Both the position numbers and the translations under genes were made by a program. Below, piece by piece: positions 1 to 64,000 of a stretch of DNA of 64,000 bases (the stretch's first letter is position 1; each line of letters opens with the position of its first letter). Below the pieces are notes generated by a model. That model saw nothing but the letters and a program-made list of their open reading frames with translations, was not told the origin of the DNA and did not search any database. Source of the DNA: Desulfospira joergensenii DSM 10085 (GTDB taxonomy: Bacteria; Desulfobacterota; Desulfobacteria; Desulfobacterales; Desulfobacteraceae); assembly GCF_000420085.1 (NCBI RefSeq), contig NZ_ATUG01000002.1:1922001-1986000 (forward strand), given 5' to 3'.

Positions 1-1151
1 CCATCGGGCCGGTGGCGGTGTTTGGGGCCAGTAATTTCCCCCTTGCCTTTTCCGTGGCCGGCGGAGACACGGCATCTGCCTTTGCTGCGGGCTGCCCTGT
101 CCTGGTCAAGGGCCATTCCTCCCATCCGGGGACCAGTGAGCTTGCGGCCCGGGCCATTGCCCGGGCCGTTACAAAATCAGGCCTGCCCGGCGGGATCTTT
201 TCCCTGATCATGGGCTCGGGGTCTGAGGTTGGTTCCGCCCTTGTCAGGGCGCCGGAAATCAAGGCCGTGGGGTTTACCGGCTCCTTTGCCGGGGGAACCG
301 CCCTGGTCAGGCTGGCCAATGAGAGGCCGGAACCCATCCCTGTATATGCTGAAATGGGCAGCATAAACCCGGTGCTTCTGTTGCCCAAACAGCTTGAATC
401 CAGTGCCGAGGAAATCGCTGCCAACTTTGTCGATTCCCTGAATATGGGCGTGGGTCAGTTCTGCACCAATCCCGGGCTGGTAGTGGGAATGGAAGGAAAG
501 AGCCTGGACCGGTTTATCCGGGCCGCATCCCTTCGCGTGGAGGGCCTGGAGGCCGGGGTCATGCTCAATAGGGGAATCTGCCGGGCATATGATCAGGGGA
601 TTGCCAATATCACAGGTCAGCCGGGCGTTGATCAGGAGGCGGCCGGTTTAAGGTCAGAGGACAGGCCCGGGTTCCGGGGGCAGGCGTTTTTGATGACGGT
701 TTCGGCAAAAGAGTTTGCTGCCAATCCAAAGTTGAGGGAAGAGGTGTTTGGCCCGGCCTCCCTGGTGGTCAAATGCAGGGACAAAGCTGAAATGACAGGG
801 GTGGTAATGCGCCTGAAGGGGCAGTTGACCGGAACGGTTCATGGGGAACCCGGGGAAATGGCAGATCACGGGGAAATGATCGATATTCTTTCCCAGAAGG
901 TAGGGCGCCTGCTAGTCAATGGGTTTCCCACCGGGGTCGAGGTCTGCCATGCCATGGTTCATGGGGGACCTTTCCCTGCAACCAGTGATGTCCGAAGTAC
1001 TTCGGTGGGGACGGCAGCCATAAATCGTTTTCTTCGCCCCGTCTGCCTTCAGAATTATCCCCGGAACCTTCTGCCGGAACCCCTGCAGAACGAGAATCCG
1101 CTCAGGATCCGGCGCCGGGTCAATGGGAAGCAGACCCGAGAGGCCATATAG
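1..1151 (+). CDS. aldehyde dehydrogenase family protein (ketoglutarate-semialdehyde type), 5' truncated
   Basis: The gene runs in from the left edge; the reading frame is open from base 3 and ends at a TAG at 1149-1151, so the N-terminal part of the usual roughly 500-residue enzyme is missing. The visible part starts in the NAD-binding core (GPVAVFGASNFPLAFSVAGG), has the general-base segment YAEMGSINP and the nucleophile segment GVGQFCTNPG. The spacing and the FPLAFS and GSINP variants resemble 2,5-dioxovalerate (alpha-ketoglutaric semialdehyde) dehydrogenases rather than betaine-aldehyde dehydrogenases. Expected role is cytosolic NAD(P)-dependent oxidation of a semialdehyde to the acid. The substrate cannot be fixed because the upstream operon lies outside the window. 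The downstream M23 peptidase gene converges on it. Confidence 0.85.
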   Translation, partial: IGPVAVFGASNFPLAFSVAGGDTASAFAAGCPVLVKGHSSHPGTSELAARAIARAVTKSGLPGGIFSLIMGSGSEVGSALVRAPEIKAVGFTGSFAGGTALVRLANERPEPIPVYAEMGSINPVLLLPKQLESSAEEIAANFVDSLNMGVGQFCTNPGLVVGMEGKSLDRFIRAASLRVEGLEAGVMLNRGICRAYDQGIANITGQPGVDQEAAGLRSEDRPGFRGQAFLMTVSAKEFAANPKLREEVFGPASLVVKCRDKAEMTGVVMRLKGQLTGTVHGEPGEMADHGEMIDILSQKVGRLLVNGFPTGVEVCHAMVHGGPFPATSDVRSTSVGTAAINRFLRPVCLQNYPRNLLPEPLQNENPLRIRRRVNGKQTREAI

Positions 1152-1166
1152 GAAGGGGGAAAAAGA

Positions 1167-2387
1167 TCAAGATTGGGCGGTTTCCTTTGACGGATCAGCA
1201 GCGGCAATCATCTTTTTGAACAATATTTCGGTTCTTGCCAGAAATCGATCCATTTCCCGGGGACTCACCGGTGCGCCAGAGGGACATTTATAGGTGAGGG
1301 GGTTCACCGGATTCCCATTCCGGATCATCCGGAAACAAAGATGGGGACCTGTTGCATACCCTGTCATTCCCACATATCCGATGACCTCTCCCTGGGCGAT
1401 TTTCCGGTTTCTTTTCATGCTCCGGGCAAATTTATTCATATGGTAATATCGAGTGGTGTATCCCCCGCAGTGGCGGATGACCATGAAATTGCCCATGCTT
1501 TTGCTGTATCCGAATCTCTGGATCACCCCGTCTCCCACGGATTTGACGGGGGTTCCTATGGGTGCTGCATAATCTATGGCCGGATGGGGCCTGTATTTTT
1601 TCAACAGGGGGTGCATCCTCTTCAGGGTAAAAGTGGATGAAATTCTTGAAAAGGCAAGGGGAGCCTTTAGAAATGCCTTTTGAAGGGAATCCCCATTTTC
1701 ATCATAATATCCCTGAACTCCATTTGAATCCTCATGTAAAAAGGCCTTGAAAGTACGGCCCTTATTGGTAAAGAAAGCTGCCTCCACCTTTCCATAGCCC
1801 AGAAGGTTTCCCTCATGATATTTTTTCTCCACAAGGACCTGGAATCGGTCTCCGGCCCGGATGTCTCGGATGAAATCAATATCCCAGGCAAAAATATCGG
1901 CCAGCTTCCAGGCCAGTTCGATTTCTTCCCCTGATTTTCTGACGGCCTCAAACAGGCTGGACGTGATCACAGCAGAGATGGTCTCTGTTTTGACATTGTA
2001 CTCAAGGGGAGCCTTTTGGATGGAAAATTGCTTGTTTTTCTTCTCAATGACCAGTTTGTTTTCCCGGTCTATTCTATATTCAAATCCAATCAATTGACCT
2101 TCCTGGAGAAAGATCTTGTAGGGCTGCCCCTTTCTGAGCCGGCTCAAGGGAAAGATATCATTGCTCCGGCGGCTGATTGCATAGATGGTTTTCAGGGGAA
2201 GATATGGGGCCAGCAGGGAAGATGCGGTACTTCCGGGACTGACAACCCCTTTTACAATCTGAATATCCAGGGGAGCCGACTGGGACGGGGGAGAGACCAG
2301 GGAGTGGGATTCGGAAACATCGGAAACCGCCGGTGTCATAAAAAGGGTGAGGAAAAAAAGGGCTGTTGCAAATTTATTGGCAGGCAT
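1167..2387 (-). CDS. M23 family metallopeptidase (LytM-type), secreted
   Basis: A 406-residue protein with an N-terminal signal peptide (ATALFFLTLFMTPAVS), an OapA/NlpD-like middle region and a C-terminal M23 domain. The first zinc motif is HPAIDYAAPIGTPV (H-x3-D), followed by YYHMNKFARSM and then TGPHLCFRM, where the usual HLHFE has Cys in place of the last His. This variant is known in part of the family, so an enzymatic role is plausible but not proven. The role would be peptidoglycan cross-link hydrolysis in the periplasm. The start at 2387 is chosen because AAAGGAG precedes it and the signal peptide begins there; the longer frame adds a non-signal-like 41 residues. The gene ends facing the aldehyde dehydrogenase gene. 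Confidence 0.85.
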   Translation of the reverse strand: MPANKFATALFFLTLFMTPAVSDVSESHSLVSPPSQSAPLDIQIVKGVVSPGSTASSLLAPYLPLKTIYAISRRSNDIFPLSRLRKGQPYKIFLQEGQLIGFEYRIDRENKLVIEKKNKQFSIQKAPLEYNVKTETISAVITSSLFEAVRKSGEEIELAWKLADIFAWDIDFIRDIRAGDRFQVLVEKKYHEGNLLGYGKVEAAFFTNKGRTFKAFLHEDSNGVQGYYDENGDSLQKAFLKAPLAFSRISSTFTLKRMHPLLKKYRPHPAIDYAAPIGTPVKSVGDGVIQRFGYSKSMGNFMVIRHCGGYTTRYYHMNKFARSMKRNRKIAQGEVIGYVGMTGYATGPHLCFRMIRNGNPVNPLTYKCPSGAPVSPREMDRFLARTEILFKKMIAAADPSKETAQS

Positions 2388-2897
2388 GATCAATGGCTCC
2401 TTTGGGACATAAAAATTAAAATGGAATGGTCTGGTTTCCGCATTTTCCAAGTCTGTCTGCCGAACAAGAAGTTCAACTTTTATGCCAGCCGGGGGCCTGG
2501 CCCAAAGCATGGATCAAATAGGGGGCTTTGATCCGGTTTCTCCATATTGGATCTTCCTCTCCTGTCGATTTTACTGGTTAAATTTAACCAAATCTGGCCT
2601 TATACGATTAAAATTATCATGGGCCTTGCGTGAAAAAAACAGACTCCTCAGTAAAACCGGATCTCCATTCCCCCTCTGTCTTTGACCGGTTTATTAAAAC
2701 TCGCTCATTTGTTTTTGGCACTTTTTATTTATCTTTCGGGGAGTATCTATTACTAAATAAAAAAAAATTAAATAATAATGAAAATGTTATTGACATGGTA
2801 TTTTTCATGCCTAATTTAGGTCTGAATGGAAGCCGGGAAAAGCCCATAAAGCATCCAGGTCCAGGCTTTAAATCACATCATTAAAGGAGGAAGAATT
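2388..2897. other. 510-bp divergent intergenic region (M23 gene / hsp20 operon)
   Basis: AT-rich spacer between the minus-strand peptidase gene and the plus-strand hsp20 pair. The only element I can support is the sigma-70-like promoter at 2790-2817, listed separately. No convincing open frame, tRNA or repeat was seen; the short open frames here lack ribosome binding sites. Confidence 0.6.
2790..2817 (+). promoter_or_regulatory. sigma-70-like promoter for the hsp20 pair
   Basis: TTGACA at 2790-2795, a 16-bp spacer and TAATTT at 2812-2817, about 80 bp upstream of the first Hsp20 start. The -35 box is perfect and the -10 box is moderate. No sigma-32 box or CIRCE-type operator was recognised, so the heat-shock control is not evident. 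Confidence 0.55.
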
Positions 2898-3338
2898 ATG
2901 TTTACAAGATTTAGTGACATCGACAGATTGTTCGGGACCATGAATCTTCTTCAGAAAAAATTGGACAATCTTTACAGCGATTATGGGAAACCATCCACCT
3001 ACAGATGGTCATTGGAGGAAACCTCACCCCGGACAAATCTCTATGAAAACGGCGATAATTTTGAAATCAGAGCAGAAGTTCCAGGGCTTGAAAAAGATGA
3101 TCTGAACGTGAGAATCCAGGGGAACTACCTTGAAATCAGCGGCACCAGAGGTTCAGATGCCCCGGAAGGGTACAAGGCCCACAAAAGGGAAAGAGGAATC
3201 GGTTCTTTTTCAAGAAGCTTTACCCTGCCCGCCGACGTTGATTCTTCCAAGGTTGAAGCCACACTCAAAGACGGAATTCTCTATCTTTCTTTGCCGAAAT
3301 CAGAGGCGGCAAAACCAAAGAAAATCACGGTCGGTTAA
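2898..3338 (+). CDS. Hsp20/alpha-crystallin family small heat shock protein
   Basis: A 146-residue cytosolic holdase chaperone. The alpha-crystallin domain covers roughly residues 40-142 (PRTNLYENGDNFEIRAEVPG, then the beta-strand segment ending DGILYLSLPKSE, which carries the conserved L-x-L). The C-terminal I-x-I/V tail is weak (KKITVG). The start has a strong AAAGGAGG about 8 bp upstream. A second hsp20 gene follows after 39 bp with its own AAAGGAGG, so the two are very likely one operon. Paired, diverged Hsp20 proteins are common in sulfate reducers and often form mixed oligomers; mixed assembly is inference here. Confidence 0.95.
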   Translation: MFTRFSDIDRLFGTMNLLQKKLDNLYSDYGKPSTYRWSLEETSPRTNLYENGDNFEIRAEVPGLEKDDLNVRIQGNYLEISGTRGSDAPEGYKAHKRERGIGSFSRSFTLPADVDSSKVEATLKDGILYLSLPKSEAAKPKKITVG

Positions 3339-3377
3339 AAAAACGGCAGAAAATTTTTTGTTAAAAGGAGGTTTGTC

Positions 3378-3764
3378 ATGGATAAGAGTCAGGAAATAGC
3401 CAAGAGAGACGAAAAAAATATTGAAAAAACCAGGGAAGTATACGAGATAATCCCGGCTGTTGACATCTATGAAAATGATGACGAGATCCTGCTCCATGCG
3501 GATATGCCGGGGGTCGTCAAGGAAAATGTCTCCGTGAACATCGACAACGGCACATTGTCATTGTCCGGGATCAGAAAATTAAAGACAGATGGTGCGGCAT
3601 CCTGGGAGGAGTTTACAGATGCGGAATATACCAGGAGGTTTTCCGTACCCCAGACCATTGATGTCGAACGGGTGGAGGCCGAACTCAAAGACGGGGTGTT
3701 GAGACTTCACCTGCCCAAATCCGAGTCAGCCAGACCCCGGCAGATAGAGATCAAAACCGCTTAG
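3378..3764 (+). CDS. Hsp20/alpha-crystallin family small heat shock protein
   Basis: A 128-residue second small heat shock protein, downstream of and co-oriented with the first. The crystallin domain is clear (IPAVDIYENDDEILLHADMPG near residues 25-45, and DGVLRLHLPKSE near the C-terminus), while the N-terminal arm is short and highly charged (DKSQEIAKRDEKNIEKT). A short arm usually means smaller oligomers. The preceding ribosome site is AAAAGGAGG. The stop is TAG and is followed by a strong hairpin/T-run terminator, which closes the two-gene operon. Confidence 0.95.
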   Translation: MDKSQEIAKRDEKNIEKTREVYEIIPAVDIYENDDEILLHADMPGVVKENVSVNIDNGTLSLSGIRKLKTDGAASWEEFTDAEYTRRFSVPQTIDVERVEAELKDGVLRLHLPKSESARPRQIEIKTA

Positions 3765-3783
3765 CCATATGTGGATATGCCAT

Positions 3784-3857
3784 CCCACCCGGAGACGGTC
3801 CGCCCATTGGCCGATCCTGGGCCCAAAAGGCCTTCTCCGGGTGGGTTTCTATTTTTT
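3784..3857 (+). terminator. rho-independent terminator after the hsp20 operon
   Basis: Perfect 12-bp arms, CCCACCCGGAGA at 3784-3795 and its complement at 3834-3845, enclose a 38-nt loop. A T-rich tail (TTTCTATTTTTT) follows at once. It lies 20 bp after the second hsp20 stop. Confidence 0.7.
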
Positions 3858-4047
3858 CTTCCCTGGAGATCTTCCGGGTTGACATTCCCAGGTATTCTTT
3901 CTGGACAACTTGAAACCCTTTGGGATTTATGCAAAGGTGGTCCTGGCAATTGATCCTGTTCTGATCTTTTCATTCTGTCTGGCCGGACCTGATAAACGCA
4001 ATTGCCCTTTGTTTTCATATCTATAGGTTGTATCGGGAGGATAATGC

Positions 4048-5565
4048 ATGGGAACTTCATGGAAGATTGGGTTTGCCGGTACGGACGGCCGGACGCTGCT
4101 TTCCGCGCTTACGGTCTCCACCTCAAAGGGCAGCGATGATCCTGATGTTTATCGCGGAATCGTCATCCGGGGCACCCCGGCCATGCCCGGGTTTGCCCGG
4201 GACATCATGGACTGGGATGTCGGGTTTGTTAAAACCGAAGACAACTCTGTTGAAGAATATGTCCGGGCCATTGAGGCGGCCTTTGCCGCAGGAGAACTGG
4301 ATTACGTGATTCCCATGCCCGAATCCCTCCTGCTCAACGGCATCGTGGACCGGATGGAGGAAAAGGGGCTGGGAGAACGGGTGGCCGGGCTCAACCGGGC
4401 AGGTTCTTATATTGAAGGGGACAAAATCCGATGCAAGGAGTTCTGTGAAAGGGCCGGCATCCCCGTGGCCCATGCCTGGTCCGTGGCCGATGCAAGATCC
4501 TTTTCCCAGGTTTCCCGGATCGTTCTGAATTATCTTCACGCCCACGGGGGGGCCGTGCTCAAGTTCCCTTACAGCGCCGGCGGAAAAGGGGCCCGGATTA
4601 TTTTAGATGCCTGGGAAATCAGGCAGGTCTACGATGAACTGGTCCGGGATTATAAAAAAGCCTATAAACGGATGTTCAAGAACCGGGAATGGCCCGTTTT
4701 AATCGAGTCCCGGATGTCCGGGGTGGAGATCAGCTTTACCCTCCTGGTGGACGGGCAGGGGGGCTTTTGCATCCTTCCCACGGCCATGGATTATCCCGAG
4801 AGATTCCAAGGTCCTGCATCCTCTGCCAATCCCATTACCGGGGGCATGGGCTCCATCTCCCCCCATCCCTTTGAATCGGAAAGTCTCATGGAACTGGTCC
4901 GGGAATCCATTGCCCTTCCCCTGGTCCGTGCCCTGAAACAGGAGGGTCTGCTTCGGCCCTGCATCCTCTATCCCGGCTGTTTTGTTTCCATGGAAAGGAC
5001 GGCCCAGGGAATCCTGCCCAGGGCCATCCGGGTCTGTGAAATCAATATCCGGCCCGGGGAACCCGAGTTCCAGGCCGTCATCAGAAGGATCAAAAATCCG
5101 GGGCAGCTGTTCTCTGCCATGTTCCGGGAGGAGCTGGACCGGGTGGAGCCGGAGATTAGGGAAGACCAGATCTGTATGACAACGGCCCTGGTGACGGGTC
5201 CGGGCGGGCCCGACGGCCAGAAGGGATATCCCTGGCGGGTGACGAGGAATGAGAAGCTTGAGATGGATTTTTCCTACCTCAAAAAAAAGAGGCTTCTTTT
5301 GATCCCTTCTGCCATGGGGGTTTCCCATGAGAAAGGATTCATCTCCGACGGAACCCGGGTGGCCTATCTTGTTTTGAACGGCTCCGTGGGAAAGGGAGGT
5401 TCCAGGGCCGAAACCGCCCAAAAAATGATGAACCGGGTGAAGACTGCCTTTGGAGGCGGCCGGATCCGGGTGATCCCCCGGGAAGATCCGGACGGCAACC
5501 GCCTGGCCATGAGGGCCGATATCGGAAGCCATTTTTTATCTGCCCGGGATATCTTTTCGGAATGA
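4048..5565 (+). CDS. PurD-like ATP-grasp ligase (phosphoribosylamine-glycine ligase homologue)
   Basis: A 505-residue ATP-grasp protein. It has the ATP-binding segment (KFPYSAGGKGARIIL, near residues 172-186), the PurD-type block ITGGMGSISPHPFES, and the metal/phosphate block EINIRPGEPEFQAV that parallels FNARFGDPE of PurD. PurD joins glycine to phosphoribosylamine in purine synthesis. At 505 residues this protein is about 75 longer than typical PurD and its N-terminal domain lacks the GxGGREHA start, so it may be a paralogue with another carboxylate/amine pair. It is not PylC: the PurD-type blocks and length do not match that family. Ribosome site GGGAGG sits 7 bp before the start. The next 293 bp contain no recognisable gene. 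Confidence 0.75.
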   Translation: MGTSWKIGFAGTDGRTLLSALTVSTSKGSDDPDVYRGIVIRGTPAMPGFARDIMDWDVGFVKTEDNSVEEYVRAIEAAFAAGELDYVIPMPESLLLNGIVDRMEEKGLGERVAGLNRAGSYIEGDKIRCKEFCERAGIPVAHAWSVADARSFSQVSRIVLNYLHAHGGAVLKFPYSAGGKGARIILDAWEIRQVYDELVRDYKKAYKRMFKNREWPVLIESRMSGVEISFTLLVDGQGGFCILPTAMDYPERFQGPASSANPITGGMGSISPHPFESESLMELVRESIALPLVRALKQEGLLRPCILYPGCFVSMERTAQGILPRAIRVCEINIRPGEPEFQAVIRRIKNPGQLFSAMFREELDRVEPEIREDQICMTTALVTGPGGPDGQKGYPWRVTRNEKLEMDFSYLKKKRLLLIPSAMGVSHEKGFISDGTRVAYLVLNGSVGKGGSRAETAQKMMNRVKTAFGGGRIRVIPREDPDGNRLAMRADIGSHFLSARDIFSE

Positions 5566-5858
5566 GAATCTGAATCAGATCCCCCGGGTCCAGGAAAGGT
5601 GCTGGGTTACGGCCTTTTATACATTGTCTTGTCCATTATAGGGAATCTCAAAATAAAATTCCGATTATCGCCGGGAGGAGCAAAGATTTTGCGCTCATTC
5701 TCGAAAATCATCCATGATCTTTTCCGGAGAGGGATTCCTTCTCCTGTGGCGCCCTGCCGCCCGAAGGCATCCAATCCGCGAAAACCTTCGCTCCTCCCTG
5801 GAACTGCCCAGAGTCCAGATATACGATAAAAATAAAGGGACATATTTTTGAGAACAGT

Positions 5859-6332
5859 TTAGCTGTCCTGTTCAAGGGTAAACCTGAAGTCACAATATGG
5901 AGCCCCCTCCATGAGGGTCTGATGCCTTTCAAACCGGATGTCGGCATTAAATCCCTCTGCAAAGGGTTTGTCTCTACAGCAGGAAAGGCAGGTCCCGAAT
6001 TCTTCCATCCCCAGCTCCCGGTAGCGTTCCGCATACATGCACCGGGTCACGTTAAAGACATAGGAGGTTTCGGTCAGCTCAATGATCTCCTCTTCCAGGG
6101 CGCCTCCCTCTGCCCAGCTGGAGACGATTTCAGCCAGATCCGCCATGGTGTTGCTCCCCCTTTCCTTTGCACAGGTTTCCCCATAGCTCCTGCTCATCTT
6201 CTCATGGGTCTGCTGAACCACTGCTTTGGCAGAATCGAGTCCTATTTTTTCACCAAACGCCTTGATCACCGGAACCAGGGCAGACGCTTCGATAACCCTT
6301 TGCTCGATCAGATTGACTCTATCTATTCTCAT
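5859..6332 (-). CDS. L-2-amino-thiazoline-4-carboxylic acid hydrolase family protein
   Basis: A 157-residue protein resembling the ATC-hydrolase family. The N-terminal half is helical, and the C-terminal half holds the Cys-rich segment FGTCLSCCRDKPFAEGF and the segment EGAPYCDFRF that are typical of this family. The founding enzyme opens the thiazoline ring to give a cysteine derivative. Many members in anaerobes have unknown substrates, so the reaction here is only a family-level guess. It follows the M19 dipeptidase gene on the same strand after 55 bp and has AAAGGA before its start, so the two are probably co-transcribed. Confidence 0.7.
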   Translation of the reverse strand: MRIDRVNLIEQRVIEASALVPVIKAFGEKIGLDSAKAVVQQTHEKMSRSYGETCAKERGSNTMADLAEIVSSWAEGGALEEEIIELTETSYVFNVTRCMYAERYRELGMEEFGTCLSCCRDKPFAEGFNADIRFERHQTLMEGAPYCDFRFTLEQDS

Positions 6333-6387
6333 CTTGGTTTCCTTTGTTCATTGATTTTACCGGCTGGTTTATCCATCCAAGAACCCA

Positions 6388-7377
6388 TCAGGCTTTCCAG
6401 ACCTCGGAAAAGACCCTCATGATGTTTTCTCCCATGATCTTCTTCACATCGGCTTCATTATATCCACGGTCAAGAAGGGCATGGGTGATGTTCGGAAAAT
6501 CAGCCGAAGATTCAATCCCTTTTGGATTTTTCAGGGGATGATTCAGATTCAGGGCAGGACCTTTTCGGGATTTGCCGGTGAGAATCCAGTCAAACCATTG
6601 CTTTGGCTGGTTTTCTGTGAAATCGGTCCCCACGGCAATATGATCCGGACCGATCATATCGGTCATATGGTCGATGACGTCGATGTAGTCGCTGAGAATG
6701 GAGTCGTTCCCGGCCGGGAGAAAGGGGGGAAAGATGGTCGCTCCGACCACCCCGCCTTTTTGGGCAACCGCTTTCAGTGCCTTGTCCGGCTTGTTCCGGG
6801 GATGATCACACAGACTTTTGGGATTGGCATGGGTAAAGACAATCGGTTTTTCAGAGGCTTCAATGGCTTCAAGGGTCGTCCGATGTCCCACATGGGACAG
6901 ATCAATGAGAATTCCCAACCGGTTCATCTCTTCGATCACCTCCAGCCCGAATGAGGTGAGTCCGGCATCCAGCCTTTCAAGGCAACCCTGGCCGACCAGG
7001 TTCCCTTCCATGTAAGTCAGCTGCATCACCCGGACGCCCAGGCCATGGAAGATCGACAGCAGATCAAGGTCATCTTCAATGGCAGAGGTGTTTTGAAAAC
7101 CCAGAATGATTCCGGTTCGGTCGGATTCTTTGGCCGCCTGAATGTCGGAGACTTTATGAACCGGCAGGATGAGATCCGAATACCTGTCAAAAGCCCTCTG
7201 CCACCAGGCGATGTTTTTCACGGTCCCACGAAAATTTTCCAGAATGGAACAGGTGCAGTTCACGGCGGTCAGACCCCCGAGGCGCATATTTTTAAAAACG
7301 CTTTCACTCCAGCGGCTGATTTCCAGACAATCGATCACAAGGGCTTCCCCGTGAAGCGCTTTGGCTTTTTGATCCAC
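6388..7377 (-). CDS. membrane dipeptidase (peptidase M19) family protein
   Basis: A 329-residue TIM-barrel zinc hydrolase of the renal dipeptidase family. It has the segments LVIDCLE near the N-terminus, GFQNTSAIEDDLDLLSIFHGLGVRVMQLTY (written in part), DLSHVGHRTTLEAIEASEKP and FTHANPKSLCDHPRNKPD, which carry the metal ligands of the family. The canonical HxD near the N-terminus is not obvious (DCLEISRW), as in several M19 subfamilies. Start is GTG at 7377 with AAAGGAG upstream. It is the first gene of a probable two-gene operon with the ATC-hydrolase-like gene, which suggests processing of a cyclic amino-acid or dipeptide compound; that is inference. Confidence 0.85.
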   Translation of the reverse strand: MDQKAKALHGEALVIDCLEISRWSESVFKNMRLGGLTAVNCTCSILENFRGTVKNIAWWQRAFDRYSDLILPVHKVSDIQAAKESDRTGIILGFQNTSAIEDDLDLLSIFHGLGVRVMQLTYMEGNLVGQGCLERLDAGLTSFGLEVIEEMNRLGILIDLSHVGHRTTLEAIEASEKPIVFTHANPKSLCDHPRNKPDKALKAVAQKGGVVGATIFPPFLPAGNDSILSDYIDVIDHMTDMIGPDHIAVGTDFTENQPKQWFDWILTGKSRKGPALNLNHPLKNPKGIESSADFPNITHALLDRGYNEADVKKIMGENIMRVFSEVWKA

Positions 7378-7446
7378 TTTGAATGACTCCTTTAATTTGA
7401 CCCGGTTATCCCCCGGTTCCGGGCCGGTTGGCAGCGCAATCTTTCC

Positions 7447-7470
7447 TTTTTACCCAATAACGGGTAAAAA
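7447..7470. promoter_or_regulatory. perfect inverted repeat in divergent promoter region (candidate operator)
   Basis: Arms TTTTTACCC and GGGTAAAAA, 9 bp each, with a 6-bp centre, between the divergent dipeptidase gene (start 7377) and nitroreductase gene (start 7590). The position and symmetry suit a dimeric repressor. As an RNA it could also act as a weak bidirectional terminator, but there is no gene end nearby. Confidence 0.4.
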
Positions 7471-7589
7471 AAATAGAAAAATTTGAAGTTGGCCTTTATT
7501 CCTGTTTTTGAAGCCGGGGCCCTTGAATCTTTGGGCTTCAACGGTTAAAACCGGATAAAAGATAGAAAATTACAAAACGGAGGAAAAAT

Positions 7590-8414
7590 ATGAGCCTGTT
7601 CAAGATCGACCTGGATAGATGTGATAAAGACGGGATCTGTGCCATTGAATGCCCGGCCCATATCATTCGAATGGGCCCGGAAGGGCCGGTTCCCGTTGCC
7701 GGGGCCGAGGAGGCCTGTATCCGGTGCGGCCATTGCGTGGCTGTCTGCCCTAAAGGGGCTTTTTGCCTGGACTTTCTTTCCCCGGACCAGTGCATGCCCC
7801 TTGAAAAGGAGTGGGTCCTTGGTGAGGAACGGGTCGAGCATTTTTTACGGTCCCGCAGGTCCATCCGGCGGTACAAGGATAAATCCGTACCCCGGAACAT
7901 CTTTGAGAAAGCCCTGGGTATTGCCTGCTGCGCCCCCACAGGGAGCAACCGGCAGCCGGTGAAATGGCTTGTAGTGGATAAAAAAGAGGATGTGGCAAAG
8001 ATCGCGGGTCAGGTCATCGACTGGATGCGGTACATGGTAAAGGAAATGCCCGAAGTCGCCCGTACCCTGAATATGGAAATCCTGGTGGCCCAATGGGATA
8101 AGGGGATCGACAGGATATGCCGGGATGCCCCTTTTATGGTGTTTGCCCATGCGGCCAGTGAAATCGGCAGTGCCGGTGCGGACTGCCATACGGCCCTGGC
8201 CTACCTGGAACTGGCCCTGACCGGTTTCGGCCTGGGAAGCTGCTGGGCCGGATATGTAAACTATGCGGCCGGTCATTGGCCGGATCTGAAAAAGACATTA
8301 AATCTGCCCAGGGATCATTCCTGCCACGGGGCACTCATGGTGGGGTATCCAAAGTTCAGATATGAGCGGGCCCCCAAAAGGAATCCGCCAGATATCCATT
8401 ATCTTGGGAGATAA
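7590..8414 (+). CDS. nitroreductase family protein with N-terminal 2x[4Fe-4S] ferredoxin domain
   Basis: A 274-residue fusion. Residues 1-60 form a bacterial ferredoxin domain whose second cluster is canonical (CIRCGHCVAVCP); the first is shorter (CDKDGICAIECP). Residues 85-270 form an FMN-binding nitroreductase domain (RRSIRRYKDKSVP, then CCAPTGSNRQPVKWLVV and the C-terminal GYPKFRYERAP). The fusion lets reduced ferredoxin feed electrons to FMN directly instead of NAD(P)H. Natural substrates of this subfamily in anaerobes are unknown. The start has CGGAGG 7 bp upstream. It ends 5 bp from the convergent radical SAM gene. Confidence 0.9.
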   Translation: MSLFKIDLDRCDKDGICAIECPAHIIRMGPEGPVPVAGAEEACIRCGHCVAVCPKGAFCLDFLSPDQCMPLEKEWVLGEERVEHFLRSRRSIRRYKDKSVPRNIFEKALGIACCAPTGSNRQPVKWLVVDKKEDVAKIAGQVIDWMRYMVKEMPEVARTLNMEILVAQWDKGIDRICRDAPFMVFAHAASEIGSAGADCHTALAYLELALTGFGLGSCWAGYVNYAAGHWPDLKKTLNLPRDHSCHGALMVGYPKFRYERAPKRNPPDIHYLGR

Positions 8415-8419
8415 GAGGG

Positions 8420-9445
8420 TCAGACGACCTGCCGGCGGAGGTCGTGAAAGATCTCCTCAAAGGATCCATTGCTGTCCCGGATCTTTTGGGCCTGTTTTTC
8501 AACGAACCGGTATTGAAGCTCGTTTTCCATGTCTGCCAGGCGGTGGTAGTATCCCAGCCGTCTTCCCAGGATAAAATTAGTCTGCCTGTCCGGGGGAAGA
8601 CCCAGGAAATGATCCAGGACGGCCAGGAGCCGCTCTTTGTCTTGGGGCAGCTGCCCCCGGATTTCCAGGAGCAGGTCCACGGCGTGGTGGTTGGCGTAGT
8701 GGCTGTTAATGGTTTCAAGGTTTTCCAGGATCGTCCTCTGCTCGGCAATGATCTCGGCCTCGGACAGCAGACTGAATTTTCCTTCATTCATCTCCTGTTC
8801 CAGGCCGGAACCGGGCTTGATCCCGATGGTGAGCACCCGGATATGATCCGGGTTGACCCGGTTGAGGACCCGGGCGGTTTCTTGGGCGTGGTCCCGGGAG
8901 AGTTCTTTTCCCCCCAGCCCCAGGATGATGAACTGGGTGGTATGCATGCCCGCCTCCCGGGCCATTTGGGCGGTCTGGATAATCATCTCCGGGGTAATGC
9001 CCTTTTGAACCCTCTTGAGAACCCTGCCCGAGCCGGATTCCATTCCGCAGTAAAGCTTGTTGAGCCCGGCCCCGGCGATTTCCTTCATTTCCAGGGCGGA
9101 TTTTTCCGCCATGGTCCGGGCCCGGCCGTAGGAGCTGATCTGCTTCAGGGAAGGAAACGCGGTTTTTAATTCTGTAAGGATCTGGATCAAATCCCCGGTA
9201 TCCATGACAAAGCTGTCCCCGTCCTGGAGAAAACAGGTTTCAAAGGGATGACCCTTGAAGTACTCCCTGGCGGCCCGGATATCCTTTTTGATATCCTTTG
9301 GGGATCTTATGGAAAACTTCATTCCCTTGTACAGGGTGCAGAAGGTGCAGGCTGTCCAGGGGCATCCCCGGGTGGTGCGGATCAGCAGGCTGTCCGCCTC
9401 ATCCACGGGTCTGATGGGGCCGGTTTCAAAGGGCATGGATCTCAT
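8420..9445 (-). CDS. radical SAM protein (Elp3/HemN-like fold), unknown substrate
   Basis: A 341-residue radical SAM enzyme. The cluster motif is C-x4-C-x2-C (CPWTACTFC near residues 29-37), one residue longer between the first two cysteines than the classic C-x3-C-x2-C. It is followed by the segment CFLQDGDSF and by GLNKLYCGMESGSG, the SAM/ribose-binding region. No B12-binding or SPASM domain is visible. Members with this motif occur widely in anaerobic bacteria without a known reaction. No ribosome site of high quality is seen. The gene faces the nitroreductase gene and shares no operon with a neighbour. Confidence 0.85.
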   Translation of the reverse strand: MRSMPFETGPIRPVDEADSLLIRTTRGCPWTACTFCTLYKGMKFSIRSPKDIKKDIRAAREYFKGHPFETCFLQDGDSFVMDTGDLIQILTELKTAFPSLKQISSYGRARTMAEKSALEMKEIAGAGLNKLYCGMESGSGRVLKRVQKGITPEMIIQTAQMAREAGMHTTQFIILGLGGKELSRDHAQETARVLNRVNPDHIRVLTIGIKPGSGLEQEMNEGKFSLLSEAEIIAEQRTILENLETINSHYANHHAVDLLLEIRGQLPQDKERLLAVLDHFLGLPPDRQTNFILGRRLGYYHRLADMENELQYRFVEKQAQKIRDSNGSFEEIFHDLRRQVV

Positions 9446-9569
9446 GGGATCTCCGGGGAAATTTGAATAGGGGTATTATGGTTATCTGCCTTGCCATTTT
9501 TCTAAGATAACCCTGGATCATGGATTGTAAACCCGCATTATGGATCCAGCGGAGAATCAGAGGCTGCCC

Positions 9570-11720
9570 TTATCCCCTCTTTTTCAGCAGCTCGCGGTTA
9601 AAGGGCAGTTCCCTGAGCCTGACCCCGGTTGCCCGGAACACGGCATTTCCCACGGCAGGCGCCACCGACGGGAAAACAGGCTCTCCAACGCCCCCGGCCT
9701 TGAGATTGTTCTGTGCAATATGCACCTCTATTTCCGGTACTTCGGCCATGGTCAATACAGGATATTCACTGAAATTGGATGTTTTCACACCACCGCCGGC
9801 AAAGTTTATCTTTTCATAAAAGGCCACACTCAAGCCCATGACAACACCGGCCTCGGCCTGTGCCCGGATCGCATCCGGGTATACGGCCGTACCGCAGTCT
9901 ATGGCGCATACCATTCTGTGGACCGTGATATTCCCCTTATTGTCCACCGAGACCTCTGCCATGTGGGCGGCAAAGGATTCAAAACAAGAGGCTACGGCGA
10001 TTCCCCTTGCCCTGCCTATGGGAGCGGGATTTTTCCATCCGCCCTTATCCGCGACCAGGGAGAGAACCTCTTGGGCCCTGGAGCCTTTTTCCATGTGTTC
10101 CAGACGGAATTCAAGGGGATCTTTTCCCGCGGCATGGGCCAGTTCGTCCATAAAGGATTCGACGATGAAGGTATTGAGGGAATATCCAACGGACCGCCAC
10201 CATCCCACAGAGATGGGAAGCTCAACCATTACGTACTCCACAAGCTGGTTGGGTATTGAATAGACCATGTCCCTGACACCGGAAACCGCATCCGGGTCAA
10301 TCCCGTTTTCAATGTACTGGGGCATCAGCCGTTTCATGACTGACTGGGCCGCAATCTTGTGGGACCAGGCCGTAATCCGGCCGTCCTGATCCAGCCCAGC
10401 CCTGATGCGGCTCTGGTTGGCCGGGCGGAAATAGTCGTTACGGAACTCATCTTCCCGGGTATTCACGACCTTTACCGGACGGTCCAGGGCTTTGGAAAGC
10501 AGGACTGCATCAATCACCGGATCCGGTTCCCCGCGCAGTCCGAATCCGCCTCCGGCGGGAAGGATCATGACATCTACTTTTTCAGGGGGCAGGCCGGTGA
10601 GCCTGGATGCCGTCATCTGTGCCAGGGTCGCTCCCTGGGTCGGTGCCCATATCCGGCAGCGCTCCTTTTCCACATGGGCGGTGCAGTTTGTCGGCTCCAC
10701 CTGGGCATGGGAGATGTAATGAAGCCTATAGGATTGTTCCATGGTTTTGCTGGACTTCGCCAGTGCACTGCCTGCATCTCCGGTCTGTTTGGCCAGGCTG
10801 CCTTTTTTTTCCAGACTCTCTTGATAGAATTTGTCCAGGAATTCATCGTCCAAGCCGGGCAGGGTGGCTTTGGACCACTTTATCCCAAGGGCATCCCTGC
10901 CCGTCATGGCGGCCCAGGTTGTCTCGGCGCACACCGCGATCCGGTTGTTTTCCAGGGGCAGGACTTTGATCACACCTTTCACGGCCAGGGCCGCATCCAA
11001 GTCATAGGATTGCGGGGAGGCTCCGGTAAAAGGAGCCCGGGCCACGACCCCGATGCAGATTCCGGGCAGGGTAAAATCAATGCCGAAAACGGTTCTGCCC
11101 ATCACCTTGTCCGGGATATCCAGCCGGTTTCTCCGGGTGCCCATGATGTGGTAGTCCTTTGGAGATTTAAGGGGCGGATCTTTTGGCACCTCAAATCTTG
11201 CGGCACCAGCGGCCAGCTGGCCGTAGCTCAGGGAATGGCCGTCTGGATGAATCACCCTGCCGTTTTTAGTGATACATTCTTCATGGGAAATTTCCCATTT
11301 TTCGGCAGCCGATTTCTTCAGCATCTGCCGGGAAGCCGCCCCGACCTTTCGCAGCATGTCCCACCGGTGGCGGATACTGGTGCTCCCCCCGGTGACCTGC
11401 ATATGCCATACCGGGTCTTTAAAGGGGTCCGAAGCAAGGGCTGTTTTGACCCGGACCCTTTCCCAGGCAGCGTCCAGTTCATCGGCAATCACCATGGGAA
11501 TACCGGTATGGGTTCCCTGGCCCAGGTTTGTCTGGCCGACCCATACGGTTATGGTGTCATCTTCTGCGATTTCAAGGAAAGCATGGGGTTTGAATGGGAG
11601 GCTGTCCGCCGCCTGGGCCGATGAGCAGTTAAACAGGTCCAGATCGCCTGAAACAACGCTTACGGCGATGACCAGGCTGCTCTTTTTTAAAAAGCTCCTT
11701 CTTGTCATCTTTGTCTCCAT
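9570..11720 (-). CDS. molybdopterin-binding aldehyde oxidase/xanthine dehydrogenase family, large subunit (IorB-like), Tat-exported
   Basis: A 716-residue molybdenum hydroxylase large subunit in the single-chain arrangement of isoquinoline 1-oxidoreductase beta subunits. A twin-arginine signal lies at the N-terminus (TRRSFLKKSSLVIAVS), so the complex is probably periplasmic. Molybdopterin-contact segments include VGQTNLGQGTHTGIPM, PAGGGFGLRGEPDPV and the C-terminal AGGVGEPVFPSVAPAVGNAV. The [2Fe-2S] subunit gene lies immediately upstream with a 3-bp gap, so the two are one operon. The FAD subunit typical of xanthine dehydrogenase is absent, as expected for the Ior type, where electrons go to cytochromes. 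Substrate is unknown; N-heterocycles or aldehydes are the family range. Confidence 0.9.
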   Translation of the reverse strand: METKMTRRSFLKKSSLVIAVSVVSGDLDLFNCSSAQAADSLPFKPHAFLEIAEDDTITVWVGQTNLGQGTHTGIPMVIADELDAAWERVRVKTALASDPFKDPVWHMQVTGGSTSIRHRWDMLRKVGAASRQMLKKSAAEKWEISHEECITKNGRVIHPDGHSLSYGQLAAGAARFEVPKDPPLKSPKDYHIMGTRRNRLDIPDKVMGRTVFGIDFTLPGICIGVVARAPFTGASPQSYDLDAALAVKGVIKVLPLENNRIAVCAETTWAAMTGRDALGIKWSKATLPGLDDEFLDKFYQESLEKKGSLAKQTGDAGSALAKSSKTMEQSYRLHYISHAQVEPTNCTAHVEKERCRIWAPTQGATLAQMTASRLTGLPPEKVDVMILPAGGGFGLRGEPDPVIDAVLLSKALDRPVKVVNTREDEFRNDYFRPANQSRIRAGLDQDGRITAWSHKIAAQSVMKRLMPQYIENGIDPDAVSGVRDMVYSIPNQLVEYVMVELPISVGWWRSVGYSLNTFIVESFMDELAHAAGKDPLEFRLEHMEKGSRAQEVLSLVADKGGWKNPAPIGRARGIAVASCFESFAAHMAEVSVDNKGNITVHRMVCAIDCGTAVYPDAIRAQAEAGVVMGLSVAFYEKINFAGGGVKTSNFSEYPVLTMAEVPEIEVHIAQNNLKAGGVGEPVFPSVAPAVGNAVFRATGVRLRELPFNRELLKKRG

Positions 11721-11723
11721 TTT

Positions 11724-12185
11724 TTATCCTCCCTGGTTTGCATTTATCCGGGCGGCCAGCAGGATCGCCTTTTTGATCCTGGGGTGGGACCCGCACCGGC
11801 AGATAACATTGTCCATGACTTCATTGATCAGCTCTTCAGAAGGGTTTTTCTCCCTGGACAGAAAATCGGCAGCCTGGAGCATGATTCCCGGCTGGCAGTA
11901 TCCGCACTGGGGAACCTGTTTTTCGATCCATGCGACCTTTACCGGATGATTTTCAGGCAGGCCTTCAATGGTCGTGATTTCACTTTCAAGGACCTCTTCC
12001 ACATTGACCACACAGGAGCGCCGGGCATCTCCGTCAATGAGAACCGTGCACATGCCGCATTCGGAAATGCCGCAGGTATATTTTACACTTGTAAACCCTA
12101 AACTCTCCCTCAGTACCCAGAGCAGCGGCGTGCCCGGGTCTGCATCCACCTTTCTTTTTGTCCCGTTTACCTTCAGCGTAATCAT
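11724..12185 (-). CDS. [2Fe-2S] subunit of molybdenum hydroxylase (IorA-like)
   Basis: A 153-residue small subunit with two [2Fe-2S] clusters. The plant-type ferredoxin motif is CGISECGMCTVLIDG plus a fourth Cys (SCVVNVEEV), followed by the helical domain motif QCGYCQPGIML and VICRCGSHPRI. It transfers electrons from the molybdenum site of its partner. The start at 12185 (MITLKVNGTK) is chosen over an upstream ATG because GGAGGG sits at the right distance and the family begins there. The stop is 3 bp from the large-subunit start, so translation is probably coupled. It has no signal peptide of its own and would be co-exported with the Tat-tagged partner. Confidence 0.92.
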   Translation of the reverse strand: MITLKVNGTKRKVDADPGTPLLWVLRESLGFTSVKYTCGISECGMCTVLIDGDARRSCVVNVEEVLESEITTIEGLPENHPVKVAWIEKQVPQCGYCQPGIMLQAADFLSREKNPSEELINEVMDNVICRCGSHPRIKKAILLAARINANQGG

Positions 12186-12339
12186 CTTCCCTCCTTGATT
12201 AAGGGTTTGGAAATTTGTGTGCCTGGTTTTAGACTTCTGACTATGATTTGACGATTCGATCATTCTGTTTTTTCAATTAGATAGGGGTACTTTAACACCC
12301 TGTTTTTATTTATGCCACCTGTTTTTGATGATTTTTTTA

Positions 12340-12355
12340 TTGAACAAATATTCAA
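12340..12355. promoter_or_regulatory. candidate TetR operator between iorAB-like operon and tetR
   Basis: TTGAACAAATATTCAA is a dyad with 5-bp arms (TTGAA/TTCAA) and a 6-bp centre, in the 246-bp region between divergently transcribed genes. TetR proteins usually bind such dyads next to their own gene. Short arms and AT-rich context make chance possible. Confidence 0.35.
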
Positions 12356-12431
12356 TCAATGATAAACAACGGATTCGTTCGGATATGAGCGCAACAATTA
12401 TCGTTCCGTTAAACGGGGAAGAAGAGGTCAA

Positions 12432-13046
12432 ATGCCCAGAAGCATCAAAGCAAACCAAAAGATCAGACAGGAAAGAAAAGAGCGTATCCTCACGGGTGCC
12501 CTGGAACTTTTTGTGAGAAACGGGCTGACAGGAACAAAGATCAGCGATGTGGCCAGAAAGACAGAGATGTCCAACGGCTTGGTCTACCATTACTTTTCTT
12601 CAAAGGAGGAGATCTTCATTGAGTTGATCCGGGTGGCCATGGACCGGATGATTGCGGCATGCAAGGGCCTGGAATCTGCACCGCTTGGGCCCCGCGAAAA
12701 GATAAAATATGCCATGGATGAACTGGTTAAAACCATCCGGTCAAATCCCAGTGCATGCCTCTATCATGTTTTGATCACCCAGGCGGCAACCTTGGACAAT
12801 ATCCCGGATAAGGCCAAAGAGGCGATTAAAGCAAATCGCGGCAAACCCTATGAAGTCATCACCAGGATAATTTCCCAAGGCCAGAAACTGGGAACCATCC
12901 GGCAAGGGTGTGCAAAAGATCTGTCTTTTTTTTTCTGGAATACGGTCAACGGCCTGGCCATTCACCAGGCCATGTACGGCGATTCTGCACAAAGCCCGGA
13001 ACTTGAACCCGTCTATCATCTGTTTTTTGATGAAAAAGGAGATTAA
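12432..13046 (+). CDS. TetR/AcrR family transcriptional regulator
   Basis: A 204-residue one-component regulator. The N-terminal helix-turn-helix is typical (RILTGALELFVRNGLTGTKI, then SDVARKTEMSNGLVYHYFSS, residues 17-56), and the C-terminal half is a ligand-binding helical domain with no family signature I can name. It is divergent from the molybdenum hydroxylase operon and directly upstream of an alpha/beta hydrolase gene whose ATG follows its stop at once. It therefore probably represses one or both transcription units and is released by a substrate of the hydroxylase or hydrolase; this is inference from position. Confidence 0.92.
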   Translation: MPRSIKANQKIRQERKERILTGALELFVRNGLTGTKISDVARKTEMSNGLVYHYFSSKEEIFIELIRVAMDRMIAACKGLESAPLGPREKIKYAMDELVKTIRSNPSACLYHVLITQAATLDNIPDKAKEAIKANRGKPYEVITRIISQGQKLGTIRQGCAKDLSFFFWNTVNGLAIHQAMYGDSAQSPELEPVYHLFFDEKGD

Positions 13047-13922
13047 ATGTCAGGCAGAAATACCATAAGAGTGGCAAAAACAACCTTGGGCCCCATTGAA
13101 TATCTTGAAAGGGAGGATCCCGGAGACAGCTCAAAAGGGGTGATCCTGACCATTCATGGAGCCATGGGAGGATACGACCAGTCCGATATCCTGGGGCGGA
13201 CAATCGGCCCGGAAGGGTATAGATACCTGTCCATTTCCAGGCCTGGATATTTAGGGACACCTTTACGGGGAAGGGAAGCACCGGAAGCCCAGGCCGATTT
13301 GATCGCTGCGTTTCTGGATTCCCTGGAACTGAAAGAGGCAATCGTGTTTGCCATATCCGGGGGCGGGTACTCTGCTTTGTACTTTGCCTTGCGGCATTTT
13401 GAACGCTGCAAAGCATTGGTTTTATGCTCCACCACCGGCGGGAAAAACGAGGTTCCCGTTCCCTTTGCCTTCCATGTGATGAAACTGCTGGCACGCATCC
13501 CTTTTTTTCCGGAGATGATGAAAAGAAAAATAGAAAAGGATGTGGAAGGCTCCCTGAAAAAGTCTGTATCCCATCCTGAAATTTTCGACCGTACGATTCA
13601 AAATCAAGAGGTTATGAGACTTTTTAAAGAGCTTTCCATGGGCACAATGAACCAAATGGCCAAACGCTTGCCGGGCACGGTCAATGATATCCAAATCACC
13701 CGGAGCCGGAATTATCCCTTAAAGGATATCAGGGTTCCGACACTGGTGATCCACGGGAGCGATGATCCCCTTGTCCCCTTCAGGGAACATGGTAGAAGAC
13801 TGGCCCGTGAAATTCCGGGAGCCCGTCTCTACCTGGCCGAACAGGGAGAGCATGTGACCATTTTTACCCACCGCACTGAGGTGAAAAACGAAGTCTCCGA
13901 TTTTTTGACAGATCTCTCCTGA
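13047..13922 (+). CDS. alpha/beta hydrolase
   Basis: A 291-residue alpha/beta-hydrolase fold protein. The oxyanion-hole region is TIHGAMGGYDQSD, the nucleophile elbow is VFAISGGGYSAL (Ser in G-x-S-x-G form AISGGG), and the acid/His pair is in VIHGSDDPLVPF and AEQGEHVTIF. The cap domain between residues 130 and 200 is basic. Esters or C-C hydrolysis products are the usual substrates. Its ATG follows the tetR stop directly, so expression is coupled to the regulator. Link to the molybdenum hydroxylase pathway, for example opening an oxidised ring, is possible but not shown. Confidence 0.88.
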   Translation: MSGRNTIRVAKTTLGPIEYLEREDPGDSSKGVILTIHGAMGGYDQSDILGRTIGPEGYRYLSISRPGYLGTPLRGREAPEAQADLIAAFLDSLELKEAIVFAISGGGYSALYFALRHFERCKALVLCSTTGGKNEVPVPFAFHVMKLLARIPFFPEMMKRKIEKDVEGSLKKSVSHPEIFDRTIQNQEVMRLFKELSMGTMNQMAKRLPGTVNDIQITRSRNYPLKDIRVPTLVIHGSDDPLVPFREHGRRLAREIPGARLYLAEQGEHVTIFTHRTEVKNEVSDFLTDLS

Positions 13923-14368
13923 GGATCCAGCCATGGCTCGGCTCTTGAATATGGCGGTATCGCATACTAAAAAGCATCGTACACGAGATAATTATATGTT
14001 TGTATTTGATGGGTGAAAGATTGAAATGCTTAATTAAAGGGCCGATCTGTTTGAGTGGTCTATTGTTTTAACATTGAGTTCCAAGTTTTTTCTCTGGTTT
14101 TTTCAAATTCAAATGATAAATTCGAGATAATGCCCGCATAATTATAGATATCGCCAATATCCTTTGGAAAATATGGAAATATCGCCCTGAAGACATCACT
14201 TTTCATCTGTTTCAGTCTCATGCTGACCTACCCCGGTTGATGATCCGGAAAAATTATTAGATAATAACCGGCTGAAATTAAATGATTATTCTTATTTGAC
14301 ACAACAATCCGCTAGATAACCATTCCATACCAATAAAATAAAAAAACCTATAAGGAACCATATATAAG
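13923..14368. other. 446-bp AT-rich intergenic region
   Basis: Lies between the hydrolase gene and the sulfotransferase gene, both on the plus strand. I see no open frame with a ribosome site, no clear terminator and no sigma-54 motif. The sulfotransferase start is preceded by TAAGGA 13 bp upstream, the only signal noted. Confidence 0.5.
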
Positions 14369-15112
14369 ATGAATAATATTATTGCACTCTGGACCCATCC
14401 CAGATCCATATCAACAGCCTTTGAACGGGTTATGATGGAACGGGGAGATTTGAATGTACTTCATGAGCCCTTTTCATATCTTTATTACGTCCATGAAGGC
14501 GATGCCAGCATTGATCAGCAGTATGTGGATCCGGATCATCCCACAGATTACTCCGGCATTCGGAATCATATTTTCAAGGCATCAGATCAGGGCCCCGTAT
14601 TTTTCAAGGACATGTGCGCCCATTGTTATGACCGGGTGGTGGAAGATACCGTCTTTCTGGATCGGGTAACCCATACCTTCCTCATCCGGGACCCTGCAAA
14701 GGCCATCGCCTCCTACTATGCCATGAACAAGGATGTAGCCCTTGAAGAAATCGGTTTGAAACAATTATGCGGTCTGTTCAAAAAAGTTCAGGCCATGGGT
14801 CTGGACACCGTTGTCCTGGATGCCGATGATCTTGAAGATGAGCCCGACGGTACGGTCCAGGCGTATTGCGATGCCATTGACATTCCCTTTATCCCGGAGG
14901 CCATGACTTGGGAATCCCGGCATCAGAAAGAATGGGACATCTGGAAAGACTGGCACAGGGATGCAGCAAGAACCACCGGTATTGAGAAGAATGTGGAGAC
15001 CTTTGAAGTGACGGTGGATAACAATAAACATCTCAGATCTTTTTACGATCATCAGGCCCCCTATTACGAGGTCTTGTATGATCAGCGTTTAGAGCCTGTT
15101 TTCAGCGATTGA
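14369..15112 (+). CDS. sulfotransferase-fold protein
   Basis: A 247-residue protein with the 5'-phosphosulfate loop near the N-terminus (WTHPRSISTAFERVMMERG, residues 8-26) and a 3'-phosphate-binding segment (FLIRDPAKAIASYYAM, near residue 106). These two motifs define PAPS-dependent sulfotransferases. The subfamily with PRSISTA is often found as short stand-alone enzymes with unknown acceptors. The gene stands alone; the downstream histidine kinase converges on it. A repeat copy (15141-15192) lies just after the stop. Confidence 0.8.
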   Translation: MNNIIALWTHPRSISTAFERVMMERGDLNVLHEPFSYLYYVHEGDASIDQQYVDPDHPTDYSGIRNHIFKASDQGPVFFKDMCAHCYDRVVEDTVFLDRVTHTFLIRDPAKAIASYYAMNKDVALEEIGLKQLCGLFKKVQAMGLDTVVLDADDLEDEPDGTVQAYCDAIDIPFIPEAMTWESRHQKEWDIWKDWHRDAARTTGIEKNVETFEVTVDNNKHLRSFYDHQAPYYEVLYDQRLEPVFSD

Positions 15113-15140
15113 ACAAAGCCGAAAATTCAATTGAAAAATA

Positions 15141-15192
15141 TACAGATTCAGCCCCGAGTGCCTCGGATATGAAATCTTTCTGATTTTTGCAA
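15141..15192. repeat. dispersed intergenic repeat, copy A
   Basis: About 52 bp that align with 18719-18770 at roughly 85% identity by eye, sharing runs such as TTCAGCCC and ATATGAAA and CTTTCTGAT. Weaker similarity continues for another 80 bp after small indels (both copies then have GATGAA, CCGCCAT and CAGCTT in order). It lies between the sulfotransferase and histidine kinase genes. Confidence 0.55.
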
Positions 15193-15323
15193 GAATGGTA
15201 AACTTGGGATTTAATTTTCACACCAGGGCAATCGTATAAAAAAGATGAATCCGCCATCCGGCAATTCGCGCAGCTTCCCAGGGCGCATCGCTCCAACTTA
15301 AACAGGATGAAAGCTCTTTTCCA

Positions 15324-17123
15324 TTATTCCCGGCATTCCATATCAGACCGGATTGGAAGTTTGATGGTAAAGCATGTGCCCTGGCCCGGAACCGAGGCCA
15401 CCTCCATCTGGCCGCCATGTTCCCTAACCATTATGTAGTATGAGATGGAAAGGCCCAGTCCGGTTCCCTTATCCTCTTTTGTTGTGAAAAAGGGCTCAAA
15501 GATGTGTTCGCATGTTTCCGGATCCATTCCAATGCCGTTGTCCTCCACCTGGATATGGATGTTCTTCTCTCCCCGGTTCAGCCGGAGAATCAACCTGGGG
15601 GAGTCATCCGTGTAATCCTTTCCATTCATTGAATCCGAGGCGTTGGTTAAAAGGTTGAACAGCACCTGCTGAATCTTGGTCTTTTCACAGAAAACAGCCT
15701 CAAGACCGGGGGAGTATTCCCTCAGGATTTCCATATTTTTGAGGCTGTATTTTCCTTTCAGGCCATGGTCATGGCCGGCAAGTTCAATGGTGGCGTCCAG
15801 CAGGTCCGGCAGGCGGACTTTCTCCCTGACATGAGTGCTTTTCCGGGAAAAATTCAACATATTGTCAATGACGTTTGCGGCGCGCCTGGCGGCCTTGCCA
15901 ATATTATCCAGCTGGTTTATCACCCCCCTTTTTTCCACATACTCATGGATGGCTGAAAGGGGAATCCCCAGGGATTCCGCTGTTTTTTGATTGGCCGGAC
16001 TCTCTTTTCCCAGACGGTTAGAAGCAACCTGGACAGTCTGGATAATCCCGGCCAGGGGATTGTTGACCTCGTGGGCCATTCCCGCGGCAAGACCGCCCAG
16101 GGACATCATCTTTTCCGACTGGATCATCATTTCCTGGATCTTTACTTTTTCGGTAATATCATTGACCAGGGAGGCCGCGCCGATGACCCGGCCGTCCGCG
16201 TTTCTTAACACCGAGTTGTACCAGTCGCAGAGAATCTTTTTCCCGCTTTGGGTGATGTTCTCGTTGATGCTCCGTTCCCCTCCCTGACCGGAGAGCAGGG
16301 CCTTAAAAATTCCGGCAACCGGTTTTTTCATCTCCTCCGGCAGAATCAGGTCGGAGACATGTTTTCCCAGGGCCTCTTTTTTTGTATAGCCGAATATGCG
16401 TTCCGCCGACGGATTCCATTCAACTGCCCTGATTTCCAGGTCCCAGAAAATCGCTCCCACCGGAGTTGTCTCCAAGTGATCGGATAATTTTTGCTCACTG
16501 TCCAGAAGCGCTTTTTCCGCCTTTTTCCGTTCTGACAGCTCCTCTTTCAATGCTGCCAGGACCTGTCGGTTGACGGCAAACCCCTTGAAAACTACGACAA
16601 ACACAAAGACCATGGCAACGGCATTATCGAAAAAGTACTCAAGAATCTCCTTTGGGGGAAGGACAGCTTTTGTGTTTAAATGGAAGTTGAACAGAATAAA
16701 GAGAAGGGCGTTGATACTGAAATAAACGGCAATGGGGGTCCGGTTTTTGAAGAAGGCGATGTGCATTCCAGAGAAGAGGCCCGTGACCAGAACAATGGTG
16801 TCCACCTTGCCCACGGCCGGACTGACCGGGTCAAGGAACAAGACCATCCACAAACCTGCAAAGCCGGAGATGAAAATGGTGTGGATGGCGCATGTATAGT
16901 AGCCTTTGACCAGAATCAGCAATGCGCCCACCATCACCAGGGCCGTAAGAATCTGTATCGATAGGGTGAGATTGATATCCTGCAGCCAGATCGCATAGGC
17001 CACGGTGAACAGGGTGGCGATAATTACAGATATCGTGACCAGAATGATGAAGCGCGCCCTGAGAAAAAGTTCCTTATCCTCTGTGTCATAGTTCTTCAGA
17101 AAGATGTTCAACGACCAGTTCAT
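15324..17123 (-). CDS. membrane-bound PAS sensor histidine kinase
   Basis: A 599-residue sensor kinase. Residues 20-180 hold about six membrane segments (for example FIILVTISVIIATLFTVAYA), then a PAS domain (PVGAIFWDLEIRAVEWNPSA) with a PAC-like tail, a HisKA domain with the phosphorylated His in GGLAAGMAHEVNNPLAG, and an HATPase domain (NLLTNASDSM, EDNGIGMDPE, GTGLGLSISYY). The start at 17123 is chosen because the charged N-terminal cytosolic stretch and membrane region follow; no good ribosome site was found. No response regulator is adjacent, so this is an orphan kinase in this window. The signal is unknown. Confidence 0.9.
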   Translation of the reverse strand: MNWSLNIFLKNYDTEDKELFLRARFIILVTISVIIATLFTVAYAIWLQDINLTLSIQILTALVMVGALLILVKGYYTCAIHTIFISGFAGLWMVLFLDPVSPAVGKVDTIVLVTGLFSGMHIAFFKNRTPIAVYFSINALLFILFNFHLNTKAVLPPKEILEYFFDNAVAMVFVFVVVFKGFAVNRQVLAALKEELSERKKAEKALLDSEQKLSDHLETTPVGAIFWDLEIRAVEWNPSAERIFGYTKKEALGKHVSDLILPEEMKKPVAGIFKALLSGQGGERSINENITQSGKKILCDWYNSVLRNADGRVIGAASLVNDITEKVKIQEMMIQSEKMMSLGGLAAGMAHEVNNPLAGIIQTVQVASNRLGKESPANQKTAESLGIPLSAIHEYVEKRGVINQLDNIGKAARRAANVIDNMLNFSRKSTHVREKVRLPDLLDATIELAGHDHGLKGKYSLKNMEILREYSPGLEAVFCEKTKIQQVLFNLLTNASDSMNGKDYTDDSPRLILRLNRGEKNIHIQVEDNGIGMDPETCEHIFEPFFTTKEDKGTGLGLSISYYIMVREHGGQMEVASVPGQGTCFTIKLPIRSDMECRE

Positions 17124-17284
17124 GTTAAAGCCCTGCCAATTCGGATTGAAAGCAAACCGACCCTTTTTAGCAGATATTCCGGTCAGATGTAAACCTTGGG
17201 CAGATCCAGCCACCAATTATCGGCGCCCCATCCAAGTCATAAGAAAGTTCCTGGATCTTTACCAGAGGGCATGGGAGTTATTTT

Positions 17285-17698
17285 TTACTGGTACAGCTGT
17301 AAGGAACCGGTCAACCGGTTGATTTTTTTCCCGGAGCCAAAGAGGCAGAGCCCTGAAAATTCCAGGTCCTGATAATCGGTCCCTGAAAGCTTTTCCCGGT
17401 ATTCATCGTAGTGTCGGCTTTCCTGGGCAAGGGTATTGAAATCGATCAGGTCAATTTTCTGTCCCTGGTCCCTGTATTGGACGACCTGCTCATAAATTTC
17501 CCTGAGCCTGTTCCTGTCTGCCCCAAGAACGGGTATATTTTCCCGGGTAATTCCCCGGTGAATACCGGACGAGGCATCCTCAAGATCCGGACCCAGGATC
17601 TTCGGATCTGCATTTCCTAAGGATATCCCCAGCACGGCCGCGGTATTGGCTGCCAGCCCCGGAGAAAGTTCCTTATTAATGATCATGACAATTTTCAT
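17285..17698 (-). CDS. DUF2000 family protein
   Basis: A 137-residue cytosolic protein starting KIVMIINKELSPGLAANTAA, typical of DUF2000, a family with a peptidyl-tRNA-hydrolase-2-like fold and no known reaction. GGAGAT sits before the ATG at 17698; the longer upstream frame has no ribosome site. It lies upstream of the histidine kinase and downstream of the broken AraC-type gene, all on the minus strand; members of this family often sit beside AraC regulators, so co-regulation before the frameshift is plausible. Confidence 0.75.
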   Translation of the reverse strand: MKIVMIINKELSPGLAANTAAVLGISLGNADPKILGPDLEDASSGIHRGITRENIPVLGADRNRLREIYEQVVQYRDQGQKIDLIDFNTLAQESRHYDEYREKLSGTDYQDLEFSGLCLFGSGKKINRLTGSLQLYQ

Positions 17699-17850
17699 TT
17701 TATCTCCGCAATAAATATAAACCGCCTGCACCGGCCGGTCAGGAACCGGGTGCCGGTCAGTTTTGTTTTTAATCGTTCTTTGATTTCTACAGGAGAAAAA
17801 GGCGGTGGGATTGTAAAAAATTGCGCAAAGATTCAAGAAAAAAGGATGGC

Positions 17851-18580
17851 CTAGCTGGAATTTTTATATTGAGCCGGGTTGATGCCCGTGAACTTTTTAA
17901 AGGTTTTAATGAAATGGCTCTGATCGAAAAAGCCGCATTCAGCGGCAGTATCGGCCACGCTCCGGTCCTTGAGCAGAAGGGTCCGGGCCAGGTTGATCCG
18001 TTTGTCCAGAACATAGGCATGGGGTGTCAGATCATAGGCCCGGCTGAAGTCCCGGATGATGGAAAATTTATTCCTGCGGCAGATCTTTTCCAGATCCTCC
18101 AGACGGATATCCCCGGTAAAACGTCTGTCCAGAAAGGATTTTATTTTCTGAAGATTTCCCGGTAGGTCCTGATCTCCGGCTTTGGCTTCGGGATCAAGCC
18201 CGAAGATATCCAGGAGAATCTTTCCTACAAACAGGAGGGCCCGGGTTTCCTGCTCCAGGCCGTCTTCCCCGGATCCCATGGACGGTAAGACCAAAACTTT
18301 TCTGCAGCCAATGGGGATCCAGGAAGACCATGGTGAACCTGAACAGGTCAGGATCACTGGGCTGGCATAAATGAACGGTCCGGGGCGGGATCAGGACAAC
18401 ATCGTCAATCTGGAGTTTCAATTCCAGGGACCGGCACAGGATGGTGCTGGATCCTTTTTCCACAAATCCCAGGGAAAGCTCTTCATGGGAGTGTTTTTTA
18501 ACGGAATAGGCGGTTTCAGCACCGGTTTTGATCTCCATGAAGGGCAGATGCCTGTTTCTGATGATCCTTGTTTTGTCCAT
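17851..18580 (-). pseudogene. AraC family regulator broken by a -1/+1 frameshift
   Basis: Two overlapping frames offset by one base each carry half of one AraC protein. The upstream half (from 18580) has the cupin-type sensor domain (HSHEELSLGFVEKGSS, then DDVVLIPPRTVHLCQPSD) and reads correctly to about DPHWLQKSF. The downstream half (to the TAG at 17851) has the double helix-turn-helix (RLEDLEKICRRNKFSIIRDF, and CGFFDQSHFIKTFKKFTGIN). The join must lie near 18285-18310, where the sequence has the short A4/T4 run ACCAAAACTTTT. A single-base sequencing error, a recent mutation or programmed slippage would all look like this. The whole would be about 240 residues. Confidence 0.75.
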
Positions 18581-18718
18581 TGGATTCTATCCCGGGTTCT
18601 CCAATTGGATTCCATAGTCTGGGTAAAGCTTCTCCAGTTTCCTTGATCTTTAACGCATTCTTTTTTTATTGTCAAAGAGCTATTCGTCGGGCGTTATCAG
18701 GGCTTTGCGGTAGATGAC

Positions 18719-18770
18719 TACAGCTTCAGCCCTGGGTGCTTCGAATATGAAACCTTTCTGATCTTTGTAA
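18719..18770. repeat. dispersed intergenic repeat, copy B
   Basis: Second copy of the element at 15141-15192, same orientation, about 3.6 kb away, lying between the broken AraC gene and the membrane protein gene. Shared core and indels are described under copy A. On the minus strand both copies encode a short similar peptide tail, so the element might derive from a gene end. Confidence 0.55.
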
Positions 18771-18822
18771 GGTTGGGATGAAGCTTCCGCCATGGCGTAC
18801 AGCTTTTTGACAATCGTCATTA

Positions 18823-19485
18823 TCACCGGAGATATCTTTGGGCCAAGAAGAGGGAAAGACTTTTCATGAGCTTTTTGTCCAGTCCGGAATCCGACTTTGA
18901 TATGCAGTCCGACAGTTGATCCGGCGGTATAACCCCCACTCCCTTATATTCGAATCCCTCTACCCCGGGGATTGCCAGAAGAGGAATTGGCATGATTTCC
19001 TTGTCATAGCCTTTTTTGATCAGCATGCGGATCATATGGCAGCGCTGCCACAACTTTTTCGTTTCAATGTCCATCTGCCTGCTGCCTTTATCCAGGGGGC
19101 GGTCCGGTGTGCTGATCACAAAAATTCCCTGGGGGGAGACAACGAGGCAGCTGATTTTAAAGAATTCCAGGGTAATCCCCGGAAAGATATCGAAGTCCTC
19201 ATCCAATTGGGAGAGATCCTTCAGTAGCTGCGGCATCAGAACCTGCCGGGGAAGATCTTTCCGGAATAGGGCAAGCCAGGTCAGTGGATTTTTTTTGAAT
19301 GCCACCAGAACAAAAAAAAGAACAGCCCCGATGACACTGATCAGAGTGAGGGTATTGTCGGCAGAAAGAGTGTCGGAACCGGTTTTCAGCATCACCCACA
19401 GGGTAAGGGCAACGATCAGAGCCAGGCCGATCTGTTTTCCCGGACTCCTGCCGGATCCGGATTCCTGTTTATATATGAATGCCAT
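18823..19485 (-). CDS. membrane protein with possible NERD-like domain
   Basis: A 220-residue protein with two N-terminal membrane segments (GLALIVALTLWVMLKTGS and LTLISVIGAVLFFVLVAF) and a cytosolic domain of about 140 residues. The segment VVSPQGIFVISTPDRPLDKG and the following Trp/Arg helix resemble the start of NERD (nuclease-related) domains, but the acidic and Lys residues expected of an active nuclease are not clear. I do not recognise a closer family. GGGGGA precedes the ATG at 19485. Alone on the minus strand. Confidence 0.6.
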   Translation of the reverse strand: MAFIYKQESGSGRSPGKQIGLALIVALTLWVMLKTGSDTLSADNTLTLISVIGAVLFFVLVAFKKNPLTWLALFRKDLPRQVLMPQLLKDLSQLDEDFDIFPGITLEFFKISCLVVSPQGIFVISTPDRPLDKGSRQMDIETKKLWQRCHMIRMLIKKGYDKEIMPIPLLAIPGVEGFEYKGVGVIPPDQLSDCISKSDSGLDKKLMKSLSLFLAQRYLR

Positions 19486-19629
19486 TTGATTTCCCCCTGG
19501 TATTTAGCCCGTTATTTCAGGCCGGTTTTGCCGGATCCATCCGGCTTTGTTTTCCGGTGATTCTTCTGCCTCCCTGCCGGTGATGATTCTGCCGCGGAGC
19601 AATACCGCGGCAAAATCAGGTATGCCGGC

Positions 19630-21039
19630 TTAATCCTCTTCCGAGGTCACTGTGATTCTGTTTCCCGGAAAGGAAGGCTCTTCTTCCATATAGGCCTCTT
19701 CTTTCGGGGTTCCCAGGTAGATCAGGGCGCTGAGAATAATGGCAGCTGCCAGCCCCCAGGCCGCTCCGCGGGTGGCCAGGACAGCACCGGCAACCCCCGC
19801 GATTCCCAGGTCATTAAAGGATCTGGACTTGAGAACACCGATGCGGACGCTGACATAGCCCTGGACCAGCATTGTGGATGCCAGGCCCACACCGAGGATC
19901 GGTTTGACCGTGGCAGTGACAGGGGCCAGGAAATAGCCTGTCCAGGTGCCGAATCTGAAGGAGGCGGCGCCCCCGGTCAGGGAATCCATGGCTTCCGGGC
20001 CGTTTTTATACCGGTCGCAGCAGACCACCTGCATGGCTGCCCAGAGCGGACCGCACATGGAGATATCCGGTCCGGCAACGCTCATAAAGGCATTTCTGGC
20101 GCCAAAGATGATATGGGCCCTGTCAGGGCTGTAATTGATTGCCTCATCTTTCCGGTATTTCTGGGCATCTTCAATCAGGGCCTGGGTTTGGATAACATCA
20201 CCAAAGATTACGATATAGGCACTGAGTACCATGGGAATACTGGTCAGAAACAGTTTTGCAGAAGGAAAGGGGATATTGCCCAGCAGGGTAAAGTCCCTCC
20301 ACAGGCCCGCAAAATCCGGGCGGGTGAAAATAACGGCTTCATAATGGGGCCAGGGGATTTCACCGAACAGGGGGCCGATGAAGATGGCAAGGGCCAGGGC
20401 CGGCATCATCCCCAGGTTGGACAGGGTCAAAAGGATCTTGCTTTTGTTTCTGACTCCCTTGAAATGGCTGGAAAACAAGAGGTAAAAGGCAATGCCGATA
20501 CAGATGGTAATGGTCCAGGGATAGGCGTCAAAGCTTTTCAGTCCCTGTCCGGGTTTGAAGATGAGCATCACCGCAGAAAAACCGGCGCCGATGAGGATTG
20601 CCGACTGGACAGCATTGGGGATGAGGGAGATCACCCGTTTGGCAAGGCCTGAGGCCCCGATAAAGATGCAGAATGCCCCGAAAAGCATCTGAAAGGCGAT
20701 GAGGGCCTGCATCCGCTCCACCCCGGGGGCAAAGGTTTCCACATAGGCAATGAGGAGGGGAATGGCCGGGGTGACCCATCCGGGAACCACAGGGTCGCCA
20801 AAGGTTACATGGGCAAGGTAGAGGGTGCCGTTGATAATCACGATGGCCAGGGCGACCTCGTAGGACATGCCCAGCTTGGCCGTCAGAACGGGAATGATGG
20901 CAAGGCAGACCGTGCACATGAGAATCCCCTGCAGGTAGTCGGCAAATTCAAAATTGTAGTGGATAAACGGGAGCCTCATTCTCAGGGGCCCTAAAGGGAT
21001 ACCGGGTTGCTCGCTTCCATACTGTCGTTTGATACTCAT
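19630..21039 (-). CDS. xanthine/uracil permease (NCS2)-like membrane transporter
   Basis: A 469-residue polytopic protein with about 12-14 membrane segments (for example ILMCTVCLAIIPVLTAKLG and GIAGVAGAVLATRGAAWGLA). The fold and GGAASFRFGTWTGYFLAPVT region resemble NCS2/SLC23-type symporters. The substrate of this branch is unknown; because it sits in a minus-strand run behind the 4-hydroxybutyrate CoA-transferase and dehydratase genes, uptake of 4-hydroxybutyrate or a related short acid is a reasonable guess rather than purines. AGGAGG precedes the ATG at 21039. It is the last gene of the run abfD, CGGC protein, abfT, permease. Confidence 0.7.
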   Translation of the reverse strand: MSIKRQYGSEQPGIPLGPLRMRLPFIHYNFEFADYLQGILMCTVCLAIIPVLTAKLGMSYEVALAIVIINGTLYLAHVTFGDPVVPGWVTPAIPLLIAYVETFAPGVERMQALIAFQMLFGAFCIFIGASGLAKRVISLIPNAVQSAILIGAGFSAVMLIFKPGQGLKSFDAYPWTITICIGIAFYLLFSSHFKGVRNKSKILLTLSNLGMMPALALAIFIGPLFGEIPWPHYEAVIFTRPDFAGLWRDFTLLGNIPFPSAKLFLTSIPMVLSAYIVIFGDVIQTQALIEDAQKYRKDEAINYSPDRAHIIFGARNAFMSVAGPDISMCGPLWAAMQVVCCDRYKNGPEAMDSLTGGAASFRFGTWTGYFLAPVTATVKPILGVGLASTMLVQGYVSVRIGVLKSRSFNDLGIAGVAGAVLATRGAAWGLAAAIILSALIYLGTPKEEAYMEEEPSFPGNRITVTSEED

Positions 21040-21165
21040 CGAACCTCCTTATTGTTAAGAATTAATTTGGGGTTATGAAAAACTGGCACCTGCTGCCGGG
21101 CCGGGCACCGGAATACCGGCAAAGGACGAAGTTCGGTTTTCATGTCCTGGGGAAGCCCTGGGGTT

Positions 21166-22473
21166 TCAGGATGCGGCACCAAGGAAAAACAGGGCTTCAA
21201 AATCAGAAGAGAGCTGTTCCCTGAATTCCGGATGGGCGATTTCGATCAATGCCCGGGCCCTCTGTTTTACGGTCCTCCCCCTAAGTTGGGCAATTCCGTA
21301 CTCGGTGACCACATAATCCACATCGTTCCGGGAGGTGGTCACGGCCTGACCCCGGTCAAGGCCAGGCACGATCCGGGATACCTTGCCCCTGGCGGCTGTG
21401 GAGGGAATGGCAATGACACTTCTGCCTCCCTTGGATCCCCTTGCACCCCGGACAAAATCCACCTGGCCGCCCACCCCGCTGAACTGCCGGGTGCCCAGGG
21501 CGTCCGCCGCCACCTGTCCCAGGAGATCCACAGAAATGGCAGAGTTGATGGAAACCATGTTGTCATTTTCTGCGATGACAAAGGGATTATTGGTGTAGTC
21601 CACCGGATAGATCTCAACCATGGAGTTATTGTCCAGCCATTGGTAAAATCCCTGGGTTCCCATGGCAAAGGAGATAATGATTTTGTAAGGGTGAAGATTT
21701 TTGTTTCTGCCGGTGATCACTCCTTTTTCGGCAAGGCCCATGACTCCGTCGGAAATCATTTCCGAATGGATCCCCAGATCCTTTTTCTCGTCCAGGAAGT
21801 TCAGCACCGCATCGGGTATGGCGCCGATGCCCAGCTGGAGACAATCCCCGTCCCGGATCAATTGTGCCACATTGGCGCCGATGGCCTGCTCGATATCTCC
21901 GATGGCCGGCGGGTCCATGGTAATGACGGGGCGGTCTGTTTCCACAAAGGCGTTAATCTGGCTGACATGGAGAAAGGATGTACCGGGTATGGCCGGCATA
22001 TGCGGGGTGACTTCGGCAATGACGGTTTTGGCACTCAGGGCCGCCTGGAGGGTGTAGTCCACGGAAACCCCCAGGCTGACATTGCCGGATTTGTCCGGGG
22101 GAGAGACCGTGATCAGGGCTACATCCACAGGTAAAATATTCTCCTTGAACAGCCCCGGGATATCCTTGAAAAAACAGGGGGTGTATTCTGCCTTGCCCTG
22201 GGCAATAAGATCCCGGGTGATCCCTCCTGCAAACAGGGAATGGTGACGGAAGGCCTGCTGGTGTTCGGGCCGGCAATAGTCGCTTTTTCCCATGGAAACC
22301 ATGTGGACGATTTCAACATCTTTCAGGCGGCTGCTGTTTTCCACCATGGCCGCAAGCAGGGTTTCCGGCGAGCCTGTGGCATGACCGGCCACCACCCGGT
22401 CTCCGCTTTTAATTGCCTTGACGGCCGATGGGGCCGTTGTGGTCATTTCTCGGTAATAATTCTGCCAGTTCAT
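21166..22473 (-). CDS. abfT: 4-hydroxybutyrate CoA-transferase
   Basis: A 435-residue class I CoA-transferase of the acetyl-CoA hydrolase/4-hydroxybutyrate type. Family blocks include SGDRVVAGHATGSPETLLAA, QLGIGAIPDAVLNFL, GGQVDFVRGA and YVVTEYGIAQLRGRTVKQRA. AbfT moves CoA from acetyl-CoA or butyryl-CoA to 4-hydroxybutyrate, giving the substrate for the dehydratase AbfD encoded two genes upstream. GGAG sits 8 bp before the ATG, and the start overlaps the end of the preceding small gene by 64 bp. Together with AbfD this points to fermentation or respiration of 4-hydroxybutyrate or 4-aminobutyrate via crotonyl-CoA. Confidence 0.9.
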   Translation of the reverse strand: MNWQNYYREMTTTAPSAVKAIKSGDRVVAGHATGSPETLLAAMVENSSRLKDVEIVHMVSMGKSDYCRPEHQQAFRHHSLFAGGITRDLIAQGKAEYTPCFFKDIPGLFKENILPVDVALITVSPPDKSGNVSLGVSVDYTLQAALSAKTVIAEVTPHMPAIPGTSFLHVSQINAFVETDRPVITMDPPAIGDIEQAIGANVAQLIRDGDCLQLGIGAIPDAVLNFLDEKKDLGIHSEMISDGVMGLAEKGVITGRNKNLHPYKIIISFAMGTQGFYQWLDNNSMVEIYPVDYTNNPFVIAENDNMVSINSAISVDLLGQVAADALGTRQFSGVGGQVDFVRGARGSKGGRSVIAIPSTAARGKVSRIVPGLDRGQAVTTSRNDVDYVVTEYGIAQLRGRTVKQRARALIEIAHPEFREQLSSDFEALFFLGAAS

Positions 22474-22738
22474 CTAAATGCTCCGATTCTATTATTTTGA
22501 TCAATGGTTCCGCATCTGCCGGGCTGTCCAGGAAAAATAGAGGCATCCGGCTGAAGGCCTCGATATCGGCGCAGGCATTGGGGCAGCCTGAGACCACCAG
22601 GATGATGTCGGTATCCGGCAGGTTCCAGGGGACCAGCTCGGCCCTTTTGGCCAGCCTGGTCCTTATCTTTTCGACAAGGGCGGACCGGTCATATTCCGGC
22701 ATGCAGCCGCCGCAGTATTTCACGCCGATGCGGTACAC
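22409..22738 (-). CDS. small Cys-motif protein (CGGC / SGCPNAC), unknown function
   Basis: A 109-residue protein beginning VYRIGVKYCGGCMPEYDR with a GTG start at 22738 preceded by TTGGAAG. A second Cys pair sits in LVVSGCPNACADIE. The CGGC and SGCPNAC motifs suggest a metal- or cluster-binding or redox role; similar small proteins accompany acyl-CoA enzymes in anaerobes, but I know no assigned function. It fits between abfD (stop 11 bp upstream of its start) and abfT (64-bp overlap), so it is certainly part of this operon. A longer frame from 22819 is rejected because it lies inside abfD and has no ribosome site. Confidence 0.7.
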   Translation of the reverse strand: MYRIGVKYCGGCMPEYDRSALVEKIRTRLAKRAELVPWNLPDTDIILVVSGCPNACADIEAFSRMPLFFLDSPADAEPLIKIIESEHLDELAELLPRNDHNGPIGRQGN

Positions 22739-22748
22739 CTTCCAAGGC

Positions 22749-24197
22749 CTACCCGGGAGTGATGCCGCAGAGTTTTTTTGCCACTTCCTTTTTGGCTTCC
22801 ATATTGGTCTGCCGGGCAATCATGATGCGCTGGGCCTGGGGAGATCCTGCCCCGTGCATGGACTCGGTCAGATATCCCACGGCAGCCGTGCCCAGGGTCA
22901 GGTTTTCGATGAGACGAAGGATCTTCATCCGGTCCTCTGTGGAAACTTCGGAATTTCCCTTGAAATATTTTTTCATCAGGGGGCCCACCTCCTCGGATCT
23001 CAGGTCCTCTTCCGAGGGAAGGGTGACCATGAGGCCGCCGGCAATGTCCTGGGCCAGCCGGGCAATTTCATAGGGAAACCGGGTGACGTTCTGTTTGCAG
23101 ACGTTGGCCAGAAGGGTGTTGACCAGATAAGTTCCGCTGGGTTCCCTGTGTCCCTGGGCAGCGCAGGCAATGGAACCGCAGAACAGGGTTTCATTGAGAT
23201 GGTTCATCTCAATGATCTTGTCCTTGATATGGGAGGCCTTTTGGGCACCGTTGTACTCTGCAGCGATCTGGGTGGCTCCGATGAGTACATCCCCGACACC
23301 TGCCTTGCAGGCGTAGCTCTGGCGGTGGTATGAGGCAAACTGCTCCACCAGCTGCCCGGCAAATTCATACTCCTTGAACATGAAGACCCTTTCCCAGGGA
23401 ACAAATACCCTGTCAAAGACCACCAGGGCCTCGTGGCCGCCGTAGATCCGGTTGCCCCGGTCCAGCTGGCCTTTTTCCAGCTTTCTGGTGTCACAGGACT
23501 GCCGGCCCATGATATAGGTGATGCCGTCGGCGTCGCTGGGCAGGGCAAAGGAGACGGCATAGTCTGCATCCTCTTCGCGCATGGCAATGGTCGGCATGAC
23601 AATGATCTCGTGGGAATTTACAGCCCCTGTCTGGTGGGCTTTGGCCCCCTGGACAAGAATGCCGTCGGGCCGTTCTTCCACCACATGGAGGAACATATCC
23701 GGATCCGGCTGCTTATGGGGCGGCAGGGACCGGTCTCCCTTGGGATCGGTCATGGCGCCGTCACAGGTCAGGTCCTTTTCCTGGACATGGCACAGGTAGT
23801 CCTTGAACCTTTCATAATACCGGGTGCCGTGCTTTGCATCGATGTCAAAGGTGGTCATTGACAGGGCATTCAAGGCATCCATGCCCACACACCGCTGGAA
23901 ACAGCATCCGGTCAAAGAGCCCATCAGACGGCCCATTTTTGTTTTTTTTATCAGGTCGTCGGTATTCTGGTGGATATGGCAGAACCGGTTGATGGTTTTT
24001 CCGGTAAGATGGGATCTGGCCGTCAGCAGGTCTTCGTATTCGGGTTTAAGGGAGAATTCATAGGTGGCGGCAACCGCATTCATGGAGGGTCGTATAATGG
24101 GATCATCCACCACATTTTCCACTTTTTTCCCGAACATATAGACGTTCAGGTTCAGTTTTCTCAAGCTTTCTTCGTATTGTTCAGCATTCATCCGCAT
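22749..24197 (-). CDS. abfD: 4-hydroxybutyryl-CoA dehydratase / vinylacetyl-CoA delta-isomerase
   Basis: A 482-residue flavoprotein of the AbfD/HpaB fold. It dehydrates 4-hydroxybutyryl-CoA to crotonyl-CoA by a ketyl-radical mechanism using FAD and an unusual [4Fe-4S] cluster. Likely cluster ligands are the two cysteines of CFQRC (near residue 100, matching C-x3-C) and the His and Cys of HRQSYACKAG. The length agrees with known enzymes (about 490). The stop is TAG; readthrough would add 17 residues before TGA, but the protein already looks complete. A sigma-54 promoter lies about 60 bp upstream and the PAS/sigma-54 activator gene is next upstream, so expression is probably substrate-induced. 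Confidence 0.93.
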   Translation of the reverse strand: MRMNAEQYEESLRKLNLNVYMFGKKVENVVDDPIIRPSMNAVAATYEFSLKPEYEDLLTARSHLTGKTINRFCHIHQNTDDLIKKTKMGRLMGSLTGCCFQRCVGMDALNALSMTTFDIDAKHGTRYYERFKDYLCHVQEKDLTCDGAMTDPKGDRSLPPHKQPDPDMFLHVVEERPDGILVQGAKAHQTGAVNSHEIIVMPTIAMREEDADYAVSFALPSDADGITYIMGRQSCDTRKLEKGQLDRGNRIYGGHEALVVFDRVFVPWERVFMFKEYEFAGQLVEQFASYHRQSYACKAGVGDVLIGATQIAAEYNGAQKASHIKDKIIEMNHLNETLFCGSIACAAQGHREPSGTYLVNTLLANVCKQNVTRFPYEIARLAQDIAGGLMVTLPSEEDLRSEEVGPLMKKYFKGNSEVSTEDRMKILRLIENLTLGTAAVGYLTESMHGAGSPQAQRIMIARQTNMEAKKEVAKKLCGITPG

Positions 24198-24256
24198 GAC
24201 CGACTCCCTTGTTCTTTTTATTTTATTCCCATTCCAAATTCCCTTGGGTTTTAATC

Positions 24257-24272
24257 AGCAAAACCAATGCCA
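24257..24272 (-). promoter_or_regulatory. sigma-54 (-24/-12) promoter of the abfD operon
   Basis: On the minus strand TGGCATTGGTTTTGCT matches the consensus TGGCACGNNNNTTGCW with the GG and GC exactly 10 bp apart. Predicted transcription start is near 24246, about 50 nt before the abfD ATG. Confidence 0.85.
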
Positions 24273-24417
24273 GCTTTCTTTCCTGCCGGGGCCGGTGCCT
24301 GGGATTGGGGGTGAAATATTTCAACTAATTGAATGGATCCAGAGGGTTATGATTTTGTAAAGAAAAAGAAATTCATGATCCAGAGGATGTGAAAGGGGAG
24401 AATTTTGATTTTTTTTC

Positions 24418-24433
24418 GATGCTGTTCTGCATC
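24418..24433. promoter_or_regulatory. candidate enhancer (UAS) dyad 1 of the abfD operon, GATGC-N6-GCATC
   Basis: GATGCTGTTCTGCATC is a perfect 5+5 dyad with a 6-bp centre, about 146 bp upstream of the -24 box. A second identical-form dyad lies exactly 84 bp further upstream, about eight helical turns, which suits two activator dimers on the same DNA face. Confidence 0.65.
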
Positions 24434-24496
24434 TATAACATGCTTGTAAATTAAGGAGGCTTATTTGAAAGGTGTCTTTTTCATCGATGCAAAAAT

Positions 24497-24522
24497 GATT
24501 CGATGCGATTTAGCATCGAATC
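24497..24522. promoter_or_regulatory. candidate enhancer dyad 2 of the abfD operon (also hairpin at the activator gene end)
   Basis: Arms GATTCGATGC and GCATCGAATC, 10 bp each and perfect, flank a 6-bp centre; its core at 24502-24517 is again GATGC-N6-GCATC. It overlaps the stop codon of the activator gene. On the minus strand the hairpin is followed by ATTTTTG, so it might also terminate that transcript. Both roles are compatible. Confidence 0.6.
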
Positions 24523-26257
24523 AGCGGGAACGGATCTTGTATCGTGCGGCTTTCCGCACGATGGTGGACTGGTTAACCCCCAGAACACGGGCTGCCTTTC
24601 TCGTGCTTCCCTGCTCTGCAAGCACCTGGGCGATGATGGATGCTTCAAACTCGTCCAGGGCCGCCCTGAGAGAGGTCTGATGGTACCGGGGCAGGTGGGT
24701 TGAATTGTTTTCTTCGGTCAGATGGGCCGGCAGGCTCTCCAGAGTAATTTCCCTGCCCGGGGTGACCACCACAACCCGTTCGATAAGATTTTCCAGTTCC
24801 CGCACATTCCCGGGCCAGTCATAATCATAAAGGCAGTCCATGGCCCTGGGTGTAAAGGATTTATCATAATTGTATTTTTTGTTGAGCCGTCTTAAAAAAA
24901 ATTGGACAAATCCTGCAATGGCCTCTTTTCGTTTCCGCAGGGGAGGGATATGGACGGGCACGACATTCAGCCTGAAAAAGAGGTCTTTTCGGAATTCCTT
25001 CCGGGCCACCATCTTCTTGAGATCCCGGTTGGTGGCGGCCAGGATCCTGACATCCACGAAAACAGGCTCGCTGCTTCCGATGCGGATACATTGTTTTTCC
25101 TGGACCACCCGGAGCAGCTTGGCCTGAAGTCCCAGGGGCATTTCCCCGATCTCATCCAGGAGCAGGGTTCCCTGGTCTGCCATTTCAAAGAGTCCGGGGC
25201 GGCCGGATTTTTTGGCTCCGGTAAAGGCCCCTTCTGAATAGCCGAACAATTCAGACTCCAGAAGGTGTTCGGGAATGGCGGCACAGCTGATTTTCATAAA
25301 GGGTTTGTCTTTTCTCGGGCTGGCAGAGTGGATCATGTCCGCCACCACTTCCTTGCCCACTCCCGATTCCCCCTGTATCAATACCGTGGAATCCACCCTG
25401 GCCAGGCGCAGGGCAAGGGCATGGACATCTGCCATTTTCTTGGAGATGATAATATATTTTCCATCCCCTTGGTTTCCGTTTTTTAACCGGGTCAATTCCT
25501 CCAGATACCTGTTCTGAAGGGATTTCATGTTCTTTAATTCTTTGTGGAGGCGGTGGAGTTCGGTCACATCCCTGACATTGGTTACCACCAGGCTGATCTG
25601 CCCGGTTTCATCAAAAACAGGTGTGCCGGTCACCATAAAGGTCTTTCCGGACCTGACCTGCTGGATCAGGGATTCCGGCTGTCTGCTGGACAGCACTTTC
25701 AGGGTGACGGATTCATTGAAAACCCCTTCTTCCACCAGCTCGTGCATGGTCCGGCCCAGAAGCTCCTCCCGCCGAAGGCCGGTGATCCGTTCGTAGGACT
25801 TGTTGAGGCGGATGGTCTTTGCATTGCCGTCGGTCACATAGATCCCGTCAAAAGAAGATTCGATGATGGCGGTAAGTTCATTGCTCAGATTCCGGGTGGC
25901 CATGAGTTCACTGGAAATATGCTCCAGTTCAGATACGTCCTGGAGTACGGCAATTGCCCCGGCGATTTTTCCTCCAATTTTAACGGGAGTCCGGTTGGAA
26001 ATATAATTTTTCCCGTCAATGGAAATTTTCTGGACAGATTCGGTTTTTCCCGTTTTCAATATGGTGTGGAGTCTGGATGTTTTCAGGATGGAGGTGAGAG
26101 GCCTGCCCAGCAGCTCTTTTCTTGGGTGGCAAATGATCCTCTCTGCCGACCGGTTGCAGCCGATGAGGAAACCTGAATGGTCAATGACCAATACAGGATT
26201 GTGCATGGAGTCAATAAGGGCCTTCATCTCCTGGGAGATGGTCAGGGGTGTAGTCAT
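24521..26257 (-). CDS. sigma-54-dependent activator with two PAS domains (proposed abf regulator)
   Basis: A 578-residue NtrC-type activator without a receiver domain. PAS 1 spans about residues 10-115, PAS 2 about 125-240 (IIESSFDGIYVTDGNAKTIR), then a linker and the AAA+ domain with Walker A GESGVGKE, the sigma-54 contact loop GAFTGA, Walker B TLLLDEIGEMP and the R-finger region. A Fis-type helix-turn-helix closes it (STRKAARVLGVNQSTIVRKA). It senses a small molecule through PAS and opens sigma-54 promoters. Its gene is directly upstream of the abfD operon with its own sigma-54 promoter and dyads between, so it most likely controls that operon. The helix-turn-helix is very like that of the activator at 59170. 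Confidence 0.93.
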   Translation of the reverse strand: MTTPLTISQEMKALIDSMHNPVLVIDHSGFLIGCNRSAERIICHPRKELLGRPLTSILKTSRLHTILKTGKTESVQKISIDGKNYISNRTPVKIGGKIAGAIAVLQDVSELEHISSELMATRNLSNELTAIIESSFDGIYVTDGNAKTIRLNKSYERITGLRREELLGRTMHELVEEGVFNESVTLKVLSSRQPESLIQQVRSGKTFMVTGTPVFDETGQISLVVTNVRDVTELHRLHKELKNMKSLQNRYLEELTRLKNGNQGDGKYIIISKKMADVHALALRLARVDSTVLIQGESGVGKEVVADMIHSASPRKDKPFMKISCAAIPEHLLESELFGYSEGAFTGAKKSGRPGLFEMADQGTLLLDEIGEMPLGLQAKLLRVVQEKQCIRIGSSEPVFVDVRILAATNRDLKKMVARKEFRKDLFFRLNVVPVHIPPLRKRKEAIAGFVQFFLRRLNKKYNYDKSFTPRAMDCLYDYDWPGNVRELENLIERVVVVTPGREITLESLPAHLTEENNSTHLPRYHQTSLRAALDEFEASIIAQVLAEQGSTRKAARVLGVNQSTIVRKAARYKIRSR

Positions 26258-26401
26258 TCTTTTTCTATACCAGTTTTACTGCACTCCGGGCAACTAGAAC
26301 ATGGAATTCATGCCCTGCAATCTGCGGTAAAGCGGACGACAAATTCCAACGCCCCATTTTTCATCATGGCATCCGGGTTGAGAACGATTATCATTTGGGG
26401 G

Positions 26402-26429
26402 TTGATTTTATTTCATAATTCCTTATACT
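26402..26429 (+). promoter_or_regulatory. sigma-70-like promoter of the flagellin gene
   Basis: TTGATT at 26402-26407, a 16-bp spacer and TATACT at 26424-26429, followed 31 bp later by the flagellin ATG with GGGGAGG. A weak sigma-54-like string (TGGCATCCGGGTTGAG, 26367-26382 approximately) has GA instead of GC at -12 and is less likely. No sigma-28 motif was seen. Confidence 0.5.
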
Positions 26430-26460
26430 TAAACAATATGTCCAAGTATGGGGAGGCATT

Positions 26461-27297
26461 ATGGCATTTAAAATCAATACAAACACCATGGGTGGATTCT
26501 CCACCTATCAACTCCAGAAGAACCAGCAGGATCTTTCCAAGACCCTCCAGCGGCTTTCAACGGGGAAAAGAATCAATCAGGCTGCGGATGATGCATCGGG
26601 CATGGCCATTGCCGATCAGTTGGCCAGCCAGGCAGACAGCCTGGCCCAGGCAGCCAGGAACGCCAATGATGCCATTTCCATCGTCCAGGTGGCAGACGGG
26701 GCGCTGGCCCAGGCATCGGAACTGGTACAGGATATCCGGGTAAAAGCGGTACAGGCGGCAGGACCGGCCCAGAGTACAGAGAGCCGCCAGGCCATCCAGG
26801 CGGATATCGACGCTTCCCTGGAAGCCTTGAGCCAGATCGCCGACACCACCAGCTTCAACGGACAGAAACTGCTGTCAGGCACATTCAGCGACAAGGCGTT
26901 CCAGATCGGGGCGGCATCGGGTGAGACCCTGGAAATCTCCCTGGGCTCGATCAGTCCGGATCAGATCTCCAGTGAAGATCTGGGTACACTGGCCGACATT
27001 GATGTCACCAGTGATGAGGGGGCACAAAACGCCATTGCAATGGCAGACGAGGCCCTGGCCTATATCTCCCAGCAGCGGGCCGCCGTGGGGTCGGAGCAGA
27101 ACCAGCTGGAGTCCACCATCAACAATCTGTCCAGTACAAGGGTCAATATCCTTTCTTCGGAATCCGAGATCCGGGATCTTGACTTTGCCGAAGAATCCAT
27201 GAACCTGAACCGGCTGAAGATTCTGGCCCGGGCCAGGGGCTTTGCCCAGACCCAGGCCGCGGAAACCGGCAAGCGGATCATCGACATCCTGGAATAG
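26461..27297 (+). CDS. flagellin
   Basis: A 278-residue short flagellin made almost only of the conserved N- and C-terminal helical D0/D1 regions: the N-terminus has STYQLQKNQQDLSKTLQRLS and GKRINQAADDASGMAIADQL, and the C-terminus ends ARGFAQTQAAETGKRIIDILE. The variable outer domain is nearly absent, so the filament would be thin and smooth. It is exported through the flagellar type III system. No other flagellar gene is in the window, and the next gene (a Tat-exported DUF362 protein) follows after 4 bp in the same direction, an unusual partner. GGGGAGG precedes the ATG. Stop is TAG. Confidence 0.93.
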   Translation: MAFKINTNTMGGFSTYQLQKNQQDLSKTLQRLSTGKRINQAADDASGMAIADQLASQADSLAQAARNANDAISIVQVADGALAQASELVQDIRVKAVQAAGPAQSTESRQAIQADIDASLEALSQIADTTSFNGQKLLSGTFSDKAFQIGAASGETLEISLGSISPDQISSEDLGTLADIDVTSDEGAQNAIAMADEALAYISQQRAAVGSEQNQLESTINNLSSTRVNILSSESEIRDLDFAEESMNLNRLKILARARGFAQTQAAETGKRIIDILE

Positions 27298-27301
27298 GAC
27301 C

Positions 27302-28195
27302 ATGAAAAGACGGGAATTTTTAAAAAGTAGCGCAGGTCTGGCTGCAGGCTTTGCTTTCCGCCCCCTGGGATGGGCGGCTGAACCGGGCCGGCCCGAACTT
27401 GTGGGGGTCATGGGCGGGGAGCCCGGCCCCATGTTTGACCGGGGCATGGCTGCCCTGGGCGGGATAAAGGCTTTTGTCAAGCCCAACCAGACCGTGACGG
27501 TCAAGCCCAATATCGGGTGGGATAAGGAACCGGATATGGCGGCCAATACCCATCCGGGACTGGTGAAGCAGATCGTTGCCCAGTGCAGGCATGCCGGAGC
27601 CAAAAAGGTCTATATATTCGACCATACCTGCGATTCACCCAAGCAATGCTATGTGAGCAGCGGCATCCGCGATGCGGTAAAGGATGCCGGAGGAACCATG
27701 GTGCCCGGGAACGCCAAGGCCAGTTACGGTCAGATCGAGATCCCAAAGGGAAAGATCCTGACCCGTGCCCGTGCCCATGAGCTTTTTGTGGAATCGGATG
27801 TGTTCATCAATGTGCCGGTGCTCAAAAGTCATTCCTCCACCCGGCTGACCATTGGCATGAAGAATCTCATGGGTGTGGTCTGGAACCGGGGATGGTGGCA
27901 TTTTTCCGGGCTTCATCAGTGCATTGCCGATTTTTCCACCTTTAGAAAACCCGACCTGACCATTGTGGATGCCTACCGGGTTTTGAAGGTCAACGGCCCC
28001 CGGGGGGTCAGCCCCGATGATACGGTTCTCATGAAATCCCTGATCATCAGTACGGATCCCGTTGCTGCCGATGCAGCTGGGTCCAAGATGTTCGGGATTG
28101 ATCCCGGGGAAATTTCCTATATCCGCCGGGCCCATGACATGGGAATCGGGACCATGGATCTTTCCGGGCTCAATATCCAGAGAATCCGGGTATGA
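27302..28195 (+). CDS. DUF362 domain protein with Tat signal
   Basis: A 297-residue protein starting with the twin-arginine signal KRREFLKSSAGLAAGFAF, so it is exported folded, probably with a cofactor. The DUF362 body includes VTVKPNIGWDKEPDMAANTH, LIISTDPVAADAAGSKM and INVPVLKSHSSTRLTIGMKN. DUF362 proteins often accompany [4Fe-4S] ferredoxins, and the next gene is a membrane polyferredoxin. They overlap or nearly overlap, so both probably form one periplasmic/membrane electron-transfer unit. Function of the family is unknown. The start at 27302 rather than 27242 is set by the Tat motif and by the position after the flagellin stop. Confidence 0.85.
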   Translation: MKRREFLKSSAGLAAGFAFRPLGWAAEPGRPELVGVMGGEPGPMFDRGMAALGGIKAFVKPNQTVTVKPNIGWDKEPDMAANTHPGLVKQIVAQCRHAGAKKVYIFDHTCDSPKQCYVSSGIRDAVKDAGGTMVPGNAKASYGQIEIPKGKILTRARAHELFVESDVFINVPVLKSHSSTRLTIGMKNLMGVVWNRGWWHFSGLHQCIADFSTFRKPDLTIVDAYRVLKVNGPRGVSPDDTVLMKSLIISTDPVAADAAGSKMFGIDPGEISYIRRAHDMGIGTMDLSGLNIQRIRV

Positions 28196-28235
28196 CAATG
28201 AACAGAGGTTCAAAAGGATTTTCCTGCATCTGCCC

Positions 28236-29855
28236 GTGAAAAATCTGATTCGAATCCGCCTCAAGACCCTGCGCAGAATCGTCTCCCTGGGAGTCCTGAT
28301 CCTTTGTTCATTCCTGTTCCTGGATCTGCACGGCATTTTCCCCCCGGAGTTCTTCCGGGGAGTTCTATTTTTTCAGTTTATTCCCTCCCTCCTGAAATTT
28401 TTCACCCCAGCCGGGACCGGGGCAGCCGGATTTATCCTGGTGATTCTCCTGACCGGCATTGCCGGGCGGATCTACTGCTCTTTTTTATGCCCCCTGGGGG
28501 GTATCCAGGATGTGATCCTGAGATTCAGGTTTTGGAAAAAAAAGAAAAAAATGAGATTTTCGTCCCCCTGGAACAGGGTGCGGTATTCAATCCTATTCCT
28601 GACATTGGCCTCACTGCTCCTGGTTCTTGTCTTCTCAGGCTCCATGGTTATGATCAATATTCTGGACCCCTACAGCAATTTCGGCCGGATCATGGCCGTC
28701 CTGGCAAGACCCGTTGCCGGGCTGGGAAACAACGGCCTGGCCAAAGTCTTGAGTCTGGCAGATCTTTACTGGATCATGCCCGTATCCATTCCCGTGCCCA
28801 ACCCCGGTGTCATCTCAGCGGTCCTGGTTTTTGTCCTGATTCTGGCTGTCCTGGTCATCCGCCAGGGCAGGATCTTCTGCAATACCCTCTGCCCGGTGGG
28901 GATATTTCTGGGTTGGATCTCCCGGTTTTCCCTTTTAAAACTGGTCATGGACCCGGATTCCTGCACGGGCTGCGGCAAATGTGAAAGAGTCTGTAGGGCA
29001 GGGTGCATGGATCCGAAAAACAAGCAGCTTGATTTTCAGCGGTGCGTTTCCTGTTTCGATTGTTTGGAGGTTTGTCCCGAGGGAAGTGTTTCTTTTCAAG
29101 GCCCCGGGAAAAAGAAGGGAACCTGCCTTCCCCTGAAATCGAATGGTTCAGGATCTGGAACCGAATCCGAATCCGTTACAAATCCGGGCCGGAGGGCCTT
29201 CATGGCCCTGTGCGCCCTTGGGATCGCAGGATTCCACAGGATCGTGGAGGCGGCAGTCAAACCCGTGGTCTATGTGAAGAACAAGATACCGGTGAAGCGC
29301 AAACATCCGGTTCTTCCGCCAGGGGCTTTATCCCTGGATCATTTCACTTCCCGGTGTACGGCCTGCCATCTCTGTGTGACCGTCTGCCCCGGTCATGTGA
29401 TCCAGCCGGAACTCGGCGGTTTCGGAACCCGGGGAATCCTCATGCCCCGGATGAACAATGCAAAGGGGTATTGCAATTTTAAATGCACCCGGTGCGGGGA
29501 GGTCTGTCCCACCGGGGCCGTTCTTGCCCTGGAACGGGAGGCCAAACAGCAGGTACAGATCGGCAAGGTGGTCTTTATCCGGGAGAACTGCATTGTGGTC
29601 ACCCAGAAAACCGAATGCGGGGCCTGCTCAGAGCACTGCCCCACCAAAGCCGTGACCATGGAAAAGGAAGGCGGCCTCAGGGTTCCCAAGGTTCATCCGG
29701 ACATCTGCGTGGGCTGCGGAGCCTGTGAACATACCTGTCCGGCCCTTCCCCATAAGTCCATTTACGTGGAGGGCAATCCGGTTCATCTTAGGGCGGAGAA
29801 ACCCAGGAAGAAGAGCCTGGAAGCCTTTGATCCGGACAAGGGATTTCCCTTTTGA
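28236..29855 (+). CDS. membrane-bound polyferredoxin (NapH/RdxA-type 4Fe-4S protein)
   Basis: About 539 residues. The first 230 hold five or so membrane segments with two NapH-type cysteine motifs at their ends (CSFLCPLGGIQD and CNTLCPVGIFLG). Then come at least six cluster motifs: CTGCGKCERVC, CVSCFDCLEVCP, CTACHLCVTVCP, CTRCGEVCPTG, CGACSEHCP and CVGCGACEHTCP. The protein would pass electrons across or along the membrane to a periplasmic partner, here probably the Tat-exported DUF362 protein encoded upstream. The start is uncertain: GTG at 28236 is chosen, while CTG at 28224 is closer to an AAAGGA and a longer frame has no ribosome site. No catalytic subunit is adjacent. Confidence 0.85.
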   Translation: MKNLIRIRLKTLRRIVSLGVLILCSFLFLDLHGIFPPEFFRGVLFFQFIPSLLKFFTPAGTGAAGFILVILLTGIAGRIYCSFLCPLGGIQDVILRFRFWKKKKKMRFSSPWNRVRYSILFLTLASLLLVLVFSGSMVMINILDPYSNFGRIMAVLARPVAGLGNNGLAKVLSLADLYWIMPVSIPVPNPGVISAVLVFVLILAVLVIRQGRIFCNTLCPVGIFLGWISRFSLLKLVMDPDSCTGCGKCERVCRAGCMDPKNKQLDFQRCVSCFDCLEVCPEGSVSFQGPGKKKGTCLPLKSNGSGSGTESESVTNPGRRAFMALCALGIAGFHRIVEAAVKPVVYVKNKIPVKRKHPVLPPGALSLDHFTSRCTACHLCVTVCPGHVIQPELGGFGTRGILMPRMNNAKGYCNFKCTRCGEVCPTGAVLALEREAKQQVQIGKVVFIRENCIVVTQKTECGACSEHCPTKAVTMEKEGGLRVPKVHPDICVGCGACEHTCPALPHKSIYVEGNPVHLRAEKPRKKSLEAFDPDKGFPF

Positions 29856-30686
29856 TCAATCGTTGAGATCTTTTTCCAGGGGGATATAGGTGTAAGGCGC
29901 CTGAAAGTAGGTGAAGAATTTTGAGATTTTCGGCATGGACAGGCCCGAGAAGATCTCAGGCAGGGAAAGGCCGATGCCCAGATATATGTTTCTTTCCCGG
30001 TCCCCGTCCCGGGAATAGCCCCTGGTATAATACCCCAGCTGGAGCTCAAAATGGCGGGCAAAGGAATCCTGGATAGATTCAAATCCGTTCAGTTTAAGGG
30101 CCATGACAAATTTCATGTTCTCATAATCCGTGAACACATCTGCCCGGTCAAATTCCGGGATATACTCAATCCTGAAATTGATTTTTTCAGACAGACTTGG
30201 ATGGGAGTAAAGAAAATAGCCTGCGGCAGAACCCAGAAGATTCATGATCATATCTTCATGGGAAAATCCATAATCACTGAAGGCGTCCCCCAGTTCCATA
30301 TATCCCATCATGGCAAAGGATGACAGAGCTCCCAGGCGGGCCGACTTTTCAGTGGAATATCCCCAGTCCTCAAAGGTTCCGGCCAGAAGATGGGAGAGGC
30401 CGTAGGAAAAATAAAAATGGCCCCATTTGTCCGCCCCCCCTTCTTTTGTGTTTTCTGAAAACCAGCCTTCACTCCCGGTTGCCGGACTGCTTGAAAAATA
30501 ATCCCAGTTGGCCGTGCCCCAGACCGTAATGGCAGCAAGTCCGGCCAGATTTGTCATGAGGACCTTTTGGGATTTGGATGGGTTCTGACCATCAAAACCG
30601 TGGGCAGGGGGCTGGCCGCTTACCAGAAAAATCAAAAATAGCAGAGTGAGAATTCCTCTTTTCAAGAATCCTGTGAAATGATTCAT
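29856..30686 (-). CDS. DUF2279-like periplasmic/outer-membrane protein
   Basis: A 276-residue protein with an N-terminal signal peptide (GILTLLFLIFLVSGQPPAHG) and the DUF2279-type core GGADKWGHFYFSYGLSHLLAG followed by MGYMELGDAFSDYGFSHEDM. The C-terminal 90 residues alternate polar and hydrophobic residues with aromatic ends like an outer-membrane strand region (FELQLGYYTRGYSRDG). No function is known. The start at 30686 has GGAGGA 6 bp upstream; the longer frame starting at 30860 lacks this. It ends next to the polyferredoxin gene in convergent orientation. Confidence 0.7.
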   Translation of the reverse strand: MNHFTGFLKRGILTLLFLIFLVSGQPPAHGFDGQNPSKSQKVLMTNLAGLAAITVWGTANWDYFSSSPATGSEGWFSENTKEGGADKWGHFYFSYGLSHLLAGTFEDWGYSTEKSARLGALSSFAMMGYMELGDAFSDYGFSHEDMIMNLLGSAAGYFLYSHPSLSEKINFRIEYIPEFDRADVFTDYENMKFVMALKLNGFESIQDSFARHFELQLGYYTRGYSRDGDRERNIYLGIGLSLPEIFSGLSMPKISKFFTYFQAPYTYIPLEKDLND

Positions 30687-30966
30687 ATTTTCCTCCTGAG
30701 CGTTCAGGGAAGCCGGGATGGATTCAAAAATTAGCAGGAGAGGGGCATCTTTAGAGAGAAGAACGGGAAAGAAGCGGAAATGAACGGGAGCTGGCAGATT
30801 CAGCAGGGTTCCCAGGTTCGGATTGCAAAGGATCATACCCCAGGAAAGGCGCGTATTCAATCAAAAATTTTAAGCCGGGCCGGATAAAAAATCTATTGAC
30901 CTGTCTACAACCTTATAGTTTATCCTTTGACTCAATTAACCGAAGAGATGCGAAAATGAGGCAGTC

Positions 30967-31500
30967 ATGTACACCATAGGAAAATTAGCCAAAAAATTCA
31001 ATTTATCCCGGACCGCCCTTCTCCACTATGACAAGATCGGGCTCTTACAACCCTCTGGGCGGTCAGATGCCGGATACCGGCTTTATTCCGAGGAAGACCG
31101 CCAAAAGCTGGACCAGATCCGCCGGTTCCGGGAAACCGGCCTCTCCCTGGAGGAAATCCGGACCGTGACCGCTTCTCCGGCCCCGGACCTTTCCCGGATC
31201 CTGGAAAACAGGCTGGACAGCCTGAACCGGGAAATCCGGGAGCTGAGAAACCAGCAGCAGGTGATCATCAAGATCCTGAAGGACAGGAGTTTGACTGCCA
31301 GGACCCGGTACATGGACCGGAAAGGCTGGACCCGGCTTCTGAAAACCGCCGGTCTGGATGAAAAGGGGCAGCATAAATGGCATCTGGAATTTGAAAAGAT
31401 GTCTGCCGAGGCCCACAGGGATTTCCTCGAACAGCTCGGGTTTTCCGAAAAAGAGATTCAAGGCATAAAAAAATGGGTGTTTGAATATGATGAAAAATAA
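30967..31500 (+). CDS. MerR family transcriptional regulator
   Basis: A 177-residue regulator with the MerR winged helix-turn-helix at the start (YTIGKLAKKFNLSRTALLHY, then DKIGLLQPSGRSDAGYRLY) and a coiled-coil dimerisation helix (residues 75-110). The C-terminal domain (about 60 residues) has no Cys metal site, so metals are unlikely signals; multidrug-type ligands are more usual. Its last codons overlap the start of the MFS exporter gene by 14 bp, so it surely controls that gene. The preceding promoter region has the type of long spacer that MerR proteins use, but I could not define it firmly. Confidence 0.92.
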   Translation: MYTIGKLAKKFNLSRTALLHYDKIGLLQPSGRSDAGYRLYSEEDRQKLDQIRRFRETGLSLEEIRTVTASPAPDLSRILENRLDSLNREIRELRNQQQVIIKILKDRSLTARTRYMDRKGWTRLLKTAGLDEKGQHKWHLEFEKMSAEAHRDFLEQLGFSEKEIQGIKKWVFEYDEK

Positions 31501-32716
31501 GAATCTTACCCTTCTCCTTTCCGGGCAGCTGGTCTCCCAGACCGGGGACAAGTTCTATATGCTGGCTCTTTCCATGATGGTTCTTGAAACCACCGGGTCT
31601 CCTGCCAAAACCGGACTGGTTCTTTTTGCCGGCCTGCTTCCCGTGGTAGGGGCCGGGCTTTTTTCCGGAGTGGTGGTGGACCGGGTCAATAAAAAGACCC
31701 TCCTGATTGCAACGGATCTTTTCAGGGGGTTCATCGTATCCTTTGTCGCCTATCAATATATTCAGGGTTCCCTGGGACTTGGAACCATCCTTACCAGCCA
31801 GGTCCTCCTGGGGCTTAACTCCGCGTTTTTTAATCCCACCATTCCCAGCATCATCCCGGGGATCGTGAAAAAGGAAAACCTGTCCAAAGCCAATGCCGGG
31901 ACCCAGTTTGTATCCGGTATCTCCAATATCCTGGGACCGGCTGCCGGCGGGATAATGGTGGCCGGCACCGGCTATTTTATCGTGTTCGGGCTCAACGCCC
32001 TTTCTTTTTTTATTTCAGCCGGGTTTGAATCTCTGTTAAAAATCCCGTCCATGACTTCCGGCCCCAGGGAAAGTCTGGGCCGCTCGTTAAAAAAGGGATA
32101 CCAGTTCATCTATGGGGATTCCAGGCTGATGAACATTCTTTTGATGGTTTTTGTCATCCATTTTTTCGTGGGATGTGTGGAGGTGGCCATTCCGGTCATT
32201 GCCGATCTTCTGCCCGGTAAAGGGGCGGCCAATATGGGGGCGATCCAGGCGGCATTCGGGGCCGGATCCGTTGTCATGGCCCTGGCCTTAAGCTATGCCA
32301 GGATCAACGGCAGGGAATCTTTCCTGCTCTTTTCGGCGGTGGGGATGATCGGATGCGTCATCTCCCTGATTGGGATCTCCCGGGTTCTGGATCCCAATGT
32401 TCTTTTTCCCATGCTCCTGTTCGGGCTGGCCGGCAGCTCCATCATCCTGGCCGGTACCAGTTTCCAGACCCTGATCCAGAACCGGACCGAGCCTCACATG
32501 ATCGGCCGGGTCTTCGGGGTGGTCAGCTCCCTGGGCAATTTTTCCATCCCCTTTGCCATGCTGGTCTACGGATTTCTCTTTGAAGCTTTTGATCTCAGGC
32601 GGGTAATGGGATTTTCCGGGCTCTTGATCATTCTCACGGCAACCGCTTCCTTTCTCTCCTATGGGAAAAGAGAAAAGCTTGCGGAGGCTAAGACTCGCTC
32701 AGGATCTCCTGTTTGA
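31487..32716 (+). CDS. MFS transporter (probable efflux)
   Basis: A 409-residue major facilitator protein with about 11-12 membrane segments, like the MFS_3/enterobactin-exporter branch (start NLTLLLSGQLVSQTGDKFY). The ATG at 31487 overlaps the end of the MerR gene. The pair with a MerR regulator suggests ligand-induced drug or metabolite export from the cytoplasm. Substrate cannot be told from sequence. The end of the gene overlaps the convergent thioesterase gene by 29 bp. Confidence 0.9.
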   Translation: MMKNKNLTLLLSGQLVSQTGDKFYMLALSMMVLETTGSPAKTGLVLFAGLLPVVGAGLFSGVVVDRVNKKTLLIATDLFRGFIVSFVAYQYIQGSLGLGTILTSQVLLGLNSAFFNPTIPSIIPGIVKKENLSKANAGTQFVSGISNILGPAAGGIMVAGTGYFIVFGLNALSFFISAGFESLLKIPSMTSGPRESLGRSLKKGYQFIYGDSRLMNILLMVFVIHFFVGCVEVAIPVIADLLPGKGAANMGAIQAAFGAGSVVMALALSYARINGRESFLLFSAVGMIGCVISLIGISRVLDPNVLFPMLLFGLAGSSIILAGTSFQTLIQNRTEPHMIGRVFGVVSSLGNFSIPFAMLVYGFLFEAFDLRRVMGFSGLLIILTATASFLSYGKREKLAEAKTRSGSPV

Positions 32717-33185
32717 CCGCTTTGAGACGATCTTCCATTTTTATGGAATAAAGGGGCGTGCCCGGGAACAGGGCGATTTCACCGAACAATCGGACCAGAT
32801 TCTCATCCGGTTTGGCCGGTTTGGCGTCCCGGATGGAAAAATAGGCGAACTGCGTGTGCATCATTGCCTTGAGCTGTCCGTTTTCCGGGTTGACCATGAC
32901 GAATTCCACCAGGTTTCTCAGGGTGTCAAAGGTCAGCATCCGGCTCCAGATCTCCAGTTCTTCTCCCAGGAGAGCCGGCTTCATGTACCGGATATCATGG
33001 GAAATCACTGCCCAGCTGTTTCCGGTTTTCCGGGAATGCTCAAAGATGTTGAGGACCTTATGGGTCCGCAGCTGCTCTTCCCGGGCGTTGAGAAAATAGT
33101 TTAAATACTGGGCATTGTTGAGGTGGGAAAAGGGGTCGCAGTCTTCAAAATTCACCCGTTTGATCAGCTTCATGGTCTGGATCAT
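32688..33185 (-). CDS. acyl-CoA thioesterase family protein (hotdog fold)
   Basis: A 165-residue hotdog protein related to YbgC/4-hydroxybenzoyl-CoA thioesterases: the first strand/helix RVNFEDCDPFSHLNNAQYLNYF contains the catalytic-type D-P-x-x-H-L-N. It would hydrolyse an acyl-CoA. The start is ambiguous between 33239, 33188 and 33185; 33185 is taken because GGAG lies 7 bp upstream. It overlaps the end of the MFS gene on the other strand. No pathway context. Confidence 0.82.
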   Translation of the reverse strand: MIQTMKLIKRVNFEDCDPFSHLNNAQYLNYFLNAREEQLRTHKVLNIFEHSRKTGNSWAVISHDIRYMKPALLGEELEIWSRMLTFDTLRNLVEFVMVNPENGQLKAMMHTQFAYFSIRDAKPAKPDENLVRLFGEIALFPGTPLYSIKMEDRLKAVKQEILSES

Positions 33186-33278
33186 CATCGGTCTCCGGTT
33201 TGTTGTTGCTGCTCCAACGGAGGTTTGCAGGCTCATCAATAGGGGATTGATTCATGGGTAAGCCGGGTCTTGCGTAGA

Positions 33279-33317
33279 GACATGATCACTCAATATTTTT
33301 AATTAAGTGATCATGTC
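33279..33317. repeat. perfect 12-bp inverted repeat
   Basis: GACATGATCACT at 33279-33290 and its exact complement at 33306-33317, with a 15-bp AT-rich loop. It lies between the ends of the coiled-coil gene and the start of the thioesterase gene on the minus strand. No T-run follows on either strand, so it is not a standard terminator. A direct repeat CTGGTTTGTCCA overlapping copies sits just beyond (33318-33342). Confidence 0.5.
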
Positions 33318-33388
33318 CCTGGTTTGTCCACTGGTTTGTCCATGGTGAGGGAAAACCCTGATTTCCCCGTTTTCATTCTGAGGCAAGG

Positions 33389-34396
33389 TTATCCTTCTGC
33401 CTCTTTTTCGAGTTCATCGAGTTTGTCAGGATCAGAAACGGCAATATCAACGAGGCATTGAGGGATGGCACTTTGCTCACACATCGTCCTGATTTCTTTC
33501 TCTACATCGCTGAATTCCTTGATCTCGCGAATGGCTTCGATATGGTCAAGCATATCTTCAGAACTAATATCCTCAAGGGCAGGTCCCGCAGCCTCTGCCT
33601 TTTTCCTGGCAGCTTCTTCTTCTGCTTTTCTTTGTTGTTCCTTGATTTCTTCTTCCATGGCTTTTTGGGCCTCTTCAATGGCACCCTTGTCAACGCCCGC
33701 CATCTCAATGATCAATTCCTCAGCCACATCATTCGTAATCAAGTGTTTGACCTTTTCCAGATCCGGCTTGCCTTCAACTTTCTCCAGGAGACCGGCCACT
33801 CTTGCTCTTTCGGCCTTTTCCTTTGCAATTTCCGCTTCCACTTCAGCCAGTTTTTCTTCTGTAATGGCCAATTTGCGAATGATGTTTTCCCTGGATACGT
33901 CTTCTTCAATAAGGTAGCGGACACCTTCATTCTCAGACATCTCTTTTGCTTTTTTTACAATCAAATCGAGTTTTGTCTCTTGGATAATCCGTATGATATC
34001 CAGTCTGTTTTCAACTTTCCTGATCTCTTTCCAGGTTTCTCCAAGCTTAGCGATAAAATTAGTGGTCGCTGAATAGGCGTCGAGAACATCCTCCAGTGAA
34101 AGTGCCGCAATCGCATCGTTGAAATCCTGCATCAACGGCCTCCCCACTTCCAGCATGTCATCCACGGCCCATCTTAAATGCATTATTTTGCCGCCGCTCT
34201 TGGAAACATTATACCCCTCTTCATCAAGTTCTTTTATAATCTTTTGAATCGCTTCCTCTTTGGCGTCTCCTGAGAGGCTCGTGGTATTGAGCTCAAGTAG
34301 TTTTTCCTCCCTTGCCAGCCACAGGGGTTTTTGTCCGGTTTTTTCAACAGCCTCTTCTGCCTCTTCAACTTCTTCAACTTTTTCTTCGGTTGTCAT
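33389..34396 (-). CDS. Glu/Lys-rich coiled-coil protein, unknown function
   Basis: A 335-residue acidic protein without signal peptide or membrane segment. The middle (about residues 170-290) is a long predicted coiled coil (ITEEKLAEVEAEIAKEKAER; EEEIKEQQRKAEEEAARKKA). Both ends are helical and charged. There is no enzyme motif. AAAGGAG precedes the ATG at 34396, which is a better start than the frame from 34459. It stands alone, with about 550 bp upstream free of genes. It may be a scaffold or cytoskeletal-type protein, which is only a guess from composition. Confidence 0.75.
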   Translation of the reverse strand: MTTEEKVEEVEEAEEAVEKTGQKPLWLAREEKLLELNTTSLSGDAKEEAIQKIIKELDEEGYNVSKSGGKIMHLRWAVDDMLEVGRPLMQDFNDAIAALSLEDVLDAYSATTNFIAKLGETWKEIRKVENRLDIIRIIQETKLDLIVKKAKEMSENEGVRYLIEEDVSRENIIRKLAITEEKLAEVEAEIAKEKAERARVAGLLEKVEGKPDLEKVKHLITNDVAEELIIEMAGVDKGAIEEAQKAMEEEIKEQQRKAEEEAARKKAEAAGPALEDISSEDMLDHIEAIREIKEFSDVEKEIRTMCEQSAIPQCLVDIAVSDPDKLDELEKEAEG

Positions 34397-34949
34397 ATTT
34401 AATCTCCTTTCACCGATATGTTTGCCCTGATATCCATAATTCATCCGGATTCCGTTCAAAACCGGTATTTCTTCACAGGGCGTATTATTTTTTATGCTAC
34501 ATGAAAATTATTGTGATATCTATGTAACCTTATTGGAGATTATCTTGATTTTCGGGCTTATGCAACCCTGATTCTTAAAACGCAGGTTTATATTTTTTAT
34601 TCTGAATTTTCAGGAAGAAGACAGATTAATATTTATGTAAGGATGTATGAATGTTGGCTTGCTTTAGCAACGACCATTGCCCAAAAAAGCAAGACCCCTT
34701 AAAAATCCAAAGAATCGGGCACGAATCCCATTCGGGCTCACCCAAGGGCCGTTTGAATTTTTTCATAATGATTGTCCGGGGGGTGAAAGTCAAAAACCTT
34801 ATGGGCGATCGGCCTTTCCGGGTTTTATTTATTGTCCCCATGTGATATGGAACCCATTTTATGTTCAAGTGTCGGGCAGCATATCAATAGAAATTTGCTT
34901 TGATTAAATAAAAGCGCGCGCCTGAATGGAAACCCAAAAAGGAGGTATT
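34397..34949. other. 553-bp divergent intergenic region, AT-rich
   Basis: Separates the coiled-coil gene (minus) from the TAXI-TRAP operon (plus). Short open frames on both strands here lack ribosome sites and family resemblance. No tRNA, riboswitch or sigma-54 motif was seen. The only clear signal is AAAAAGGAGGT just before 34950. Confidence 0.5.
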
Positions 34950-35927
34950 ATGCAATTGCTTGCCAGAAAAAACACCGGTTTTAACCTTTTTATGGCCACG
35001 ATGATGATCGTTTTGCTGTTTTTGACCGTGTCGCTGCATGCCGAAACCCGGATAACCTATAAATCGGCTAAAACGACCTCCTCCTATTATCAGATGGCCG
35101 TTCAGATTGCCGAGGCCATGAAAAAAGGATCCAACGGCAATATTATCGTCACTGTTGAAGAAAGTCAGGGATCGGTGCAGAACGTAAAGGAAGTCGCTCA
35201 TCGTTCCGGTAACTACGTTTTCACAACGCCTCCCATGCTGGTCAAACTGGCCCTCAGCGGTAAGAAGATGTTCAGTGATGCCAATCCCAATTACCAGAAG
35301 ATCCGCTCCTTGTTCACCATCCCTTCACTGACCATGCACCTGGTTGTACGCAAGGATTCCGGTGTGAAAACATTCCAGGATCTGGCAGGGAAGAAATTTC
35401 TGATCGGCAAGGGCAGTTTCGGTGCACGTGAAGCGGGAAAATACATTAAAATGTTTGGTTTGGAAGGGAAAGTCAAACTGGTCGATGTGGAATTGAATGC
35501 GGCTGTGCCGGCGCTGAAAAACCGTCAGATTGAAGGGTTTGCCACAGCCGGATCCTATCCTGCGCCGAATGTTCTGGAAGCCGCTGCCGGGACGAAAATA
35601 CATATTTTAAGCATGTCCGATGCCCAGGTTGCCCAAACCAAACGGACCAAGCTTGTAATTCCGGCGGGAACATATGCGGGGGTCGACCAGGATGTGACCA
35701 CCACATCGCTCCCGGTGGGCGCCTATACAACAACGTCGATGGACGATGAAACTGCGTATCTGTTGACCCAAACCTTCTGGGAACAGAAAAAGGCCATGGG
35801 TAAAACCGGACCATGGTGGAACGCCGTTACACTTGAAACCCTGCAAACGCTGGGGGCAAAGCTGCATCCAGGTGCTATCCGCTATTATAAGGAAATCAAC
35901 GCGTCAATTCCCCAGAAACTTCAATAA
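34950..35927 (+). CDS. TAXI-family TRAP transporter solute receptor
   Basis: A 325-residue periplasmic binding protein with signal peptide (FMATMMIVLLFLTVSLHA) and the NMT1/TAXI fold (YYQMAVQIAEAMKKGSNGNI near residue 40). TAXI receptors serve fused-permease TRAP systems that import organic acids, often glutamate-like or unknown substrates. Start at 34950 has AAAAGGAGG 6 bp upstream. The permease gene follows after 9 bp, so this is one two-gene operon. Confidence 0.92.
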   Translation: MQLLARKNTGFNLFMATMMIVLLFLTVSLHAETRITYKSAKTTSSYYQMAVQIAEAMKKGSNGNIIVTVEESQGSVQNVKEVAHRSGNYVFTTPPMLVKLALSGKKMFSDANPNYQKIRSLFTIPSLTMHLVVRKDSGVKTFQDLAGKKFLIGKGSFGAREAGKYIKMFGLEGKVKLVDVELNAAVPALKNRQIEGFATAGSYPAPNVLEAAAGTKIHILSMSDAQVAQTKRTKLVIPAGTYAGVDQDVTTTSLPVGAYTTTSMDDETAYLLTQTFWEQKKAMGKTGPWWNAVTLETLQTLGAKLHPGAIRYYKEINASIPQKLQ

Positions 35928-35936
35928 CCAGAGTCA

Positions 35937-37760
35937 ATGCGCCTGCCCCAGCGGCAGGCGCTGGATGTAAACTTTATGATTTTCAGCTCCATTCAGCGAT
36001 ATACGGTTCTGGTTCTTGCCGGAGTGTGCGTCTATTATCACATCCACCTCATTTTTACCGGCCTGATTCCCAACCTGATCAGCCGTCCGGTTCATCTGGC
36101 ACTGGCGCTGCCCTGGGTTTTTATTATCGGTGTAACGGGAAGCCGTTTCAAGCGGTTCAGCGGATACGTCCTCTGTTTTCTGGGCATATCCGGTTGCGCC
36201 TATATTGCTCTGAATCGTGATATTCTGGTCGAGCAATATGGTTTTATTCAGGGAACCTTTCAATATGTACTCGGTGTGGGTTTGATCCTTGTCGTGCTGG
36301 AAATGGCCCGGCGGGCCATCAAACTGGCCCTGCCGATTGTGGCGGTCCTGGCGTTGCTGTATGGATTTTTCGGTCACTATCTGCCCGGCGAGTTCGGTCA
36401 CCCAAGTATCCCGGCCGGGAGTATGATCGGAACACTGGTCATCGCCGAGGGCGGCTTGTGGGGTCCTCTGACAGGGGTTTCCGTTAACGTGGTGGCCGTG
36501 TTCGTCATCTTCGGCGCCTTTATCAGTGCCGGTGACGGCGGATCTGCCTTCATGGCCCTGGCAACCAAACTGGCCGGTAGATTTCGTGCCGGTGCGGCCA
36601 AGGTGTCTGTATTGTCTTCGGCTTTTTTCGGCTCCATATCCGGCTCAGCTTCGGCCAATGTGGCATCAACCGGGGCGGTAACATTGCCTGCCATGAAGCG
36701 CCTGGGCTATCCGGCAAGCTTTGCTGCTGCGGTGGAAGCAGTGGCATCCAGCGGCGGACAGATCATGCCCCCTTTAATGGGAGCCGGGGCCTTTGTCATG
36801 ATGGAACTTTTACGGGTCAATTATACACACATCATGGTGGCGGCCCTGCTTCCCGCAATTCTGTTTTTTCTGGCTGCCTGGTTCGGAGTGGATCTATTTG
36901 CTCGTTATTACGGCCTGCGGGCCATGACGCCTGATGAAATTCCTTCCGGCCGTGTCGTTCTCAGGCTGGCACCCTTTTTTCTGATCCCGTTTTCGACATT
37001 GCTGGCGATCATGTTTTTTACCGGCTACACACCGCAGTTTGCCGCCGGTGTGGCCATTTTTTCATCAATCGCATTATTGATGATTAATGACCATCTTGAA
37101 TTTTCGATTTCCCGCTTTGCAAGACGCCTCTCTGTTGCCTTGACCAGTGCCGCCGGTCAGATCGCCATGATTGCCTCGATTATCATCTGCGCCGGTATCA
37201 TTATCGGTGTGCTGAACATGACCGGCCTGGGGGTCAAGATCACTTCGATTATCCTGGGACTTTCCGGCGGTAATTTATGGGTTGCTCTGCTGTTAACCGC
37301 ACTGGCCTGCCTGATTCTCGGCATGGAGGTGCCCACGACGGCAGCTTATGTCATCTGCGTGTCCGTTGCCGGACCGGCTTTGATCGAACTTGGCCTGCCG
37401 CCGCTGCATGCCCATCTTTTCGTTTTTTGGTATGCCTTGCTGTCTACCATTACCCCCCCGGTTTGCGGCACCGTGTTCATTGCGGCAGGGATGGCCCAGA
37501 CGGGATGGGTGCCGGTGGCCGGCCAGGCCATTCGGCTGGGACTGGGACTTTATTTTGTCCCCCTTGCATTTGTTGCCAATCCTTGTTTAATTCATCTGGA
37601 AAACAAGCCTTTGCTGGCCCTTGCTGCATTTTTAAAATGTGCAGCTGGTTTATGGCTGTTGAGTAAAAGTCTGATCGGAAAACAGCCCTGGCGGTTCAGG
37701 GTGGCGTTTTTTGCTTCCGGCCTGCTGGCTATCTTTGCTTTTGGAATCGGATCCGTCTAG
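35937..37760 (+). CDS. TRAP transporter fused permease (4TM-12TM), TAXI type
   Basis: A 607-residue fused membrane component: the small DctQ-like part is within about residues 20-130 and the large DctM-like part follows (SVNVVAVFVIFGAFISAGDG; AFFGSISGSASANVASTGAV; VEAVASSGGQIMPPLMGAGA). The G-S-x-S-G-S-A-x-A-N-V motif is characteristic of the DctM substrate/ion site. It works with the receptor encoded 9 bp upstream and is driven by sodium. Substrate unknown. An internal ATG at 35976 could be the true start. Stop is TAG. Confidence 0.92.
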   Translation: MRLPQRQALDVNFMIFSSIQRYTVLVLAGVCVYYHIHLIFTGLIPNLISRPVHLALALPWVFIIGVTGSRFKRFSGYVLCFLGISGCAYIALNRDILVEQYGFIQGTFQYVLGVGLILVVLEMARRAIKLALPIVAVLALLYGFFGHYLPGEFGHPSIPAGSMIGTLVIAEGGLWGPLTGVSVNVVAVFVIFGAFISAGDGGSAFMALATKLAGRFRAGAAKVSVLSSAFFGSISGSASANVASTGAVTLPAMKRLGYPASFAAAVEAVASSGGQIMPPLMGAGAFVMMELLRVNYTHIMVAALLPAILFFLAAWFGVDLFARYYGLRAMTPDEIPSGRVVLRLAPFFLIPFSTLLAIMFFTGYTPQFAAGVAIFSSIALLMINDHLEFSISRFARRLSVALTSAAGQIAMIASIIICAGIIIGVLNMTGLGVKITSIILGLSGGNLWVALLLTALACLILGMEVPTTAAYVICVSVAGPALIELGLPPLHAHLFVFWYALLSTITPPVCGTVFIAAGMAQTGWVPVAGQAIRLGLGLYFVPLAFVANPCLIHLENKPLLALAAFLKCAAGLWLLSKSLIGKQPWRFRVAFFASGLLAIFAFGIGSV

Positions 37761-37930
37761 TCAAAGGTAAAAGGGTCACCCATTCAAGGCCGGAAGACGG
37801 CCGGGACCGTCCAACGAGAAAGCAGTGGAAGATCCATGGCAATGGCCGCCGCAAAGGACGTTTGTTAATGGGTTTGCCTTGGATAATCCGGTCCGGGGTG
37901 AGATCCCATACCCGGACCGGGAGGTCTTTT

Positions 37931-38821
37931 TTAAAAGTGGCCCAGGGGTCCCCTGATATGATCCACCCAGATATCCACAAAGGCATCGTATTCGGCTGTG
38001 CCCTTGAGAACGGGTTTGCACTTGAAACCGGCCTGGGTCAGGATGGATTTCCAGGAATCCTCTTCATCCCCGGCCATATCGTTTTTGGCATGATCTCCGG
38101 CCACGGACATGAAGGGAATGAGCCAGGTGGTCTTAATTTTTTTGGCCTTGAGCAGGGCTTCAATGTCTTCAAGGGCAGGGTATCCCTCTACGGTACCGAT
38201 AAAGACATTGGGATCTTTGAGCTGGACCTGGAGCATGAGGGCCGCATAAAAGGCATTGGCCGGATGATGGGTCCCGTGTCCCATGAAGACCACGGCTTCC
38301 CCTTTTTTCCGTTCCTTGGGAATGGTGCTCAAGAGGGCGGAAACTGCTCTTTCCATGTCTTCCTGGGTGGCCAGCAGGGGATTGCCCAGTATGATGCTTT
38401 CAAAGGCGCCCATGGTTTTAAAGCCGGCCACTACCCGGATCAGATCATGGTATTCGGCTCCGCCGATGGTGTGAAGGCTCTGAACAACCACATGGGTAAA
38501 GCCTTCATCCGCCATCTTGGCCAGGGCCACTTCGGCTGAATCCAGATGGATTCCCTGTCTGGCCAGTTTGTGGCGGATAATATGGGAGGTATAGGCCCAT
38601 TTTACCGGGATTTCCGGAAATGCAGCTTTGGTCTTTTTTTCGATGTTTTTAAAGGAGACCTGGGCACTTTCCTCACTGGAGCCGAAGGCCACCAGGAGGA
38701 TCCCCTTTTTAACCGGTTTTTCCTTGCCGTGGTGACCGGCAAAGACACTGCCTCCATAACACAGGGCAAGACCCAGGATACAAGCAAACAAAACGATTTT
38801 TTTCATTTTTCCGTTACACAT
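37931..38821 (-). CDS. cbiK: sirohydrochlorin cobaltochelatase CbiK, periplasmic type
   Basis: A 296-residue class II chelatase with a signal peptide (KKIVLFACILGLALCYGGSV). The active site shows the expected His residues in VVVQSLHTIGGAEYHDL and VFMGHGTHHPANAFY. CbiK inserts cobalt into sirohydrochlorin in anaerobic cobalamin synthesis; periplasmic versions (CbiKP) are known from Desulfovibrio. A cobalamin riboswitch and terminator precede the gene, so B12 represses it. This supports a demand for corrinoid, which the methyltransferase locus 10 kb away would use. Start: ATG 38821 after GAGG, or the internal ATG six codons later that starts the signal peptide. Confidence 0.92.
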   Translation of the reverse strand: MCNGKMKKIVLFACILGLALCYGGSVFAGHHGKEKPVKKGILLVAFGSSEESAQVSFKNIEKKTKAAFPEIPVKWAYTSHIIRHKLARQGIHLDSAEVALAKMADEGFTHVVVQSLHTIGGAEYHDLIRVVAGFKTMGAFESIILGNPLLATQEDMERAVSALLSTIPKERKKGEAVVFMGHGTHHPANAFYAALMLQVQLKDPNVFIGTVEGYPALEDIEALLKAKKIKTTWLIPFMSVAGDHAKNDMAGDEEDSWKSILTQAGFKCKPVLKGTAEYDAFVDIWVDHIRGPLGHF

Positions 38822-38858
38822 GTGAGCACCTCATCAAAAAATAAGTAATAGTGATTCT

Positions 38859-38981
38859 GTTTGGACGTAAATTTGTCCAGATGCAAGGCGCAAACAAGTT
38901 TGGACCCGGAGCGTACTGTAGTACGTGAGGATTCCAAAGCTTGTGCAGCAACGCCGCAGATGGATGAATTTACGTCCAAAC
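38859..38981. repeat. 123-bp imperfect palindromic element (MITE- or REP-like)
   Basis: The ends GTTTGGACGTAAATTTGTCC and its near-complement at 38959-38981 pair, and inner segments (ATGCAAGGCG / CGCCGCAGAT; AACAAGTTTGGA / CCAAAGCTTGT) continue the symmetry to a central CGTACT-GT-AGTACG. It is inserted between the riboswitch terminator and the cbiK start. No second full copy was seen in this window. Confidence 0.6.
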
Positions 38982-38994
38982 ACCCAATAAAAAA

Positions 38995-39025
38995 CCCCGG
39001 ATCGATTGTAACAATCGATCCGGGG
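38995..39025 (-). terminator. rho-independent terminator of the cobalamin riboswitch
   Basis: Perfect 14-bp arms (CCCCGGATCGATTG and complement) with a 3-nt loop, followed on the minus strand by TTTTTTATT. It is placed between the riboswitch aptamer and cbiK, as in transcription-attenuating B12 riboswitches. Confidence 0.85.
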
Positions 39026-39086
39026 TATCCCTTTTCTTTTCCAAGATCTTTTCCCCCTGGTTTCCGGGCAGGGGATTTTTAATTTC

Positions 39087-39243
39087 CAGGCAGGTCTTCT
39101 GACTTCCGGATCATCCTATTCACTGCACCTTCCCACCAATCTTCCAATTGGCAGTGGCATGCGGCAGCTTTTGTCCCCGGTTACAGCGGCGGGTCCGTTC
39201 CGGATTTCAACCGGATTCCCTATTCAGCCGGTTCATCGGCACC
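39087..39243 (-). ncRNA. cobalamin (B12) riboswitch
   Basis: On the minus strand the conserved blocks appear in order: GGTGCC at the 5' end, GGGAATCCGGT, ACGGACCCGCCGCTGTAA, the B12 box GCCACTG, GGGAAGG, then GGATGA, GAAGTCAGAAGACCTGCC at the 3' end. These define the AdoCbl riboswitch core. It lies upstream of cbiK with a strong terminator between, so high cobalamin should stop cbiK transcription. Confidence 0.93.
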
Positions 39244-39370
39244 TGAATAGAAAATGCTATAAAAAAACAAAAGGGAAAAAGCAAGAAAATTAAAATATTT
39301 TTTCGGATTTCCGGTGTTCATGGGATATAATGGATCAAAGGGATGGGAACCATCAGAAAGGAGGCCACGC

Positions 39371-40369
39371 ATGAGTACAAACAAAATGAATCCGGGCCGG
39401 CTGCTGGGGATATCCGGTGCATACTGGCAGACATGCACCCTCCATGCCGGAGTGGAGCTGGACCTGTTTTCCAGGATAAGCCGGGGGACCTGTACCGTGA
39501 AGGACCTGGCAGGGGAAGTCAAGGCCGATGAAAGGGGGCTTGCCATGCTTTTGGATGCCCTGTCAGCCATGGATCTTCTTGAGAAGAAAGAGGACCGGTA
39601 CCGGAATACTCCGGAGGCGGAGATGTTTTTGTCCAGAGAATCCCCCGGCTATGTAGGGTTCATGATCCGGCACCACCATCATCTGGTGGAGTCCTGGTCA
39701 AAGCTGGATGAAGCGGTTAAAACCGGTCTCCCGGTCCGGAAGAGGGCATCTTACGGGGAGGAGGAAAGGCGGGAGAGCTTTTTAATGGGCATGTTCAACA
39801 ATGCCATGGCCACGGCTCCTTTGCTGGTGCCCGGCATCGATCTTTCCTCCCGGACCCGCCTCCTTGATCTGGGCGGGGGGCCGGGGACCTATGCCGTTCA
39901 TTTCTGCATGCAGAATCCCGGGCTGACCGCAGCGGTCTATGATCTTGAAACCACCCGGCCCTTTGCCGAAAAGATCATCAAGCAATTTTCCATGGAAGAC
40001 CGGGTGGAGTTCATGCCGGGGGATTACCTGACCCAGCCGGTAACCGGTTCCTTTGATGTTGCATTCCTCTCCCACATTCTCCACGGGGAAAGTCCGGAGG
40101 ACTGCCGGGGGATCATAGAAAAAGCCGTGAAGGTTCTTGAACCGGGAGGCATGATCATCGTCCATGAATTTATCCTGGACAATACCCGGGACCGTCCCCT
40201 GTTTCCGGCCCTGTTCTCCCTGAACATGCTCCTGGGGACCCGAGGGGGACAGGCCTATTCCCAGGAAGAGCTGGTCAGGATGCTGGAGTCGGCCGGGGTG
40301 AAGGAGATCGTCCGGACCCCCTTTAAAGGTCCCACGGAATCGGGTATTATCCTGGGGACCCTGAAATAA
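39371..40369 (+). CDS. SAM-dependent methyltransferase (O-methyltransferase family 2)
   Basis: A 332-residue protein with an N-terminal winged-helix dimerisation domain (AGVELDLFSRISRGTCTVKD) and a C-terminal Rossmann methyltransferase (RLLDLGGGPGTYAVHF, residues about 165-180; VAFLSHILHGESPEDCRGII; LEPGGMIIVHEF). This is the arrangement of acetylserotonin/hydroxyneurosporene-type O-methyltransferases. Acceptor unknown. AAAGGAGG lies 6 bp before the ATG at 39371. It is followed by ybaK on the same strand after 38 bp. Confidence 0.9.
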   Translation: MSTNKMNPGRLLGISGAYWQTCTLHAGVELDLFSRISRGTCTVKDLAGEVKADERGLAMLLDALSAMDLLEKKEDRYRNTPEAEMFLSRESPGYVGFMIRHHHHLVESWSKLDEAVKTGLPVRKRASYGEEERRESFLMGMFNNAMATAPLLVPGIDLSSRTRLLDLGGGPGTYAVHFCMQNPGLTAAVYDLETTRPFAEKIIKQFSMEDRVEFMPGDYLTQPVTGSFDVAFLSHILHGESPEDCRGIIEKAVKVLEPGGMIIVHEFILDNTRDRPLFPALFSLNMLLGTRGGQAYSQEELVRMLESAGVKEIVRTPFKGPTESGIILGTLK

Positions 40370-40407
40370 TCCATATGTCGGTTTGAAAATGATGAATGAG
40401 GCTCAAG

Positions 40408-40875
40408 ATGACTCCTGCTGTGAACCAGGCCAAAAAGGCAAAGATAAATTTTACACTTCACCAGTATACACACGATCCTTCCTCGGATTCCTATGGGGAT
40501 GAGGCAGCTGAAAAGCTGGGCCTTTCCCAGGACCGGGTATTCAAGACCCTGGTCATTGAACTGGACAGCCGGGAACTGGCTGTGGCCCTGGTTCCGGTAT
40601 CCGGGAAGCTGGATCTCAAGTCGGCCGCCGGGCTGCTCAATGCCAAAAAGGCCAGAATGGCGGATCAGAAAGAGGTTGAACGGGCAACCGGGTATATCCT
40701 GGGCGGGGTCAGCCCCCTGGGGCAGAAAAAATCCCTGGCCTTTATCATGGACGAGTCTGCCCGGGAATTTGACACTCTTTTTGTCAGTGCCGGCCGCAGG
40801 GGACTGGAGATCGAACTTTCCCCCCGGGATCTGGCAGAACTGACCCGGGCCGGGTGGGGCCGGATCCGGAAATAA
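40408..40875 (+). CDS. ybaK: Cys-tRNA(Pro)/Cys-tRNA(Cys) deacylase YbaK
   Basis: A 155-residue YbaK/EbsC protein, a trans-editing factor that removes Cys from misacylated tRNA-Pro. Family blocks: DRVFKTLVIELDSRELAVAL (with the substrate-site Lys), KARMADQKEVERATGYILGG and SPLGQKKSLAFIMDESA. Start at 40408 is preferred over 40396 because GAGG sits 6 bp upstream. No functional link to neighbours; the gene converges on the membrane methyltransferase gene 4 bp away. Confidence 0.93.
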   Translation: MTPAVNQAKKAKINFTLHQYTHDPSSDSYGDEAAEKLGLSQDRVFKTLVIELDSRELAVALVPVSGKLDLKSAAGLLNAKKARMADQKEVERATGYILGGVSPLGQKKSLAFIMDESAREFDTLFVSAGRRGLEIELSPRDLAELTRAGWGRIRK

Positions 40876-40879
40876 CCGC

Positions 40880-41635
40880 TCATTGCCCGGATTTTTTCCC
40901 GGGGATTTTCCATGGGATGAGCATGGGAACCTCCTCCTGGTACCTGGAATACTTTTTTCCAAAATCGGAAACCAGGTCTTTTTCTTCCCAATGGGCTCCC
41001 AGGATGATCCAGAGGGTCCAGAGGATGTTAAACAGGAGCCTGTCGGCCGTCAGAACCGGGCAGGCCCAGATCATTACCAGGACAAAAAAGTATAAGGGAT
41101 GGCGGACCCATCGATAGGGACCGGTGACTGAAAAGGGCCAGGTTCTCCCGGGCCGGCCCTTGAGATAATCCCGGAGCGGAATGCGGCCAAAGGGATCAAA
41201 TCCTTTCAGGGAGAAACCGCCCCAGAGAGTTCCGGCAATCCCCAGGAGAAAGATTCCCCTTGCCAACCCCTTTGCAAGGCCCTGAAGTTCAAACAGGACA
41301 ATCGTTGACGGCTGCCAGAGAAGGACTGCCAGGATCAGAACGAGGCTTGAAGCAATAGTGAAAATGGAATGAACATAGTGGGGCGGGACCGATCTTATCA
41401 GCCGGGACTGAAATCCCCTCCGGATCATAGCGCTGTGCTGGACAAAGAAGATCAGTGAGAGCAGGGTATCCCATATCAGCAGACCCTGTTCCGGAAGCTT
41501 CAGATCCATGGGATGAAAACGGCCGGAAAACAGAAAGAGGGTAAATAAGAGCAGGGAGATCATACCCAGAAAGGGTGCCAGGATCATGATGGATCCTGCC
41601 TTGATTTTTTCCCTGGCGGAGTCTTTTTTTTTCAT
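40880..41635 (-). CDS. isoprenylcysteine-methyltransferase-like membrane methyltransferase (MddA/NnrU-like)
   Basis: A 251-residue membrane protein with about five segments and the C-terminal ICMT/PEMT motif: TGPYRWVRHPLYFFVLVMIW followed by EEKDLVSDFGKKYSRYQEEV. These bind SAM and place the acceptor at the membrane. Related enzymes methylate isoprenylcysteine, phospholipids or methanethiol (MddA). I cannot tell which here. The gene has no operon partner. Confidence 0.8.
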   Translation of the reverse strand: MKKKDSAREKIKAGSIMILAPFLGMISLLLFTLFLFSGRFHPMDLKLPEQGLLIWDTLLSLIFFVQHSAMIRRGFQSRLIRSVPPHYVHSIFTIASSLVLILAVLLWQPSTIVLFELQGLAKGLARGIFLLGIAGTLWGGFSLKGFDPFGRIPLRDYLKGRPGRTWPFSVTGPYRWVRHPLYFFVLVMIWACPVLTADRLLFNILWTLWIILGAHWEEKDLVSDFGKKYSRYQEEVPMLIPWKIPGKKSGQ

Positions 41636-41912
41636 ATTTACTCCCTGTCCGGTCCCGGGCCCCTTAAGCCGCCGGCTTTTTCCCCGGCAGATTCTAAGGA
41701 TTCGCTACCAGAACCGGGGAAAGATTACAACATGGTTTTGAAAAAATCGTGAATCCCCGCCCCCAGCGGAAAGTGTCTGTTTCGCCGGGCAGGGTCCGGA
41801 GAACGGGTCCGTATGCAGCAGGCAGGGCAATCCGGAGCAGGGCGCCTTGACAGGCCCTGGCCAAGAAGCTTATACTGTCCTCCAATCCCATCTCTAAGCC
41901 AAGGATTCATAG

Positions 41913-44315
41913 ATGAAATGGTTTCGCATATTCGTGGCACTGCTGGGTCTTGTGGCCCTGGTCGGGGCAGGGCTCATATTGAGTCTGCCCCATTTGAATG
42001 ATTTCCAGACAAAGGGGGAGATCCGGATTCCCGGGCTTGGGAACCGGGTGAGCCTCCTCCGGGATGAAAAGGGCATGGCCTATGCCCGGGCCCAAAGCCT
42101 GGATGATCTTTTCATGGCCCAGGGATTTGCCACGGCCCAGGACCGGCTTTTCCAGATGCAGCTGACCCGGATGATGGTCCGGGGAAGGATCAGCGAACTG
42201 GCCGGTTCCCTGGCCCGGGACCTTGACATCCGCATGCGGACCCTCGGTCTCTATGCCATGGCCGAAAAGCAGGCGACCCTTCTGGATAAACAGACCGCCC
42301 GGTTCTTTCAATCCTATGTCAACGGGATCAACGCCTTTATCACCCAATGCCCCGGTGATATCCCCGTGGAGTTCAGACTTTCAGGCATCCGCCCCGAGCC
42401 TTGGAAAATCGCCGATTCCATCAGCATCCTCTACTATATGGGATTTTCCACCTCAGCCAACCTGGATACGGAGATCATTGCCCAGATGCTTCTGGAAACC
42501 CTGGGATATGAGAAGACCCTGGAGATCATGCCCCTGAATTTCAATCCGGACGATCCAGGGGATACCGGGGAACTCAAATTGCCGGCCCGGCCTTCCCTCG
42601 GTTTCACCGGGGGGGTGATTCAATACTTGTCCGCCTATACCCGGGACCGGGAGCTTCGTGCCGGGAGCAATAACTGGGCCGTGGCCCCGGAGCGGTCTGC
42701 CTCGGGAAGTCCCATCCTGGCCGGAGATCCCCATCTGGATACCCGGATCCTGCCCGGGGTCTGGTATCCCATGGGGCTCTTTTCCCCAAGTGTCCGGGCC
42801 GTGGGGGTTACCATCCCGGGGATTCCGGGCATGGCCGTGGGCCGGACCTCCCATATGGCCCTGGCCGTGACCAACAACTACGGGGATATGACAGATCTTT
42901 ACATTGAAACCCCGGACCCGGAAAATCCCGGCAATTACCTGGAGGGAGATCTCTCCCTGCCCTTTGCTCAGGTCCGGGAGACCTTGAAGATCCGGGACAA
43001 AAATGCCGCCGGCGGGTTCAGAACCGAAACCATCCTCATCCGGAAAACCCGCAGGGGACCCGTGGTTTCCGATATTTTCAAAGATCTGAAAACCAATAAA
43101 ATCATTACCTTGAGATTTGCCCCGGCAGAGTCCATGGGGTCAAAGATCGGCATAATCGATATTCTTAGGGCCAGAAACAGCCGGGATCTCTCCCGGGCCC
43201 TGGAGAACTGTCCCATGCTCTGCCTGAACTGGGTCTTTGCCGATGTGAAGGGGAATATCGGCCATCGGGCTTCCGGAAAGATTCCCGTCCGCACCGACGG
43301 GGACGGAACCTTTCCCCATCCGGTCCGGGATTCTTCCGACAATTGGCAGGGCTGGATCCCTCCGAACCGGATGCCCGGGACAATCAATCCTGCAAAGAAG
43401 TGGATCGGCACCTGTAATCAGAAAATGGTTCCAGGGGATTATCCCTGGTATTATTCCTCCTATTTTGCATCTTCCTATCGGTACCGGCGCCTGAAACAGC
43501 TCATGACCGGACCGGACCCGCTGACGGTTGACGATATGTGGGCTTTCCAGCGGGATACCCAGAACCTCATGGCCGAAAAAGTGGCCCCGGTCATGGCCCG
43601 GGCCCTGATGAAGAGCGAGTCCACCCGGGACCTGGGGCTGATTCTTTATGCCTGGGATGGGTCGGATAAGGAGAAGGAATCCGCCCCGTCCGTATTCCAG
43701 GCAATTTACCGGTATTTTGTTTTGGCCCTGTTTGAGGATGACCTGGGGGAGGACAAGGCCCTGTCCCTGATAAAGCGCCCTTATTTCTGGCAGGAAAGAG
43801 TAGAGAAGATGGTGGTTGAAGGCCAATCCCCCTGGTTTGACGATATCCGGACCAAGGATCGGAAAGAGTCCCTGGAGGATCTGATGATCTCCGCCGCCTT
43901 ACGGGCCAGGACAGATCTGGTTTCCCTGATGGGATCAGATCCAGAAGTCTGGGAGTGGGGCAGGATCCACACCCTTGAACTGGTCAACCCTATCCGGAGA
44001 AAAGGCCTGGGCAGGACCCTGCTGGGGACCGGGCCCATGCCCATGGCCGGTTCCGGGGAGACCCTCTACCGGGCGGCTTTCCCGGCGGATAAGCCCTTTT
44101 CGGTTTCCTATTGCGCGGCCCTGCGCATGGTGGCGGATCTGGGGGACGGGGAAAAGGTGGCGGCCGTTCTTCCCGGGGGAATCAGCGGCCGTACCTTCCA
44201 TGCCCACCAGCGGGACCAGGTCGGACCCTTTATGAAAGGGGAGAAACTCTATTGGTGGTTCAGCGACCGTGCTGTTGATGCCCATGCCAGGGCCAAACTG
44301 GTTTTGGCCCCCTGA
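41913..44315 (+). CDS. penicillin acylase family protein (Ntn-hydrolase)
   Basis: An 800-residue Ntn-hydrolase precursor with an N-terminal signal/membrane anchor (RIFVALLGLVALVGAGLILS). The nucleophile is Ser252 in RAGSNNWAVAP, exposed by autocleavage; the Asn/Arg oxyanion segment and GDPHLDTRILPGVWY follow. Family members cleave acyl groups from amides such as penicillins, acyl-homoserine lactones or cyclic lipopeptides. A periplasmic enzyme that removes an N-acyl chain is expected. Single gene, convergent with the aminotransferase gene of the Pyl operon, 139 bp away. Confidence 0.9.
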   Translation: MKWFRIFVALLGLVALVGAGLILSLPHLNDFQTKGEIRIPGLGNRVSLLRDEKGMAYARAQSLDDLFMAQGFATAQDRLFQMQLTRMMVRGRISELAGSLARDLDIRMRTLGLYAMAEKQATLLDKQTARFFQSYVNGINAFITQCPGDIPVEFRLSGIRPEPWKIADSISILYYMGFSTSANLDTEIIAQMLLETLGYEKTLEIMPLNFNPDDPGDTGELKLPARPSLGFTGGVIQYLSAYTRDRELRAGSNNWAVAPERSASGSPILAGDPHLDTRILPGVWYPMGLFSPSVRAVGVTIPGIPGMAVGRTSHMALAVTNNYGDMTDLYIETPDPENPGNYLEGDLSLPFAQVRETLKIRDKNAAGGFRTETILIRKTRRGPVVSDIFKDLKTNKIITLRFAPAESMGSKIGIIDILRARNSRDLSRALENCPMLCLNWVFADVKGNIGHRASGKIPVRTDGDGTFPHPVRDSSDNWQGWIPPNRMPGTINPAKKWIGTCNQKMVPGDYPWYYSSYFASSYRYRRLKQLMTGPDPLTVDDMWAFQRDTQNLMAEKVAPVMARALMKSESTRDLGLILYAWDGSDKEKESAPSVFQAIYRYFVLALFEDDLGEDKALSLIKRPYFWQERVEKMVVEGQSPWFDDIRTKDRKESLEDLMISAALRARTDLVSLMGSDPEVWEWGRIHTLELVNPIRRKGLGRTLLGTGPMPMAGSGETLYRAAFPADKPFSVSYCAALRMVADLGDGEKVAAVLPGGISGRTFHAHQRDQVGPFMKGEKLYWWFSDRAVDAHARAKLVLAP

Positions 44316-44454
44316 GGTTTACCCCTGGAAAATTGGCCAGATCCATAGGAAATCCCTCGGTAGCATCCGGGGCATCCGGCCCCGGCAATGCAGGCAGAGA
44401 GTTCCCTGATAATTTTTTCCTTTGCCGGGTTGCCGGGGGTGGACAGGATTCTGA

Positions 44455-45768
44455 TTAGAGCCTGCTGCAGCTTTCCGCCATGACATCGGAGATAAATTCG
44501 ATATCTTTTTCTGTTACACAGATCGGGGGATTGATGCGCAGGATATTGCCGTGAACGCCTCCCCGTCCGACGATCAGGCCGCTGTCCTTGTTCATTTCCG
44601 CCACCCGGGCCGCTTCATCGGGGGCAGGCTCTTTGGTGGTCCGGTCCTTGACAAACTCAACCCCCCGCATCAGTCCCCTGCCGCGGAAGTCCCCGATGAT
44701 ATCGTGTTTTTCTTTTAAATCGAGCATCCTCTTTTCCAGGAGATCTCCGGTTTCCCGGGCATTTTCCATGAGGCTGTCATCTTCAATGGCCCTGAGTACG
44801 GCCCGTCCGGCTGCACTGGACATGGGGTTGGATCCGTAGGTGTTGAAGAATTTTTTCTTGGACATGGCCTCGGCCACCTCCCTTTTCGCCACCACGGCGG
44901 CAATGGGATATCCGTTTCCGATACCCTTGGCCATGACCACGATGTCCGGGGTCACCCCATGGGATTCAAATCCCCACATATGGGAGCCCATCCGTCCGAA
45001 ACCGGTCTGGACCTCATCGATGATGCAGATCCCTCCGGCGGCCCGGACCCGCTCAAATGCGCCGGCAAGGTAGCCTTCGGGCAAAGGAACCACCCCGCCG
45101 TACCCCTGGACGGGTTCGGCGATGAATCCGGCGATCTCCCCCGGGGTTGAGGAGTTGATGGTCACCTCGATTTCGTTCACGTAAGGCTCCACGGTGGCCC
45201 CGTGGACGCCCCGGTACTGATCCGGGTTGTGGACATGGGTGATTCCCCCGGCAAGGGGGACGTTGTGGCGGCAGGTCTTTACCCCGGTCAGGGCCATGGC
45301 GCCAAAATGAAGGCCGTGAAAACTGTTTCTCAAAGCCAGGATTTCAAAATTGCCCGTATATAACCTGGCCATGAGAACGGCCAGGTCATTGGCCTCGGCT
45401 CCGGAGTTTACAAAATGGGCCACCCAGTCCTCGCCCGGGGGCATCTTTCCCACCAGTTCCTCTGCAAAATGGGCGGGCACGGCCTGGTAGTACATGGTCG
45501 TGCAGTGAACCATTTCATCGATCTGTTTTTTGGCTTCCTCATTCACCAGGGGGTGGTTGTGGCCCACACTGATGCAGAGATTCTGTGCCAGGCAGTCCAG
45601 GTACTGCTTGTCGTTTTCATCAAAGACGTACTGCATCTGGGCCCGTTTCAGGATCACCGGCCTGCTGAAGGCCGTAAAGGTTCCCAGAGAGGGAGACATG
45701 AACTCATGTCTCCGGTCAAGGGTGGCCTGGTAATCCCAGTCGGTTTCAATGGGTCTGTAGTTGTTCAT
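44455..45768 (-). CDS. class III PLP aminotransferase (alanine-glyoxylate/GABA-type), last gene of the Pyl operon
   Basis: A 437-residue class III aminotransferase. The PLP Lys is in VVMAKGIGNGYPIA, the Asp in CIIDEVQTGFGRMG, and the substrate/phosphate block is VNSGAEANDLAVLMA. It resembles AGXT2-like enzymes (alanine-glyoxylate, beta-alanine, dimethylarginine), a group that also contains GABA transaminases. It follows mtbB on the same strand after 110 bp that include a hairpin. AGAAAGGA precedes the ATG. Aminotransferases are not part of known methylamine pathways, so here it may process the demethylated amine left when betaines with an amino-acid skeleton are stripped, for example GABA from gamma-butyrobetaine. 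That link is speculation. Confidence 0.88.
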   Translation of the reverse strand: MNNYRPIETDWDYQATLDRRHEFMSPSLGTFTAFSRPVILKRAQMQYVFDENDKQYLDCLAQNLCISVGHNHPLVNEEAKKQIDEMVHCTTMYYQAVPAHFAEELVGKMPPGEDWVAHFVNSGAEANDLAVLMARLYTGNFEILALRNSFHGLHFGAMALTGVKTCRHNVPLAGGITHVHNPDQYRGVHGATVEPYVNEIEVTINSSTPGEIAGFIAEPVQGYGGVVPLPEGYLAGAFERVRAAGGICIIDEVQTGFGRMGSHMWGFESHGVTPDIVVMAKGIGNGYPIAAVVAKREVAEAMSKKKFFNTYGSNPMSSAAGRAVLRAIEDDSLMENARETGDLLEKRMLDLKEKHDIIGDFRGRGLMRGVEFVKDRTTKEPAPDEAARVAEMNKDSGLIVGRGGVHGNILRINPPICVTEKDIEFISDVMAESCSRL

Positions 45769-45817
45769 CTGTATGAATTGTCCTTTCTCTCTGTTTTTCT
45801 GCCGCTGCTCCCGGGTT

Positions 45818-45859
45818 CCCTGTCCGCACCGGGGGGAATCATTCCCGGAACGGACAGGG
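45818..45859 (-). other. hairpin between mtbB and the aminotransferase gene
   Basis: Arms CCCTGTCCG and CGGACAGGG, with an inner GGGAAT/ATTCCC pairing. It begins 20 nt after the mtbB stop and has no immediate T-run, so it is more likely an mRNA stability or partial attenuation element than a full terminator. Confidence 0.5.
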
Positions 45860-45878
45860 CAGGCCAGGAGGGCCTTTA

Positions 45879-47270
45879 TCAGACGGAAATGCCGGTATGC
45901 TTGAAAAAACGGTTAACGCAGTTGATGTCCATGTCCAGGAGCCTGGATATATTGTACTTGGCGGCAATGCCGTCCACAGTTCCCTGTCCCTCTGAAATCC
46001 GGAAGATATTCATATCCTCCCTGATCTCTCCCATGATAATGGGATCGTTGATGTCGTCCAGGGCAATATGGAGTTTATCGGCCACATATTTCTTGGCTGC
46101 ATCGATTCTCATGCCGCGGTTCAGCTGCAGACGGGCCACCAGATCTCCGGTAGTCCGTACTCCGCCCATCCCCGCAACGAGTGCGTGTGCAGCGTGCATC
46201 CCATAGGGATCGCCTACGCCAACCTACAGCCCGTCCAGGCGGCAGATCTCCACGTGGGCCTTGGTCGCCCTTGAAAGGGCATCCACGGGCACGGTCAGAG
46301 TCAGGGGGATGCCGCAGACCCCCATGCCCAGATTCGCATGAACCGGGATCTCGGAGGTTTCCGAACAGGCCTTGCAGAAAGTCACGGACCGGGCCACATT
46401 CCAGGGAAGGGTTCCGCTGGTAACGATGTTGATGGCCGGACCGAATATGGTGGCCCCGGCTTTCTGGGCCAGTCTGACCTGATCCTGGGGATAGAGCCCG
46501 GCAAGTCTGACCCCCTCCCAGGAAAGGTCCCCGTGCATGCCCAGGACAAACTCCCCGGCCATACCCATCTCAATCCCCATGTCCGGATATTTTTCCTTTA
46601 GGATTCTGGTCGCCTTGAGGGCAGCCAGAAAATCGGCATCTCCTGCGGCGCCGACGGTATCGATATTGATCCCGTCCACCCCGGCTTCGTACATTTCAGA
46701 GGCCACATAAACAATGTCACTCACGGCATATTCAATGGCCTCTTCATAGGCCTGCCTGGCCTCCTCGATCTTCCCTAAGGGGAGGAGATCCGAAGGGTTG
46801 GGGCAGGGGCCGTCCGGCTGGCTGTAAAGTCCGAGATTGGGCATGGCTCCGTAAAACACCGGAGCCACTGTGGAGTTGAGCAGCAGGTCCAGGTCGGGCA
46901 GTTCAAATCCCACGATGGGCTTTGCCGGTTTAAAACTATAGTCAATGTGCTGGAGTTCCAGGGTATCTGCCCCCAGAGCCCTTTCAAATACCTGGAGGGA
47001 CTGAATCCGGTCAATGACGATATGGGCCCGCCGGATCTTGGAGGACATGCCGTCGTAGCTCATGACCACTTCCTTGCCCGATTCCACCCCGACAATTTTG
47101 TCCGTATTCCGGAACATCTCCAGGATGTGTTCCATTTCATCCCCTGCCAGGGGATCAATGCCGGCCCGTTCGGCCGCATCTTTGGTGCCCTCCTCGATGT
47201 CCCTTCTCACTTCGTCTTCGGTCATGACGACCTTGAACCCGTCTCCGGTTCTGGTTAAAATTTCTGTCAT
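45879..47270 (-). CDS. mtbB: dimethylamine methyltransferase MtbB, pyrrolysine-containing (UAG at codon 349)
   Basis: The complete gene is one frame from 47270 to the TGA at 45879 (463 residues), interrupted only by an amber codon at 46224-46226. Both sides align with archaeal MtbB: before it HAMG-type blocks VFYGAMPNLGLYSQPDGPCP, GMAGEFVLGMHGDLSW and VEICRLDGL, after it VGVGDPYGMHAAHALVAGMG and DLVARLQLNRGMRIDAAKKY. The amber falls exactly where M. barkeri MtbB carries Pyl (residue 356 of 467). MtbB demethylates dimethylamine and loads its corrinoid partner MtbC, encoded upstream in this operon. Start ATG 47270 has AAGGAG 6 bp upstream. If UAG were a stop, both halves would be useless. Confidence 0.95.
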
Positions 47271-47319
47271 ACTCATCTCCTTCAAATCCAAGTTATGGTG
47301 CTTTTGTCTTCCGGTGTGT

Positions 47320-47691
47320 TCAGGCCCCTGCCTCCTCTTTGGAGACTGCCTCCTCCAAATGGAGGGCGGAACCGTAATGGCGGCTGAACCGCGTTGTGGA
47401 GTACTTGTCCAGTTTCCAGTCCGGGACCGCACAGGCACTGCAGGGCTTGACGAACCACTTGTTGCGCAGCGCCCTGGTTGCCCGGCTGGTTCTCGAATCT
47501 CTCACCAGAAATTCCTGGTTGCAATGGGTGGTGATCCTGGCCCGGTCTCCGGTCTGCTCAATGGCTCTGATGCCGTGAAGCACGCCCTTTCTGGACGGCC
47601 AAAGCTTCATTTTATGGAGCAGCCGGAACAGGCTGACCCGTTTTTGGTAGGTCCGTTTGACAGGGGTTCCCCTGTCAGGGCAGAGGGACAT
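47320..47691 (-). CDS. pylSn: pyrrolysyl-tRNA synthetase N-terminal subunit PylSn
   Basis: A 123-residue basic tRNA-binding protein, equivalent to the N-terminal domain of archaeal PylS and to the separate PylSn of Desulfitobacterium. Conserved: KLWPSRKGVLHGIRAI, the Arg-rich VRDSRTSRATRALRNKW and CSACAVPDWKLDK. The four zinc ligands found in archaeal PylS (His in LHG, Cys in THC, and the CSAC pair) are all present. It binds the variable arm/T-loop of tRNA-Pyl and helps the catalytic half PylSc, which is encoded 13 kb away at 60822. The ATG at 47691 follows the pylB TAG by 4 bp, with GGAG inside pylB. Confidence 0.93.
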   Translation of the reverse strand: MSLCPDRGTPVKRTYQKRVSLFRLLHKMKLWPSRKGVLHGIRAIEQTGDRARITTHCNQEFLVRDSRTSRATRALRNKWFVKPCSACAVPDWKLDKYSTTRFSRHYGSALHLEEAVSKEEAGA

Positions 47692-47695
47692 GGGC

Positions 47696-48892
47696 CTAAT
47701 TCTCCATCTGTACAAACGGTCGGTCTTCCCCTCCCGGGGCTATCTTCTCCAGATCCGGGAACAAATCCGGGGAGGAAAGATTGTCAGGCCATGGAAGGCC
47801 GCCGGCATGGCCGTTCCGGGTAGATGCCATCCAGGTCAGATAATCATTCCTGGAAGCGGGTTTAAGACTCCTGGCTTCAAGAACGGGCCCAATGGCCCGG
47901 GGTGTTCTTCTGGATCCTTCAATATCCAGGGTCTGATGGGCTACCCCGGCCAGCCCCTGTCCGGGGACCACCAGGGAGGTGACCACATTGGCACCTGCAT
48001 CGAGCCGCTGCCCCAGCCCGGCCAGTCCGTCCACATCCAGGGAGGCGGGAATGAGCCGGTCCGGCAGGACCAGCCTTAAAACCGCAATCACCATGAGTTC
48101 TCCCAGTGCGTCAGGGGAATGAAGAAGCTCCATGGGGGTTCCGGCCTGGGGCCTGAAGGTCATTACTCTTGCCTGATCCACATCGAGGGCTTGCATGGCC
48201 ATGACGGCATCCCCAACATCATCCAGGGTTTCGCCCATGCCCAGCAGGAGCCCCTCTTCAACCAGCATGCCGAGACTGCCGGCAGTTTTTTTCGCTTCCA
48301 TCCGCCGGTCAAAGGACTGGTCCAGCCTCAGGGTCGAAAAAAGTTCCCTGTTATAGGTTTCCTGGTAACAGGCATACCAGTCTGCGCCGGCGGCTGCCAG
48401 TTCTGCCAGGGTCTTTTCCGGAACTACCCCGGGAGAGATCATCAGGGGCAGGCCGGCGGCCCTTTTTATCCCTTTTGTAAGATCAACCAGGGCCTTGAAT
48501 CCGAGATCGCCCCGGTTATGAAAAAAGGCAGACTCCCCCATGGTCAGATCGATGAGGTGGACCCCGCTTGCGGCCATGGCTTCGGCCGCCTCCAGAATCT
48601 CTTCTGGACTCTTTCTGTACCGTATGAGAGATCGGTTTGATCTGCGGTATTTGCAGAACAGGCAGTCGTTTTTACATTCTGTGCTGAAATAGAGAAACCC
48701 GTAGAGAAACACCCGGTTTCCAAAGTGACGGCTGCGGATCTGTCGGGCCGTGTCAAACAGCATGGAAATGCTGTCTTCGTCGGACAGGGAGAGCAGAAAA
48801 ACGATATCCTCCCGGCCGGGTGCAGTTCCGGCCAGGGCATTGGAAAGGATCCCTTTCAATCGAAGGTTATGATCTCTGGTTTGGTGGGCCAT
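47696..48892 (-). CDS. pylB: methylornithine synthase PylB (radical SAM)
   Basis: A 398-residue radical SAM enzyme that converts L-lysine to 3-methyl-D-ornithine, the first step of pyrrolysine synthesis. The cluster motif is C-x3-C-x2-C (STECKNDCLFCKYRRSN), then LIDLTMGESAFFHNRGDLG, ACYQETYNRELFSTLR and MTFRPQAGTPMELL, all matching PylB. It is about 45 residues longer than usual, with a tail (PWPDNLSSPDLFPDLEKIAP) of no known function. AGGAG precedes the ATG. Its stop is TAG; readthrough by tRNA-Pyl would add only 7 residues before a TGA. PylC and PylD for the next steps are not encoded in the window. Confidence 0.94.
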   Translation of the reverse strand: MAHQTRDHNLRLKGILSNALAGTAPGREDIVFLLSLSDEDSISMLFDTARQIRSRHFGNRVFLYGFLYFSTECKNDCLFCKYRRSNRSLIRYRKSPEEILEAAEAMAASGVHLIDLTMGESAFFHNRGDLGFKALVDLTKGIKRAAGLPLMISPGVVPEKTLAELAAAGADWYACYQETYNRELFSTLRLDQSFDRRMEAKKTAGSLGMLVEEGLLLGMGETLDDVGDAVMAMQALDVDQARVMTFRPQAGTPMELLHSPDALGELMVIAVLRLVLPDRLIPASLDVDGLAGLGQRLDAGANVVTSLVVPGQGLAGVAHQTLDIEGSRRTPRAIGPVLEARSLKPASRNDYLTWMASTRNGHAGGLPWPDNLSSPDLFPDLEKIAPGGEDRPFVQMEN

Positions 48893-49012
48893 AATCCGGT
48901 TCTCCTGTTTTAGGCCTTCTCTGATAATCGCCTTTTGGCCTATCCCCTTTGCCTTGAACTCAAACCAAAAGTCTAATTATTAGAGATAACCTTTAATCGT
49001 AGGGGGGTGGCA

Positions 49013-49042
49013 CCTGCCCGGGACAGTCTGATCCCGGGCAGG
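49013..49042 (-). other. GC-rich hairpin between mtbC and pylB
   Basis: Perfect arms CCTGCCCGGGA / TCCCGGGCAGG with an 8-nt loop in the 242-nt gap between mtbC and pylB. No T-run follows on the minus strand. It could lower downstream expression so that pylB and pylSn are made less than the methyltransferase proteins, or protect a processed 3' end. Confidence 0.5.
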
Positions 49043-49134
49043 ACTGGCAATGGATCTTTTCTTCCTCTGGAATGGGCCCGGCAGTTGCCCCTAAGGATCT
49101 GTCCGGGCCGTCCCAGTGCAGAAATCTACAGGCC

Positions 49135-49788
49135 TCAGGAAAGCCCGAGAAGTTCTTCTGCCTTGCACACACCGTCCTGGGCATCCTCGGCATAGGCATC
49201 GGCTCCGATGCGGGTTGCCCAGCGCGGGGTGACCGGTGCGCCGCCGACCATGGTCTTGAAACGGTCCTTCAGACCTTTGCGTTTGAGCAGTTCTTCAAGA
49301 TCCTTTTGTTTGGGCATGGTAGTGGTCAGCAATGCGCTGGTGCCGATGATGTCCACATCCAGGCGCACGGCCTCTTCAAGGATCTTTTCCGTGTCGATGT
49401 CACGGCCCATGTCGTGGACGGTAAAGCCGTTGGCCTGGAAAAGTGAGGTAACGATACACTTGCCGATATCGTGGACATCCCCTTTTACCGTGGCGATGAG
49501 GATTTTGCCCTTGGCTTCTTTTTGTACCGCCTGGCTGCTGATGGTTTCATTGACAACATCGGTTACGGCTTTCATGGCATCAGCCGCCATGATCAGCTCG
49601 GGAAGGAAAAGCTGGCCCCTGCCAAAGAGTTCTCCCACCTGGTTAATGCCCGGTATGAATGCCTCGTCCATCATGGTCACAGGATCAATCCCCTTGTCCA
49701 GTATCTCGCGGGCAAGGGCAATTGCCCCGTCCTTACTGCCTTTCACCAGAGATTGTCCGGCATCGTCAATTATGGCTTGGTCCATCAT
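49135..49788 (-). CDS. mtbC: dimethylamine corrinoid protein MtbC
   Basis: A 217-residue corrinoid carrier with an N-terminal helical cap (residues 1-85) and a B12-binding domain with the His ligand motif VKGDVHDIGKC, SALLTTT and VGGAPVTPRWA. It receives the methyl group from MtbB and delivers it to the methyltetrahydrofolate enzyme. Placed 40 nt after tRNA-Pyl and upstream of pylB. AAAGGAG precedes the ATG at 49788. It differs from the MttC-like carrier (50765) and is assigned to dimethylamine by the presence of MtbB in the same operon; the exact pairing is inference. Confidence 0.88.
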   Translation of the reverse strand: MMDQAIIDDAGQSLVKGSKDGAIALAREILDKGIDPVTMMDEAFIPGINQVGELFGRGQLFLPELIMAADAMKAVTDVVNETISSQAVQKEAKGKILIATVKGDVHDIGKCIVTSLFQANGFTVHDMGRDIDTEKILEEAVRLDVDIIGTSALLTTTMPKQKDLEELLKRKGLKDRFKTMVGGAPVTPRWATRIGADAYAEDAQDGVCKAEELLGLS

Positions 49789-49828
49789 TGTTCATTTCTC
49801 CTTTTTACAAATATTGAATCTGAAAAAC

Positions 49829-49901
49829 TGGCGGGGAGCCCGGGAGTTGCACCCGGCTGCACGGATTTAGAGTCCGCGTGATCCCATCCGATCCACCCCC
49901 C
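49829..49901 (-). tRNA. pylT: tRNA-Pyl (anticodon CUA)
   Basis: 73 nt including an encoded CCA. 7-bp acceptor stem GGGGGGU/GCUCCCC with discriminator G; only one base before a 4-bp D-stem (GAUC/GAUC); a 6-bp anticodon stem (CGCGGA/UCCGUG) with loop CUCUAAA, so the anticodon is CUA; a 3-nt variable loop (CAG); a 5-bp T-stem (CCGGG/CCCGG) with loop UGCAACU. These are the hallmarks of tRNA-Pyl and closely follow the Desulfitobacterium hafniense tRNA. It starts 14 nt after the mtgA-like stop and ends 40 nt before mtbC, in the operon direction, so it must be cut out of the operon transcript unless a promoter lies within mtgA. Confidence 0.95.
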
Positions 49902-49915
49902 GAAAAGAGAAGGCC

Positions 49916-50713
49916 TTAATTTTCAAAAAGCCCTTCCCGGAAGGCCTTGAGATAATTCATGCAGTAATCGTCTTTTCCGGCCAGAGCCTCGGCTGCAACA
50001 ATATTGGCCATCATCCTCGTGTCCAGGGGATTGATGATCAGGCCGTCAAGTCCCTTTGAAATGGCCATGACACCAAAAAGCTGGTTCAGGAACTTCCGGT
50101 TGGGCAGACCGAATGATATATTGGAAAGCCCGCACATGGTATGAACGCCCTTGAAGCGTTTGACGATCTGCTCAATAGAGTCGAGAAAACCGGTCCCAAA
50201 GTCCTTGTTCGTGGAAATCGGCTGAACAAGGGGATCAACGTAGATGTTATCGATATCGACGTTGTTCTGCACCAGGGCGTTCACCAGTTTGTCTGCAATG
50301 GTCAGCCGGTCCTCAACGGTTTCGGGCATCCCTTCATCGCTCATGCACAGGGCGACCACCTTGAAATCGGTTCCGGCCACAATGGGCAGCAGGGCATCGT
50401 ACCGATCTTTTTCCAGGGAGATGGAATTGATCATGGGGGTACCCTTGTGGGCGGACAGGGCCGCTTCAATGGCCACGGGGCTGGGGCTGTCAATGCTGCA
50501 GGGTCCGTCCACGACCTCCTGGACGTTCTCCACGAGCCATTTGATATATTCGGGTTCCTCTTCCACAAAGATGCCGGCATTGACATCGATGAAAGCAGCG
50601 CCGGCATTGTGCTGTGCTGCTGCAACCTCTTTGATATAGTCTGCATCCTGTGCGCTTAATGCCTCGCCTATTTTTTTCCGGCTGGCGTTTATCAGTTCTC
50701 CTACAACAATCAT
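49916..50713 (-). CDS. methylcorrinoid:tetrahydrofolate methyltransferase (MtgA-like)
   Basis: A 265-residue pterin-binding TIM barrel like MtgA of Desulfitobacterium, MtvA and AcsE. It starts IVVGELINASRKKIGEAL and has HNAGAAFIDVNAGIF, INSISLEKDRYDALLP and CGLSNISFGLPNRKFLN typical of the family. It would accept methyl groups from MttC/MtbC corrinoids and give methyl-THF, which enters the Wood-Ljungdahl pathway; sulfate reducers then oxidise it. This replaces the CoM methyltransferase MtbA of archaea. GGAG precedes the ATG at 50713, and pylT follows directly. Confidence 0.9.
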   Translation of the reverse strand: MIVVGELINASRKKIGEALSAQDADYIKEVAAAQHNAGAAFIDVNAGIFVEEEPEYIKWLVENVQEVVDGPCSIDSPSPVAIEAALSAHKGTPMINSISLEKDRYDALLPIVAGTDFKVVALCMSDEGMPETVEDRLTIADKLVNALVQNNVDIDNIYVDPLVQPISTNKDFGTGFLDSIEQIVKRFKGVHTMCGLSNISFGLPNRKFLNQLFGVMAISKGLDGLIINPLDTRMMANIVAAEALAGKDDYCMNYLKAFREGLFEN

Positions 50714-50764
50714 TGAATTTTCTCCATGGTGTTTGAACCCAGGCACCATCACCTGAACCTTGAT

Positions 50765-51403
50765 TTAACCTGCAGCAAACTCTTTGGCCTTCTCCACTGC
50801 GTCGGCAGCGTTGAACCCGTATCCGTCCGCCCCGATCTCCCGGGCATACTCTGCGGTTACCGGAGCGCCCCCGACCAGGATCTTTACCGTTTCACGGAGG
50901 CCGGCTTCTGTCAGGTGGTCTATGGTCTGTTTCATCTTGGGCATGGTGGTGGTGAGCAGGGCCGACATACAGACGATGCCTGCATTGTTTTCCACTGCGG
51001 CTTTTCCAAAATCAGCGGCCGTCACATTAATGCCCAGGTCGATCACTTTAAATCCGGAACCGGACAGCATCATCCCCACAAGGTTCTTGCCGATATCGTG
51101 GAGGTCCCCCTCCACGGTCCCCAGGACACAGGTCCCTGCGTTGGACTTCTCTCCTTCGGCCAGGAAAGGGGTGAGAACCTTTAGGCCTGCCTCCATGGTC
51201 TTGGCCGCCAGAAGAACCTCCGGGATAAACATCTCCCCGGTCTTCATTCTCTGCCCCACAATGTCCATGGCCGGAAGAAGGGCCTGGTCAAGGATGGTTG
51301 CTGCATTGCCTCCTGTGTCCAGGGCCATGTGAACCATTGTCTCCAGCAGGGCACCGTCTCCGGCGATTACCAACTGGGTTATCTTTTCGTTTATTTCAGC
51401 CAT
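50765..51403 (-). CDS. mttC: trimethylamine-type corrinoid protein MttC
   Basis: A 212-residue corrinoid carrier: helical cap, then the B12 domain with VEGDLHDIGKN (His ligand), SALLTTTMP and VGGAPVTAEYA. It sits 16 bp behind mttB, so it is the natural methyl acceptor for that enzyme. It shares its fold but clearly not its surface residues with the second carrier at 49135, as expected for two partners. AGGAAA precedes the ATG at 51403; the longer frame from 51457 overlaps mttB and is not used. Confidence 0.92.
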   Translation of the reverse strand: MAEINEKITQLVIAGDGALLETMVHMALDTGGNAATILDQALLPAMDIVGQRMKTGEMFIPEVLLAAKTMEAGLKVLTPFLAEGEKSNAGTCVLGTVEGDLHDIGKNLVGMMLSGSGFKVIDLGINVTAADFGKAAVENNAGIVCMSALLTTTMPKMKQTIDHLTEAGLRETVKILVGGAPVTAEYAREIGADGYGFNAADAVEKAKEFAAG

Positions 51404-51419
51404 CTTTTTTTCCTTTCTG

Positions 51420-52889
51420 TTAGGATAAACCCAACTCCTGTTCCGCTCCCCGGACAATTAACCTGAGCTCTTCAAGAGTACTCTCAGACAGCGGTTCCGG
51501 TTTGTGGGTTTTCAAAATCATCCTGGCCGTTTCCATGGCCCTGGCATACATGTCCATGCTTCCGGATGCCACCCAGTCCTCCCGCATTCTTCTGTCCATC
51601 ACTTTCGGCTGCGGATACATGCGCATATGCTTGTAGGTGTTTTCATGGGCGAGATAATCCTTAAACTGTCCCACCTCCTTGATGAGATCAACTGAAAGTG
51701 TTTCGTCGTTCACGGGTATGCCGCCTACAGCAAACTTGATCATCCTTACAAAGTCCGCATCCATTACCATCTGCCCGTAGTCAAATGTCATTCCGCTTTC
51801 GATCATTCCCGGTCCGTAAATCAGGTTGGTCCCTGCCAACGCTGCCAGAAGGCCGGTCATGGTCTTTTCATGACCACTTTGGGCATCACATAGTTTGCTG
51901 TCGCCCTAGCCACCGGCGGCCCATGTGGGCAGGCCGTAATAATTGCCGAGACGGGCAACCGCCGCATTGATCATACCGCACTCGGGCGACCCGACTGAGG
52001 CTGTACCGAATCTCAGGTCCATGGCTGTGGTGGAACTGCCATATATCATGGGGGTTCCCTTTCGGGTCAGCTGTCCCAGGCAGATCCCGGTCAGGACCTC
52101 GGCATTATGATCGACCAGGGTCCCGGCCATATTGACCGGGGTAGACCCGCCTGCCATGGCCATGGACAGGACATTGACCGGAATATTGTTTTTGGCGCCT
52201 TCCATGATGATTTCACAGGCGTCCCTGACCAGTTTCAGGGGGCTGACCGGGCAGGTGTTAAAGGACATGATCGGCCGTTCTTTCAGTGCCTCTCTTCCTC
52301 CGGCAATGACTGCCGCCATTTCGACCAGTTTCTTAACATTAAACCCGTTGATGGGGCCGATAAAGCAGTGTTTGGATGTGTTTGGAAAAAACGCCTCTGC
52401 ATTGTGAAGCGGTGCCACATCCTGGGGGACTTCGTGGGCCCCGACGGCCCGCAGGTAGACGTCGATCTCATCCAGTGCATCCACCATTTTAGCGGTATCG
52501 GCAACATCCTGTTTGTTGGTTTGTCTCAGTTCTCCGGTGTCGGGATCCACGATCTGGAGCCCTTCTCCGAAATTGGTGAATCCCACCCGCCTGTTTTCCA
52601 TGATGTAGTCGTTTTTGGGATTTCTTCCGGCAAGGAAGATCTTCGGCGGTGCCGTGCGCACGGCATCCTCAATCATATAAGGAGGCAGTTTTACGATCTT
52701 TTTCTCTTGGTCAACCTGCGCACCGTTACTGCCGAAAACCTCCAGTGCTTCTTCATCCTCTACGAACATCCCGGTCTTTTCCAGCACCTCAAGGGTGGCC
52801 AGATGGATTTCATCACATTCATCATCCGTAAAAACATTGAGGCTGAACCCGCCCATGGATGTTTTTCCAGCCAATAAGTTTCGACCCAA
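51420..52889 (-). CDS. mttB: trimethylamine methyltransferase MttB, pyrrolysine-containing (UAG at codon 328)
   Basis: One frame of 489 residues from 52889 to TAA at 51420, with a single amber at 51906-51908. Upstream it reads YGLPTWAAGG, then Pyl, then GDSKLCDAQSGHEKTMTGLL and NLIYGPGMIESGMTFDYGQ, an exact match in layout to Pyl-type MttB. Pyl at 328 corresponds to residue 334 of the archaeal enzyme. MttB demethylates trimethylamine, passing the methyl to MttC encoded 16 bp downstream. AGGAGGTG sits before the ATG, and a sigma-54 promoter about 70 bp upstream drives the whole operon. Confidence 0.95.
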
Positions 52890-52957
52890 ATTTTCACCTC
52901 CTTATTCTGTAAACCGCGTAAAAGCCAATCACCTGTTTTGTGTTGCCTGCTATATTC

Positions 52958-52973
52958 TGCAAGGCATATGCCA
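52958..52973 (-). promoter_or_regulatory. sigma-54 promoter of the mttB-pylT operon
   Basis: Minus-strand TGGCATATGCCTTGCA matches the -24/-12 consensus with correct GG-N10-GC spacing. Predicted start is near 52947, about 58 nt before the mttB ATG. It is divergent from another sigma-54 promoter at 53467. Confidence 0.88.
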
Positions 52974-53265
52974 TTGGACAGGCCTTTGTTTTTGTTGTGG
53001 TATAAGCCCTTGAAATCATGGTGTTTGATGCTTATATTTACTAGATATACCATGCTATAAAATGACCGGAAGTGCCTGTCCGGTGCCTTACCCGGCCGGG
53101 GCCATTCCTCTATCCTCTTTCTGGGTGAGGGGAGTCCTCATCAATGGAAAGATCTCCTGCAACCCTTTGTTTTCCCTTGGGTTCTCACGCTGCCGGCTTT
53201 TTACACCTGGGTCAGACATGGCAGGGAGGTGATCCAATCTCGGAGATCCGGGGCGGTCCGCCCCT

Positions 53266-53281
53266 GATGCATTATCGCATT
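53266..53281. promoter_or_regulatory. candidate shared enhancer dyad, GATGC-N6-GCATT
   Basis: GATGCATTATCGCATT has nine of the ten dyad positions of GATGC-N6-GCATC. It lies 293 bp upstream of the mttB sigma-54 promoter and 186 bp upstream of the divergent one, so one activator bound here could serve both. Confidence 0.5.
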
Positions 53282-53295
53282 ATTTACCGAAACCC

Positions 53296-53311
53296 TTTGC
53301 CCCGGTGCATC
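53296..53311. promoter_or_regulatory. second candidate shared enhancer half-dyad, TTTGC-N6-GCATC
   Basis: The right half GCATC is perfect and the left half shares TGC, eight of ten positions. It is 30 bp, about three helical turns, from the dyad at 53266. Confidence 0.35.
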
Positions 53312-53466
53312 ACTTTTGCGGCAGTCCGGGGGGTGAAATAGAATATTATTGACGCGGTTTCATCTGGCAGAGACGGGCCTGTCTTCAATTTTCCTTGAGC
53401 AGAAGCCGGGAGTTTCCGGGCCGTAGTGCTTTCAATCCGACTCCATACATGCTTACGGATTTTCCA

Positions 53467-53482
53467 TGGCACGCACTTTGCT
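53467..53482 (+). promoter_or_regulatory. sigma-54 promoter of the MttB-paralogue gene (consensus-perfect)
   Basis: TGGCACGCACTTTGCT fits the full consensus TGGCACGNNNNTTGCW. It lies 119 bp before the ATG at 53601 and covers the alternative ATG at 53466, which is therefore not a usable start codon. Confidence 0.9.
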
Positions 53483-53600
53483 AAACCCAAACCGGGGATG
53501 CAAAAAAAAACATCTTCATCACAACAGCCCGGGGTTGTTTGTCAAAGCAGGAAAAGGCCCTTTTTCAGATGATATTGACACATTAAGGGGAGTAGATACC

Positions 53601-54860
53601 ATGGCAACGGACATCGGTAGCAGATGCAAGGAATGTTTTGGCAATTACCCGCTTTACATCCAGATACATGAAGACGCCATGCTGCTGATTGAATCCATCG
53701 GATTCAGGGTATCCCCGGCAACGGCAGGAAAAATACTGGACGCGGCAGGCCCTGCTGCAGAAGGGAAAATCACCTATACCGAACCCCTGGGAAAACTCTA
53801 TCTGTCCAGGGATGTCATAGATGAAGGCCTGGACAGGGTTCGTTCCGGCATGGCCTTCTGGCCCAAGGGCTTCGGAACCGGTGGTATGGCCGCCTATATC
53901 GTGGACAAGGGCGGCCCCCGGACGCCTGGTTTAAAAGACATGGAAAGGCTTTCCGAAATCTATGGCCGTACCGATTTTCTGACCAGCCTCCAAACCTCCT
54001 TCAACCTGTGCAATAGAATCAAAAAATCGGATTTCCAGGGCAGGGCAGACCTGGAGTGCGGTCTGATTGATATCATGATCCGGTGCAGCAGTGGAAAGCT
54101 GGTTACCCCGACCCTGCTGACTGAAAAGGCGATCCGCCACCTGGCCGGTTGGGGTGCAAAGGGGCATAAGGTCGGTGTGGCCCTCAGTATTACCTCCACT
54201 TTTCTGAGCATCAGTGATCAGATGGTCGACCCCTTTCTGTCAGCGGTCCGGCAAGGGATCCCCTTTATCATGAATTCCATGCCCATCGGCGGACTCACGG
54301 CTCCCTATTCCATGAGCTCCCTGGCCACCCTGGCACACGCCGAGGCCGTTTTCGGCCTGGTTCTTGCCCAATTGATCCATCCCGGCATCAGATGCGTCCA
54401 TGCTGCCATGCCCACGATTTCCGATTTGAGCAAAAAAGATATGCCCCTGATGTTCGGAAGCCGGTCCAACAGCCTTTTGAATATTCTTCTTGCCGAGCTC
54501 AACGCTTTTTTGGGGATCCCGGGCTGCCAAAGCGCCTGCAGCCACAGCCGGGATGTTTACGATGAGGATGCGGCCCGGGAAACCGTGGAGACTTTCAGCC
54601 TGGTTGATCGCTACGACTATCATAGCCTGAGACATCTGTTCGGGTTTTCAGCGCAGCTCAATGATTTTTCCATTGACCACCTGGAAAAACAGATTGACCT
54701 CTATCTTGATCTAAAAGAGAATCCAATTCCCGTTGAAATTCCGTCTCCGGCAGAATACGATCCCGAAGGCATGGACGCCATCCTGAGCGGGTTGGAACGG
54801 GGGGATTTTAGGAATCTGTCCCATACCCTTAAAAATATCGGGCGGTCATTCACCCTCTGA
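53601..54860 (+). CDS. MttB-family methyltransferase without pyrrolysine (betaine-type paralogue)
   Basis: A 419-residue member of the MttB superfamily. Blocks align with the Pyl MttB of the divergent operon (IHEDAMLLIESIGFRVSP with its N-terminus; IPFIMNSMPIGGLTAPYSMS; GIPGCQSACSHSRDVYDEDA), and the position of Pyl is Ser in this last block. Non-Pyl MttB homologues act on quaternary amines, for example MtgB on glycine betaine, MtpB on proline betaine and MtcB on carnitine. A nearby betaine-type ABC transporter supports such a substrate. The start at 53601 has GGGGAG 9 bp upstream, and the sigma-54 promoter excludes the longer frame. There is no adjacent own corrinoid gene, so it probably shares MttC. 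Confidence 0.85.
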   Translation: MATDIGSRCKECFGNYPLYIQIHEDAMLLIESIGFRVSPATAGKILDAAGPAAEGKITYTEPLGKLYLSRDVIDEGLDRVRSGMAFWPKGFGTGGMAAYIVDKGGPRTPGLKDMERLSEIYGRTDFLTSLQTSFNLCNRIKKSDFQGRADLECGLIDIMIRCSSGKLVTPTLLTEKAIRHLAGWGAKGHKVGVALSITSTFLSISDQMVDPFLSAVRQGIPFIMNSMPIGGLTAPYSMSSLATLAHAEAVFGLVLAQLIHPGIRCVHAAMPTISDLSKKDMPLMFGSRSNSLLNILLAELNAFLGIPGCQSACSHSRDVYDEDAARETVETFSLVDRYDYHSLRHLFGFSAQLNDFSIDHLEKQIDLYLDLKENPIPVEIPSPAEYDPEGMDAILSGLERGDFRNLSHTLKNIGRSFTL

Positions 54861-54874
54861 TGCGGAGCCGCATC
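54859..54874. promoter_or_regulatory. candidate enhancer dyad of the ABC transporter promoter, GATGC-N6-GCATC
   Basis: GATGCGGAGCCGCATC is a perfect copy of the dyad found before abfD. It overlaps the stop of the MttB paralogue and lies about 280 bp upstream of the sigma-54 promoter at 55153. As RNA it could also form a small hairpin followed by TTT. Confidence 0.55.
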
Positions 54875-55152
54875 TTTGGCCCGTGATGCATAAATGAGTT
54901 GGATTCAGGAAATAATTTCAAATTTGCATCACCCAAATCAGAGATCCCGGGAACCAGAGAGTCTCCAAACCCGTTATACCCGTCCCTTTTCCAGGGGCTC
55001 ACACCCCTTTCCCCCGGTGACCTGCCTTCCTGTGTCCCTTTGAATATCCAATGAAAATTTACTCCGGAGCAGAACAAGAGACTGAACCCGGCCCATTCGG
55101 GAGAACCCGGCCCCAGGCCCGTCTTTCAAGGATCCCTGGGGAAAAAGGAATT

Positions 55153-55168
55153 TGGCATCATTGTTGCA
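55153..55168 (+). promoter_or_regulatory. sigma-54 promoter upstream of the betaine ABC transporter
   Basis: TGGCATCATTGTTGCA matches the consensus with correct spacing. Predicted start near 55179, which leaves an untranslated leader of about 540 nt before the transporter gene. Confidence 0.8.
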
Positions 55169-55178
55169 GACCTTTATG

Positions 55179-55720
55179 ATGTCAGTGAAACGGCAAATCC
55201 GATTCAGAAATTGAATAATGGAAAGCTATCCGCCCTGACCGGCGGCATAAAAGGATAAGGATGCATTTTACCCCCTCTCAAAAAATTGATTTCAATATGC
55301 TGATCATCCTTGTCCAAGCTGTTTCCCGGATCCGAAATGCCGTCCTGCCGAATTCCAGAACAAAAAAATTGCTAAATATTCACCTGTTTTTCGTATTCCG
55401 GGAAAGAACCTGGAAATGGGGTTCCATAACAGACATGGTTGTGGAATCCATCCAAATGATCCGGTTTTTTCCTTTGAATAGAGTTATTGAACCGTTGTGC
55501 CCGGTCAGACTCTGCAGAGGGCTTTACCGCCCCTCAGAATGCTGTTCCTGAGTCAGTAGACCCGTATCGATTTGTACACCTGAACCTTGTTGGGTTTGGT
55601 GTTTGCCGCCAGGAGAAATCGAACCGGGGAACAACTGATTTTACTCTGGACAAACCAGTATTCTGCGTAGATGATGCAAAGGCATATTCTCATCAATGTT
55701 TGTACTGAAAGGAGAAAAAC
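55179..55720 (+). other. long leader region before the transporter operon
   Basis: No protein family was recognised. One frame (ATG at 55261, 96 residues) follows AAGGATAAGG and could be translated, but its composition is not persuasive and it resembles nothing I know. AAAGGAG before 55721 is a normal ribosome site. A regulatory leader RNA is possible, but no known riboswitch class fits. Confidence 0.45.
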
Positions 55721-56743
55721 ATGTTACTCAAATCAAGACAGGACGGAAAAACAGGATCTAAAATCAGCACAGCCGTAGGGAAACGCCTGGGAACCGGTCT
55801 TTTGGCAGCCGTTTTCCTGCTGGGCCTCCTATTCAACTGCAATACGGTCCTGGCGGCCCAAAAGGTGGTGATTGCCGAGATGAATTGGTCCGGTGCCATT
55901 GCCGTAAGCCATGTCATGAAACAGGTACTGGAAGACAAGCTGGGAGTATCGGCCCAGCTCCAGCAGTTGAATCCTGCCCTGACCTGGGCAGGGATGGAAA
56001 AGGGCAGCGTTGATGTTTTTCCCGATCTCTGGTGGCCCAACCAGAATGCAGGAATAGAAAAATACGTTGAGAAGAAAAAGGCCGTTGAACTGACCTTAAG
56101 TTTTGACAATGCCGCCCAGGGCTGGTTTATCCCCACCTGGGCAGCTGAAAAATACGGAATTCACACCCTTGCGGATCTGAAAGATCCTGAAAAAGCAAAA
56201 ATTTTCGATATGACCGGCAACGGCATCGGTGACATCTGGGCCGGCGGTTTCGGCTGGATGTCCACTGAAATTACCAAGGTGCAGCTCCGTGACTTTGGTC
56301 TTCCCCTGGAAAACTACGTGGTGGACCAGTGGGTATTTCTGACCTCCCTCAAAGAGGCCATGCGCCAGAAAAAACCCATGCTTTTCTATTATTGGTCTCC
56401 TGAATGGCCTTTTGCCGTGTATGACCTGACAAAGCTTGAATTACCTGCCTATGATCCTGAAAAATGGGTCTACGTGGACAAAAAGCCCGAAGAAAGCAAG
56501 ATTACCTGTGACTGGCAGCCTGCAAAGGTATATGTGGGCTATAGTGCCAAACTCAAGAAGAAATCCCCCAAGGCCTTCCAGTTCTTTAAACAATGGAATA
56601 TGCCCATTGAGGAAGTCAATGCCATGATCTCATCCCTGGAAGAGGTGCCCGGCAATCCCAAACAGGATCCGGAAAAGGTCGCCGGTCAATGGATAGCCGA
56701 TCATCCCCAGATCGTGAATCAATGGATCAAAGGAATCAAATAA
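55721..56743 (+). CDS. glycine betaine/quaternary amine ABC transporter, substrate-binding protein (OpuAC/ProX type)
   Basis: A 340-residue periplasmic binding protein with an N-terminal signal (LLAAVFLLGLLFNCNTVLAA) and the OpuAC fold (VIAEMNWSGAIAVSHVMKQV; VFPDLWWPNQNAGIEKY; FYYWSPEWPFAVYDL). The many Trp and Tyr residues form the aromatic box that holds a quaternary ammonium group. Ligand may be glycine betaine, carnitine or gamma-butyrobetaine. It is followed on the same strand by the ATPase and permease genes. Position in the methylamine locus points to catabolic uptake rather than osmoprotection. Confidence 0.9.
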   Translation: MLLKSRQDGKTGSKISTAVGKRLGTGLLAAVFLLGLLFNCNTVLAAQKVVIAEMNWSGAIAVSHVMKQVLEDKLGVSAQLQQLNPALTWAGMEKGSVDVFPDLWWPNQNAGIEKYVEKKKAVELTLSFDNAAQGWFIPTWAAEKYGIHTLADLKDPEKAKIFDMTGNGIGDIWAGGFGWMSTEITKVQLRDFGLPLENYVVDQWVFLTSLKEAMRQKKPMLFYYWSPEWPFAVYDLTKLELPAYDPEKWVYVDKKPEESKITCDWQPAKVYVGYSAKLKKKSPKAFQFFKQWNMPIEEVNAMISSLEEVPGNPKQDPEKVAGQWIADHPQIVNQWIKGIK

Positions 56744-56911
56744 CCCCGTGATGCATAAGCGCCCGGGCCCGGTCTTAGCAAAGGAACCGGACCCGGGCAC
56801 AAACACCGGATAAGGTTTGACGGATTGACATCAATACAGACATCAATTCGTATTTTTGAAATGGTCGGACAGACCGTTTCCATTGACGGTATACGCTGAA
56901 ACGAGGTTAGA

Positions 56912-58123
56912 ATGAGTAAAGGAAAAAAGAGCAAGATTCAATGCCGGAACCTGTGGAAAATATTCGGACCTGAACCGGATCAGATCATTCCCAACTGGGA
57001 TCAACATCAAGGCCTTAACAAGGTGGAACTCCTGAAGAAAACCGGCTGTGTGGTCGGTACAAGGGACGCCAGCTTTGAGGTGGAGGAAGGAGAGATCTTC
57101 TGTCTGATGGGACTTTCGGGCAGCGGAAAGTCCACTTTGCTCCGCTGCATCAACCGGCTTCACATGCCCACGTCCGGGGAGGTGTTCGTTGACGGACTGA
57201 ATATTACCTCCCTGCCGGACGATGCATTGCGTGGTTTCAGAAGATCCAAGACCGGAATGGTTTTTCAGCATTTTGCCCTGCTGCCCCACAGGCGTCTGAT
57301 CGAAAACGCCGGGTTTGGCCTGGAAGTGCAGGGAATCGATAAGGCCGTTCGTGAAAAAAAAGCGGCTGAGGCCCTGGAGCTGGTCGGGCTCAAGGGATGG
57401 GAAAAAAGTTATCCCTATGAATTGAGCGGTGGGATGCAGCAGCGGGTCGGGCTGGCAAGGGCCCTGGCAACCGATCCTTCAATCCTGCTGATGGACGAAG
57501 CCTTCAGCGCCCTGGACCCCCTGATCCGCAGGCAGATGCAGGATGAGTTCGTCAACCTGATCAAAAAGGTCAACAAAACAATCGTTTTTGTTACCCATGA
57601 CCTGAACGAGGCCCTTCGAATTGCCGGACACATCGCCGTGATGAAAGACGGCTTTATCGTTCAGCAGGGGACTCCGGCAGAACTGGTCCTCCATCCGGAA
57701 AGCAGCTATGTTGAGGAGTTTGTCCGGGATCTGCCGAAAATCAAGTTTGTCACAGCCGGGGATATCATGGAAGATGTGGGAGTCTACAGGGTCAAGCCGG
57801 AGGATACGGCGGAAAACATCATCAATAAGATGGACCACAATAATTTAAGGTTTGTCTATCTTACAGATTCGGACCAGGGGATTGTCGGGGTTCTCGATTA
57901 TTTTCAGATTGTGGGCGAGCAGGGGATCTGCCGTACGAAACAGCCCCCTTCAGACCAAAGGATTATCCGGGATTTTCCCGTTGCCCGGACCGATACCTTT
58001 CTTGAAGAACTTCTTACCATCGGGTCCGGTTACCGGATACCCATAGCCGTCAGGGACGAAAGAGATCGTCTGATTGGAGTGATCTCCCGGGAAACCCTGC
58101 TTACCGCATTGACAAAGGTTTAA
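56912..58123 (+). CDS. glycine betaine-type ABC transporter ATPase with CBS domains (ProV/OpuAA)
   Basis: A 403-residue ATPase: Walker A GLSGSGKST (near residue 72), signature LSGGMQQRVGLARAL, Walker B ILLMDEAFSALDP, and two C-terminal CBS domains (about residues 270-400). CBS domains in OpuA sense ionic strength, so some osmotic tuning could remain. It energises import with the binding protein upstream and permease downstream. A 168-bp gap from the first gene contains a small GC-rich hairpin (GGGCCCGGTC region, 56762-56798). Confidence 0.95.
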   Translation: MSKGKKSKIQCRNLWKIFGPEPDQIIPNWDQHQGLNKVELLKKTGCVVGTRDASFEVEEGEIFCLMGLSGSGKSTLLRCINRLHMPTSGEVFVDGLNITSLPDDALRGFRRSKTGMVFQHFALLPHRRLIENAGFGLEVQGIDKAVREKKAAEALELVGLKGWEKSYPYELSGGMQQRVGLARALATDPSILLMDEAFSALDPLIRRQMQDEFVNLIKKVNKTIVFVTHDLNEALRIAGHIAVMKDGFIVQQGTPAELVLHPESSYVEEFVRDLPKIKFVTAGDIMEDVGVYRVKPEDTAENIINKMDHNNLRFVYLTDSDQGIVGVLDYFQIVGEQGICRTKQPPSDQRIIRDFPVARTDTFLEELLTIGSGYRIPIAVRDERDRLIGVISRETLLTALTKV

Positions 58124-58143
58124 CTTTAGATGGAGAGCGCATC

Positions 58144-58995
58144 GTGGATTTTCCAATACGAATACCGATAGGAAGATGGATAGAGGCCGTTGTTGTCTGG
58201 TTGACGGATCATTTTGCAGGCATTTTCGACAGCATATCCGCAGTGGTGGGTTTTCTGCTGGTGCAGATCGATAATTTTTTCAACTGGGTCCCATGGCCGG
58301 TGATGATGATCGCCCTGATGCTCGTCGCCTGGTTTACCTCGGGCAGGGGCACGGGAATTCTGGTGGGCATCAGCCTGTTTTTCCTGGGGTGCTTTGATTT
58401 GTGGGCCCTGGGCATGAGTACCCTGGCCCTGGTGGCAACCGCTGTTTTCATCTCCATTCTGGTGGGGCTTCCCCTGGGGATCATTGCCTCCCGGAGTGAA
58501 CGCTGGAATTTAATCCTGACCCCGATCCTGGACGGGATGCAGACCATTCCAAGCTTTGTCTACCTCATTCCGGCCATCATGTTTTTCGGTATCGGCAATG
58601 TTCCCGGAATCCTTGCCACGGTGGTATTTGCCGTTCCGCCAATGGTCAGGCTGACCTGCCTGGGCATCCAGCAGGTCGATGCAGAGGTGGTGGAAGCCGG
58701 TCAGGCCTTTGGAGCGACTCCTTTCCAGCTTCTGATCAAGATCCAGCTTCCCCTGGCCATCCCAAGCATTATGACAGGGGTCAACCAGACGGTGATGATG
58801 TCCCTTTCCATGGTAGTGGTTGCGGCAATGATCGGTGCAGGGGGGCTAGGCTATAAAATTCTTTACAGCATCCAGCGCATCGACCTGGGGGTGGGCGTCG
58901 AGGCAGGCTTGGGTATTCTGATCATCGCCATTGTGCTTGACCGGATCCTCCAGGGCATTACCCGGAAACAGAAAAAGGCCTTGATGAAAGAGTAG
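58144..58995 (+). CDS. glycine betaine-type ABC transporter permease (ProW/OpuAB)
   Basis: A 283-residue permease with six to seven membrane segments and the EAA loop (VEAGQAFGATPFQLLIKIQL). It starts with GTG at 58144, preceded by GGAG. It completes the importer. Stop is TAG, and the sigma-54 activator gene follows after 174 bp. Confidence 0.93.
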   Translation: MDFPIRIPIGRWIEAVVVWLTDHFAGIFDSISAVVGFLLVQIDNFFNWVPWPVMMIALMLVAWFTSGRGTGILVGISLFFLGCFDLWALGMSTLALVATAVFISILVGLPLGIIASRSERWNLILTPILDGMQTIPSFVYLIPAIMFFGIGNVPGILATVVFAVPPMVRLTCLGIQQVDAEVVEAGQAFGATPFQLLIKIQLPLAIPSIMTGVNQTVMMSLSMVVVAAMIGAGGLGYKILYSIQRIDLGVGVEAGLGILIIAIVLDRILQGITRKQKKALMKE

Positions 58996-59169
58996 CCGGA
59001 TTTGGAGCAGGGGGGGGGGAACCGCGTATTCGTTTTCCTAACCTTTTTTACCATCAGAGGAATATTCGGGTTTGAGGATTTCTGAAAACCTGATATGAAT
59101 GATTCATAAAATGATTCTCGATTAGAGACCATGCACGGGACAGACTGAATTGGTGAAAAAGAGAGTTTG

Positions 59170-60567
59170 ATGACCAAACCCAATTATGTATGCGCAAGCC
59201 TGAGTGAGGAAGATCGCAACCGGATTTTCAAGGCCATTATGCAGCGTTCACGGGACGGCCTGTTTGTCACCGATCATACAGGCAAAGTGGTCATGATCAA
59301 TCAGGCCACGGAAGAGATGTGCGAGATCAAATCCTCCCAGGTTATTGGAAGGAATGTAAAGGATCTGGTGAGAATGGGCATGTGGAATCACGCCGTTGCC
59401 CTTCGGGTCATCAATGAAAAAAAGATCATCAGCAGAGTCCAGACCATACATAACAAGAAAAAAATCCTGACCACGGGTATCCCCATTTTTGACAGTACCG
59501 GCAGGTTGAGGTTTGTGCTGACCAATGACCGGGATGTCTCCACCCTAAGCTGCCTGTTTGAAACCCTGGAACTCCAGGAGCCCCTGGAAACGCCCCTGAG
59601 ATTCGAGCTTTCTGAATACAGCAAAGCCGCCGATGAAATGGAGGGGATTATCGTTCACAGTGCCGTCATGGCCAATGTGCTGAACAAGGCCCTGCGTACG
59701 GCCCGCTACGATATCCCCCTGGTATTTACCGGAGAGTCGGGTGTGGGAAAATCCATGATCGCCCGGCTCGTCCACCGGATATCCAGCAGGAGGGATCAAC
59801 CCTTTGTGGACCTGAACTGCGGTGCCATTGCTGAAAATCTATTGGAATCGGAATTGTTCGGCCATGAAAAAGGGGCCTTTACCGGAGCTTCACTCAAAGG
59901 GAAAAAAGGGATCGTTGAATGTGCGGACAACGGGACCCTTTTCCTGGATGAAATCGGTGAAATTCCTTTGAACCTGCAGGTGAAACTGCTCAAGTTTATC
60001 GAAAGCCGTGAAATCCGCCGGGTGGGCGGTACCTCCTCCAAAAAAATCAACGTGCGCATCATTACAGCAACCAACAGGAATCTTGAGGAGATGGTCAAGA
60101 TGCGGTCTTTCAGGGGAGACCTTTTTTTCCGCCTCAACGTTGTTCCCATTAAAATTCCTGCCTTACGGGAGCGCCGGGAGGAGATCAAACCCCTTGCCCT
60201 GATGTTTCTGAACCGTTTCAACAAAGAGTTCAACACCCGCAAGACATTGTCTAAAACAGTGCTTGAAACCCTGATCCACTATGATTTTCCCGGAAATGTA
60301 AGGGAACTGGAAAATATGGTAAAAAGACTGATTGCCATATCCGAAGGAGACCTGATCCGGGTCAAGCACCTGCCCCAGGCACTGAGGAGTGATTTTGCCG
60401 ATAAACAGGTTTTCGGCGAAGATGCCATGACCGATTACCAGCAGACCGTTGCCGCCTTTGAAAAGCAGATCATCCTGGAGGCCGTCCGCAAGCACGGAAG
60501 CCAGCGAAAGGCAGCCCAGGCACTGGGATTAAATCAGTCAACCCTGTCCCGGAAGATCAATAGATGA
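59170..60567 (+). CDS. PAS sigma-54-dependent activator (proposed regulator of the Pyl/betaine locus)
   Basis: A 465-residue activator. A PAS domain is at residues 15-125 (IMQRSRDGLFVTDHTGKVV), then the AAA+ domain with GESGVGKS, GAFTGA, TLFLDEIGEIP and FPGNVRELENM, and a Fis-type helix-turn-helix (SQRKAAQALGLNQSTLSRKI). The helix-turn-helix strongly resembles that of the abf activator, which explains why both loci have the same GATGC-N6-GCATC dyads. It sits between the betaine transporter and pylSc and most likely activates the sigma-54 promoters at 52958, 53467 and 55153 when its amine ligand binds the PAS domain. The ATG at 59170 is the best start. Confidence 0.92.
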   Translation: MTKPNYVCASLSEEDRNRIFKAIMQRSRDGLFVTDHTGKVVMINQATEEMCEIKSSQVIGRNVKDLVRMGMWNHAVALRVINEKKIISRVQTIHNKKKILTTGIPIFDSTGRLRFVLTNDRDVSTLSCLFETLELQEPLETPLRFELSEYSKAADEMEGIIVHSAVMANVLNKALRTARYDIPLVFTGESGVGKSMIARLVHRISSRRDQPFVDLNCGAIAENLLESELFGHEKGAFTGASLKGKKGIVECADNGTLFLDEIGEIPLNLQVKLLKFIESREIRRVGGTSSKKINVRIITATNRNLEEMVKMRSFRGDLFFRLNVVPIKIPALRERREEIKPLALMFLNRFNKEFNTRKTLSKTVLETLIHYDFPGNVRELENMVKRLIAISEGDLIRVKHLPQALRSDFADKQVFGEDAMTDYQQTVAAFEKQIILEAVRKHGSQRKAAQALGLNQSTLSRKINR

Positions 60568-60634
60568 TTTCATCTTCCCTTTGCCTTGGTGCACGTATTT
60601 CGGCCACAGCCAATATTGAAAGTCTGTCTAGGAG

Positions 60635-60747
60635 GATTTTTGATTTTTGAAGTATGATTTTAGATTTAAGGATGCCCTGCCGGGCGCCATTCTGAAACTG
60701 GCGGCCTGAAAGGCCATCTACAAATCTAACTTCTAAAATCCAAAATC
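60635..60747. repeat. imperfect inverted repeat before pylSc
   Basis: AT-rich arms (60635-60667 and 60722-60747, built from GATTTT/AAAATC units) surround a GC-rich core. This kind of sequence is a common dispersed element in Desulfobacterota. It fills the 254-bp gap upstream of pylSc, and I see no sigma-54 promoter there. Confidence 0.5.
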
Positions 60748-60821
60748 TTGTAGGGCCTTAAAGACTTGAGGCTTTGAGCTTTTGCCTTTAGACTTTTTCA
60801 AAAAAAAGGAGAATTAGAAAG

Positions 60822-61658
60822 ATGGCATGGACCCAGACCCAGGCCCGGAGGTTAAAAGAACTGGGCCTTGATCCCGAAGCTGTTGAGTGCCCGGCATCAA
60901 ATCCTTCCGAGCAGAACCACCTGTTCCAGCAGATTGAAAAGAAACAGGTCAAAAAGACAAGGGCCGCTTTGACACGGTTTCTTTCAAAGGACCGATTGAC
61001 AAGGATGGAGCGCCTGTCCCATGACTTGAGCCGGACACTGATCCACCATGGATTCTCCCGGGTAACCACCCCCGTCATTATTTCCAAATCCGCACTTGCC
61101 AGGATGACCATCACCGAATCCCATCCCCTGTTCAACCAGGTCTTCTGGATCAACGACCGGCAGTGCCTCAGGCCCATGCTGGCGCCCAATCTCTACAGTC
61201 TCATGGTTGATCTGGGCCGCCTCAAAACCCGTCCCATCCGATTCTTTGAGATCGGATCCTGTTTTCGGAAAGAATCGGACGGGGCCCGCCACAATACGGA
61301 ATTTACCATGCTGAACCTGGTGGAAATGGGAATTGAAATGGACAAACGGGAAAGTCGCTTACAGGAATTGGCCGCCATTGTTGCCGGTTCGGCAGGGCTT
61401 GAAAACTATGAATTTCAAACCGAATCCTCGGAAGTCTACGGGACGACCCTGGATCTGGTGGCCGGTCCTGACCGGATTGAAGTGGCCTCCGGGGCTGTGG
61501 GCCCCCATTCCCTGGATTCAGCCTGGGGCGTTACCGATGTCTGGGCCGGCATGGGATTCGGCCTTGAACGCTTACTCATGGCCGGGCTGGGAGAGAGAAC
61601 CATAGGGAAATGGGGGATAAACCTGGCCTATTTGAACGGGAACCGGCTCAATGTCTGA
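60822..61658 (+). CDS. pylSc: pyrrolysyl-tRNA synthetase catalytic subunit PylSc
   Basis: A 278-residue class II synthetase core that charges tRNA-Pyl with pyrrolysine, the partner of PylSn (47320). Motif 2 is FFEIGSCFRKESDGARHNTE followed by FTMLNLVEMG; motif 3 is GMGFGLERLLMAG. Pocket residues known from M. mazei PylS are kept: Ala, Leu and Tyr in LAPNLYS, Asn in MLNLV (N346), Tyr in EVYGTT (Y384), Trp in DVWAGMG (W417). Val replaces Cys348 as in bacterial PylSc. AAAGGAG lies 10 bp before the ATG. It is 13 kb from pylSn and on the other strand, an unusual separation. Confidence 0.95.
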   Translation: MAWTQTQARRLKELGLDPEAVECPASNPSEQNHLFQQIEKKQVKKTRAALTRFLSKDRLTRMERLSHDLSRTLIHHGFSRVTTPVIISKSALARMTITESHPLFNQVFWINDRQCLRPMLAPNLYSLMVDLGRLKTRPIRFFEIGSCFRKESDGARHNTEFTMLNLVEMGIEMDKRESRLQELAAIVAGSAGLENYEFQTESSEVYGTTLDLVAGPDRIEVASGAVGPHSLDSAWGVTDVWAGMGFGLERLLMAGLGERTIGKWGINLAYLNGNRLNV

Positions 61659-61772
61659 TAAATTAAAGCGTCCTGATGCTTTACAAACCCTGCCCAGGGA
61701 TTATGTTTTAATTAATGGGCGAGAATGAAGTGATTTCATATCAAAAACAAGATCCATATTCAGGAGGCGGTC

Positions 61773-61943
61773 ATGGGAAAAAAAGAATGTCCGGATTGTA
61801 AAGGAAGTAAAATCATCGTAGGAAACTGTGAATGCAACAGTGAATGGAGACGCCTGGAGGAAGACAACCAGGTGGACGACTGCATCTGTGATCCGGATAC
61901 AGAGTGTCCGACCTGTAAAGGAAGCGGATACGTGGATGCCTGA
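61773..61943 (+). CDS. 56-residue Cys-rich zinc-finger-like protein
   Basis: A short gene with GGAGG 8 bp before the ATG. It has two DnaJ-like zinc motifs, CPDCKGSK at residues 6-13 and CPTCKGSGY at 45-53, and a further C-x-C (CEC, CIC) pair between. It would bind one or two zinc ions. No known name. It follows pylSc in the same direction after 114 bp but any link to Pyl is only by position. Confidence 0.7.
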   Translation: MGKKECPDCKGSKIIVGNCECNSEWRRLEEDNQVDDCICDPDTECPTCKGSGYVDA

Positions 61944-62025
61944 ACCCCGGGGATATCCTTTGACTGCTTTTTCAGCGGTTAGGCATTCTGGCTTCCATCA
62001 ACAATAACCGGCATGCCTTTGGGGC

Positions 62026-62955
62026 TTACGCCAGGATTATCTCGTCTATATCTGATGAGAGTTTTCTGATGCTCCGGGTGAATTCGGTTTTAAATTGCTC
62101 ACTCTCGGCATTGGTGAATTTTGCGAAATCAATAAGACCTAAAGTTTTTACCAGGTTCAGCAGGTCCAGCAGACCGGTTTCGGCCAGGGATTGGCAGGCC
62201 GAACTCCTTGCTTCCCTGCTCTCTTTATCCCTAATTCTCCCGGGCAGGGATTCGGACAGACCCTTGGGGTCGGCCTTGAACCGCTGGATCAATGCCTCGG
62301 TTAAAAGCCTGAACAATGCGTCCATCCGGTCGGTCCGGATCAGGGTGGGGGAATGGAAAAAAGAACGGGTTTCATCCACACTTACATCCGCCCTCCCGAG
62401 AAAGACGGTCTTGTCAAACCAGTTCAGGGTATAGGCGATATGATCCCTCTGCTGCCAGGTTCCTTTTTCCCAGGCATGGGCCCGGATTGCCTTTGTTAAT
62501 TCCTCGATACAGATTTCATGGGACTCATAGTCAAAATTTCCCAGAAAGGCTCCGGACTGGAAAATATCGATTCCCGGGCGACGGGCATGGGCGGAGATCT
62601 CTGCACATAGGATCCGGTGTTCTTTTCCCGGCCTTTGAATGATGATTTTATAGGAGGGCGTTCCCTTGTCGACCCGTATCAGTTCTTCAACCGAATCAGG
62701 GGGAAGAATCAGGTCGGCTGCACAGGGGGGCAAAAAGGCCGCCCAGAGACCCGGGCTCAGGTCCACCCTTGCCAGGGCCTCCTTGAAAACAGCCATGTCC
62801 TTTTCTTCCAGGGAAGATACCGGGGTTAACCGACCTTTTTCCAGGCCGGGCATATAAAGGTCCATCACCGCTTCCAGGCCGGCCTGCCAGCGGGCGCTTC
62901 TCGGATCCCTTTTGTCTTTTATCCACTTTTCAGCCTTTGATAAGATCTGGTCCAT
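62026..62955 (-). CDS. conserved-looking protein of unknown function
   Basis: A 309-residue cytosolic protein without signal peptide or membrane segment. It has a central segment with charged and aromatic residues (FQSGAFLGNFDYESHEICIE; IAYTLNWFDKTVFLGRADVS) and helical ends. I do not recognise the family. It starts at 62955 after GAGAGG. It is alone on this strand, divergent from a thioesterase gene. Confidence 0.65.
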   Translation of the reverse strand: MDQILSKAEKWIKDKRDPRSARWQAGLEAVMDLYMPGLEKGRLTPVSSLEEKDMAVFKEALARVDLSPGLWAAFLPPCAADLILPPDSVEELIRVDKGTPSYKIIIQRPGKEHRILCAEISAHARRPGIDIFQSGAFLGNFDYESHEICIEELTKAIRAHAWEKGTWQQRDHIAYTLNWFDKTVFLGRADVSVDETRSFFHSPTLIRTDRMDALFRLLTEALIQRFKADPKGLSESLPGRIRDKESREARSSACQSLAETGLLDLLNLVKTLGLIDFAKFTNAESEQFKTEFTRSIRKLSSDIDEIILA

Positions 62956-63128
62956 TCAAACCTCTCTTTGAATTCTCCTGGTTTGGGGTTCTGCCGGATC
63001 TATGTAGCATAAAGATCCGTGACGGACAATTTGAATTTATTCATTGCACGCCGTGCCAATTATGATTAAATTGTGAATTTGCAAATGAACTGCCAGACCC
63101 GGATGCCGGGAAAAGGAAACACAGGGAA

Positions 63129-63623
63129 TTGAAAAACATATTCACACTGATCAGACGCCCGGGCAATCTGAGTGCAAGGGGATACAAGTTTTTGATGAAT
63201 ATCTGGCCGCCGTACTGGGGATCTGGAATTTTTGTTGAACGCATAGCTCCGGATTTCAAGCGGCTTACAGTGGTTATGAAAATGGCCTGGTACAACCGGA
63301 ATGCAGTGGGGACCCATTTCGGCGGTTCCCTCTACGCCATGACCGATCCTTTTTTTATGCTCATGCTCATGGGAGTCCTGGGTCCGGATTACATTGTCTG
63401 GGACAAATCCGCAGCCATTGATTTTATCCGGCCGGGCAAGGGGAGGGTCAGGGCGGAATTTTTTCTGACCGACAGAGATATCGGCCGGATCCGGCAAGAA
63501 ACAGGCTCCGGGGAAAAATTCCTGCCAACCTATTCGGTGGACATCGTGGATGAAGACGGAGAAGTGGTTGCCAGGGTCAGGAAAACCCTGTATGTCAGGA
63601 AAAAGGAAAATAGAACCGGGTAA
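63129..63623 (+). CDS. DUF4442/PaaI-like hotdog thioesterase
   Basis: A 164-residue hotdog protein. The core block MKMAWYNRNAVGTHFGGSLY followed by AMTDPFFMLMLM matches DUF4442 proteins, a PaaI-related family thought to act on acyl-CoA. The start is TTG at 63129 with AAAAGGA upstream; no better ATG exists before residue 23. No operon partner in the window. Confidence 0.8.
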   Translation: MKNIFTLIRRPGNLSARGYKFLMNIWPPYWGSGIFVERIAPDFKRLTVVMKMAWYNRNAVGTHFGGSLYAMTDPFFMLMLMGVLGPDYIVWDKSAAIDFIRPGKGRVRAEFFLTDRDIGRIRQETGSGEKFLPTYSVDIVDEDGEVVARVRKTLYVRKKENRTG

Positions 63624-63816
63624 TTAATAACCAGTTTCAGGTCAGGGGTGGTTATAAAATACCCGCTTTTGAGCTGGCCAAAATGGATTGTTTTTTTAAT
63701 ATACGTATAGATTTAAGCATATTATGAAAATATTTTGCCATCGGGTATGGGATTTGCTTTGAAGGTAATGCGATATCGATCATGGCTTTTTTGAACGGAT
63801 AACCCAGGGCTTTAAA

Positions 63817-64000
63817 ATGAGATATTGTGCAAAAATAGAAAATGAGGGCAGGCCGGGATCGGTCGTCTGGGGTCTATTCTGTCTCCTGGGGGCTGCCCTG
63901 CTGATTTTAAGCGGCTGTAAAACCCTTGAGCCGGAACCCTCCCCCGGGCTTCCAATGAATATGCCCAAAACCTTTTCAGGTCAGGCAAAGAGTCCGATAC
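63817..64000 (+). CDS. lipoprotein, N-terminal part (possible efflux outer-membrane factor)
   Basis: The frame is open from ATG 63817 to the window end (61 residues seen). It has a lipobox in ALLILSGCKT (Cys at residue 34), so it is an exported lipoprotein. The following Pro-rich start (EPEPSPGLPMNMPKTFSGQ) resembles NodT-type outer-membrane efflux lipoproteins, but too little is visible to be sure. No strong ribosome site is seen (an AAAATGAG context). Confidence 0.55.
   Translation, partial: MRYCAKIENEGRPGSVVWGLFCLLGAALLILSGCKTLEPEPSPGLPMNMPKTFSGQAKSPI

Follow-up and report, generated by a model that had tools for sequence, protein, structure and literature searches.

In a cell where UAG serves as a stop codon as well as the codon for pyrrolysine, suppression has to be confined to the right time; how this is done is an open question, on which one locus of Desulfospira joergensenii, a bacterium of the sulfate-reducer type, bears. 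In the window, by which we mean the whole 64-kb stretch of DNA analysed here, the gene for the amber-decoding tRNA-Pyl (pylT) lies in the middle of a string of methylamine catabolic genes. Release of tRNA-Pyl from the mRNA that encodes the pyrrolysine-requiring enzymes themselves would be a simple, directly testable answer. The features of the window that bear on it are the following, with the strand in brackets.

52958-52973 (-): exact sigma-54 (-24/-12) consensus TGGCATATGCCTTGCA, with 68 nt between it and the start of mttB
51420-52889 (-): mttB, trimethylamine methyltransferase, with an in-frame UAG (pyrrolysine) at 51908-51906; TIGR02369, 754 bits, above cut-off; UAG read-through frame; PYLIS_3 match
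50765-51457 (-): corrinoid protein gene (mttC/mtgC-like), likely true start ATG 51403; B12-binding Pfam domains, NCBIfam corrinoid-protein matches below the equivalog cut-offs
49916-50752 (-): mtgA-like methyltetrahydrofolate:corrinoid methyltransferase, likely true start ATG 50714; NF005719, 352.8 bits; Pterin_bind
49932-49944 (-): terminator-like hairpin CCTTCcggGAAGG plus GCTTTTTGAA from a pattern scan, within the final codons of mtgA and ahead of pylT
49829-49901 (-): pylT, tRNA-Pyl (CUA), CCA encoded; ARAGORN, cloverleaf fold, alignment with about 60 relatives
49135-49788 (-): mtbC-like corrinoid protein; TIGR02370, 222.5 bits, above cut-off
48893-49134 (-): mtbC-pylB spacer, 242 nt, with strong hairpins (fold z = -4.0)
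47696-48892 (-): second copy of pylB (methylornithine synthase); TIGR03910, 455.6 bits, above cut-off
47320-47691 (-): second copy of pylSn (small subunit of pyrrolysyl-tRNA ligase); TIGR03912, 120 bits, above cut-off
45879 to about 47276 (-): mtbB, dimethylamine methyltransferase, with an in-frame UAG at 46226-46224; TIGR02368, 473.8 bits, above cut-off; UAG frame; PYLIS_2 match
44455-45768 (-): class III aminotransferase (Pfam Aminotran_3), 110 nt behind mtbB, of uncertain membership in the transcript
59167-60567 (+): PAS, sigma-54 activation and HTH regulator, a candidate activator of the mttB promoter; Sigma54_activat (220 bits), PAS, HTH_50
60822-61658 (+): pylSc; TIGR02367, 275.5 bits; no other gene for the large PylRS subunit scores above cut-off in this genome

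The only tRNA that ARAGORN reports in the 64-kb window is a tRNA-Pyl with anticodon CTA. It folds into a full cloverleaf with a 7-bp acceptor stem, a 6-bp anticodon stem and a 3-nt variable loop, a single nucleotide separates the acceptor from the D stem, and the 3' end carries G73 followed by an intact encoded CCA. The CUA anticodon and the G73-CCA end are those of tRNA-Pyl, and the anticodon stem, the variable loop and the single nucleotide before the D stem match hallmarks listed in PMC8318568. Profile matches place genes for both PylRS subunits, PylSc and PylSn, in the genome. The likeliest reading of the sequence is that 49829-49901 is a working amber-decoding tRNA-Pyl gene within a methylamine catabolic operon.

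The minus-strand order is mttB, corrinoid-protein gene, mtgA-like gene, pylT, mtbC, pylB, pylSn, mtbB and the aminotransferase gene. An earlier note had placed pylT 14 nt after the mtgA-like stop and 40 nt before mtbC in the same direction, and these coordinates and distances are exact: the mtgA-like gene ends at 49916, the 5' end of pylT (the expected RNase P site) is 49901, and the mtbC ATG is at 49788. From mttB to mtbC the gaps are, in order, -38, 12, 14 and 40 nt, all on the minus strand. PYLIS-type elements (Rfam) occur in both UAG genes of the window, mttB and mtbB, and the string combines MttB and MtbB enzymes bearing UAG at the pyrrolysine position with cognate corrinoid proteins, as a pyrrolysine-dependent methylamine methyltransferase operon should. 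The placement of pylT appears to be more than chance, since only about 2 of 30 ordinary tRNAs in this genome (ORF calls being approximate) follow a same-strand ORF at a distance of 30 nt or less, one of them tight on both sides, whereas both pylT copies of the genome lie close behind a same-strand catabolic gene, at 14-21 nt.

The -24/-12 consensus stands before the first gene of the string, mttB, as in a sigma-54 operon, and two exact sigma-54 matches are present in the 64-kb window against 0.06 expected, a number reached in 0 of 100 shuffles. The other exact match, at 53467-53482 (+), faces the opposite way and overlaps the predicted start of an mttB-like ORF (53466-54860), the true start of which is therefore probably further downstream. 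Inside the window operon no sigma-54 site with one mismatch or fewer was found. The activator gene at 59167-60567 directly precedes pylSc, and it may serve the mttB promoter with methylamines as the signal. The earlier note had also described pylT as lacking a visible promoter, which is borne out: the upstream scans yield one weak, chance-level match, TGGACA-16-TATTGT at 50025-49998, inside mtgA. Promoter-like sites number 4 in the region against 5.2 expected by chance, and no sigma-70 signal in the 150 nt before pylT rises above shuffled sequence, 13% of shuffles equalling the best score under an approximate matrix. Terminator-like sites number 13 against 10.4 expected, and the hairpin at the end of mtgA, not being beyond chance, was rejected as a real signal. 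An intrinsic terminator made of the tRNA and its T run was likewise unsupported, as too great a distance separates that run from the end of the T-arm hairpin.

Downstream of mtbC, the 242-nt structured spacer sets the limit of what can be said firmly. Beyond it lie pylB, pylSn and the second UAG gene, mtbB, which may belong to a separate transcript, and the firm claim is accordingly limited to pylT with mttB, mttC, mtgA and mtbC. The 3' part of the spacer (48908-48995) consists of a dispersed palindromic repeat of about 85 bp with some 15 other matches in the genome, which looks like a small repeat element.

The window is not the only pylT locus of the genome. Another contig (C1) carries two features of note here.

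C1:1783837-1783909 (= L003:7838-7910): second intact pylT, 21 nt behind etfA
C1:1782276-1783310: the other pylB copy

The C1 string reads mttB(UAG)-dmgdh-etfB-etfA-pylT-pylSn-pylB-pylC-pylD. Its pylT is 92% identical to the window copy, and in the alignment the six differences comprise two compensatory base-pair swaps (four positions), one G-U/A-U change and one T-loop base; judged from sequence, such paired changes are as expected if both genes are kept under selection. In all, the genome holds two pylT, two pylSn and two pylB genes, one pylSc (in the window) and one each of pylC and pylD (both on C1). Neither locus is a self-contained pylTSBCD cassette, the window being without pylC and pylD and the C1 locus without pylSc, so that neither is complete alone. 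No sigma-54 site with one mismatch or fewer was found in the C1 string, and the two pylT copies therefore probably differ in control. The interval between pylT and pylSn of this second locus (L003, about 7780-7837) contains a promoter-like TTGACA-17-AATGAT along with a long inverted repeat, AAAGGGTTTGT ... ACAAACCCTTT.

Demand for pyrrolysine was inventoried for three methylamine methyltransferase families, which is the scope of our count. UAG is present in 2 of the 18 matches in the genome to the trimethylamine methyltransferase model, 15 other MttB-family genes being without it; the single mtbB has a UAG, and a genome search for mtmB as a further UAG gene found none. The UAG genes found in these families are thus three (two mttB, one mtbB), and all of them lie in the two pylT-bearing strings.

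A similar layout recurs in relatives. The pylT gene is present in 63 of 389 genomes of the class; its surroundings were inspected at 60 places, at 58 of which the upstream gene could be called. In 22 of these 58, pylT is embedded, by which we mean that it follows a named same-strand gene at 30 nt or less; L094 and L095, which are counted among the 22, are decayed relics. The spacing is repeatedly 5-27 nt, behind various methylamine genes, and the upstream partners are of six kinds: dmgdh, etfA, mtbB (UAG), mtgA, an mttB homologue and mtbC. Many embedded relatives are close kin, so that the 22 cases represent far fewer independent events, and the six kinds of partner are the better measure. A pylT directly before mtbC is also found in L057, where it follows a UAG mttB, and in L088; these come from two other families. 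Pooling the 22 embedded cases reveals no promoter signal before pylT (mean shuffle fraction 0.49). In about half of the relatives, pylT instead stands far from the gene upstream, or next to one on the opposite strand, and seems to lead a pyl operon, from which it follows that embedding is unnecessary for function. Relatives with embedded and with stand-alone pylT thus offer natural comparisons. The two relics (L094, about 5977-6047, and L095, about 6064-6134) each follow dmgdh at 13 nt, have no pyl genes in their vicinity and look like traces of lost pyrrolysine use. One further relative (L050, genome G332, about 5870-8768) has two pylT genes in a single string, separated by 2.8 kb and placed on either side of mttC-mtgA-pylB.

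The pylB and pylSn copies of the two D. joergensenii loci appear to differ in origin. In trees of PylB and PylSn the window copies fall outside the organism's family clade, which holds the C1 copies, although the window rows have long branches and their exact placement is unsure. A recent duplication of the whole pyl unit was rejected, as well-supported branches part the two PylB sequences and likewise the two PylSn sequences. Probably, to go by these trees, the window pylB and pylSn (47320-48892) were acquired horizontally. The window pylT, by contrast, conforms to the type usual in the organism's family (73 nt, with 92-95% identity among the family's copies), and this family-type tRNA beside foreign-looking pylB and pylSn makes the window unit look like a mosaic.

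The explanation that we consider likely, on the evidence of gene arrangement, is that pylT is co-transcribed from the mttB promoter and released by RNase P, so that its supply would be raised together with the demand. Transcription would begin at the sigma-54 promoter before mttB, which the neighbouring PAS/sigma-54 activator would probably turn on when methylamines are present, and the transcript would span mttB(UAG)-mttC-mtgA-pylT-mtbC. Bacteria in general use RNase P to free tRNAs from mixed transcripts; here the enzyme would cleave at 49901, and 3' nucleases would trim the T-rich trailer. Each primary transcript would then yield one tRNA-Pyl besides the mttB message, and this tRNA could be reused many times. 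The second pylT would do likewise in the other mttB(UAG) string, the promoter region of which differs, and each operon that raises the demand for pyrrolysine decoding would also raise the tRNA. By its anatomy the string has what co-transcription calls for, namely a shared strand, short gaps and no separate promoter in view. The single transcript, the RNase P processing, the induction by methylamines and the adaptive reason are all matters that we infer, and adaptive coupling lies a longer inferential step away than the one from architecture to co-transcription.

The earlier note had gone as far as to claim that tRNA supply and demand rise together. The claim has partial support: the layout is consistent with a transcript shared with the UAG gene mttB, and the confinement of the UAG genes found to pylT-bearing strings together with the recurrence of the layout in relatives lends the idea support. 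It is limited in that mtbB lies beyond the spacer and may be transcribed separately, and in that the second pylT would also supply tRNA, so that the window copy adds to the supply and is not its sole determinant. The second pylT, the pylSn between pylB and mtbB, the hairpin at the end of mtgA and the mtbC-pylB spacer had all been omitted there. A stronger form of the proposal may be advanced tentatively, as a possibility to which we would not commit: each UAG-methyltransferase operon would hold its own tRNA-Pyl, one released per transcript, under different promoters (sigma-54 and another type), with two PylSn isoforms feeding one PylSc. If so, UAG would be decoded as pyrrolysine in proportion to the transcription of methylamine operons, and ordinary UAG stops would otherwise be spared.

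The main challenge to a regulatory reading comes from chance. The tRNA may be co-transcribed without regulatory purpose, pyl and methylamine genes having spread jointly by horizontal transfer and pylT having come to lie between genes by accident. Reviews attribute pyl clustering to horizontal transfer (PMC11467909, PMC5424206), which counts in favour of this account, as do the separate origin implied by the placement of the window PylB and PylSn and the strongly variable gene order among relatives. Repeated placement behind different methylamine genes, however, and an intact second pylT with compensatory changes suggest retention, and pylT itself, being of the family's own type, is unlike its foreign-looking neighbours; we regard the account as somewhat unlikely, though a serious contender. 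Were pylT instead driven by its own promoter inside mtgA, with the hairpin at the end of mtgA terminating the upstream transcript, there would be no coupling to mttB at all. Both elements exist on the right strand, the latter with its T run, but each is at chance level, and the embedded relatives as a group are without promoter signal, which leaves this arrangement improbable.

Alternatively, the tRNA might act mainly as a cutting site, RNase P parting mttB-mttC-mtgA from mtbC and so setting message levels, with tRNA supply secondary. Its intergenic position and the AT-rich, T-run trailer after CCA in the pylT-mtbC cases (the window, L057 and L088) would suit this, but an ordinary hairpin would suffice for the purpose, and pylT also occurs behind other genes and before pylSn, leaving no common pair to be split; we give the idea little credence. 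Least probable is that the genome runs two separate decoding pairs, each PylSn serving its own tRNA-Pyl with a shared PylSc in the manner of two-pair archaea. The comparison is invited by the presence of two pylT genes and of two pylSn genes that differ in lineage (about 60% identity). The tRNAs nevertheless share the D arm, variable loop, T stem, anticodon and G73, differing in one T-loop base and paired stem changes, and in the archaeal case the pairs are kept orthogonal by the discriminator base together with two catalytic subunits (PMC9071458), as opposed to the one PylSc here.

Co-transcription of pylT with the methylamine genes has partial parallels in known systems. The pylTSBCD operon of Methanosarcina and Desulfitobacterium hafniense likewise places the tRNA-Pyl gene in a string with genes for pyrrolysine biosynthesis and PylRS, but there pylT is the first gene, whereas here it lies mid-way in a catabolic string with pylC and pylD elsewhere. 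In Methanosarcina, a methylamine methyltransferase operon adjoining the pyl operon is transcribed separately (PMC2933860). Closest in logic to the window operon is the pyl cluster of Acetohalobium arabaticum, in which a UAG methyltransferase gene (an mttB homologue) is interspersed with pyl genes (PMC2933860) and pyrrolysine decoding is induced by trimethylamine (PMC11467909); that organism has one pyl cluster, whereas here pylT, pylB and pylSn are each present twice, distributed between two loci, with a sigma-54 type promoter before a UAG gene. Candidatus Methanohalarchaeum thermophilum HMET1 also has two pylT in one genome, but with two catalytic PylRS enzymes and tRNAs that differ in their discriminator bases (PMC9071458), unlike the one PylSc, two PylSn and tRNAs alike at identity positions found here. 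The pyrrolysine-using marine Deltaproteobacteria (bbl genomes) are the same kind of organism with the same metabolism, and have a UAG trimethylamine methyltransferase, pyl genes and glycine betaine methyltransferase homologues at the locus (PMC8318568); the accessible part of that article's text makes no mention of the operon position or copy number of pylT. Polycistronic pyl genes are already known; a second pylT within a demand operon appears to be new. In the searchable literature we found neither a methylamine operon described as holding a second pylT nor a genome described as combining two pylSn genes with a single pylSc, a weak form of evidence given that subscription papers lie outside that literature. 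Two pylT and two pylSn with one pylSc over two loci go beyond simple one-cassette accounts of the pyl system.

Several smaller observations concern the junctions around pylT and UAG. A run of 4-5 T residues directly after the encoded CCA, with one G between in the window, is present at the pylT-mtbC junctions of the window, L057 and L088 and is a candidate 3' processing site. At etfA-pylT junctions (L003, L047 and L062) the etfA stop is a UAG just before pylT, and the read-through frame crosses the whole tRNA. Strong UAG decoding could drive ribosomes from etfA over the pylT RNA, a possible feedback, or the arrangement may be due to chance. UAG stops are found in 20 of 39 pylB genes versus 14 of 140 other pyl genes; autoregulation through these stops was considered and rejected, as the stop mostly overlaps the pylC start (ATGC-ATAGCC, Met-x-Ile-Ala), which points to a coding overlap. 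Elsewhere in the window, a cobalamin riboswitch at 39072-39261 (-), scoring 119.8 bits, fits a corrinoid-dependent metabolism.
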